From positions 1-33,718 of the IMG/VR virus record IMGVR_UViG_3300042465_003868: a stretch of 33,718 bases of DNA, one strand, 5' to 3'. The translations under genes were made by a program, and so were the position numbers. Positions 1-33,718 of this stretch are shown here, in pieces. The notes under the pieces are model-generated. The model saw only the letters and a list, made by a program, of their open reading frames with translations, was not told where the DNA came from and ran no database searches. Position 1 is the stretch's first letter. The number at the start of each line of letters is the position of its first letter. This DNA is from a virus.

Positions 1-399
1 CGTCGCATCCGCAGCCATGCGCGGGAAGGCGCCCGACGTGCCCCACGTGTTGCCGTAGGTGTCGCCGATCTGCGCGAGCTGATCCTGAAAGGCCAGCGTC
101 GCCGGGTCGATGACGGACGACTGGTAATAGTCCCGCACCGCCTGACCGTCGCCGGGGCCTGCGAGTAACTGCGACAGACCGGCCTGGATCTGCGGGTCCT
201 GATACATCAGGGAGCCCGCACCCTCGAGCGCGGACTGGATGTTCTGGTTCGATCCCGGGGTGATGGCGCCCTGATAGACCTCGGCACCTTGCCCCAGCTC
301 GCTTTCGAGCTTCTTGGAAAGGTTGCGCGTGAGGCGGGCAAGATTCTTGTTTTGAATCCCGCCGCCCGCGTCGCCGAATAGAGTGTCCGTTAGACCCAT
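1..399 (-). CDS. Virion-type protein, C-terminus cut by window edge
   Basis: The frame is open from an ATG at 399 to the left edge without a stop, so only the first 133 residues are visible. The start is preceded by a purine-rich ribosome binding site (GGAGGGGGTAGG). The product begins MGLTDTLFGDAGGG and continues with a polar, helical stretch rich in Gln, Gly and Ala. There is no signal peptide or membrane segment. It is the last visible gene of the long leftward structural operon and starts 3 bases after the stop of the glycine-rich gene at 403-765. An N-terminus of this kind and this position fit an internal virion (ejection) or tail-associated protein, but no family is recognised, so this is inference from context. 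Confidence 0.7.
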   Translation of the reverse strand, partial: MGLTDTLFGDAGGGIQNKNLARLTRNLSKKLESELGQGAEVYQGAITPGSNQNIQSALEGAGSLMYQDPQIQAGLSQLLAGPGDGQAVRDYYQSSVIDPATLAFQDQLAQIGDTYGNTWGTSGAFPRMAADAT

Positions 400-402
400 G
401 AC

Positions 403-765
403 CTACCCCCTCCGCGTCGCGATCGTTGCGAGGAGTTGAGACAGGCCCATCTGCCCCGGGTTCAGGTTCGGCCCGACCTGCGACGTGTTCAGGTGCGGCA
501 TCAGCGGCATCGTGGGGCCGCGGAACGTCGCCGACAGGCGCCGCGCCGCGTCTCCCTGCCCACTGAGCAGCGCGCCGAGTCCGCCCATCGCGGACTTCTG
601 CGTCTGCCCGCTCGGGCCGCCACCCATGCCGCCGGCGCCGCCGCCGTACATAGACTGGAACTGCTGCCAGAGGCCGCCGCCGCCCGCAGCGGCACCGGCT
701 TTCGCCGCGAGACCACCGGCGCTACCCGCCGCCATGCCGCCTACTGCACCGATTAGGGGGATCAT
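403..765 (-). CDS. Small Gly/Ala-rich hydrophobic virion-type protein
   Basis: The product has 120 residues. The first half is almost entirely Gly, Ala, Met and small hydrophobics, with a run of four glycines near residue 28 and further GGG runs up to about residue 50. The second half is more polar. The start has a good ribosome binding site (GAGAGG) about 7 bases upstream. Small Gly/Ala-rich proteins placed after the tail genes in short-tailed phages are often internal or ejection proteins that contact membranes; that role is inferred here. No catalytic motif is visible. It ends in TAG 3 bases before the next gene. Confidence 0.65.
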   Translation of the reverse strand: MIPLIGAVGGMAAGSAGGLAAKAGAAAGGGGLWQQFQSMYGGGAGGMGGGPSGQTQKSAMGGLGALLSGQGDAARRLSATFRGPTMPLMPHLNTSQVGPNLNPGQMGLSQLLATIATRRG

Positions 766-769
766 CTGA

Positions 770-2044
770 TTACCTCTCCACGATCGTGTAAGTCCCGGCC
801 AGCGTGTTGGCCGAAGCGGAACCCACCGCTACCGCCATGATGCAGCTGTTCGGGTAGATACGGATTCCGGGCGCCGGAATGTTGACCGTCGTGCCGATGT
901 TCGCGGCCGTGATCGGGATCGTGACGAGCGGCCGATACAGCATCAGGGCGAAAGTCCCGGACGTGAACGTCGTGCCCGAGTTGAACGAGCTGATCTCTCG
1001 GATGCCCCGGTCGCCGGCCGCGAGCTGGAACGGCATCCACGTCCCAATGACCGGAGTCGCGGGCGACTGCCAGCCGACGAGCGCAGAGAACGTCCCCGTG
1101 TTGGGGCTGTTGTTCTCGCTGTCGCGGTAGGTGATGGTCGTCGTCGCGACTGTCGCCGCGTTGCCGAGAGCCGAGAGGGCCAGGATCGCCGCCTGCACGC
1201 CCTCGCCGTCTGTCGTTCCGTTGATGTCGCGGGCAGGGCCTACGCCGCCGCCCATCGCAATCGCCTGCGCGCCGGCCGCGACCGCGAGGCCGCTGTTGTA
1301 CCAGAGCACGTCGATGAGCTGGACCGTCTCCGCAATCGCGCCCTGAAGCTCGACGCTCGTCAGGTAGAGGTTGCCCGAGGCCGGGTCTTGCAGCAGATGC
1401 GCGCCCGTCTGGGCAGCGCCGGCCGGGTCGGCTGCGTTCGTTGCCACCGAGCAGTCCGTGTCCCAGCCGTTGACGCCCGGAGCGCCCGGCACCGCAGCGC
1501 CCGGGAAGCCCGCGTCCTTCTGGTACATGTACCAGTAGCCCGCCGAATCCTTGGCCGTCGCCGCCTTCTGGAACGGGTAGACTCGGCCGTTGTAGCCCGA
1601 GTCCGTGAGCGGCTGCACCCGGGCGATGCCCGAGGCCGTGTAGAGTGTCCACTTCGAGCCGTCGTAGGCCATCGACTCGCCCGGGGCGAGCGAGGCCGAG
1701 TAGATGGTCCGGTTCGCCGCCGAGCGATCCACCTGCACCGTGACGACGTTGGCCGTGGTCGTGCTCGTGTTCCGCGCGGAGAGCTGCGTCACGAGCCGCC
1801 AGTTCGACGCAGACGGGGCCGCGACAGCCGTCGTCGTCGTCGCCGACGAGATCTGCCCGACCGACGTACCGGGCGTCGTGAGCGCCGTGGCGGTCCGATT
1901 GGCCCACTTGATCTGGTAGTCGACCGGAGCCGTCGTCGTCGTGACGATCTCGAGCGCATCAGTCGATCCCTCAAGCTCGATCGCCCCGGCGATCCCAGCC
2001 CAGAGGCTAGAAACCAGCCAGAGCAGCAGCAGCGATTTCCGCAT
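770..2044 (-). CDS. Structural-type protein with signal peptide
   Basis: The ATG at 2044 is chosen because GGAGGAGG lies 8 bases upstream; a GTG at 2068 is in frame but lies before the ribosome binding site. The 424-residue product starts MRKSLLLLWLVSSLWAG and has a clear Sec-type signal: basic N-region, hydrophobic core, and a probable cut after GIAGA near residue 21. The mature part is rich in Thr, Ser, Ala and beta-forming segments, including an LAPGES-type element near residue 115 that is common in phage virion beta-sandwich proteins. The gene overlaps the 3' end of another signal-peptide gene by 38 bases. The combination of virion-like body and export signal is odd: it may be a secreted protein or a virion protein with a hydrophobic N-terminus. 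Confidence 0.8.
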   Translation of the reverse strand: MRKSLLLLWLVSSLWAGIAGAIELEGSTDALEIVTTTTAPVDYQIKWANRTATALTTPGTSVGQISSATTTTAVAAPSASNWRLVTQLSARNTSTTTANVVTVQVDRSAANRTIYSASLAPGESMAYDGSKWTLYTASGIARVQPLTDSGYNGRVYPFQKAATAKDSAGYWYMYQKDAGFPGAAVPGAPGVNGWDTDCSVATNAADPAGAAQTGAHLLQDPASGNLYLTSVELQGAIAETVQLIDVLWYNSGLAVAAGAQAIAMGGGVGPARDINGTTDGEGVQAAILALSALGNAATVATTTITYRDSENNSPNTGTFSALVGWQSPATPVIGTWMPFQLAAGDRGIREISSFNSGTTFTSGTFALMLYRPLVTIPITAANIGTTVNIPAPGIRIYPNSCIMAVAVGSASANTLAGTYTIVER

Positions 2045-2309
2045 AGCCCGCGCCTCCTCCGCCACCACTACCTGCGCTCATGCAAGTCTCAACGCCTGCG
2101 TCGTCCTTCGAGCACCACTCGCCCGGGGTTCCGCTCTTCGCGTACAAAGCCACCTTGCCCGCCGCAGGGGTCGCCGGGGCAGACGATTCAGTGCCGAGGA
2201 CCGGGCCGACAATGGTCGGATTCGTCAACGTCCACCCGTTCGCGTCGATCCCCTGCGCCATAGCAGCGGACGGCAGCATCACTAGCGCAGCCACGAGTGC
2301 GAATCTCAT
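2007..2309 (-). CDS. Small secreted protein of unknown function
   Basis: The 100-residue product begins MRFALVAALVMLPSAAMAQG, a textbook signal peptidase I signal with an AMA cleavage site before Gln19. The mature part has about 80 residues, one cysteine pair (near residues 67 and 76), and ends in a glycine run followed by a short alanine-rich tail. The ATG overlaps the stop of the upstream gene as ATGA. The mature region resembles the short linker domains found at the N-terminus of phage fibre proteins, but no family is certain. It forms a pair with the signal-peptide gene just downstream, so the two may act together outside the cytoplasm. Confidence 0.75.
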   Translation of the reverse strand: MRFALVAALVMLPSAAMAQGIDANGWTLTNPTIVGPVLGTESSAPATPAAGKVALYAKSGTPGEWCSKDDAGVETCMSAGSGGGGGAGYAEIAAAALAGF

Positions 2310-2740
2310 GATTCAGCCCTCACGCCAAGCGAGACGGCCAGATTCGCGCCGGCCGATAAACCACTCACGATCAGGTCGACCGTCGACATGTCCGCCGCAA
2401 AGTTGTCCGTCGTCACCGAGTACCGGGTCGCCGTCGTATTGGCCGCGATCGGAGTGCCGCCCGTAACGCCCATTGCCGTCGAGTTGATCCGGGGCGTAAC
2501 GCTCGCCGTGCCGCTCGATGTGCGCAGCGCGATCCAGTTCACCGTGTAGTCCTTCTGGGGAATCCACACGATCTGAGTCGTGTTGACGATGACGGTCGAA
2601 TCCACCTGCGGGTAACCGTCGCGGTAGTTTCGCGTGATCTCCTGCGCAAGCTGCCGCAGGGACAGGTTCACCTCGCGCACGACCTCGGACAGAATCGAGC
2701 GCGGCGTCCACGCGACGGGTCGGTGTTTCACTTCAGGCAT
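2306..2740 (-). CDS. Virion-associated protein, beta-rich
   Basis: The start is the ATG at 2740, which shares its A with the TGA of the preceding gene (TGATG). The product has 144 residues: an amphipathic N-terminal helix region (about residues 1-35), then beta-rich Thr/Ser/Val sequence to the end. No signal peptide is present, unlike the next two genes. Its place directly after the nozzle-like protein suggests a small tail or fibre-attachment component. Function is not recognised. Confidence 0.7.
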   Translation of the reverse strand: MPEVKHRPVAWTPRSILSEVVREVNLSLRQLAQEITRNYRDGYPQVDSTVIVNTTQIVWIPQKDYTVNWIALRTSSGTASVTPRINSTAMGVTGGTPIAANTTATRYSVTTDNFAADMSTVDLIVSGLSAGANLAVSLGVRAES

Positions 2741-4665
2741 CAGCCGAAGCTCCTCATCCGGCTCGCGGGCATGAACCACGGCACGATGGCGTCAATCGCA
2801 GCGAACGAGTCGCCCGAGAGCGTCAACGTCAACGTGTGGAAGGTCGCCACCTTGTTGATGAGCACCCGCCGGTAGACGTTGTTCGTCACCACGTCGGGCG
2901 TCAGCGTGACGGTGCGTGTCAGCCCGATGGCGGCCTGGTTGTCTCGAGACCACCCGATCTCGAGCGTCGCCCCATCGGTCGCCGAGGCGTAGATGTCGAT
3001 CCAGCCGAGGTGAGACCGCATCCCGGGGAACGGGGACAGGGCCTGCGATTTCGCTTCCATGACGATGGCGTTGCCGCCGTCTGTGTCGGACTCGTCGAAC
3101 AGGTACACGATGCCGTCCTGGGTCCCGCCGACGAGGCTTCGGAAGCCCGTCGTCCCGCGCGCGGAGTCCCACGAGAACGTCAGCTCATCCCACGTCCGCG
3201 GGCCGAAGCTGTCCCACGTCGAAGGCTGCACGTTCGAGTAGTACCCGAACACGTCAAACGCCATGCGGTACACCGACCACGACAGCTCGTCTTTGTCGTC
3301 GTACTGGGCCGCAAGCACGCGCGAGGGCGTCGTGTCTGCGATACGCGCATAGGACCAGAAGAACGAACGGAACGGGTCATTGCGGGCACCGAAGCTCAGG
3401 TCCCGCTTCGAGGCGTCGAGCTGAAGGATGAAGTCCGGGATCGAAGTGTCCACCCGATACTGCCCGTTCGGATCAATCGCCTCGATGCCGTATTCGGTGC
3501 GGTGCAGCACGCGGTAGCTGTCGGGGACGGCGCCCATCTTCGCCACCGCACCGCGCCGCGCCGTCGTGACCTCCCACCGAAAGGGCTGGGTCGACTCGTT
3601 CGTGTCGACGAGTTCCATCCACCCTTGCTCAAAGCCGATGTAGATCCGATCGGCGATCATCTGGCCCGTGACGATCGCGCCGAGGTGGGACGGCGCGTCG
3701 GCAAACGCGAGGCCCGTCGTATCGTGCGACTCGAAGGCGCCCGACAGGCTCCACCGCGCTCGACGCGGGTAGCGGGTCCCGTTCTCCTTCGTGTTGAAGA
3801 AGATCGCCCGGCCCTTGTAGCGCATGACCAGTAGGCACGTGTCGAGGTCGTTGCCGGCGGACCCGGAGTCGAACTCGGTGTCGATCTCTTCGATGGTCGG
3901 AGCGCCGCCGGGCGTGAACTTGTACACCGGGTCCACGTTGTTCGTGAACATCAGATAGTCGTCGAACGGCCACGACCACACATAGTCCGTAGCGGAACCC
4001 GTGAGGGTCACAGCGGACGCATCCTCTTTGAAGGTCTGCGTCGTGTTGTCGAGGACGTAGATCGAGTTCTCGTCGAATGCCAGCAGCGACTCGGCGCCGT
4101 CTGCGTCCGTGAACGAAGCCACGCCCGTCACCGGATCACCGGCCGGGGCGAAGTAGTTGAGCGTCCCTCGGTTCGCGCCGGGACCGGTGTACGACGGATG
4201 CAGCGCCCAATCGACATTGAACCCGCCGCCGACGATCAGGTAGAAGCCGATCACCGTGGCGCCGGTCGATGCGTCCACCACGTCGATCAAAGGCGCCGTC
4301 GTGTCGGTCAGATCGAGCGGGTACTGAGACAGGTCGAGTCTGGCCTGCAAGGTCCCGGCGCTGGCGTCGGGCCACGCAAACACGACTGTCTCCGGGATGA
4401 TATTGGTAAACAGCCCTTCCGGCGTCACCGAGTGAGTGACCAGATAGTTGGCGTTCGAGTTAGCGCCCGATCCCGTCCCGTTGACCGTCGAAGCCGCCGA
4501 GCCCAGCTCCGACAGACGCGAGTAGCCGCGGCGCTTCTCGAGGCGCCCGCGGTAGATGCGTCCGTCGGTCAGCGTCTGGAATGCCGCAGCCGGCGACAGC
4601 CACGGCTCTTTGCCGGAGAACTGGCCCGCCTGGAAGTCGGCGATCGGGAACGGCTCGTGCGGCAT
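2740..4665 (-). CDS. Tail nozzle / DNA-stabilisation-like protein
   Basis: The 641-residue product starts at the ATG at 4665 (TGATG overlap with the adhesin gene); a GTG-started extension upstream was not preferred. It opens MPHEPFPIADFQAGQFSG and soon has a GRIYRGRLEKRRGY segment, a beginning often seen in short-tailed phage nozzle or hub proteins. The rest is beta-rich with repeated blade-like segments (for example the stretches ending IYVLD, YLMFTN and VYLFDE), consistent with a beta-propeller. T7 gp12 nozzle and P22 gp10 are functional counterparts of similar placement; homology is inferred from layout and composition. It would close the tail channel below the adaptor. Confidence 0.6.
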   Translation of the reverse strand: MPHEPFPIADFQAGQFSGKEPWLSPAAAFQTLTDGRIYRGRLEKRRGYSRLSELGSAASTVNGTGSGANSNANYLVTHSVTPEGLFTNIIPETVVFAWPDASAGTLQARLDLSQYPLDLTDTTAPLIDVVDASTGATVIGFYLIVGGGFNVDWALHPSYTGPGANRGTLNYFAPAGDPVTGVASFTDADGAESLLAFDENSIYVLDNTTQTFKEDASAVTLTGSATDYVWSWPFDDYLMFTNNVDPVYKFTPGGAPTIEEIDTEFDSGSAGNDLDTCLLVMRYKGRAIFFNTKENGTRYPRRARWSLSGAFESHDTTGLAFADAPSHLGAIVTGQMIADRIYIGFEQGWMELVDTNESTQPFRWEVTTARRGAVAKMGAVPDSYRVLHRTEYGIEAIDPNGQYRVDTSIPDFILQLDASKRDLSFGARNDPFRSFFWSYARIADTTPSRVLAAQYDDKDELSWSVYRMAFDVFGYYSNVQPSTWDSFGPRTWDELTFSWDSARGTTGFRSLVGGTQDGIVYLFDESDTDGGNAIVMEAKSQALSPFPGMRSHLGWIDIYASATDGATLEIGWSRDNQAAIGLTRTVTLTPDVVTNNVYRRVLINKVATFHTLTLTLSGDSFAAIDAIVPWFMPASRMRSFG

Positions 4666-5468
4666 CAGGCCACCTCCCGCACGTAGCCCGCGACGCTCGG
4701 ATAGGTGTCGCCCGCAATCCACGTCAGCGTATAGCCGGACTCGCCGAATGCGTTGACGAGGTAGACGGCGGCGGGCTCGAGACCACTCTCCGTCGACAGC
4801 GTGACGCTCGACGGGAGGTCGTCTCCGTCCTCGGCGTCGACTTCGCCAGCCGGCAGTCCGCCGTCCTGGTAGCCGCCTTCGCCGCCGTTGCCGCCCGCAA
4901 TGATCTCGCCCGACGTGTTGTCGATGACGAGGTTTGCGTTACGGCAGAAGATCGCAGCGCCGCCATACTGCGCGGCTGCGCCTCGGGTGTAGCCGCCCTC
5001 GCCTGCGCTCGTGTCGTTGGCACCGGCAGCACCGCCGAGAGTGGTCGTGCCCGCCGCCCCGTCGTCGGCCGTCGTCGATCCGGCAACGCCGTGAAGCCCG
5101 CCCTGCGAGCTCGAGCCCGCACCGCCACCGCCGCCGCCGCCCACGAACGTGTTGCCGTTCGAGGTGTCTCGCCGGCCTCGGTCGCCATTGCCGCCGATGC
5201 CGCCCGCGCCGAGGATCTTGCCCCGGTTCATCAGGAAGACGGTCGACCCGGCCGGGAAGTTCACGATGTTGAAGGCCGGAACAGCCGACGCGCTGCCCTC
5301 GTTCACGTCAGCCCCGATCGTGACGCCATCCTCAATCAGCACCGAGACATGCACCGGATACTCAGGCGAGCCGACATCCTCGAACAGATCCACGTCATTC
5401 ACGCTCGCTCGATACGTGATCGAGAGCGTGTTCCCTTGGATGTTCGGGACCAGCCCGGGGACCGGCAC
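4665..5468 (-). CDS. Glycine-rich receptor-binding adhesin (gp38-like)
   Basis: The start is the GTG at 5468, two bases after the TAG of the preceding gene; frame upstream of it lies inside that gene. The 267-residue product has a beta-rich N-terminal part (to about residue 80), the segment FPAGSTVFLMNRGKILGAGG, then glycine-rich tracts over residues 87-204, including seven glycines in a row near residues 110-116, and a compact C-terminal domain (about 205-267). This is the arrangement of the polyglycine-II sandwich adhesins of the T-even gp38 family, in which loops between glycine helices contact the host receptor. Assignment rests on pattern, not on a search. It is encoded between a fibre-like protein and the nozzle-like protein, a fitting place for a receptor-binding protein. 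Confidence 0.65.
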   Translation of the reverse strand: MPVPGLVPNIQGNTLSITYRASVNDVDLFEDVGSPEYPVHVSVLIEDGVTIGADVNEGSASAVPAFNIVNFPAGSTVFLMNRGKILGAGGIGGNGDRGRRDTSNGNTFVGGGGGGGAGSSSQGGLHGVAGSTTADDGAAGTTTLGGAAGANDTSAGEGGYTRGAAAQYGGAAIFCRNANLVIDNTSGEIIAGGNGGEGGYQDGGLPAGEVDAEDGDDLPSSVTLSTESGLEPAAVYLVNAFGESGYTLTWIAGDTYPSVAGYVREVA

Positions 5469-5470
5469 GG

Positions 5471-6145
5471 CTAGATTGCCGCCAAGCCGGGCAGGGTCGT
5501 TACCGCGTAGGTCCCGTCCTGGCACGACTGGATGTAGACGAGCGTCTTCGCGCCCGATCCGGCCGAAATGGCCGGCGTCACCCCACCCGGGGTCCGGTAG
5601 TTGTTGCCCCACGTGATGACGTGCCCCGCCCCGCTCATCGTGAGGAACAGCAGACAGGTCGTGCCGTTGCTCGCGAGCGCGTTCGTGGGGTTCGAGATGA
5701 TCGTGTCGCCGACGATCGTCGCGTACTTGTACGGCGACAGCGCAAGGTCGATCGCGAGCGTATCAGGCGATCCAGCGCCAGGCGTGACGCTGGCCCACGT
5801 ACCCCACTGGGTGACCGTGTAGGGGCTCTGCTCGTTGACCCGGGGCAGCGAGGACTGCGACACGTCGATGTCGACCCATGCCGATCCTGAGTACCGCTGA
5901 AGCACGATCTTGCCCGATCGGACATCGGTGCGGAAGTAGAGCGAACCCGCCTGCCAGTTGGTGATCGCCGACTGCGCCGCCGCGTTACCGGAGCCGAACT
6001 TGTGACGGCCGCCGTTGGTTCCGCCGGTCGAGAACTCGTGCTCCTGGCCGAGTGCCGTCTCGATGGCCTGATTGTTGTCGCGGATCGCGTTGTCGCCCTG
6101 CGCAATGTTGGCGCTGCCATTGGGCAGATTCTTGTCCCAAGCCAT
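5471..6145 (-). CDS. Tail fibre-like protein
   Basis: The 224-residue product starts at an ATG overlapping the TAA of the adaptor gene (TAATG). Its N-terminus (about residues 8-34) has the NGSANIAQGDNAIRDNNQAI-type element typical of phage fibre attachment domains. Then comes a short beta domain with SGSAWVDID-like sequence and a C-terminal beta-rich domain from about residue 105. It probably forms a trimeric shaft or baseplate component next to the adhesin encoded immediately downstream. No enzymatic motif is present. Confidence 0.65.
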   Translation of the reverse strand: MAWDKNLPNGSANIAQGDNAIRDNNQAIETALGQEHEFSTGGTNGGRHKFGSGNAAAQSAITNWQAGSLYFRTDVRSGKIVLQRYSGSAWVDIDVSQSSLPRVNEQSPYTVTQWGTWASVTPGAGSPDTLAIDLALSPYKYATIVGDTIISNPTNALASNGTTCLLFLTMSGAGHVITWGNNYRTPGGVTPAISAGSGAKTLVYIQSCQDGTYAVTTLPGLAAI

Positions 6146-6771
6146 TAGAAAGACCTCGCCGGAGTGCGCGACTTGGGCCGGGCGCGCGAAATGGTCATGA
6201 GCCGAGAGGCGTACCGCTCGACCGCAGCCGAGTTGGTGGCGAACAGCTCGCCCGCCTCAATTTCGGTGAAGAACTCGGACAGCGCCGCGTGGACGACGCA
6301 CATCGCATGCGTGTCGTTCGCGATTACGGACCCATCCGTCAGCGCCGCAGAAGGCCCACCTCGCGCCGGGATCTCGATGGCGTAGGCCGCGTCAGGGACG
6401 GGTGTCAAGCGTGCCGAGCGGCCGTAGAACAGGGCCGCGATGGGTCGTCCCTGCGATGCCCCGGTCGGCTCGGCCCATCGCTCCTCGAAGATCACAGGGT
6501 TCGACGTAACCCACAGTGGGATGTTCGAGCTAGAATCCGCAATCCACGCATGCTCGCGCGGCGCGATGACGTTCGACGGGTAGGCGTACTCATCTACGCC
6601 GATCGAGGTGGTGAGGGCCCACGTCGTCTCGCTGATCTCGCCGTCGATCGCAGCGGGGATGTCGAATTGGTAGGCGCGATTCAGGAAAGCGTCGATCTCG
6701 CCATCGGACAGGCTATCGGCCAGCCCTGCGGCGATCGTTCGGAACCGGACGCGCATCGTCTCGACGTTCAT
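6145..6771 (-). CDS. Head-tail adaptor-like protein
   Basis: The product has 208 residues. It begins with an alpha-helical segment containing LSDGEIDAFLNRAYQFDIP (about residues 21-39), the kind of sequence found at the start of short-tailed phage adaptor proteins that bind below the portal. This is followed by a mixed domain with conserved aromatic residues and a helical C-terminus. The ATG at 6771 has GGGGA upstream. It lies after the capsid and a small capsid-associated gene, where adaptor genes normally sit. The family call is inferred from this position and the N-terminal pattern. Confidence 0.6.
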   Translation of the reverse strand: MNVETMRVRFRTIAAGLADSLSDGEIDAFLNRAYQFDIPAAIDGEISETTWALTTSIGVDEYAYPSNVIAPREHAWIADSSSNIPLWVTSNPVIFEERWAEPTGASQGRPIAALFYGRSARLTPVPDAAYAIEIPARGGPSAALTDGSVIANDTHAMCVVHAALSEFFTEIEAGELFATNSAAVERYASRLMTISRARPKSRTPARSF

Positions 6772-6789
6772 TCAGGTCCCCGGATGTCA

Positions 6790-6819
6790 GGGGGATCGGG
6801 CCGCCAGACCCGACCCCCC
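6790..6819 (-). other. GC-rich hairpin between structural genes
   Basis: An 11-base inverted repeat (6790-6800 with 6809-6819, one G-U pair, 8-base loop) sits in the 65-base gap after the stop of 6837-7268 and before the adaptor start. No run of T follows on the minus strand, so it is not a standard intrinsic terminator. It may protect the 3' end of the abundant capsid transcript or cause pausing. Confidence 0.4.
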
Positions 6820-6836
6820 GTCTCACCCTGCAGCGA

Positions 6837-7268
6837 TCAGGCGTCGGTCCGGCCGTACAGGACGTGAATCTCCATGATCGGAGCCACGGTGTAGGTGCCG
6901 GAGACGGTCGTCTCGATGTTGAGGCCGACGTAGGTCCCAGCCAGCGTCGCCGCATTGATCGCATCCACGGCGGTCTTTCGAGCCGCTTCGGAGGCAAACC
7001 AAGTCGTCAAGCCAGCCGTACCCGCGTTGTCCGACGCACCCGTGAGGATGGCCGTACCGCCTGCCGTGTTGAGCTCGAGGTCGATCGTCGTGGTGGTCGC
7101 GCCCGTGTCACCACGGAGGCAGACCATGAACACGTCGAGAACCACCGTGCCGGACGGGAGCGGGAACACGACCTCATCGAAAGTGCCCGTCAGGGTCGTG
7201 GGCTGCCATCGGATGGTCCCCCACTGGTACGGCGAGCTGCTTTCACGAACGGGAGTGATGAAACTCAT
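6837..7268 (-). CDS. Capsid-associated small protein (possible decoration)
   Basis: The 143-residue product starts MSFITPVRESSSPYQWGT. It is beta-rich and Thr-rich, with no signal peptide and no cysteine motif. The ATG at 7268 has GGGAG about 11 bases upstream. The gene follows the major capsid gene by 14 bases and is followed by a strong hairpin. Small beta-rich proteins directly after a capsid gene are often decoration or head-completion proteins; that is the most likely role here, but no family is recognised. Confidence 0.65.
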   Translation of the reverse strand: MSFITPVRESSSPYQWGTIRWQPTTLTGTFDEVVFPLPSGTVVLDVFMVCLRGDTGATTTTIDLELNTAGGTAILTGASDNAGTAGLTTWFASEAARKTAVDAINAATLAGTYVGLNIETTVSGTYTVAPIMEIHVLYGRTDA

Positions 7269-7282
7269 GGTTGATTACTCCC

Positions 7283-8350
7283 TTACGCCGGAGCCGTTTC
7301 GGTGGATCGAATGCCCATCACACCGAACGCCTGACTGTTGAAGATCGAACGCTTGAATCCGAGACACGCCGTCGCCGCAATGCCCTTGCGGTGCTTGTAG
7401 TCGCGCTCTTCCTCGATCAGCTTGAAGAACGAACCATCGGTCGTCCCTCGGCTCATCGACTCCCACGCATTGCCGAAGGCAATCGTGCCGGCGCACTTGC
7501 CGAGCATGAGCCCGGTGGTCACATCCCCATTGCGCGGGATGAACTCGCTCTCGTAGAGAACGACGCCGTTGTACTCGCCGAGCGCGCCCGTGAAGATCGG
7601 ATTGTCCGTCCCACGAACGCCGGCCTGCTGCTGAGCCGTGAACCAGGTGATGAGGCCCGAGGTCGAAGCCGTCGCCCGGAGGCTGCGCACCTGATAGGGG
7701 TGCAGGAGGGCGATGTACTTCTCCTGGCCGCCGATCATGAGCGGAGGCATGCGCGGGTTGGCGACCTTCGCCTTGGCAACCGCGTCATCGAAGTCGTCGA
7801 TGTTGAGCGCCGCACCGGTCTTGTCGGTGAGGTGCGCGGCATCGAGCGCCGTGATGGTGTTGCCCGCGAAGTCCGCGGAGCCCGTGTTGGCGCCGAGAGC
7901 GGACTCAACCGACTCGTTGCCGTTGCCACAGAGGCCCGCGAGGTGGGCGATCAGACCCGCCTCGATGAACCACGCGTACCACTCCGAGAGCGAGTCTCGG
8001 CCGTGCTCGCGCAGGTCGTGGACCGTGCGCTGTTGGCTCATCGTCTTGAAGGCGTGGGCCTTCCGCTTGATGTTGACCTTCAGCGTGTCCTGGTGGAAGG
8101 TGAGCGAATCCTCGAAGCCCTCGAGCGTCGAGTCGCCGTTGACGCCGGTGCCACGGTCCTGCGCTCGCAGGTCGTAGTACACGGTGTCGCCCGCGTTCTT
8201 GTCGAGCTCGGTCTTGAGCTGGATGCACGCATTCGAGCCCCGGCCGATCAGCGGGCGAAGCCGCATCTTGCCGAAGGTCTCGACCATGCACATGTCGGAC
8301 CACCGCTTGACGGCCTGAGCCGAATTGGTGGCAAATTCCGTGAATGCCAT
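7283..8350 (-). CDS. Major capsid protein, N4 gp56 type
   Basis: The 355-residue product starts at the ATG at 8350 (MAFTEFATNSAQAVKRW). The frame stays open upstream to 8542, but that extension has no capsid-like sequence and is rejected. The region around residues 25-85 shows the order expected for the N4 gp56 / DUF4043-type coat family: a FGKMRLRPLIG segment, then KTELDKNAGDTVYYDLR, then TLEGFEDSLTF, then KAHAFKTMSQQRT. These proteins form the HK97-fold shell. The length fits the family. It follows the scaffold gene, as in many short-tailed phages. The start lacks a clear ribosome binding site, although this should be the most abundant protein; see the 298-base leader. Confidence 0.88.
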   Translation of the reverse strand: MAFTEFATNSAQAVKRWSDMCMVETFGKMRLRPLIGRGSNACIQLKTELDKNAGDTVYYDLRAQDRGTGVNGDSTLEGFEDSLTFHQDTLKVNIKRKAHAFKTMSQQRTVHDLREHGRDSLSEWYAWFIEAGLIAHLAGLCGNGNESVESALGANTGSADFAGNTITALDAAHLTDKTGAALNIDDFDDAVAKAKVANPRMPPLMIGGQEKYIALLHPYQVRSLRATASTSGLITWFTAQQQAGVRGTDNPIFTGALGEYNGVVLYESEFIPRNGDVTTGLMLGKCAGTIAFGNAWESMSRGTTDGSFFKLIEEERDYKHRKGIAATACLGFKRSIFNSQAFGVMGIRSTETAPA

Positions 8351-8648
8351 GTGAGTAGTACCCGTTGTGTCGGTTGCGACGGGCGAATCGCGAAAGACGC
8401 CCTGCGCGCTGGGAGCGCGCCACGCGGTGAGGTCCGCGAGCAACCGCCGGAGGAAGATCCGGCAACCGATACGACCGGCCCGAAGGCCAACGCCCATGAG
8501 GTCGGCGACACCACGGGAGGGCGAGACCCGCGTAACGCCCATCGTTCCATGAGGAACGCGCCCGAATGCCGGCGACGCACGCCGCTATTGAATGGGGCGG
8601 CGAGTCCCTATCTCACGTCATTGCACAGCCGCAACATGCCCGCAAGGG
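8351..8648 (-). promoter_or_regulatory. Untranslated interval upstream of the capsid gene
   Basis: This is the longest gene-free stretch in the left operon. It holds two compact perfect hairpins, 8404-8409 with 8415-8420 (GCGCGC arms, 5-base loop) and 8446-8451 with 8458-8463 (GCCGGA/TCCGGC arms, 6-base loop). Neither is followed by a T run on the minus strand. No convincing -35/-10 pair was found. An untranslated leader that boosts or times capsid synthesis is plausible; nothing more can be said. Confidence 0.4.
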
Positions 8649-9719
8649 CTAGACGTAGCCCGCCTTCGAGAGCTTCTTGCCCAGCTCCTCAAGGCGACGC
8701 CGCTTCTCGGGCGGGAAGAACACGACATCCTTGCGGAACTCGCGTTCGAGGCCATCGAACTCCTGCTGATCGACCGACGGCGACGGGCTGCGCGTGCCAC
8801 CTTTGGCGGCGAGGCTGCGCGGCGCCCCGGCCACCGACCGGAGTTGCGGGGTTGCCGACCGAACCGGCGCCGGATCGGGCCCTGCGTCGTTCGAGGCCAT
8901 GCCCGCCGCGATGCGCCGCATGATCCGCGCCCGCCACGCCACGTTGTCAGTGATGTCGGCCTCGATCAGCTCTTCGAGGTGGGGCGCGATGTCCGGGAAG
9001 AACTCGGCTACCTGATCCGCGACGCCCGTCTCGCGCGCCACCGCGATCAGGTCCTCGGCCGTGTAGGCGACGGCCCCCGTCTGCTGCATGGCGTTGCGCA
9101 GGCTCAGGTTCAGGAAGTTCATCGCCTCGCCCGTCGTGTGCATCACCGGGCCGTGGGCCTCAGGATTCTCGGACACGAACGCCTGGACGGTGCGCTGCGC
9201 GTGCGCTGCCTTGACCTGCTCGGGCGTCGGCTTCATGCGCTCTTCGAGGGTCCGCGCGGCCCGCTCCTCGATCAGCCGATCCAGCTCGGTCGGATCGACG
9301 TAGACGCTCGACCCATCCTCGGACACCCGCACCGGCACGCCAGCCGGCTTCTTCGGGGCGGCCTCGACCGCTACGGGCTGGACCGGAGCCGGGGCGAACC
9401 GCATCCCCTCAGCCTGCTCGCGAGCTCGCGCCGCTTGCCGGAGCTTCGCAATCTCGGCTCTCAACGCCTTCTCGCGGCGCTCAGCTGCGGTCTCAGGCTG
9501 ACCCTGCGTCTTGGCAGCGACCGGCGGCGCCTCATCGCTGGGCGCATCCTCGACCGTCTCGTCGGGCTCGGGCGCCGGCTCTTCGTCGGCCACCTCAGCC
9601 GCAGGCGCCTCTTCCTCTCGCGCGGGCGGCGCCTCGCCTTCCGGTTCGGGCTCGGCCTTGAAGCCAAGCAGCTCCTCAAGCTCATCCTGCGGGGTCATCT
9701 TCTCTGCGGTCTGACTCAA
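8649..9719 (-). CDS. Scaffold-type capsid assembly protein
   Basis: The 356-residue product is very acidic and Pro/Glu/Ala-rich over residues 1-75, then contains a charged coiled-coil region (about 80-100 and 140-180), a helical middle and a basic helical C-terminus. This is the typical composition of phage scaffolds, which act inside the procapsid and bind the coat with a basic C-terminal helix. The start is a rare TTG at 9719 that overlaps the portal stop (TTGA). It is preferred over the ATG at 9698 because AGGAGG sits 7 bases upstream of the TTG. Its place between portal and coat supports the call. Confidence 0.75.
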   Translation of the reverse strand: MSQTAEKMTPQDELEELLGFKAEPEPEGEAPPAREEEAPAAEVADEEPAPEPDETVEDAPSDEAPPVAAKTQGQPETAAERREKALRAEIAKLRQAARAREQAEGMRFAPAPVQPVAVEAAPKKPAGVPVRVSEDGSSVYVDPTELDRLIEERAARTLEERMKPTPEQVKAAHAQRTVQAFVSENPEAHGPVMHTTGEAMNFLNLSLRNAMQQTGAVAYTAEDLIAVARETGVADQVAEFFPDIAPHLEELIEADITDNVAWRARIMRRIAAGMASNDAGPDPAPVRSATPQLRSVAGAPRSLAAKGGTRSPSPSVDQQEFDGLEREFRKDVVFFPPEKRRRLEELGKKLSKAGYV

Positions 9720-11824
9720 GCGGAAACCTCCTGGCGTTTCGCCATGTCGTTTTGATGCGCGAGCTGCAACGTGCTGAACATGAGCGCCTTCTCGTTGTCG
9801 TCAGCTTTCTCCCAGATGTCGAGCAGCCGCATCGCGGCGTCCTTCTGCTGCTTGTCGGAGGTCAGTTCTTCCTGTCTCTGGTTGTGGCGCGCGGCCTCCT
9901 GCGCCTTCATGCCCTCGATCATCAGCATCCCGCGCGTCTGACCCTCGAAGGTCTTGGCCTCGCGGTCGGCAGCCATCGCCGCAGCCTGCGACGCCTCGCG
10001 GGCGTACTTGCGCAGCCGCTCCCGATCCGTCCGGCTCGTGGTCGCCTTCTCGACGATCATCTCCGGGTCGATCGGGACGCCGGCCTGCTTCATCTCGAGC
10101 ATCACCTGAAGCTGCATCATGCGCAGCGTGCTGTTCTCGGTCGTGTGCTCGAACTCGAGCTTCCAGTCCATGTCCCGGATCATGCGCAGATCGGCCTGCG
10201 ACTTCGGCACCTTTTGGCCGTTCGGGCCTTCCTCGACCTCGATCAGCTGCCCGCCCTGAATCACGAACCGATCCTCACTGCCGAGTATCGCCGCGATCTG
10301 GTCATCGGGCATCGAGCGCGTGATCGACTCGACGACACGCCGAACGACCTCGCGCTGCGAGTCCTCGAAGTTGCTGAAAGGATCTTGCACCGACTGGCGC
10401 GACTTGTTGTACCGAATGGCCACCGTCACGCCGGCCTGCGCGTGCTCGGCGGGAATCAGGTTCGATGCGCTGGGGATGCCGCTGATCTCAGACAACAGAT
10501 TCACCGAGTTCTCGGCACGGGCCATCACCGCAGGCGACGGCGGCGTCGGGTTGCGGGGAACGACCGCACCCTCGGACAGACCACCCTTGCGCACGATTGC
10601 GACGCCACCCGGGCGGCGCAGCTCGGCGCGGAACTGCTCTTCGTCGGGGATCGCGTCCTTCTCGGCCGTGACGCCCGGCGCCGCGCCCTGCGCGATGTAC
10701 TCGATCTCGAGGCTCTTGCTCTTGTTTAGCTCCTGCTGCGGGTCGAACAGGTTGCGCACGAACCCGTACGCGGTGCCCGTCTCCTCGTCGATCATGTACG
10801 TAAACGGCACGATCGAGAAGCCATCGAACGGCCCCGCCTCGTCGTACTCCGCGAGCATGGTCGAGCCGATGAACTCGCACACCCGCACGCGCTCAACGTC
10901 GGTCTTCTCCATCTGGATCGGCATGCCGTACACGTCAGCGGCGAGCTGCGCATTCTCGGCCTGGTCCTGCGTCACCTCTTCGCGCCGCCCCGATTGCAGG
11001 TCGGTGACGAACCACGCCGGCGCCCATTCCTTGTACTCGTACCGAATCACCCGGATCTGGTGCTTGCGCCGGTCGGCGTAGTAGTGGTTCGAGTCGTCGT
11101 CCCGGTAGTCTTCCTTCAAGTCGACCGCGCCAAGGCCCGACTCGCCGATGCGGAAGTTGGACAGGTCGTCGCTGTCGCCTTTGCCCATCAGCGAATCGAA
11201 CTCAGCCGCGAACTCGGGATAGGCGTGCTCGAAGGTCGCCTTGTTCATCCAGCGGTCCCAGAACACGTAGCCCGCATCGCTGCGATCCGGCTCGATCGAG
11301 GTCGGGTCCCAATGCACCTCGAACGGCATGACGCGGTGAAGATTGACCGTGATCCAGCCCGATCCCTTCGGCGACGGCACCACCTCGACCTGAATCGACG
11401 ACTCACCCGAGATGACACCCGTGCGGAACTGCCGCGCGCTCTTGCGCTCGTAGCGCGCGTCCTGAAGAACCTGCTCTTTCACGAGGTCGATCACGTCGGC
11501 GACGACGCGCGAGCGGTTCGAGCTCGACGAGACGACGGGCCGGCGCTGCGCGTCGGCGTACATGCCCATCATGGTCTCGATCTTCGGCTTCACGATGTTG
11601 AACGTGAGCACGGGCCGTCCCTGATCGCGCAGGTACGCGATGTCGTCGGCGGCCCACTGGCCCTCCCCCTCGGTGTTGTGGAAGAACTGCTGCGCGCGGT
11701 GTGCTTCCGCGTGGGCGTTCTTGTGGTGATCGCACGCTTCCTCGAACCGCTTGCGAGCGGCACGTAGCTTCGTGTCGTCTCGCTCGATCGGGTCTTCGGC
11801 TTCGGTCTCGGACTCGTAGGCCAT
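9716..11824 (-). CDS. Portal protein, P22 type
   Basis: The 702-residue product matches P22-type portals in length and layout. An N-terminal helical region with a GQRAQQFFHNT-like segment is followed by the conserved middle with the RYEYKEWAPAWFV stretch, FSIVPFTYMIDEETGTAYG, NLFDPQQELNKSKS and then a long helical C-terminal barrel rich in Glu and Arg. The portal forms the dodecameric channel for DNA packaging and binds the terminase. The ATG at 11824 overlaps the preceding stop (TGATG); a GTG one codon earlier is also possible. It is preceded by terminase genes and followed by the scaffold, the usual order. Confidence 0.88.
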   Translation of the reverse strand: MAYESETEAEDPIERDDTKLRAARKRFEEACDHHKNAHAEAHRAQQFFHNTEGEGQWAADDIAYLRDQGRPVLTFNIVKPKIETMMGMYADAQRRPVVSSSSNRSRVVADVIDLVKEQVLQDARYERKSARQFRTGVISGESSIQVEVVPSPKGSGWITVNLHRVMPFEVHWDPTSIEPDRSDAGYVFWDRWMNKATFEHAYPEFAAEFDSLMGKGDSDDLSNFRIGESGLGAVDLKEDYRDDDSNHYYADRRKHQIRVIRYEYKEWAPAWFVTDLQSGRREEVTQDQAENAQLAADVYGMPIQMEKTDVERVRVCEFIGSTMLAEYDEAGPFDGFSIVPFTYMIDEETGTAYGFVRNLFDPQQELNKSKSLEIEYIAQGAAPGVTAEKDAIPDEEQFRAELRRPGGVAIVRKGGLSEGAVVPRNPTPPSPAVMARAENSVNLLSEISGIPSASNLIPAEHAQAGVTVAIRYNKSRQSVQDPFSNFEDSQREVVRRVVESITRSMPDDQIAAILGSEDRFVIQGGQLIEVEEGPNGQKVPKSQADLRMIRDMDWKLEFEHTTENSTLRMMQLQVMLEMKQAGVPIDPEMIVEKATTSRTDRERLRKYAREASQAAAMAADREAKTFEGQTRGMLMIEGMKAQEAARHNQRQEELTSDKQQKDAAMRLLDIWEKADDNEKALMFSTLQLAHQNDMAKRQEVSA

Positions 11825-12159
11825 CACTTCCTCGCCTTTGGCCTGGAATAGAACCGGCCATCCTTGCCGCGGTAGAGTTCGTACCCGGCATCTTGCTCGC
11901 CTTGCACGGTGAGGTTGAACGTTGGGTGCTCCTCGCTCTTGAGGATCAAGCCAGTCTGGGGCACTCGAGACGGCATGTGCCCGTCCGCTCCAGGCTCACG
12001 CTGCACCCCGGCAGCCAAGGCGCCCCAGTAGTCGTACCCGTCCTGAAAGCCAGGCCGCAGGCCGCGCATCTGATCCTCAAGCCACATCGGTTGGAATTGC
12101 TGGTCCCGGCTTGCGAGCAGACTCGACAGCCACGAGGCCATAGGCCATTGGTCCGCCAT
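11824..12159 (-). CDS. Small conserved protein between terminase and portal
   Basis: The 111-residue product starts at the ATG at 12159, which shares its A with the terminase stop. It contains a GYDYWGALAAGV segment and then a DGHMPSRVPQTG...HPTF segment (about residues 41-80). Short proteins with D-Y-x-G-A and D-G-H-x-x-S-R...H-P-T-F elements are often found next to portals in short-tailed phages, but their function is not known to me. No membrane segment is present. Confidence 0.7.
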   Translation of the reverse strand: MADQWPMASWLSSLLASRDQQFQPMWLEDQMRGLRPGFQDGYDYWGALAAGVQREPGADGHMPSRVPQTGLILKSEEHPTFNLTVQGEQDAGYELYRGKDGRFYSRPKARK

Positions 12160-13790
12160 CACATCACCATCGCCGACCGCGGGCGAGCCACGCGCCGGCC
12201 TTCGTTGCGGGCGTTGGAGTACGCCTGCTGCACCTTCTTCGCGATCCCCACGCGCTGCATCGCGAGGTGGGCGTAGGCCGACGCATGGCGTAGGTGGTCA
12301 TTCTTGCGCCCACCCGTCACGACCCACACCGCCTCACGCTGCCCCGTGACCTTGTTCTCGACGGTCGCGCGCTTGAGGTTCGTCATCTGCGGCACGAATT
12401 CCTCGTGCCAGAACTCGTCCTTGCGGTAGTAGCTGATGCGCTTCGCCAGGATCTCGTTGTGTGCGTCGTCGAGCGTGCGCGTGCGGCCCATCTTGACCAT
12501 GCGTTCTCGATGCTCCCAGTCCGCATCCGATTTCTTCTGGCCGACGTACAGCCCGCCGTACCAGCCCGGGTGCTCCTGACAGAACCGCGCCACGGCGCTC
12601 GGGTCGTAGCCCTGATCCATCACGCCGCACTCGACGTTGTACCGCTTGGCAATGGCGGACAGCTCCTCGTAGGTCTCGGCCTTGCCCCGCGCCACCTGAA
12701 CCGCATCCACCTCGGAGATCCGGTAACGCACCTCGTACCAGTGGGGCTTGCCCGGGTCGACGCCCATCGCACACGGCCCCTCGTGGTTGATGGGGCGGGG
12801 CTCGTCACGGACCAGCGCGTTGAGCTGGGCCTCGGTGATCTGATCCTCGACCTCGGCATAGGCGCGGCCGAGGGTCTGGTTGTAGAACTCGCGCATCCGG
12901 CCCCGCTTGATCGCCTCGTCGGCGGCAAGCAGGATGTCGTTCGCGGTCTTCGTCGGCGAGCAGAGCTGCGAAACCCAGTAGCCGAGGTGATCGGTGATCT
13001 CGGGCCGCTTCGCGATCCACTCGCCGTAGACCTTCTCGAGCGGCTTGCGGCACTTGGCGCACAGGTAGTGCGCGTCGCCGTCGATGGGCTCGGCGATGCA
13101 GTCGGGGTACGTCTCCTCGAGGCACGTCCAGCCGTTGCACTTCGGGCATTGCCAGTGCCAGGTCATCTGATTGCTCGACTTGTAGGCGAGGTCGACGCCG
13201 TACTCGGGCAGCGTGGGCGTCGAAAGCGAAGTCTGCTCGGGCCGCAGCGAGCCGTCGAGCCGGTGCTCGACCGCGTCGATGCGCGAGTCGTCCATCTCGT
13301 CCGCTTCGTCGAGAAACAGCCAGTCGATCGGAATCGACTTGATGACGGACAGCGACTTGCTCGGGCTCGCGCCCTTCTGCCCGATGCCGCGGAAGTACAG
13401 GAACGTGTTGCCGATCTGGCGCAGGCCGGCCGACTCCGCATCGCCGATCGACTCGCCCCAGACGTGGGCATTCTGCGAGAGGATCGGGGCGAGCCGCGCC
13501 TTGGAGAAGTCCTGCACCTCACGGTCGGACGGGAAGCCGTAGAGAATGCCGCGCAGACCGCCTGTGCGGGCGCCCTCGAGCGCCTTGAGGATGCACGCGA
13601 TCGAGATCCCGAGCTGCGCCGACTTGATGACCGTGGTCTTCCTCGCGCGGCTGTCGATGATGTGCGGCACGAACGGGTAGCGCTTGAAGTCGATGCGCGC
13701 CCCGCCGTCGATCGTCACGCCCTGCGAGTTGAGGCGCCACGCGGGGGACAGCGCAAGGGCGTAGGGGGTGATGTCGACGGCTGCGCTCAC
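12159..13790 (-). CDS. terL: Large terminase subunit, GpA type
   Basis: The 543-residue product is a DNA-packaging motor. The N-terminal ATPase shows a Walker A-like element at residues 54-63 (VIKSAQLGIS) and Walker B with the catalytic acid at 156-162 (IDWLFLDE). Two CxxC pairs at 215/218 and 244/247 form the zinc-ribbon insertion seen in lambda GpA-type terminases. The C-terminal nuclease has acidic residues in GVDPGK (D345), MDQGYDP (D392) and NDHLRH (D498), as expected for an RNase H-like fold. The GTG start at 13790 overlaps the TerS stop (GTGA). It is accompanied by TerS upstream and portal downstream. Confidence 0.92.
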   Translation of the reverse strand: MSAAVDITPYALALSPAWRLNSQGVTIDGGARIDFKRYPFVPHIIDSRARKTTVIKSAQLGISIACILKALEGARTGGLRGILYGFPSDREVQDFSKARLAPILSQNAHVWGESIGDAESAGLRQIGNTFLYFRGIGQKGASPSKSLSVIKSIPIDWLFLDEADEMDDSRIDAVEHRLDGSLRPEQTSLSTPTLPEYGVDLAYKSSNQMTWHWQCPKCNGWTCLEETYPDCIAEPIDGDAHYLCAKCRKPLEKVYGEWIAKRPEITDHLGYWVSQLCSPTKTANDILLAADEAIKRGRMREFYNQTLGRAYAEVEDQITEAQLNALVRDEPRPINHEGPCAMGVDPGKPHWYEVRYRISEVDAVQVARGKAETYEELSAIAKRYNVECGVMDQGYDPSAVARFCQEHPGWYGGLYVGQKKSDADWEHRERMVKMGRTRTLDDAHNEILAKRISYYRKDEFWHEEFVPQMTNLKRATVENKVTGQREAVWVVTGGRKNDHLRHASAYAHLAMQRVGIAKKVQQAYSNARNEGRRVARPRSAMVM

Positions 13791-14293
13791 GAGGCACCCT
13801 GCAAGTTGCGGTGCAGGATGCGAATCAGCGCGGCGCGATCATCGGCGGGGAGTGAGTCGGGGTCGACGCTGACGGAGACGGCTTCGGTCTTCAGGGGGTT
13901 GCCGGGCTGGCCGCCGACATCGTGCGCCACCCGCTCGCCGTACCGCTTGGGGTCCCACTTCGCGAGCAGCTTGAGGCGCGTCTCGACCTGGAGCTTGCGG
14001 TGCCCCAGCATATCGCCCCGCTTGACCTTGATGCCGTTCTCGGTCTCCTCGGTTTCGACGCCCTCGATCACGGTGTCGGCGATTCGCATCGCGTCGACTG
14101 CGATCATGTCGTACCCGACTACGCGCGCGCGCGCGATGCGTGCGGATAGTGCGTCGTCGCGGTCCATCCAGTCGTAGACCGTCCTGAGCCCCGGCATATG
14201 CTCATCGCGGCAGACCTGTGCCAATGGCTCACCCTGAGAGACGCGCTCCACGATCTCGTCAGCGAGCTCTGGCGTGTAGACCGAAGCCGGCAC
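13787..14293 (-). CDS. terS: Small terminase subunit
   Basis: The 168-residue product begins MPASVYTPELADEIVERV and has an N-terminal helix-turn-helix (about residues 6-45, with CRDEHMPGLRTVYDWM) followed by a long helical oligomerisation region containing RKLQVETRLKLLAKWDPKRYG. These are the features of phage small terminases that recognise viral DNA and present it to TerL. The GTG start follows the previous TAG directly. A (CG)6 run lies inside the gene at 14122-14133. Confidence 0.85.
   Translation of the reverse strand: MPASVYTPELADEIVERVSQGEPLAQVCRDEHMPGLRTVYDWMDRDDALSARIARARVVGYDMIAVDAMRIADTVIEGVETEETENGIKVKRGDMLGHRKLQVETRLKLLAKWDPKRYGERVAHDVGGQPGNPLKTEAVSVSVDPDSLPADDRAALIRILHRNLQGAS
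14122..14133. repeat. (CG)6 alternating tract inside terS
   Basis: Twelve bases of strict C-G alternation, coding for part of an Ala-Arg-rich helix. Such tracts can form Z-DNA. Packaging sites of some headful phages lie within terS, so a link is possible, but in GC-rich DNA this may be chance. Confidence 0.6.
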
Positions 14294-14554
14294 CTACGCC
14301 TTCCCCTTCCGCGGCCTCGTTTCGAGCTCCATGATCCGCTCCTCGAGAATCGCCATGCGTTTCGTCAGCCAGATGACGTACCGCCCCGTTTGCCGCGCCG
14401 AGTCGAGCCCGAGGGCGTGGATGTCGGCGGTGTGCCGGTGGCAGCAGTCCCGGTCAATGGGCAAAAGCATGATGGCCGACCCGCAGTGATCGCAAGTCGG
14501 CTCGGTCTGCGGTACGGATTCCGGTGCGGTGATCTGTGCTGCGAGTTCGGGCAT
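14294..14554 (-). CDS. Small zinc-ribbon-like protein
   Basis: The 86-residue product starts at the ATG at 14554, which has GGGAG 7 bases upstream; a GTG at 14575 is less likely. It carries CDHCG near residue 21 followed by CCHRH about 12 residues later, a plausible single zinc site. A helix rich in Arg, Met and Glu follows, and the C-terminus is basic (RPRKGKA). It is located directly before terS. It could bind nucleic acid or assist packaging; neither can be shown here. Confidence 0.65.
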   Translation of the reverse strand: MPELAAQITAPESVPQTEPTCDHCGSAIMLLPIDRDCCHRHTADIHALGLDSARQTGRYVIWLTKRMAILEERIMELETRPRKGKA

Positions 14555-14567
14555 CGTGTCTCCCAAG

Positions 14568-14813
14568 CTATCCACCCAGCGTCATGGCATGGCCTTCGCC
14601 TTCCGGCAAGGGCTGGACCCACCCCCAGGTGAGCCCGGTCGAGATGCTGCCGACCGTCTGCCGTGCGATCCGGTACTTCTTGGCTGCGGTTTTCTGGGTC
14701 ATGCCGCTCGCGAGGTCCCGCTTGACAGCGGCGACGGTGGACTCGTCGAGCTTGCAGGCTCTCGGCCTACGGCCCCGCAGCGTGTGTTTCAGTCGCCGGC
14801 CGAGCGAAGCCAT
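14568..14813 (-). CDS. Small helix-turn-helix protein, paralogue 1
   Basis: The 81-residue product starts at the ATG at 14813 (TGATG overlap). After a basic N-terminus (about residues 6-20) it has a trihelical segment of about 45 residues with GMTQKTAAKKYRIARQTV and a conserved Trp. This segment is about 31 percent identical (14 of 45 by eye) to the one in the 66-residue gene at 15482-15682. It is a likely DNA-binding protein of unknown target. Confidence 0.65.
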   Translation of the reverse strand: MASLGRRLKHTLRGRRPRACKLDESTVAAVKRDLASGMTQKTAAKKYRIARQTVGSISTGLTWGWVQPLPEGEGHAMTLGG

Positions 14814-15151
14814 CACGCGCCACCCCCCGTCCCATCGAGCCACGGGCTCGTCATCACGCGCGGGCCGATCTCAACGCCCCTCGTCTCGCAGCCGATGACG
14901 GCCAGCGCTTCGGAGGCGGAGCGGACGACGCAGGCGATGTCACCCGGCCATTCGCGGATGAAGTCCTCCTGGCCCTGACTGATGCGGCCCTTGACCTGCT
15001 TGACCTCGAGGATGTAGGTCCGCCGGTTGAACCCGACGAGAAGGTCGAGCGGCTTGCGGATGATCTCGACCTTGGCGCCGACTTTGCGAAGCGCGTCCAC
15101 GATGGCTTTTTGATTCAAGTCCACGGCGGCGTCGAATCGGTTGATGCTCAC
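14813..15151 (-). CDS. VRR-NUC / PD-(D/E)XK-type small nuclease
   Basis: The 112-residue product starts at a GTG at 15151 that overlaps the previous stop (GTGA). Its core reads KPLDLLVGFNRRTYILEVK (about residues 34-52), giving the D...E-x-K catalytic triad, followed by a Gln in ISQGQEDFIREWPG. Helix-strand order and size fit stand-alone VRR-NUC domains, Mg-dependent nucleases that cut branched or flap DNA in phage genomes. A Holliday-junction or end-processing role next to terS is plausible but inferred. Confidence 0.75.
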   Translation of the reverse strand: MSINRFDAAVDLNQKAIVDALRKVGAKVEIIRKPLDLLVGFNRRTYILEVKQVKGRISQGQEDFIREWPGDIACVVRSASEALAVIGCETRGVEIGPRVMTSPWLDGTGGGA

Positions 15152-15423
15152 CAGCCGCACTCCGCTCGCAGCACACTGATGACGGTTCGCTGATCGTCGT
15201 CAAACCCGGTCCAGTCTTCATCGCAGACACGTTTCGCCGCCGCCTCGATCCGCTTCCAGCGTTCGACCATCTCAGCGTTCACGTAGTCTGACGGCGCGAA
15301 CTGAACGGAATCGAACCGACCGAGCTTTATCCCCGGTCCTGTGTCGAGCGAGTCCAGCCTGCTCCGCAGGATCTCGCACCGCTCCATCACGGTCGACTGG
15401 TGCCAGATTTCGTCGTCGGTCAT
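15148..15423 (-). CDS. Small hypothetical protein
   Basis: The 91-residue product starts at the ATG at 15423 with GAGGAGG upstream. It is a charged, mostly helical protein starting MTDDEIWHQSTVMERCEIL, with two cysteines apart from the first (near residues 66 and 89). No family or motif was recognised. It is embedded in the run of overlapping small genes between the replication and packaging genes. Confidence 0.6.
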   Translation of the reverse strand: MTDDEIWHQSTVMERCEILRSRLDSLDTGPGIKLGRFDSVQFAPSDYVNAEMVERWKRIEAAAKRVCDEDWTGFDDDQRTVISVLRAECGW

Positions 15424-15485
15424 CGGTTCCCCTCCTCGGCGCACAGCGCCACTACGATCCAGAGTGCGAGAAGCACAATCGTCAC
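15420..15485 (-). CDS. 21-residue membrane micro-protein
   Basis: A GTG at 15485 overlaps the previous stop (GTGA), and the stop overlaps the next start (ATGA). The 21-residue product, MTIVLLALWIVVALCAEEGN plus a final Arg, is one hydrophobic segment with a charged tail. Without it the operon would have a 58-base gap, unlike its neighbours, and the double overlap matches their coupling. The ribosome binding site of the next gene lies within it. Size makes the call uncertain. Confidence 0.45.
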   Translation of the reverse strand: MTIVLLALWIVVALCAEEGNR

Positions 15486-15682
15486 GACTGCTTCGCCTCC
15501 ACCCCTCGCCACGAATGACGATCCTTCACGTCGCGCACGATCCAGCGCGACAGGCCATGCTTGCGGGCCGCCTCGCGTTCGGGCATCCCGGCCTCAAGAT
15601 CCGCCTTGAGGGCTGCGATCTGCTCGGGCGTGTGGACTCGGCGCTTGGCGGACTGGGCGGCTAGTGATGTGCGGAAGTTCAC
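15482..15682 (-). CDS. Small helix-turn-helix protein, paralogue 2
   Basis: The 66-residue product starts at a GTG at 15682 (GTGA overlap). Residues 18-62 form a trihelical segment with EAGMPEREAARKHGLSRWIV and a conserved Trp, related to the gene at 14568-14813. The N-terminus is basic. It probably binds DNA; the two paralogues bracket the small nuclease gene. Confidence 0.65.
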   Translation of the reverse strand: MNFRTSLAAQSAKRRVHTPEQIAALKADLEAGMPEREAARKHGLSRWIVRDVKDRHSWRGVEAKQS

Positions 15683-16026
15683 GCGCGTTCCCTCCTGAGG
15701 GCCATGTCGATCAAGCGGCCCACTTCCTCGGGTGATTCGGTTGCCTCGGCAATCGCCGCATCGCGGTCTGACGCGCGGGCCTCGAGCCTTTGAGCGACGA
15801 CGAGCTCGCGGTGGATGCGTTCGGCTTGGTCAATAATCTCTCCGGGACTGGGAGGGAATCCAGACTTCGACTTGACGACCGCGTGATCGCAGGCGACGCG
15901 GATGTATCGCGTCGGCACGTTGACGAGCAGCCGCGCGTAGTACGCGATCCGCTCGGGCGTCGGCTCGTGACCGAGGCCGAGGAACATCTCAGTCAGGGCC
16001 GTGATTCGGATCTGCTCGTCTGTCAT
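15679..16026 (-). CDS. Replicative helicase loader-like protein
   Basis: The 115-residue product begins MTDEQIRITALTEMF and is mostly helical. It carries an SGFPPSPGEIIDQAERI segment (about residues 54-70), like the FPPSxxEI element of phage helicase loaders and G39P-like proteins. It overlaps the replication initiator gene by 4 bases (ATGA). An initiator followed by a loader is a standard replication module, so it probably recruits the host DnaB helicase. The similarity is short; confidence is moderate. Confidence 0.55.
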   Translation of the reverse strand: MTDEQIRITALTEMFLGLGHEPTPERIAYYARLLVNVPTRYIRVACDHAVVKSKSGFPPSPGEIIDQAERIHRELVVAQRLEARASDRDAAIAEATESPEEVGRLIDMALRRERA

Positions 16027-16835
16027 CGCCTTCCCCCTTCGATCTGGACCAGCCCGAGCTGCTGCTTGCTGGCTTGGATCATTTCGTACGCCTTGGCCCC
16101 CGCTTCCTTGGTCCGGCGGGCCTTGGCCTGCGCGGGGGATTCAACCTCGCCGGTCGGACTCTGGCCGTAGCCCTTGAGGGCCCACCCGTCGGTCATCGCG
16201 TTGCGGAGCGTGGCGAGCCAGTCGGTGCGCTTGGTCTGCTTGGAGTGGGACCAATCCCGGACCCGATCCCATGCGTACGCGAGCTGCTCGCCCGTGAATC
16301 CTTTTCCGGCTGCCCACTCCAAAGCCCGAATCGACTGGTCACCGGAGAGCTCGTCGGGACACACACACGACCGCGGAGCGGGCGGTGTCTTTACTTCGCT
16401 TCGCTCCCCTTCCCTTTGCTTGGCTTCCCTTGGCTTCCCTTCCCTAATGCCCCCGTTGGCGGACGACGGCGGACGGCGGGTGCCATCGTCCGGACACGGG
16501 CTGACTGTGGCAATCTTCAAAGTGCCCCTATCTACCCGTTTTTGAAGGAAATCCGGGAGGTGGTCGGCCCAGTCATGGATCACCAAACGGTGGGTACCGC
16601 AGCGGTCGATCCACCCAGCATCGACCAGCGCCGACACCAGCTCGCCGGGCTCTCCGCGCCAGTCCATCTCGGCCTCGAGATCCATGTCCCCCCATCGTCC
16701 GACATCGCCGGACGGTGACTGCTCCATCGTGAAAAGCCATAGGAGCTCAAGAGTCCCGACCGTTTCAGCCCGGCTGAGGCCAGTCGCTTGCATGAGTCGG
16801 CGAAATTTAGGACTGCGCGTTGCGGTGAGCTTCAT
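16023..16835 (-). CDS. Phage replication initiator-like protein
   Basis: The 270-residue product starts at the ATG at 16835; longer in-frame starts run through a hairpin and were rejected. Residues 1-105 have a winged-helix look (KFRRLMQATGLSRAETVGTL, then VSALVDAGWIDR, then VIHDWADHLPDF), as in phage O-type and DnaD-like initiators. A charged, low-complexity linker follows (about 120-150), encoded by tandem DNA repeats. The C-terminal helical region is where partner proteins would bind. It is followed by a loader-like gene. Its role in origin melting is inferred from the layout. Confidence 0.65.
   Translation of the reverse strand: MKLTATRSPKFRRLMQATGLSRAETVGTLELLWLFTMEQSPSGDVGRWGDMDLEAEMDWRGEPGELVSALVDAGWIDRCGTHRLVIHDWADHLPDFLQKRVDRGTLKIATVSPCPDDGTRRPPSSANGGIREGKPREAKQREGERSEVKTPPAPRSCVCPDELSGDQSIRALEWAAGKGFTGEQLAYAWDRVRDWSHSKQTKRTDWLATLRNAMTDGWALKGYGQSPTGEVESPAQAKARRTKEAGAKAYEMIQASKQQLGLVQIEGGRR
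16409..16444. repeat. Iteron-like tandem repeats inside the initiator gene
   Basis: TTGGCTTCCC occurs twice in tandem (16420-16429 and 16430-16439), and CTTCCC occurs four times starting at 16409, 16424, 16434 and 16439, so spacings are 15, 10 and 5 bases. The DNA is strongly pyrimidine-rich on the plus strand. Lambda-type origins lie inside the initiator gene at the codons for the linker, which is exactly where this lies. Origin function is inferred. Confidence 0.45.
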
Positions 16836-16847
16836 CGGTCGTGCCCC

Positions 16848-16889
16848 AAAAACAGAGCCGCCCGGCCGGGATTGCTCCAGACCGGGCGG
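16848..16889 (-). terminator. Attenuator-like hairpin before the replication genes
   Basis: A perfect 8-base stem (16882-16889 with 16858-16865, 16-base loop) is followed on the minus strand by CTCTG and then five T (16852-16848). The T run is offset by 5 bases, so it may be a weak terminator. It lies 13 bases upstream of the initiator start, between the helicase group and the replication group of the same strand, so termination or attenuation there could separate the two groups in time. Confidence 0.4.
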
Positions 16890-16982
16890 GTACGTGACCA
16901 ACGGATGCGAGGCCGAGGGTTCACGATATGAACTGTTTCAGGAACGCAGTTATCCATCAGAACTCCACGACCTCGCCCCCTC

Positions 16983-17011
16983 ACCATACCCGAATCCGCC
17001 GCCCCATTCAA
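16983..17011 (-). promoter_or_regulatory. Candidate promoter for the replication operon
   Basis: On the minus strand TTGAAT (17011-17006) and TATGGT (16988-16983) are separated by 17 bases, each matching 4 of 6 consensus positions. It would read into the 148-base leader of the initiator gene. An imperfect operator-like repeat, AACTG (16931-16935) with CAGTT (16947-16951), lies downstream. Weak matches, so confidence is low. The rest of 16890-17007 shows no gene. Confidence 0.3.
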
Positions 17012-17388
17012 CCCGCGCGAAGTTCGGCGACCCGCTCAATCAGCACCTCAGCCCGCCGAATGTACTCCCGTTCCATCATCTCGGGGTCCAGGTCGACAAA
17101 GTGTGTCCACATCGCGTAGTTCTTCGACCCGAACCACGCCGAGTCGCGATGGATCTGGCCCATGATGGCGTCGAGCTCGTTGCCGAACAGCGCCGCCTTT
17201 CGAGGCCTGCTCTTCGGGTGCGGGTCGAGCGCGCGAATACGGGTCACGTTGCGCTCCACGAAGCCCTCGGCGAGCCGAAGGCAGTTGAAGGCATCGCGGA
17301 TCACCTCGTTGGCCAGCTCGTCGTAGAGGCCGCGGCGCGTGTGCTCGTGGCGATCGGCGCCGAAGGTGGAATCGACGGTTTCTGTCAT
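17008..17388 (-). CDS. Hypothetical helical protein
   Basis: The 126-residue product starts at the ATG at 17388. It is mostly helical and charged, with several aromatic residues in a WFGSKNYAMWTHFVDL segment (about 84-99) and a long C-terminal helix. No membrane segment, cysteine motif or known family is visible. It lies 8 bases after the MazG-like gene and is the last gene before the hairpin-containing leader of the replication operon. Confidence 0.6.
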   Translation of the reverse strand: MTETVDSTFGADRHEHTRRGLYDELANEVIRDAFNCLRLAEGFVERNVTRIRALDPHPKSRPRKAALFGNELDAIMGQIHRDSAWFGSKNYAMWTHFVDLDPEMMEREYIRRAEVLIERVAELRAG

Positions 17389-17396
17389 CGGGTGCC

Positions 17397-17663
17397 CTAC
17401 TTCATTGCGCTGCGCACAAGGAAGTCGTCCCCGGCGCACTCGAGCTGCTGAGCCAGCCGCATCGCCACCGCGGCAACTTGGATCGCTTCACGCTGGACTG
17501 AAAACCGCTTGTTGGCCCGAATCGCATCGAGCAGTTCGGCCACCTCCTCGGCGAGTACGCCATAAGCTTCGTGCGTCGACGTGAACCAGCCGTACTTGCG
17601 GGATGATTCGTCGGCTTCGTCTTGGATGGCCTTGGCGACGAGCTTGGCGTCCTTCTTCGTCAT
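17397..17663 (-). CDS. MazG-like nucleotide pyrophosphohydrolase
   Basis: The 88-residue product starts at the ATG at 17663, sharing an A with the preceding TAA. It contains STHEAYGVLAEEVAELLDAI (about residues 29-48) and then REAIQVAAVAMRLAQQ (about 58-73). The EExxE motif and a second helix with a conserved acidic residue fit the short MazG-like proteins of phages. Enzymes of this superfamily cleave nucleoside triphosphates to monophosphates and pyrophosphate, and in phages are proposed to adjust nucleotide pools or the stringent response. Here the second metal-binding acid is less clear, so activity is not assured. Confidence 0.65.
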   Translation of the reverse strand: MTKKDAKLVAKAIQDEADESSRKYGWFTSTHEAYGVLAEEVAELLDAIRANKRFSVQREAIQVAAVAMRLAQQLECAGDDFLVRSAMK

Positions 17664-19858
17664 TAGAAAAGCCTCCCCTGCCCGCTGGCTACGGAAAGGT
17701 TCTCGCACGCCGCCTTGAAATAGCTGGGCTTCAGCTCGGCCCCGACGAATCGCCGACCGCAATCGAGAGATACGACGCCCTCTGATCCGATGCCGGCAAA
17801 TGGCGAGAGCACGAGATCTCCGGGGTTGCTCCACAGCTTGAGCGCGCGGCGAATCACCTCGATCTGAAGCGGACAGATGTGCCGCTCGTCCTCGTGGTCG
17901 CGTGCGCTGCGGAATTGCAGCGTGTCGCTCGGGTTGATGTCCATCCAAACGGGCGATGCGTACCGCTGCCACAGCGACACAGGGAACTCTTCGGACGTGT
18001 GCGACACGCGCTCGAGGTTTTCGCCCGGCTTGCGCATCGTGACGAGGTAGTCCGGAATGCCCTGCCGAGAGAGGCACGAATCCTTCTTGATCTGCTTGTG
18101 GAGCAGTCCAAGCGCCTTCGTACGCTGCATCGCGGTAACGGGGTCCTTCCAGATGCACACCTGCGAATGCAGAATCCAGCCCGCATCCTCGAACGCGCGA
18201 ATCAGCATCCCGCGAAAGTCCTTCAGCCCGATGAATCCGTCGCGGGCCTTTGACGAGGGAAGATCCATGCAGTGAAACGAAACGAGCCGGCCAGGCTTCG
18301 TCACCCGGTAAAGCTCCGGGATCAGGAATTTGAAGTGATCGAAGAATTCATCCTCATCGGTGCAGTTGCCCATGTCTCGAGCGTCGTCGGTGTAGGTGTA
18401 GAGCGACGCGAAGGGAGGGGAAAACACCGAGTACCCGATGCTCTCGTCGTCCATCTTCCGCAGCACCTCTACGCAATCGCCATGGTGCATCGTCCATCCG
18501 TCACCCGTCCGAACCGCGCCCGTTTCGATCGTGTCGAGCCGTTCCGATTGTCCGCCGATCTCTTCGATCATCGTTTCCCTCATCATGCCGACCATCTCGC
18601 GGGCCATCTCGTCCGCCGCGGCCTGCTTCTTTTGAATGTTTCGGAGTACCGCCGCCTCGATGTCGGTCGATACGATGTGCACTCGAACAGCCTCCTTCTG
18701 GCCGAACCTCCAGCACCTTCGCACCGTCTGATAGAACTGCTCCCACGAGTGGGACAGACCGACGTAGGCGATGTTGTGGCAATGCTGCCAGTTCATGCCG
18801 AAGCCAGCGATCTTCGGCTTGGTGACGAGGGCTCGATGCGTACCGTCCGAGAACCCAATCAGCCGAGAACGCTTATCGTCCTCTGAATCCGACCCAGCGA
18901 CCTGAACGGCGCCCCGGATAGACTCGGTGAGCATGTCACCTTCGTCGTTAAGCTCGGCCCACACGAGCCAAGCCTCGTCGTCCGCATTCGCGAGCTCGGC
19001 CACCCGCTCGACTCGGCGGCTCATAGTCTTTTTTCGAGCCTGCCGCTGCGAGTTGATGTCGAGCACGGGAAGGGCAAAAAGCTCACCCTCCTGCACGATA
19101 TCGGTCGTGATGTGATGCTCGATGAACTCGAGCGAAGGCAGGTTGAATCCCGCATCGTCGTATCCGATGTCGGACGGCTTCTGGATCATGACGGCCCACG
19201 ACGCGACCCATGACCAGAAATCGCTCTTCGCGTGCCCCTTGAGTCGCCAGTCCTGCGTCTTAGCCGCATCGTGGACGAAGAAGCGGGCCAGCATCTCCAT
19301 CGTCGACATCACGCCCAGAAACTCGGCATGATTGCCCAGCTCGGTGTGATCGTTCGGGGCCGGCGTCGCGGTACACGCCAGCCGGTACGGGATGCAGGCC
19401 GCACCCTCGATGATGGCAGTCCGGATCTTTCCAGTCTGGCTCTTGAGGATCGACGACTCGTCGAGCACGAGTCCGGCAAACAGGGAAAGGTCGAACCGGT
19501 GCAGCTGCTCGTAGTTCGTGATCGTGATGTGCCCGCACTGGCTGCCGTCCCGATTGACGGTCGCCTCGATCCCGAAGTTGGCAGCTTCCCGCGCGGTCTG
19601 CTCTGCCACAGCAAGCGGCGTCAGAATCAGGACGTTGCCGGGGATCTGCTCGGCCCACGCGAGCTGCTGGATCGTTTTCCCGAGTCCACAATCCTCAAAA
19701 AGCGCGGCGCGGCCCTTTCGGAGCGCCCACCGAACGATGGCCGCTTGCCACGGGAACAGGTTGGGATTCAGGTCTTTCGCCTCAAAACCCACTGAAGCGG
19801 CCCGCACCGCCTTTGCTTGAATAAAACTCGAATAGTCCACTTGCATCTCTCCTCCCAT
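17663..19858 (-). CDS. SF2 helicase / DNA methyltransferase fusion
   Basis: The 731-residue product starts at the ATG at 19858 (TGATG overlap with the regulator). The N-terminal half is a superfamily 2 (SNF2-like) motor: Walker A DCGLGKT (56-62), motif II LDES (132-135), motif III TATP (163-166), then a second RecA-like lobe with KIAGFGMNW and motif VI QTVRRCWRFGQ. The C-terminal third is a DNA amino-methyltransferase with SPPF (480-483) before FAGIG (687-691), the beta-class order; SPPF is common in N4-cytosine enzymes but does not exclude N6-adenine. It could protect phage DNA from restriction, drive replication, or both. No endonuclease partner is seen. Confidence 0.85.
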   Translation of the reverse strand: MGGEMQVDYSSFIQAKAVRAASVGFEAKDLNPNLFPWQAAIVRWALRKGRAALFEDCGLGKTIQQLAWAEQIPGNVLILTPLAVAEQTAREAANFGIEATVNRDGSQCGHITITNYEQLHRFDLSLFAGLVLDESSILKSQTGKIRTAIIEGAACIPYRLACTATPAPNDHTELGNHAEFLGVMSTMEMLARFFVHDAAKTQDWRLKGHAKSDFWSWVASWAVMIQKPSDIGYDDAGFNLPSLEFIEHHITTDIVQEGELFALPVLDINSQRQARKKTMSRRVERVAELANADDEAWLVWAELNDEGDMLTESIRGAVQVAGSDSEDDKRSRLIGFSDGTHRALVTKPKIAGFGMNWQHCHNIAYVGLSHSWEQFYQTVRRCWRFGQKEAVRVHIVSTDIEAAVLRNIQKKQAAADEMAREMVGMMRETMIEEIGGQSERLDTIETGAVRTGDGWTMHHGDCVEVLRKMDDESIGYSVFSPPFASLYTYTDDARDMGNCTDEDEFFDHFKFLIPELYRVTKPGRLVSFHCMDLPSSKARDGFIGLKDFRGMLIRAFEDAGWILHSQVCIWKDPVTAMQRTKALGLLHKQIKKDSCLSRQGIPDYLVTMRKPGENLERVSHTSEEFPVSLWQRYASPVWMDINPSDTLQFRSARDHEDERHICPLQIEVIRRALKLWSNPGDLVLSPFAGIGSEGVVSLDCGRRFVGAELKPSYFKAACENLSVASGQGRLF

Positions 19859-20076
19859 CATAGTTCCAAGTCCTCCCCTTCCGGGTCCCCGATCACCATC
19901 TTGACGCCAAGCGCCCTGAGCAGCGCATCGGCGTTGATGACGGACGGGATGTGCCCCTTGTACCAGGTGCTCACGTTCTGTTGACTGAGCCCCGCCTCGC
20001 GCCCGATCTCGGAATACGTCTTGCCCGAGCCCCGGATCGCGCGGCGGATGGCTTTCGTAAAGAGTGTCTTTCTCAT
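19858..20076 (-). CDS. XRE-family helix-turn-helix regulator
   Basis: The 72-residue product starts at the ATG at 20076; an in-frame TTG at 20112 lies inside the -35 box and is rejected. The segment TYSEIGREAGLSQQNVSTWY (about residues 19-38) is a classical Cro/CI-type helix-turn-helix. There is no C-terminal protease domain, so it is Cro-sized. No ribosome binding site precedes the ATG, and the candidate -10 box ends 6 bases upstream, so the mRNA may be leaderless, as for lambda cI from PRM. It faces the divergent rightward operon across an inverted repeat, the expected operator. Confidence 0.85.
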   Translation of the reverse strand: MRKTLFTKAIRRAIRGSGKTYSEIGREAGLSQQNVSTWYKGHIPSVINADALLRALGVKMVIGDPEGEDLEL

Positions 20077-20082
20077 GCCGGC

Positions 20083-20112
20083 ATCGTAACCGGCCCGATC
20101 GAGCCCCGTCAA
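20083..20112 (-). promoter_or_regulatory. Leftward promoter of the regulator operon
   Basis: On the minus strand TTGACG (20112-20107, 5 of 6) and TACGAT (20088-20083, 4 of 6) are 18 bases apart. Transcription would start about at the ATG at 20076. The -35 box overlaps one half of the inverted repeat. Confidence 0.55.
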
Positions 20113-20145
20113 CTATTTTTATTGGACCCGCATTTTTTAGTTGAC
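20108..20145. promoter_or_regulatory. Inverted-repeat operator between divergent operons
   Basis: GTCAACTA at 20108-20115 and its exact reverse complement TAGTTGAC at 20138-20145 are 22 bases apart around an AT-rich core (T runs at 20116-20120 and 20133-20138). Each half contains a TTGAC -35 element, one for each direction, so a bound regulator would cover both promoters. The likely ligand is the adjacent XRE regulator. Confidence 0.6.
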
Positions 20146-20169
20146 TCGGCTTGCGAGGTGGCCGATAGT
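20141..20169 (+). promoter_or_regulatory. Rightward promoter
   Basis: TTGACT (20141-20146, 5 of 6) and GATAGT (20164-20169, 4 of 6) are separated by exactly 17 bases. The start of transcription would fall near 20176, just before the AAGGAGG ribosome binding site (20178-20184) of the first rightward gene. Confidence 0.65.
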
Positions 20170-20189
20170 GGGCCTCGAAGGAGGACGCC

Positions 20190-20726
20190 ATGTCCGCAAA
20201 CACCGAACGCGAGATCCGACTGACCGAGATCCCCACCGAGCTGCGCAACCTGCGCGCTGAGATCGAGCGGTGGCGCGAGGCGCACGCCCTTGCCTTGACG
20301 CGAGCCGGCGAGCTCGAGCGCCAATTCAAGGCCGCCGTCGAGGCCCGCGACGCCGCCCGCAAGACAGTCGACGACCTCACCGACCACTGCGATGCGCAGG
20401 CCCGCAGGATCGCCTCCCTTGAGCTGGACTGCCAAGCGCACGTCACGGTTTCCGACGACTGGCGGCGCCGGGCGCAGGCCAACTTCAGCCGCGCCGACAA
20501 GCTGGCCGAGTGGATCGAGCAGCAGGCGAAAGACTGCGACTACAGCCCCTCCGACCTGTCGGACCTACTCCTCTCTGCGGGCGTCGAGTGCCGGTCCTGC
20601 GACGGTGCCGGCTTCATCCGCGACGAAGAGTTCATCGGCGATCCCGGCTCATGGACCGGCTACCGCACGCGCAACGTGACGGACGACTGCTCGGTGTGCC
20701 TCGGCGTGGGGAAGCTGCTCCGATGA
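20190..20726 (+). CDS. Coiled-coil protein with DnaJ-like zinc motif
   Basis: The 178-residue product starts at an ATG 5 bases after AAGGAGG. Residues 10-110 are a charged coiled coil. The C-terminus has two CxxCxGxG elements, CRSCDGAG (about 134-141) and CSVCLGVG (about 167-174), like the zinc-binding repeats of DnaJ. The two pairs can bind one zinc ion. It is the first gene of the rightward operon, so it is probably made early. Function is unknown. Confidence 0.75.
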   Translation: MSANTEREIRLTEIPTELRNLRAEIERWREAHALALTRAGELERQFKAAVEARDAARKTVDDLTDHCDAQARRIASLELDCQAHVTVSDDWRRRAQANFSRADKLAEWIEQQAKDCDYSPSDLSDLLLSAGVECRSCDGAGFIRDEEFIGDPGSWTGYRTRNVTDDCSVCLGVGKLLR

Positions 20727-20845
20727 AGCCCTACATCTGCGCCGTCTGCGACGAAATGCGCGATGCGCTCGACAGCCCTCCGACGCGACGCGAGTGCGAC
20801 CACGAGCTCGTGTGCGAGGAGTGCGGCGAGGGGGGCGAGCAGTGA
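20723..20845 (+). CDS. Tiny zinc-ribbon protein
   Basis: The 40-residue product starts at an ATG that overlaps the previous stop (ATGA). It reads MKPYICAVCDEMRDAL and later LVCEECGEGG, giving two CxxC pairs spaced by about 25 residues with Cys and His between, a likely zinc site. It is acidic. No function can be assigned. Confidence 0.6.
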   Translation: MKPYICAVCDEMRDALDSPPTRRECDHELVCEECGEGGEQ

Positions 20846-21027
20846 GCGGCATGTATCGTGATCGGGCTCATTGCTCGCTGTCGATAGGCGAGTGCGCCAA
20901 CACCGCCTGCGATCGGTACGTCTCGGAGACGGTTCTGCGTCTCGCAAAGAAGGCCAAGCTGCCCATCGGTTGGGCGGACCTGAAGACGAGCAAGTGCGGT
21001 TATGTGCCGCGGGAGGGGGAGCGATGA
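20842..21027 (+). CDS. Tiny cysteine-containing protein
   Basis: The 61-residue product starts at a GTG overlapping the previous stop (GTGA); an ATG at 20851 is an alternative. Cysteines near residues 11, 18, 23 and 53 and one His suggest a zinc site. The pattern HCSLSIGECANTACDRYV is followed by a basic helix. It is coupled to its neighbours on both sides. Unknown function. Confidence 0.55.
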   Translation: MSGMYRDRAHCSLSIGECANTACDRYVSETVLRLAKKAKLPIGWADLKTSKCGYVPREGER

Positions 21028-21236
21028 TCGGTGGAGCACCGCAGGCAGAGCGCGACGCGCGTCGCAGACAAGAGGTCCGCGAACAGCGCCGTTACGAGAT
21101 CGCGCGGGATTGCTTCGCAGCGGAGCGCGCGGCGTTCAATGTGGCATCCGACATGGACTACAACGACAAGGCAGGGGCGCGCAACGCCGTCGAAGCCGCC
21201 GACGCGCTTCTCGCTGCGCTGGAGGGCAAGCGATGA
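21024..21236 (+). CDS. Small charged helical protein
   Basis: The 70-residue product starts at an ATG overlapping the previous stop (ATGA), with GGGGGAG upstream. It is an Arg/Glu/Ala-rich helical protein (RDARRRQEVREQRRYEIARD near residues 9-28). No family was recognised. It is the fourth gene of the tightly coupled rightward run. Confidence 0.55.
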   Translation: MIGGAPQAERDARRRQEVREQRRYEIARDCFAAERAAFNVASDMDYNDKAGARNAVEAADALLAALEGKR

Positions 21237-21613
21237 ACTTTCTCATCGGAATGAACGGCCTCGGAGTCGTCTCGATCATCATCGGCGGTGCTGTGCTCGG
21301 TTTCTCGGTGCTCGCCGCCTTCGGCGCGGGCCTCGGGATGATCCTCAACGGCCAGATCCGCCGCGAACAAGAAGAGCGCGAGAGCGAAGCCGTCGCCGAG
21401 GCGATCATGCGGCGCCAGTACCAGGCGAAGCCGCCTCCGCGACCGATCGGGCACGTCCGGCCGATGTCGCACGCCAGGCGGCTCGAGCTCGACCTCGACA
21501 CGATGACGATCGACGACATCCGCCGCGCCATCGACAGTTTTTCGGAGCCGGGAGTTCCGGCACCGATGCCCGCCATGCCGATCAGATTGGGTGACGGCGA
21601 GGCGCATCCGTAA
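21233..21613 (+). CDS. Membrane-anchored small protein
   Basis: The 126-residue product starts at an ATG overlapping the previous stop (ATGA). Residues 1-38 are hydrophobic (MNFLIGMNGLGVVSIIIGGA and on), giving one long or two short membrane segments. A charged coiled coil follows (about 40-60), and a polar C-terminus rich in Pro. It probably faces the cytoplasm with its C-terminus. Function is unknown. Confidence 0.6.
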   Translation: MNFLIGMNGLGVVSIIIGGAVLGFSVLAAFGAGLGMILNGQIRREQEERESEAVAEAIMRRQYQAKPPPRPIGHVRPMSHARRLELDLDTMTIDDIRRAIDSFSEPGVPAPMPAMPIRLGDGEAHP

Positions 21614-21636
21614 GCGCAGCGACAAATGCGTGGATG

Positions 21637-21687
21637 GCCCCGCCCGCCCACTACGGGACTCCAGGGGTGGAGGTCAACGGGCGGGGC
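21637..21687 (+). promoter_or_regulatory. Structured leader of the recE-recT genes
   Basis: A perfect 10-base GC-only stem (21637-21646 with 21678-21687, 31-base loop, with a further CCAC/GTGG pairing inside) fills the 96-base gap before recE. No T run follows, so a standard terminator is unlikely. It could be a processing site or slow polymerase before the recombination genes. Confidence 0.45.
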
Positions 21688-21709
21688 TGGCTCGGACTTA
21701 GGAGAAGAG

Positions 21710-22546
21710 ATGGACTCGATCGTGTTTGACTTGCCGATGAGTGACTACCGCGCCGCGGAAGGCGTATCGGCGACGACCCTGAAGAACATGCAGCGCAGCG
21801 CGGCCTACGCGCGTCTGTCGCCGTCGAAGGACAGCGAAGCGAAGGCGTGGGGCTCGGCGGTGCATACGGCGGTGCTGGAGCCCGAACAGCTCAAGATCCG
21901 CTACGGCATTGACCCGGAGCATCCCGACGGCGGCTACCCGAGCGGGTGGCGCAACACGAAGGACTACAAGGCGCAGGTCGCCGAGCACCTGAAGATGCGC
22001 GAGGGGCTGCTCACGCGCGAGGAGTGGGACGACATCGGTCGCATCGTCGAGAACGTGGCGGCCCACGAGATCGGCGCCCAGCTTTACGAGATCGAGGGGT
22101 TCCGTGAAGTGTCGATCTTCGCGCCGGACCAGGAGACGGGGCTCGTCCGCAAGGTCCGGCCTGACTGGCTCATCCCGAGCGCGCGGATGATCGTCGACGT
22201 GAAGACGTGCCGGGACCACCGGCCGGGTCCATTCGCGCGGGCGTGCCGGCAGTACGGCTACCACATCAGCGCCGCCTACTACCTCGACACGGCGAACGAT
22301 GCGATCGAGGTCGAGCACTACGTCTTGCTGGCGATCAACTCGGAGGCGCCCTTCGAGGTCGCGGCCTACACGCTTGACAGGGACAGCATCGAGCAGGGAA
22401 GGAAGGAGTACCGCGAGGCGCTGGCGAAGTTCGCAGCGTGCAAGCGGGTGAACGATTGGCCGGGCGGGTCGGGCAAGATCGAAGAGATCCGCCTCCCCGA
22501 CTGGTCGATCGACTACTACAAGAGCGAAGGAGTAGAAGGATGGTGA
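21710..22546 (+). CDS. RecE-like exonuclease (PD-(D/E)XK)
   Basis: The 278-residue product starts at the ATG at 21710 behind AGGAGA. It shows the RecE / exonuclease VIII signature: a histidine in WGSAVHTAVLEPE (H52), then RPDWLI (D152) and IVDVKTC (D163-x-K165), followed by the QYGYHISAAYYLD motif. These are the metal-binding and catalytic residues of the PD-(D/E)XK fold. The enzyme resects double-stranded DNA 5' to 3' to leave single strands for the annealing protein encoded next, whose start overlaps it. Together they form a phage recombination module. Confidence 0.85.
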   Translation: MDSIVFDLPMSDYRAAEGVSATTLKNMQRSAAYARLSPSKDSEAKAWGSAVHTAVLEPEQLKIRYGIDPEHPDGGYPSGWRNTKDYKAQVAEHLKMREGLLTREEWDDIGRIVENVAAHEIGAQLYEIEGFREVSIFAPDQETGLVRKVRPDWLIPSARMIVDVKTCRDHRPGPFARACRQYGYHISAAYYLDTANDAIEVEHYVLLAINSEAPFEVAAYTLDRDSIEQGRKEYREALAKFAACKRVNDWPGGSGKIEEIRLPDWSIDYYKSEGVEGW

Positions 22547-23247
22547 TGGCAACTGCGACGGATACGAAGGCGGCCGAGATCGTGCCGACCGACAAGGAGC
22601 GCAACTTCGCGCTGGCGCAGCGTGAGGCGACGGCATTGGCGAACAGCTCGCTCGTGCCGAAGGAGTTCCAGGGCAACGTGGCGAACGCGCTGATCGCGCT
22701 CAACCTCGCACGACGCACGGGCTTCGACGCCCTGATGGTGATGCAGAACCTCGACGTGATCCACGGTCGCCCGAGCTTCCGCGCCACGTTCCTGATTGCC
22801 TGCGTCAACGCCTGCGGGCGGTTTACGCCGCTTCGGTACAAGGTCGAAGGGACGGGCGACGCGAAGACCTGCACGGCCTACGCCCACGACAAGGAGACGG
22901 GCGAGCTCGTGGATGGCCCGCCGGTCTCGATCAAGATGGCGAAGGACGAGGGCTGGTACGGGAAGAACGGGTCCAAGTGGAAGACCATGGAGGATCTGAT
23001 GTTGCGATACCGGGCGGCTGCGTTCTTCGCGCGGACGGTCGCGCCCGAGGTGGCGCTCGGCATGATGACCTCGGACGAGATCGAGGACATGCGGACGCCG
23101 CGGAGCGAGAAGCCGACTGCCATGAGCGCATCGGAGGCGCTGGCCGCGGCTCGAGACGTGACGCCGCCGAAGCCCGAGGCCGAGCGCGTGGTGGATGAGG
23201 TCGACGCGGTGTTCGGTCTGGATGGCGAAGAGCCGGACACCTTCTAG
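22540..23247 (+). CDS. RecT-family single-strand annealing protein
   Basis: The 235-residue product starts at the ATG at 22540, which overlaps the recE stop; GAAGGAG is upstream. The stretch ARRTGFDALMVMQNLDVIHG with RPSFRATFLIACVNACGRF (about residues 55-93) is the hallmark of RecT annealases, and the motif DLMLRYRAAAFFARTVAPE follows (about 148-166). The acidic C-terminal tail (EVDAVFGLDGEEPD) is also typical. It anneals complementary single strands made by RecE and promotes strand invasion. The pairing with RecE makes the call firm. Confidence 0.9.
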   Translation: MVMATATDTKAAEIVPTDKERNFALAQREATALANSSLVPKEFQGNVANALIALNLARRTGFDALMVMQNLDVIHGRPSFRATFLIACVNACGRFTPLRYKVEGTGDAKTCTAYAHDKETGELVDGPPVSIKMAKDEGWYGKNGSKWKTMEDLMLRYRAAAFFARTVAPEVALGMMTSDEIEDMRTPRSEKPTAMSASEALAAARDVTPPKPEAERVVDEVDAVFGLDGEEPDTF

Positions 23248-23256
23248 TTACGAGGA

Positions 23257-23322
23257 CCCTCCCGGGCTCCTTCCCGGGTGAGCGGCGGCATCCGGAACAA
23301 GACTGCGCGTGGCCCGGGAGGG
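23257..23322 (+). promoter_or_regulatory. Alternative-hairpin leader before the cysteine-rich gene
   Basis: CCCTCCCGGG at 23257-23266 can pair with CCCGGGAGGG at 23313-23322 (perfect 10 bases), or its CCCGGG half can pair with 23273-23278 across a 6-base loop. The two pairings exclude each other. The T run of an intrinsic terminator is absent. The interval has no gene and ends with the AGGAGA ribosome binding site at 23353-23358. Confidence 0.45.
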
Positions 23323-23363
23323 GCATCCTTCGCGCGTAGTCGTCCGCCGCATAGGAGAGATGG

Positions 23364-23561
23364 ATGAAGACGTTTTTGATCGTGTGCGTTGGTGCGTTGC
23401 TCGGAACCCTGCTCGTGATGGCTGCGCCGCCCGCTGCGGACTGCGCGACGTGCCCGTCCTTTACCTGTTACAACAGCGCCGGATGCGGCGGCGGGTGTGT
23501 GTGCCTTAAGCAGGGAATGGATCTGAGCGGGTCCTGCTACTCGACGAATCGGGGGGAGTGA
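23364..23561 (+). CDS. Secreted knottin-like cysteine-rich peptide
   Basis: The 65-residue product has AGGAGA 5 bases upstream. It starts MKTFLIVCVGALLGTLLVMA, a clear signal peptide with probable cleavage near APPAA (residues 21-25). The mature peptide has about 40 residues with seven cysteines. Counting from the second, the spacing is C-x4-C-x5-C-x3-C-x1-C-x10-C, which fits the inhibitor cystine knot consensus and differs from squash trypsin inhibitors (C-x6-C-x5-C-x3-C-x1-C-x5-C) only in the first and last loop. Oxidised, it would be a small, stable periplasmic or extracellular peptide. Pattern-based only; a small disulfide-bonded protein of another fold remains possible. Confidence 0.7.
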   Translation: MKTFLIVCVGALLGTLLVMAAPPAADCATCPSFTCYNSAGCGGGCVCLKQGMDLSGSCYSTNRGE

Positions 23562-23890
23562 TGGACATCGAGATTCCCGACAACGAGGATGCGGCGCGTG
23601 TGTTGGACGTACTGTGCAGCACGCTTGCGCGGCAAGGCCAATATGCTGGCGCTGAGGGTTGTATTGGCGCCGCGCTCCGCCTCCGCGCAGACGCCGAAGA
23701 GATTGCACGACTCGAAGCCGAGATCGCCGAGCTGCGGGCGGATCTGGAGTGGCTAGCCACGTCCGGCTGGGGTGTCGTGATCGACCGAAGTGAGATCGTG
23801 AACGATGACTACAGCAAGTCGATCCCGTGCGACGGCACTCCCGCCGGCATTCTCGCCGCGCTGCGGCAGGCGGAGGAGACGACGCGATGA
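23561..23890 (+). CDS. Small hypothetical protein
   Basis: The 109-residue product starts at the ATG at 23561, overlapping the previous TGA by one base; GGGGGGAG is upstream and an in-frame GTG at 23558 is possible. It is acidic, with a helical coiled-coil region (about residues 40-66, rich in Glu, Ala and Arg) followed by a compact C-terminal part ending in a Leu/Ala/Arg helix. No family recognised. Confidence 0.55.
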   Translation: MDIEIPDNEDAARVLDVLCSTLARQGQYAGAEGCIGAALRLRADAEEIARLEAEIAELRADLEWLATSGWGVVIDRSEIVNDDYSKSIPCDGTPAGILAALRQAEETTR

Positions 23891-24108
23891 CTAGGAAGCC
23901 GCGTGACTTGAGGATTGGAGGTTGCGCCACCCCCGTAGCTAAGTGTGGGAGGGTGGGGTTTTCCAGGAAGGGCCGGGGTCTGGTGCTGATCGACTCTGAC
24001 GGATGGCTCTACAAGGAAGAAGCCCGCCAAGTCGTGGAGTGGTTGATTCGAGCGATCGAGTGGCAGGAAGAGGTCGACAGGATCGCGGAGGCGAAGGGCG
24101 ATGAGTGA
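23887..24108 (+). CDS. Small hypothetical protein
   Basis: The 73-residue product starts at an ATG overlapping the previous stop (ATGA). The first part is basic with two cysteines (GGCATPVAKCGRVGF), the second is an amphipathic helix rich in Trp, Glu and Arg (EARQVVEWLIRAIEWQEEVD). It may pack against a partner through the Trp-rich face; no function is known. Confidence 0.55.
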   Translation: MTRKPRDLRIGGCATPVAKCGRVGFSRKGRGLVLIDSDGWLYKEEARQVVEWLIRAIEWQEEVDRIAEAKGDE

Positions 24109-24214
24109 GCACACGCGCGAATACATCACCGCCGTACTGATCGGATCAGCGTGCGCAGCGGGCGTGCTGTGGGTGTTCCACGCGCTCGACGGGATCGTGC
24201 AAGGCTACCGATAG
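24101..24214 (+). CDS. 37-residue membrane protein
   Basis: The product starts at an ATG inside the end of the previous gene (8-base overlap). It has a single hydrophobic segment, YITAVLIGSACAAGVLWVFH, and short polar ends. It is the last gene of the rightward operon, and its 3' end overlaps the last leftward gene by 10 bases. Size and the single segment limit the evidence. Confidence 0.5.
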   Translation: MSEHTREYITAVLIGSACAAGVLWVFHALDGIVQGYR

Positions 24215-24438
24215 AGCGAGATTGCCACGTCGATCGACGCCACCTCGCGGATTAACTCCCGGCCGACGTACTCGGGAATGCGCCCCTCGTGGATCGCCTG
24301 CTCGATGTAGTTAGCGAGGTCGGGCGTCTCGCCCAGAGCCTCGAGCACGGGGTTGCCGTGAAAAGGATCGTCCGGCGTGAGTCCGCGCTCCGCCCTGCCC
24401 GCTGCCCACTTCGCCCGCCGCCGCTCGTCAAAGTCCAT
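24205..24438 (-). CDS. Small hypothetical protein
   Basis: The 77-residue product starts MDFDERRRAKWAAGRAERG. It is charged and helical, with a TPDDPFHGNPVLEALGE stretch (about residues 21-37). It is the last gene of the right leftward operon and overlaps the converging rightward gene by 10 bases, leaving no room for a conventional terminator between them. No family recognised. Confidence 0.6.
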   Translation of the reverse strand: MDFDERRRAKWAAGRAERGLTPDDPFHGNPVLEALGETPDLANYIEQAIHEGRIPEYVGRELIREVASIDVAISLYR

Positions 24439-24441
24439 CAG

Positions 24442-24798
24442 CTACTCCATCGGGTAAGATCGTGAATCCAAGTGACCGTGATGGTCGAACGCATCCATCA
24501 TCCGGCCGAACGTCGTCCAGAACTTCGGGCCGTGAAGGTGCCCCAGCCCCTTGTCCCACAGCTTGACGTGGGCCGCCTCGTGGATGCAAACCTCGACGGC
24601 CTCATTGACGCTGCGGCACATCTTCGCAGACAGGCTCACGGTCAGCCGCCCGTCGTTCTCGGTGACGCATCCCAGCACCTCGTCGCCGTCGATCGACTCG
24701 ACGACCTCGAAGCGAAGATCGGCCGGGAGGGCGAACTCGTCTTTGAGCCACCGGAGCACCTGCACCGCCCGCTGCCATCGGTTCCGCGCGCGGGGCAT
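24442..24798 (-). CDS. SprT-like zinc metallopeptidase
   Basis: The 118-residue product starts at the ATG at 24798. It contains the zinc motif HEAAH (residues 73-77) in VCIHEAAHVKLWD, with a further His in GHLHGPKFW (87 or 89) as a likely third ligand. This arrangement, HExxH followed by a histidine after a short loop, is that of SprT-like minigluzincin proteases found in many phages. Substrates are unknown; possibilities include host DNA-binding or virion proteins. The surrounding genes are of the lysis type, so action late in infection is likely. Confidence 0.75.
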   Translation of the reverse strand: MPRARNRWQRAVQVLRWLKDEFALPADLRFEVVESIDGDEVLGCVTENDGRLTVSLSAKMCRSVNEAVEVCIHEAAHVKLWDKGLGHLHGPKFWTTFGRMMDAFDHHGHLDSRSYPME

Positions 24799-24829
24799 CA
24801 CCCACCTACGATCTGGGTTACGTCACCCA

Positions 24830-25921
24830 TCATCGGACCCAGATGGGCCGAGTCGTCGACCGCTTCATCATCCCCGTGTGAATCGACGTGAAGAGTTGCG
24901 CGCCCTTCGGGAACACGCCCGGGTCCCACCCGTTCGACCCGCCGTACCCAGCCGTCCCCATCGCGGTCGGGTTCACCAACACGTCCCCGAGGTCGAGCAG
25001 CGTGTGGTGGTGGCCGAGGATGTAGAGGTTCGCCGGGTTGCTCTTGCGCCAATGCTTGTCGACCTTCTTGAGTAGCGGCACCGTCAGCCCGCCCACGCCA
25101 TCCCCGCCCTTCACGGTGTCCCCGTGCGTGATGCAGATCGTGAAACCGGGCCAAATCTCGAGCCGCACGAAGTCCGTCTCGGGGGCGTAGAACTCGACCC
25201 GCCCCTCTCCGGCTTCTAGGTAGTGGTCGGCAAGGCGCAGGTACACGTCGTGCTCGTAGCTGTACCGCTGGTTCAGCCCGGGGGTTCGCTTGGCCGTCGT
25301 CCGTCCGTGATTCCCATCGACGCAGGGGATCAGAATCCGGGGGATGTCTGTCGCGAGCAGACTGTCGATGATGATCCGCTTCATCCGGTAGGCGAAGCGA
25401 GCCGCCTCTAGCGGCGTCATCGACGTAGTGCGCTCCTGCTTCAAATGGAGCTCGCCCTCGATCATGTCGCCCATGAGGGGCAGGACGAGGTGGGGGATGG
25501 TGGCGTCCATCGCCTGGATCTCGTAGAGCCGGATCAGCTTGCGAACGTAGGTGTGGACCTTCTCCTCGCTGATCTCTGGAGTCTGTTCGTTCCAGCCGCC
25601 GGTCTGGACCAGATTGAACGTCGCGTCGTAGTGCTCGTCGCTGTTCGGGGCAATCGGGATCTCGATGGAGTCCCGCGCCCGCTTCTTCACGGGCTTCACG
25701 ACGGGTGGCTTGGCGATGGCTTGCCGAAGGGCGGCCCGGACCTCGTTGTGTTCCTCGAGTACGTCGACGGCGGCCTGCAACGCCTCGTTGTGCTGCCTCA
25801 GATGGTTGAGCGTCCGGGTGGAGGTCCGAAGGCGGCGCGCTTCGGAGAGCGCCCGCTGGCGACTCTCCTCGGCCCGCTCGGCCTCCTCCAGCATCTCAGC
25901 CGCGCTTTTGGTGCCGGGCAC
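24830..25921 (-). CDS. Calcineurin-like metallophosphoesterase
   Basis: The 363-residue product has an N-terminal charged coiled coil (residues 8-70), a linker with basic residues, then a metallophosphoesterase domain: GDMIEGE (D152), DGNHGR (N204, H205), THGD (H266) and ILGHHH (304-306), the order of metal ligands in this superfamily. Enzymes of this type cut phosphodiesters in nucleic acids or cyclic nucleotides; the coiled coil may assemble it or target a partner. The start is a GTG at 25921; an ATG at 25894, one base after the previous stop, is an alternative. Confidence 0.8.
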   Translation of the reverse strand: MPGTKSAAEMLEEAERAEESRQRALSEARRLRTSTRTLNHLRQHNEALQAAVDVLEEHNEVRAALRQAIAKPPVVKPVKKRARDSIEIPIAPNSDEHYDATFNLVQTGGWNEQTPEISEEKVHTYVRKLIRLYEIQAMDATIPHLVLPLMGDMIEGELHLKQERTTSMTPLEAARFAYRMKRIIIDSLLATDIPRILIPCVDGNHGRTTAKRTPGLNQRYSYEHDVYLRLADHYLEAGEGRVEFYAPETDFVRLEIWPGFTICITHGDTVKGGDGVGGLTVPLLKKVDKHWRKSNPANLYILGHHHTLLDLGDVLVNPTAMGTAGYGGSNGWDPGVFPKGAQLFTSIHTGMMKRSTTRPIWVR

Positions 25922-26147
25922 TTAATACGTTCCGAAGGTGAGAGGAACTGAACGGGAGCGGGCCGTAGTCCTTTACCCACCGGGCCTCGGCGGCGGACAT
26001 CGGTAGCTTGGCCGCGTAGGCCCCGTCGAAGAACTCCCAGAACTTCTTTGCCCGCTTCGGGTCCGCCTCGATGTACTGATCCAGCTTGTCCCGCCGGGCG
26101 TGGGCGATGTCGGCCAGCATCTCTTCGACGGTGGACTGCTTCGGCAC
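25896..26147 (-). CDS. Small hypothetical protein
   Basis: The 83-residue product starts at a GTG that shares its G with the previous TAG. It is helical and basic, with a conserved-looking RWVKDYGPLPFSSSHLRNVL stretch (about residues 51-70). Its first residues (MPKQSTVEEML) resemble the start of the following phosphoesterase (MPGTKSAAEML). No known family; it lies between the lysis genes and the phosphoesterase and may be coupled to it. Confidence 0.55.
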   Translation of the reverse strand: MPKQSTVEEMLADIAHARRDKLDQYIEADPKRAKKFWEFFDGAYAAKLPMSAAEARWVKDYGPLPFSSSHLRNVLSARHQKRG

Positions 26148-26410
26148 TACGCCACCCCCCAGATGATGAGCCCGACCGCCAGGCCGCCGAGCGCGGTGAA
26201 CGCCATGTCAGCCGCCAGATCGCCCCAGGACGCGACGGGCCGCTGGTCGAACTCTCGGACGGTCCCGAGCCACAGCGCCGCGCACACGGCGCCCACGGCC
26301 GCGATAGGCACGGCTACGGCGGCAGCCGCGACGCCCCCGATGGCGACGTGCAGGAGTTGGTCGAGCCACCAGCGCCAGTCTTTCACGCGCTCAGACAGGG
26401 GCCTACTCAT
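26147..26410 (-). CDS. Holin-like or other small membrane protein
   Basis: The 87-residue product has a short basic N-terminus with DWRWWLDQLLH, then three hydrophobic stretches (about residues 20-34, 36-48 and 68-86) broken by REFDQRPVASWGD. This size and layout fit a small phage holin, but membrane proteins of other function look similar. The start overlaps the end of the Rz1-like gene by 8 bases, placing it in the lysis cluster. Confidence 0.55.
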   Translation of the reverse strand: MSRPLSERVKDWRWWLDQLLHVAIGGVAAAAVAVPIAAVGAVCAALWLGTVREFDQRPVASWGDLAADMAFTALGGLAVGLIIWGVA

Positions 26411-26678
26411 CGCCGCGGATCTCCCGCAAGTCTTCGGCGAAGACGTGCCCGATGACTCGGGCCACCCAGTCCTGCCCAGGACGCGCCGGCTCCTCGATCA
26501 GCCACTCGCTGATGTCCTGCGCCTCGACGGGATTGGGCGCCGGGCACTCGCTCCAGACGACCTGTCTAGTGACGCATCCGGCGAGCAATGCGCTGGAGGC
26601 GACGGCGCAGAATGCGAGCCGCCTCGGATCTCGACGCAGGAGGTTCAGTAGCCATCTCGACACGCTTCTCCGCCGCAT
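26403..26678 (-). CDS. Rz1-like outer-membrane spanin lipoprotein
   Basis: The 91-residue product starts at the ATG at 26678 inside the Rz-like gene, in another frame. It has a basic N-terminus, a hydrophobic stretch and the lipobox ALLAGC with Cys35, where the lipid would be attached. The mature part of about 56 residues is Pro-containing. The nested arrangement with the Rz-like gene is the classical Rz/Rz1 layout. Together the two span the periplasm and fuse inner and outer membranes at the end of lysis. Confidence 0.75.
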   Translation of the reverse strand: MRRRSVSRWLLNLLRRDPRRLAFCAVASSALLAGCVTRQVVWSECPAPNPVEAQDISEWLIEEPARPGQDWVARVIGHVFAEDLREIRGDE

Positions 26679-26808
26679 CCGCGTCCTCCTCGGCTTGCTG
26701 GCGCTTCTCGCGCTCGGCGCCGTGGTCCTGAATCCGCTTCCACCCGACGCCGACGCCCACGAGGGCGACGATCAGGGCGACAAGCCCCTTGACCAGCTCG
26801 GTGGTCAC
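26566..26808 (-). CDS. Rz-like inner-membrane spanin
   Basis: The 80-residue product starts at a GTG at 26808 overlapping the holin-like stop (GTGA). It has one N-terminal membrane segment (LVKGLVALIVALVGVGVGW, residues 5-23) followed by a charged coiled coil with many Glu, Ala, Gln and Arg residues (about 28-75). This is the standard layout of an i-spanin but shorter than the usual 110-150 residues. The Rz1-like gene is nested in its second half. Confidence 0.75.
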   Translation of the reverse strand: MTTELVKGLVALIVALVGVGVGWKRIQDHGAEREKRQQAEEDADAAEKRVEMATEPPASRSEAARILRRRLQRIARRMRH

Positions 26809-26978
26809 TTCACCGCGGCCCGCAGCGTCGCCGCCGCGCCGAAGCCGAGGAAGCCCAGAATCGGGGTCGCCTGATCCTGCGTCAGAACGCCCGCGAAGAC
26901 GAGGCCCTGCACGATGGCGCCCGCCGCCGCGAGGATGTAGGTCCGGTTGCCCTTAAACACGTCCAGAATCTTGTCCAC
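26805..26978 (-). CDS. Small holin-like membrane protein
   Basis: The 57-residue product starts at the GTG at 26978, one base after the amidase stop, with GGGGGTG upstream. It has two hydrophobic segments (TYILAAAGAIVQGLVFAGVL at about 13-32 and ATPILGFLGFGAAATLRAAV at about 37-56) linked by TQDQ. This fits short two-segment holins, which make holes that release or activate the amidase. It lies between amidase and spanins. Confidence 0.65.
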   Translation of the reverse strand: MDKILDVFKGNRTYILAAAGAIVQGLVFAGVLTQDQATPILGFLGFGAAATLRAAVK

Positions 26979-26979
26979 G

Positions 26980-27390
26980 TCACACCCCCAGTAGCGCCCG
27001 GACATCGAGGCCCGGGCATTCGGTTGCCGTCTTCCCACCCGCCGCATCTCGGTGGCCACACACCACCAGGCCCGGCACGAGCTCGCAGGCCGCGTCGATG
27101 AATCGGGACAGGGCCTCGATCTGGGCCTCCGTCCAGCGCCGATCCTCGCGCGTGTTGTCCCCCATCACGCAGATCCCCCACGAGTCGTGGTTTGCACCTA
27201 GAGCGTGCGCGCCCTGCACCGTCAGCTCGCGGGTCGCGTGAAGCCTGGCCTGTCCGTCGATGACGCGGTGGTATCCGATGTCGGAGAACCCGCGCTCCCG
27301 ATGCCACCCGCGAAGCGTTTCGACCGTCGTCTCGCGCGGGCTCGCCGAGTGGTGGATGATGAGGCGCTTGACGCTGGCTAAAGGCTTCAC
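26980..27390 (-). CDS. N-acetylmuramoyl-L-alanine amidase endolysin
   Basis: The 136-residue product starts at the ATG at 27390, overlapping the previous stop (ATGA). It matches the T7 lysozyme type of amidase: IIHHSAS near residue 13 (His ligand), Y40 in GYHRVI, GHRD with H113, and K120-x-x-x-x-C125 in KTATECPG. These bind zinc and cut the bond between muramic acid and the stem peptide. No signal peptide is present, so release depends on a holin. The size is that of a single-domain endolysin. Confidence 0.9.
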   Translation of the reverse strand: MKPLASVKRLIIHHSASPRETTVETLRGWHRERGFSDIGYHRVIDGQARLHATRELTVQGAHALGANHDSWGICVMGDNTREDRRWTEAQIEALSRFIDAACELVPGLVVCGHRDAAGGKTATECPGLDVRALLGV

Positions 27391-27764
27391 GGTGCACCCC
27401 CGAACGTGCGCGACAGCCAGCCCGCGATCCCGCCGAAGGCCGCAGCGACAGCCGCCTGAACGTACCCGTGCCGCTTCCCCGCGGCGCTCTTGACCTGCGC
27501 GTCAACCCGCTGGAACTCGCGCTCGTCCGCCTTTTCGTGCGCTCCGAACCGGGCCGAGAGGTCCGTCACCTGCGTCCCGAGGACGGTCATCGCGCCGCGC
27601 AGCTCCGAGGTGCTCTTCGTGAGCTGATCTCGAGACTCGCGCGCGTGCGATTCGATCCTCTCGTGGATGCGCTGGCGAGCCTCGTCGGCCTGCTCTTTGT
27701 GAGCGTTCAGCCGTGCGTCGACCGCGTTGCGCAGGTTCTCCCCGAGCGCGTAGATAGCCTGCAT
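27387..27764 (-). CDS. Coiled-coil protein with C-terminal membrane segment
   Basis: The 125-residue product starts at the ATG at 27764; a longer GTG start overlaps the PEP-CTERM gene. It is a long coiled coil (about residues 5-95) followed by a hydrophobic C-terminal tail (YVQAAVAAAFGGIAGWLS, about 101-118). This resembles phage XhlA-type proteins that support holin function. It could also anchor another lysis protein. It directly precedes the amidase gene. Confidence 0.65.
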   Translation of the reverse strand: MQAIYALGENLRNAVDARLNAHKEQADEARQRIHERIESHARESRDQLTKSTSELRGAMTVLGTQVTDLSARFGAHEKADEREFQRVDAQVKSAAGKRHGYVQAAVAAAFGGIAGWLSRTFGGAP

Positions 27765-27774
27765 GGTGTCGGGA

Positions 27775-28068
27775 TCAGCAGGCACGGCGCCGTCTCCCCA
27801 GCGCGCACAGCGCAAGCGCACCCGCCAACAGGCCGACAGACATCGGCTCCGGCACCGCGATCGCGTTGGAAACGGTGCCGTAGTTCTCCGGGTGCCCGAG
27901 CAGGTACTTGGCCCGAATCCACCCGCTCTCGACGTTCACCTTGGCCTGCTTGCAGCCTTCGGCCGGCGCCTCGTCGTAGTGGGCAACCCGCGTCCACGTC
28001 ACACCATCGGCGCTCCACTCCATCTGGACGGGCTCCGAGCTGTAGAACTTCACGGTCTTCTCGGGCAT
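27775..28068 (-). CDS. PEP-CTERM sorting-signal protein
   Basis: The 97-residue product starts at the ATG at 28068 behind AGGAG that overlaps the TAG of the preceding gene. Residues 1-70 look like a small beta-sandwich of Fn3 type (EWSADGVTW... ending YGTVSNAIAV). Residues 73-97 are a complete PEP-CTERM tail: VPEP, a hydrophobic stretch (SVGLLAGALALCALG) and RRRR. Such tails are recognised by exosortase in the host inner membrane. No signal peptide is present, although exosortase substrates normally have one. The gene lies in the same frame as the preceding exported beta-helix gene, one TAG apart, so a readthrough fusion would have both signals. Confidence 0.82.
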   Translation of the reverse strand: MPEKTVKFYSSEPVQMEWSADGVTWTRVAHYDEAPAEGCKQAKVNVESGWIRAKYLLGHPENYGTVSNAIAVPEPMSVGLLAGALALCALGRRRRAC

Positions 28069-28077
28069 CGTCGTCTC

Positions 28078-30639
28078 CTACGGCAGCGTGCAGGTCGTGC
28101 CTTCGTATCGGATCTGGGCGGGTAGCTTCCCGAGTGTTCCGCTGAAGTCGTCGTAATAGGCGCCCATCTCACCGAACTCCATTGCCTCGTTGCACCACCA
28201 CTCAGGCTTCTCGCGCCAGAAGATCGACGTGGGCTCTTCGCCAACCTCAGCCGCCCAATTCACCTCTAGGCCAAGGTGGTTCTCTCCGTCCTCGGTCAGC
28301 AGGATGTCGGTGCGCGTCGTGGTGTTTCGCGTGTCGGGAATGCCGTCTGCGTTGCTGTCAACGCCGTCGATCAGGCCGTCGAGGTCGCAGCTTCCGCACT
28401 TGTTTCGGAACACGGCATTGTTGACCGTCTGATGCGGAGCGAGGCAGTTGTACGGGCTGGTGTCTGTGTTGTCACAGCCAGTCAGGCCGCGCGTTCCCGT
28501 TCCGTTGATGACCGCGCCGTGGCCCGCGTTGAGGAAGATCGACCAGTTTTCGTTCGCTGCGCCCTTCTGGTTGGCGCCTCTCTGGCCGCCCAATACGGCG
28601 CTGTGCCCGTAGTCCGGGAACACGGAACCGCCAATCGGCGCCGTCGTTGCTCCTCTGCTCGGTCTGCGATTCTTGTAGAAGACGAGATTTGAGCCTTCGC
28701 CGGCATCGTCGGGTGCGCGGTTCGACGTGTCCATGGTTACAATCGACGAGTCTTGGTCGTTCATCTCGTAGATGTTGCCGGGTGATCCAGCGTTGCCGTG
28801 ATGAAACGGACCTCGGCTCTGACCGCTTTCGTCCGGCGGGTTTCGCAAATAGTTCGCCGCGTAAACACACCCTGTGCAGCCTTGCATAATCATGTGCTGT
28901 TCAGGGTTGATGAATACGTTGTTGTAGATTTGCACGTTCGACGCAAAGCCGTTTGCGTACATCGTGCCGCCGCCGAACTGGTCAAAGCGCGATGCCCATC
29001 CAGTCCCAACGGTCGTGTCGATATCAAACCCGCTGACCGTCCCGTCTACGTTGTCGAGGCGCACGACCCAATATCCCGGTGTTCCGGCGGTGAACGTGCC
29101 CGACGTACTGACGAACTGCTTGTCCTTGAACAGCGGCTCTCCGATTCCGTCCGTGATGTGCAGCCGCGTGTCGCCCGTGCTTGCCCAGATCGTATGGGCC
29201 GACAATCCGGCGACGTGGATCGTGACCGGGTTCGTCTTGTTGACTTGCAGGATCTTGCCGGACGCTTTCGCGTTCTCGACCCAGAAGTTTTCCCATGTCA
29301 TCCCGGCGACCGTGATAGACCCCGCCTCTGCCCCAGTCCCACCGAACTCGACCGCACTCGGCGCTGCGGTTCCGGTGAACTTGCCGCCATAGATACCGCC
29401 TCCGTAGGCATTCAGGAATCGCATGACAGCGCCGCCGATCTTGAGATCCATCGTCCAGTTCAGATTCACGAACCAGACGTTTTCAGCGATCACCTCAGCC
29501 GTTCCCGTCGAGGCCGTCCCGTTGCCGCAGACGCCGGTCGCCACGATGTCGCAGCGCGACGAGCCCATGCGTTCGATCTGCACCATTTCCGGGTTTCCCT
29601 GTGAACCGGGCGAGCCGGGAATCCACGCGGTGGGTCTGTAGGTGTCAGTAAAGTTGGTCGCGGTACAACTGCTGGAATTGGTGCAGTTAGTGAACGTCGT
29701 CCCATCATTCTCACCCCACCAGTTTGCGTCCGGGTGAAGGTTGAACGGGGGCGGGTTCTCGACTTGGACTCGGTTGGTCCCAGGCGCACCAAGTAGGCCG
29801 CACAGCTCGCCAGACGTGTCGGAGGCAGGGCTCCGCACGCCCGAGCTGTCCTCGACGCAGGTCACGCGCGTCAGGTAGTTGTAGCCATCCGTTCCTTGCC
29901 CGGGGATTGGATCTGACTGGATGCGCACGATGTCGCCAGGACCCCACGCGCTCGCTCCTGAAATGGCGAGGCTGCACGTCAACTGGTAGACCCGCGCGCC
30001 GTACTCGTCGGTCGGCGTGATGTCGCACGTCGTGATGCCGGTGCGGCGGCTGTCGCCGACGTGGAACGAGCGCGTGCGGTGCTCGCCAGCAGACGAACCG
30101 GACAGATACCCGTCCGGGTGCATATTGCCCACCGCTACCGAGTCGGTGCGGATCACCTGATTAATCCCGCACACCGTATTCCCGGGCGGGCAGTAGAACT
30201 GCAAGTTGTCCGTGGTGTTCGGGATGGTAAACTCGGCGCCCGATCCGGCAGCCGTGACGTACCAGTTCACAGCGCATCCGGTCGGCAGAAGGATGACCGA
30301 GTTCTTCCGACCGCCGGCCAAGCTGAGGTGGGACTCGATCGTGTTCTGCAAGACGGAGTGGAGAGTTGCGCCGCTTCCTGTCGTAGCCGAGCACGTTGAC
30401 GCCGACAGGTCGAGCGTGTTGGCGGGCAAGTAGATCGGGTCCGTGTGTGCCGGGGGCGGCCCGATGTATTTCGGCGCCACGATCCGCGTCGAGTAATCGA
30501 AGATCGACCCACCCGGCCCGAACGTCGTCGACTCCGCGAGCGTGACGAACGTGTCCGCCGGAGGCGTGCCGGTCGTCTGCCTGCCGCCCGAGATGAAGAT
30601 CGGACCCACGAACGCGAGAACGAGAAGCGCGCGCAGCAT
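28078..30639 (-). CDS. Exported right-handed beta-helix protein
   Basis: The 853-residue product starts at the ATG at 30639 (TGATG overlap). It begins MLRALLVLAFVGPIFISGG, a signal-like hydrophobic start. The middle part (about residues 390-700) is a beta-helix with repeats of the form NVQIYNNVFINP and IYEMND. Several cysteine pairs occur (CTNSSSC, CTGC, CGSC). A calcium-binding thrombospondin type 3-like stretch lies at about 752-769 (DLDGLIDGVDSNADGIPD). Beta-helix proteins of phages often bind or degrade surface polysaccharides. It ends in TAG with the PEP-CTERM protein continuing in the same frame. Whether it is a tail spike or a secreted protein is not settled. Confidence 0.78.
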   Translation of the reverse strand: MLRALLVLAFVGPIFISGGRQTTGTPPADTFVTLAESTTFGPGGSIFDYSTRIVAPKYIGPPPAHTDPIYLPANTLDLSASTCSATTGSGATLHSVLQNTIESHLSLAGGRKNSVILLPTGCAVNWYVTAAGSGAEFTIPNTTDNLQFYCPPGNTVCGINQVIRTDSVAVGNMHPDGYLSGSSAGEHRTRSFHVGDSRRTGITTCDITPTDEYGARVYQLTCSLAISGASAWGPGDIVRIQSDPIPGQGTDGYNYLTRVTCVEDSSGVRSPASDTSGELCGLLGAPGTNRVQVENPPPFNLHPDANWWGENDGTTFTNCTNSSSCTATNFTDTYRPTAWIPGSPGSQGNPEMVQIERMGSSRCDIVATGVCGNGTASTGTAEVIAENVWFVNLNWTMDLKIGGAVMRFLNAYGGGIYGGKFTGTAAPSAVEFGGTGAEAGSITVAGMTWENFWVENAKASGKILQVNKTNPVTIHVAGLSAHTIWASTGDTRLHITDGIGEPLFKDKQFVSTSGTFTAGTPGYWVVRLDNVDGTVSGFDIDTTVGTGWASRFDQFGGGTMYANGFASNVQIYNNVFINPEQHMIMQGCTGCVYAANYLRNPPDESGQSRGPFHHGNAGSPGNIYEMNDQDSSIVTMDTSNRAPDDAGEGSNLVFYKNRRPSRGATTAPIGGSVFPDYGHSAVLGGQRGANQKGAANENWSIFLNAGHGAVINGTGTRGLTGCDNTDTSPYNCLAPHQTVNNAVFRNKCGSCDLDGLIDGVDSNADGIPDTRNTTTRTDILLTEDGENHLGLEVNWAAEVGEEPTSIFWREKPEWWCNEAMEFGEMGAYYDDFSGTLGKLPAQIRYEGTTCTLP
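28333..28386 (-). other. Calcium-binding type 3-like repeat codons
   Basis: Encodes DLDGLIDGVDSNADGIPD in the beta-helix protein, with Asp/Asn at the spacing of calcium loops in thrombospondin type 3 and similar repeats. Calcium loops fit an extracellular protein and often link domains. Confidence 0.5.
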
Positions 30640-31502
30640 CAGTCGGCACCCCCGTCAACCCAGGTTCCCGAGCGGCCGAGGTTGATCCATGTCGTCGTGT
30701 CAATCGCGAGCAGGCAGATGAAGTCGCCGAGGTTTCCGGCCGAGTCGATCGCGTCGGCCGTGCCCACCCCCACGCCGTCGAGCACGATCTGGTCGCCCGC
30801 CGCCGCGTCGAGCGTGATGACGCCACCGCCGTTCGCGTCGTAGAAGCAGGAAGACAGGCCAGGCTCAGCGCCTGGGAGCGTCACGTCGATTCCCGTGCCG
30901 CTCGTGTAGTAGTAGAACGTGCCGAGCATCTGGACATTCACAAGCGTTGCAGACGACGTTCCGACCGTCGTCACGGCCGTTGTAGCCTGAATGGTCCCAG
31001 TCGTCGCGAGGCTCTGAGTCCCCGAAAGCACCATGAAGTCGACATCGGTAGTCGCCGCGTTGATCTCCGCCGCCGTGTCCCACTCGGTATCGAGCGTCGC
31101 GCCTGAAGCCATCCGGGCCGTCGCCAGCGTGCCCGCCGTCGCCGTCGTGATGTCGAGCCCCGTCCCGATCTTCGACCCGGACAAGCTCCCGTCTGCGAGG
31201 TCCGCAAGGTCCGCGTCGTACGCCTGCACGGTCGAGCCGATGTCGGTATCGAGCACGATCTCCACGCTGTCGATCGTCGTCCCCGCAGTCAACGCACAGG
31301 GCGCCGAGGTACAGGTGTCGGTCGCGAGGATCGCATCAAGCCGGGCGTCGTTGTCGTCGATCGCCGTCTTCGCGGCGGTGAAGTTCGCGTTGACCTGCGA
31401 CGCGACCGCAGTCGTCCCGGCCGTGAACGTGTTGGTGATCGTGTACGAACTGCCCCATGCCAATGAGGGCAGGAGCGCCAGAAGAAGAACCAAGCGAATC
31501 AT
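30639..31502 (-). CDS. Exported fibre-like protein
   Basis: The 287-residue product starts at the ATG at 31502. It begins MIRLVLLLALLPSLAWGSS, a strong signal peptide. The mature start carries NTFTAGTTAVASQVNANFTA (about residues 23-42), a motif of trimeric fibre N-termini, then heptad-like sequence and a C-terminal beta domain from about 185 with CFYDANGGGVITLDAAAGD. The C-terminal domain could bind a surface ligand. Overlap with the following gene (TGATG) couples it to the beta-helix protein. Confidence 0.78.
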   Translation of the reverse strand: MIRLVLLLALLPSLAWGSSYTITNTFTAGTTAVASQVNANFTAAKTAIDDNDARLDAILATDTCTSAPCALTAGTTIDSVEIVLDTDIGSTVQAYDADLADLADGSLSGSKIGTGLDITTATAGTLATARMASGATLDTEWDTAAEINAATTDVDFMVLSGTQSLATTGTIQATTAVTTVGTSSATLVNVQMLGTFYYYTSGTGIDVTLPGAEPGLSSCFYDANGGGVITLDAAAGDQIVLDGVGVGTADAIDSAGNLGDFICLLAIDTTTWINLGRSGTWVDGGAD

Positions 31503-31504
31503 GC

Positions 31505-33088
31505 TCACCCCCATTCGTCCGTGTCCCAGACAAGCGCGTCCCAATTCGTGTTGACCGTTTCCCCGGGCGTCTCACCGCAGCTCGGCCGCTGGACGCCATC
31601 CGATCCGAGCACCATCCCTGAGACGGTGCACCGCTGAATGAAGCCCTTCGAGTCCGCGTCGATGTCGATGTTGCCCACCACGTCGAGGTCCCGACCCTGG
31701 AACTCGTCCACGTCGTCAACCTCGAGGCCGTTCTGCGTCCCGTTGAAGTTGTTCCGGTGCGTTCGGACGTTGCGGACCCGCATCCCATCGACGCACGAGT
31801 CATCCGTGTTCGAGTTATAGGACGCCGTGATCTGTGCGATGTCGTAGGTCGAGTCCCCGAGCTCGATGCCAGCCGAGTTGGCCCGGGTCGTTCCGTTGCA
31901 GGCGCCCCGAACGATGTTGCGCGTCAGATCCACCCGCATGTCGTTGTAGGTCGTGCCGGCCAGCCCGATCTGGATGCCGGCGCCCCATGCGTTGTCGATC
32001 GTGTTGCCTTCGAGCCGGGTCGAAAACCGAGACGCCGCGTAGGTGTTCCCGTTGATGACCTGGATACCAATCCCCACGTTGTCGGATGTAGTGTTCGGGG
32101 TATAGGTGAAGCCGGTGTCCGTGATCGTGTTGCCGCTCGCCGTGCCATCGCCCTCGTTGAAGATGATTCCGGCGATGCCCGCCCCGTCGATGGTGTTGTT
32201 GTGAAACTGGCAGCGCCGCGAGTTCGTAAAGCACTCGATTCCGATCTTGGTCACGTCCGAGATGGTCGTGTTGACCACTGCCGAATCCGAACCGCCGGAG
32301 AGTTGCACGCCCTGAGCCGTCTTCGTGACCGAGTTGGTGGTCGCGTCCAGCGGGACGGCGAGCGGGGTACAGAGCGCGACCGTGCAACCGGCGCCCGTCA
32401 CGGTCGAGTCCTGAACGGTGGACGCGAACGGATCGGTCAGCTGGATGCCCGTCGACACGGTGTTGCGGACCTGCACGCGCAGCAGGCAACTGCGAGTAGA
32501 CCCCCCGAGAGTGTTCCGGGTGTAGAACCCGTTGGCGTCTGTCGAAGTCTGGCTGCCCGTGTCGCAGATGCCGTTGTTCGGCGTCGTGTCCGTGCAAGCG
32601 GTCCTGGCCCCCGTGGTCTGCTCCGATCGGCGACCGTCGAGAATCACGTCTTCCAGCCTGATTCGGGGCGTGATGTCCTTCGCGTGAATGATCGCAGCGT
32701 TGACGCCAATCTCGGCTTGCAGGATGGGCGGGTTGGACGGGTCGGACCCCCGGATGACCACCTCGCCGCTCGGCGACACCGAGGCCGTCTTGCTGTAGGT
32801 CGTAGTCAGCGCCGTGTCGCCGAAGATGACGTTGGTGTCCGTGTACGTCCCGGGCGCGAGCTCGAGGATGCAGCCCGACCCGCAGTTGGCCATCGCGACC
32901 GTATGCAGGTCCGATGCGCTCGTCACGTCGACCGGCGTGAAGGCCGGATCGTCCAGCGTCGAGCAGTCTACCCACGGGTCCTCGACGATGTCGGGATCGG
33001 GCGCAGACGGCCCCGCACGCGGGAAGCGCCCCTCGATCGCCGAGGCCGGAAGGGCCAGCAGCAGCGCGAGAAGGACGGCCAACCTCAC
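31505..33088 (-). CDS. Exported right-handed beta-helix protein
   Basis: The 527-residue product starts at the GTG at 33088, which overlaps the preceding stop (GTGA); frame further upstream lies within the previous gene. It begins MRLAVLLALLLALPASAIEG, a textbook signal peptide with cleavage after ASA (residue 16). The mature protein opens with a VTSASDLHTVAMANCGSGC segment and PGTY, as in pectate lyase-like proteins, followed by parallel beta-helix turns such as RLEDVILDGRRS, NTTISDVTKIGIE, HNNTIDGAGIAGI and RLEGNTIDNAWGAGI. Cysteine pairs are frequent, fitting an oxidising location. No catalytic residues could be assigned. Confidence 0.82.
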   Translation of the reverse strand: MRLAVLLALLLALPASAIEGRFPRAGPSAPDPDIVEDPWVDCSTLDDPAFTPVDVTSASDLHTVAMANCGSGCILELAPGTYTDTNVIFGDTALTTTYSKTASVSPSGEVVIRGSDPSNPPILQAEIGVNAAIIHAKDITPRIRLEDVILDGRRSEQTTGARTACTDTTPNNGICDTGSQTSTDANGFYTRNTLGGSTRSCLLRVQVRNTVSTGIQLTDPFASTVQDSTVTGAGCTVALCTPLAVPLDATTNSVTKTAQGVQLSGGSDSAVVNTTISDVTKIGIECFTNSRRCQFHNNTIDGAGIAGIIFNEGDGTASGNTITDTGFTYTPNTTSDNVGIGIQVINGNTYAASRFSTRLEGNTIDNAWGAGIQIGLAGTTYNDMRVDLTRNIVRGACNGTTRANSAGIELGDSTYDIAQITASYNSNTDDSCVDGMRVRNVRTHRNNFNGTQNGLEVDDVDEFQGRDLDVVGNIDIDADSKGFIQRCTVSGMVLGSDGVQRPSCGETPGETVNTNWDALVWDTDEWG

Positions 33089-33718
33089 GAGCACGACTCG
33101 CCGGCCGAGGGCGCCGCGGTGCCGTCGAAGTTGAGGCAGCCGCGGGCGTTCGCGCCGATGCCGGAGCCGCTTCCGACCGTGGCCGTGCAGGTGCCATACC
33201 CGGCCGGCGTGCCGCCCGCGTTGACGTTGCACCCGCAGTAGACGTGCGCCACGCCACCGCCGCCGCCCGAGCTTTCTGCGCTGTTGCCCATGAACGAGTT
33301 GAGCGCCAGCACGTCTTCGTGGGAGAAGTCGTCCGGCGTCAAGCCGGTTCGGTCATTCGGCGCAACGGTCGTATCCGTGTCGATCGCCGCGAACAGGCAG
33401 GCGTCATAGGCGCTCTTCGTCGCCTTGATTCGGCCATTGGTGAAGTGATTCCGCACGATCGAGGCCGACTTCGGCGAGGCAATCGTGGGGCTCGTGTTCA
33501 GAGCGATGGCCGCGGTCACGTTACCGGCCAACTGCTGCGCCATCCTGACGCCAGTCGTGTCGAATCCGTCGATCACGTTCTGCTCGATCGGTACCGTCGT
33601 ATCCGCGCAGTCGAACCACGCGACCGTCCCGTTACGAGACAGCGATACGCTCGACCCGATGCCTAGCGTCCCTTCGATCGTCAGGTTGCGGATCGTGTTT
33701 CGACGCGCGCCGCAGGTG
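33085..33718 (-). CDS. Beta-helix protein, N-terminus outside the window
   Basis: The frame is open from the TGA at 33085 to the right edge, giving the last 210 residues of a longer protein; the in-frame GTG at 33576 is not needed as a start. Beta-helix turns are visible (RNTIRNLTIEGTLGIGSS, NVIDGFDTTGVRM, SIVRNHFTNGRI), then a glycine run and a cysteine-rich end (VYCGCNVNAGG...GTC...RGCLN...ESCS). It is translationally coupled to the next beta-helix gene (GTGA) and is probably exported as well, though its start is not visible. Confidence 0.75.
   Translation of the reverse strand, partial: TCGARRNTIRNLTIEGTLGIGSSVSLSRNGTVAWFDCADTTVPIEQNVIDGFDTTGVRMAQQLAGNVTAAIALNTSPTIASPKSASIVRNHFTNGRIKATKSAYDACLFAAIDTDTTVAPNDRTGLTPDDFSHEDVLALNSFMGNSAESSGGGGGVAHVYCGCNVNAGGTPAGYGTCTATVGSGSGIGANARGCLNFDGTAAPSAGESCS

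Follow-up and report, generated by a model that had tools for sequence, protein, structure and literature searches.

A small conserved phage protein with a PEP-CTERM-type tail, encoded between spike-like and lysis genes

Background

A C-terminal PEP-CTERM tag is used by many bacteria for sorting proteins to the surface, and, together with exosortases, PEP-CTERM proteins are responsible for organising the surfaces, flocs and biofilms of many environmental bacteria. The substrates of exosortase (EpsH/XrtA), recognised by the models TIGR02595 and PF07589, end in Pro-Glu-Pro, a hydrophobic segment and an Arg cluster. Haft et al. (2006, PMC1569441) placed this motif at the extreme C-terminus, with a median of about three residues beyond it, found signal peptides in about 97% of PEP-CTERM proteins, and reported that PF07589 recovers just 22% of TIGR02595 members. 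The nearest viral counterparts described are 13 acquired viral proteins of the family TIGR03118 in hot-spring viruses, which carry a putative C-terminal exosortase interaction domain and were reported, with no function given, as acquired from cells (PMC11003980, 2024). In the mainly open-access literature searched, we found no description of a phage PEP-CTERM protein used with a host exosortase. An earlier note on this DNA had likewise known of no phage use of exosortase, which is roughly right for that literature, but has to be qualified by the TIGR03118 proteins and by the recurrence of PEP-CTERM-type tails in IMG/VR records (see below). Here we describe a 97-residue protein that resembles exosortase substrates at its C-terminus but, unlike them, is small, has no signal peptide and is phage-encoded between spike and lysis genes. 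Like the TIGR03118 proteins, it is virus-encoded and has a putative exosortase-related region at its C-terminus, but it belongs to a different family.

Results and discussion

A PEP-CTERM-type tail in a 97-residue protein

In the window, i.e., the whole 33,718-base stretch of DNA that was analysed, profile searches identified a portal of the P22 type, a head protein of the Phage_capsid_3 family and a terminase of the gpA type. On its minus strand, a 97-codon ORF (27775..28068) encodes a protein whose C-terminus, as the earlier note had read it, consists of VPEP, a hydrophobic stretch and RRRR. A search against TIGR02595, which that note had proposed as a check, supported the assignment: the tail (27784..27855, minus strand) scored 21.6 bits over residues 72-95 in a protein search and 23.4 bits (E 5.8e-6) in a six-frame search of the window, against a cut-off of 16. 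With PF07589, the tail scored 17.7, below the Pfam cut-off of 20.7, which is what Haft et al. describe for most TIGR02595 members (PMC1569441). Two residues follow RRRR, so that the motif lies at the extreme C-terminus as in other PEP-CTERM proteins. The hydropathy maximum (residues 76-90) marks the sole hydrophobic stretch, and residues 55-75 carry a net charge of -2, with RRRR at the end of the chain. A set of 300 simulated windows yielded 4 ORFs that combine PEP, a hydrophobic stretch and a basic end (about 1.3% per window, and these ends were only loosely similar), and 352 kb of control phage DNA yielded none. Judged by its sequence, the PEP-CTERM-type tail of the 97-residue protein is genuine.

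Sequence inspection and hydropathy revealed no signal peptide, the N-terminus (MPEKTVKFYSSEPVQMEW) having no hydrophobic stretch, in agreement with the earlier reading, and no in-frame start was found between the upstream TAG and the ATG; in this respect the protein departs from other TIGR02595 proteins. For residues 1-66, structure prediction from an alignment of two sequences gave a small beta sandwich. Of the five models one was good, with pLDDT values mostly of 70-87 (means of 72-87 per block over residues 1-60), and a fold search with this model returned no match below E 0.001.

Conservation in a second phage

Among the related records, one (L002) represents the same phage as the window (98-100% identity across the aligned parts), while another (L003, in the 43-kb record G002) belongs to a different phage, whose head, portal and terminase genes are unlike those of the window and which has the spike, PEP-CTERM and lysis region in common with it. 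The 97-residue proteins of these two phages are 96% identical. Of the base changes between their genes, 21 are synonymous and 5 non-synonymous, which corresponds to a dN/dS of 0.061, and the 23 changed codons lead to just 4 amino-acid changes. PEP, the hydrophobic segment and RRRR are unchanged in kind, with a single M to L change within the segment and one altered codon in the Arg block (CGC to CGA, still RRRR), and the tail exceeds the curated TIGR02595 cut-off in both phages. Because dN/dS is this low against the second phage, the ORF appears to be translated and a real gene; on the substitution pattern, we conclude that it is a real, strongly conserved phage gene. In the collections searched, it was present in only two independent lineages, and no relatives of its product were found in isolate phages, plasmids or species genomes.

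The surrounding genes were less constant. Upstream lies the gene for an 853-residue spike-like protein (28078..30639, minus strand) with a signal-like N-terminus (MLRALLVLAFVGPIFISGG), as had been proposed, a variable body (43% identity between the window and L003) and conserved ends; no relatives of it were found outside the same two phages. The earlier description of this protein as a beta-helix found no support among the family models (mean pLDDT of the predicted structure 27.5, no usable model) and the Pfam Beta_helix match (40.8 bits) fell on a 575-codon ORF two genes upstream. This ORF encodes a beta-helix protein with a signal-like N-terminus (31505..33094, minus strand; start inferred from a relative), and the gene between encodes a fibre-like protein (30639..31502, minus strand) with a signal-like N-terminus (MIRLVLLLALLPSLAWG). 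Downstream, a 132-residue, coiled-coil-like protein that has a hydrophobic stretch at its C-terminus (27387..27785, minus strand; 99% amino-acid identity, dN/dS 0.041) is followed by an endolysin of the Amidase_2 type (26980..27390, minus strand), whose place is taken in a related phage by a DUF5675 endolysin (L014, 7740-8159), the lysis regions otherwise matching. Small membrane and lipoprotein-like genes (26147..27059, minus strand) are, by inspection, a likely holin and outer spanin. Since the spike body is only 43% identical and the endolysin family differs, the 97-codon gene has been retained while its neighbours were exchanged.

Possible function of the 97-residue protein

The reading that we prefer, and to which we give an even chance of being correct, is that the 97-codon ORF represents a late phage gene in its own right and encodes a separate membrane protein, with its beta domain and PEP motif outside and a tail that comes from, or is like, a host system. 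Membrane proteins follow the positive-inside rule, and some N-terminal tails, if short, are known to be translocated with no signal peptide. Lying between the spike gene and the lysis genes, the gene would be expressed when ribosomes that end the spike at its TAG restart on the overlapping AGGAG to make the small membrane protein. The C-terminal hydrophobic segment would insert into the inner membrane, and the RRRR on one side, with no positive charge just before the segment, would orient it by the positive-inside rule. The topology is thus probably domain-out and tail-in, as far as charge and hydropathy indicate; the beta domain and PEP motif would reach the periplasmic side although the protein has no signal peptide, and the motif would be exposed at the presumed site of exosortase action. 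The host's PEP-CTERM system is the most likely source, or model, of the tail. In an exosortase-bearing host, it could be cut and the protein sorted to the surface, while in a host without exosortase the protein would stay as an anchored periplasmic domain. The neighbouring genes, for exported spike-like proteins and for lysis, suggest a role at the cell envelope late in infection. The absence of a signal peptide, which about 97% of PEP-CTERM proteins have, counts against this reading, so that export is putative.

More tentatively, the 97-residue protein may be a host-exosortase substrate, inserted into the membrane with no signal peptide and then, late in infection, sorted to the surface or matrix of the host. 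It would thus exemplify a broader and largely undescribed tendency, among phages whose hosts have exosortase, to carry genes for PEP-CTERM proteins. We regard this fuller version as possible but somewhat doubtful. If phages do encode PEP-CTERM proteins of their own, they may alter or exploit the host surface during infection, with exclusion of other phages, matrix remodelling or easier release as possible uses. The conserved 97-residue protein would also be a handy minimal test of exosortase action on a substrate without a signal peptide.

Alternatively, the protein could be a member of the lysis cassette, i.e., a holin-, antiholin- or spanin-like membrane protein whose likeness to PEP-CTERM proteins is convergent. 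The arrangement of the genes and the build of the protein are consistent with this: the gene directly precedes and overlaps the genes ahead of the endolysin, its product is short with a single membrane segment, and its 3' end, including the RRRR codons, overlaps the start of the 132-codon gene, whose GTG and ribosome site lie there, so that the Arg codons serve a second purpose as this ribosome site. However, the PEP motif is exact, correctly positioned and above the curated cut-off in both phages, and an N-terminal beta domain such as that modelled here would be unusual in holins. We therefore consider a lysis protein with a convergent tail unlikely, though a serious competitor to the separate membrane protein that we favour.

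The junction with the spike gene

The earlier note had drawn attention to the junction between the two genes, and its description of the sequence was accurate. The 853-codon and 97-codon ORFs are in one frame with 9 bases between them (CTG CCG TAG GAG ACG ACG ATG), the first ending with TAG at 28078-28080, and an AGGAG overlaps this TAG, 6 bases ahead of the ATG, as a ribosome site of the second gene's own. Separate translation, which the note had allowed for, is sufficiently explained by this AGGAG. The note's more far-reaching proposal was a single chain across the TAG, and in one form this would be a minor readthrough product, made alongside the free spike, that joins signal peptide, spike body and PEP-CTERM anchor into a full-length exosortase substrate. 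Such a product would supply exactly what the 97-residue protein is missing, as the upstream protein has the signal-like N-terminus, and the shared frame, the short spacing and the identical junction of the second phage fit it. That phage keeps TAG, AGGAG and ATG inside a stretch of 68 bases identical in both phages (28055..28122, minus strand) spanning stop, AGGAG and start, and has no sense codon in place of the TAG. Identity of this length is unexceptional, as several identical runs as long or longer occur in the shared module, one of them of 488 bases. The same-frame junction is thus one inherited state and therefore gives no independent evidence for fusion. The note had suggested looking for relatives in which the genes are fused or have sense codons between them; none was found in the collections, where the gene occurs in two lineages, and the sole independent relative (L003/G002) keeps the TAG.

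Other properties of the junction also argued against readthrough. TAG terminates 11 of the 37 genes judged reliable in the window and is thus an ordinary stop; the window, possibly an incomplete genome, contained no tRNA genes, and neither a recoded TAG, a suppressor tRNA nor a stimulating RNA structure was found in it. RNA at the junction folds less stably than shuffled sequences (z +1.8). Since TAG is an ordinary stop, no tRNA or junction structure was detected and the 97-codon gene has its own AGGAG, we rejected readthrough as the main reading, and even a minor product of this kind seems very improbable. A conserved RNA element at the junction was considered separately and rejected, there being no stable structure and nothing exceptional in the 68-base identity. 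The 488-base run lies at window 31044-31531 in a region otherwise about 88% identical to the L003 phage, and was probably, judging by this contrast, acquired through recent exchange.

Two further explanations concern the origin of the ORF itself. It might be a functionless remnant of a PEP-CTERM gene that was captured from a host and of which the C-terminal part is left, the signal peptide having been lost, as the missing signal peptide and the lack of any relative beyond the two phages could suggest; this is very improbable and strongly disfavoured by the substitution pattern, as dN/dS is 0.061 and the two phages, although diverged, both keep the frame, the start, the ribosome site and the tail intact, which would not be expected of a remnant. 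Some ORF with a loosely similar end does arise in simulated windows at the low rate given above, but conservation and the codon substitution pattern have already refuted a chance ORF with a PEP-like end, to which we attach next to no probability.

PEP-CTERM-type tails in other viral records

Tails of this type were found in other IMG/VR records, at least 48 of them in at least 44 records, in a scan with two restricted DNA patterns (VPEP, a gap and CGN repeats) filtered by frame, hydrophobicity and stop. From the first scan, 23 records were searched again with TIGR02595, and all of them passed. Where the genes were complete, the proteins mostly had a signal-like N-terminus (judged by eye and with a crude score rather than SignalP). 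Phage genes lay beside the PEP-CTERM genes in the three records checked, while other records may include host flanks: one gene (2146-2790 in G048, L169) directly precedes the portal gene, another (about 9095-9815 in G026, L166) precedes terminase and portal genes, and the third (9245-9898 in G032, L168) lies beside tail-fibre and baseplate genes. The 97-residue protein is likewise virus-encoded with a PEP-CTERM-type tail, whereas the other proteins are longer, mostly have signal-like N-termini and have bodies unrelated to it. Among viral PEP-CTERM proteins it is thus odd in its small size and missing signal peptide.

Several viral records carried two PEP-CTERM genes apiece. A recurrent family of signal-peptide-bearing PEP-CTERM proteins was also seen in eight IMG/VR records (L051, L061, L090, L142, L148, L178, L205 and L274), with about 34-63% mutual identity. 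A search of 50,697 isolate phage records gave no match to two of the recurrent viral PEP-CTERM proteins.

Host and other features of the phage

Attempts to place the host gave no assignment, and no provirus was found. Species genomes contained no match to the 97-residue protein or to the integrase of the related phage, the isolate-phage neighbours of TerL and portal (about 20-28% identical) were too distant to assign a host, and relatives of the helicase-DNA methylase fusion came from many unrelated hosts. This fusion (window 17663-20500) shares about 58% identity with a Synechococcus phage S-CBS3 gene, and its coding sequence probably begins downstream of the first codon of the ORF.

Among 19 records of unrelated phages sharing fibre motifs, none had a PEP-CTERM tail, in a search that gave no positive-control match in these records but does match other viral records. 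Fibre motifs related to the 301-residue protein occur in 19 other viral records, and in 8 of them the fibre, by inspection, also has a signal-like start. Within this phage group, signal-peptide-like starts were present in at least five proteins of the fibre- or beta-helix-like kind, encoded at 770-2068, 2007-2309, 30639-31502 and 31505-33094 of the window and at 2588-5182 of L003.
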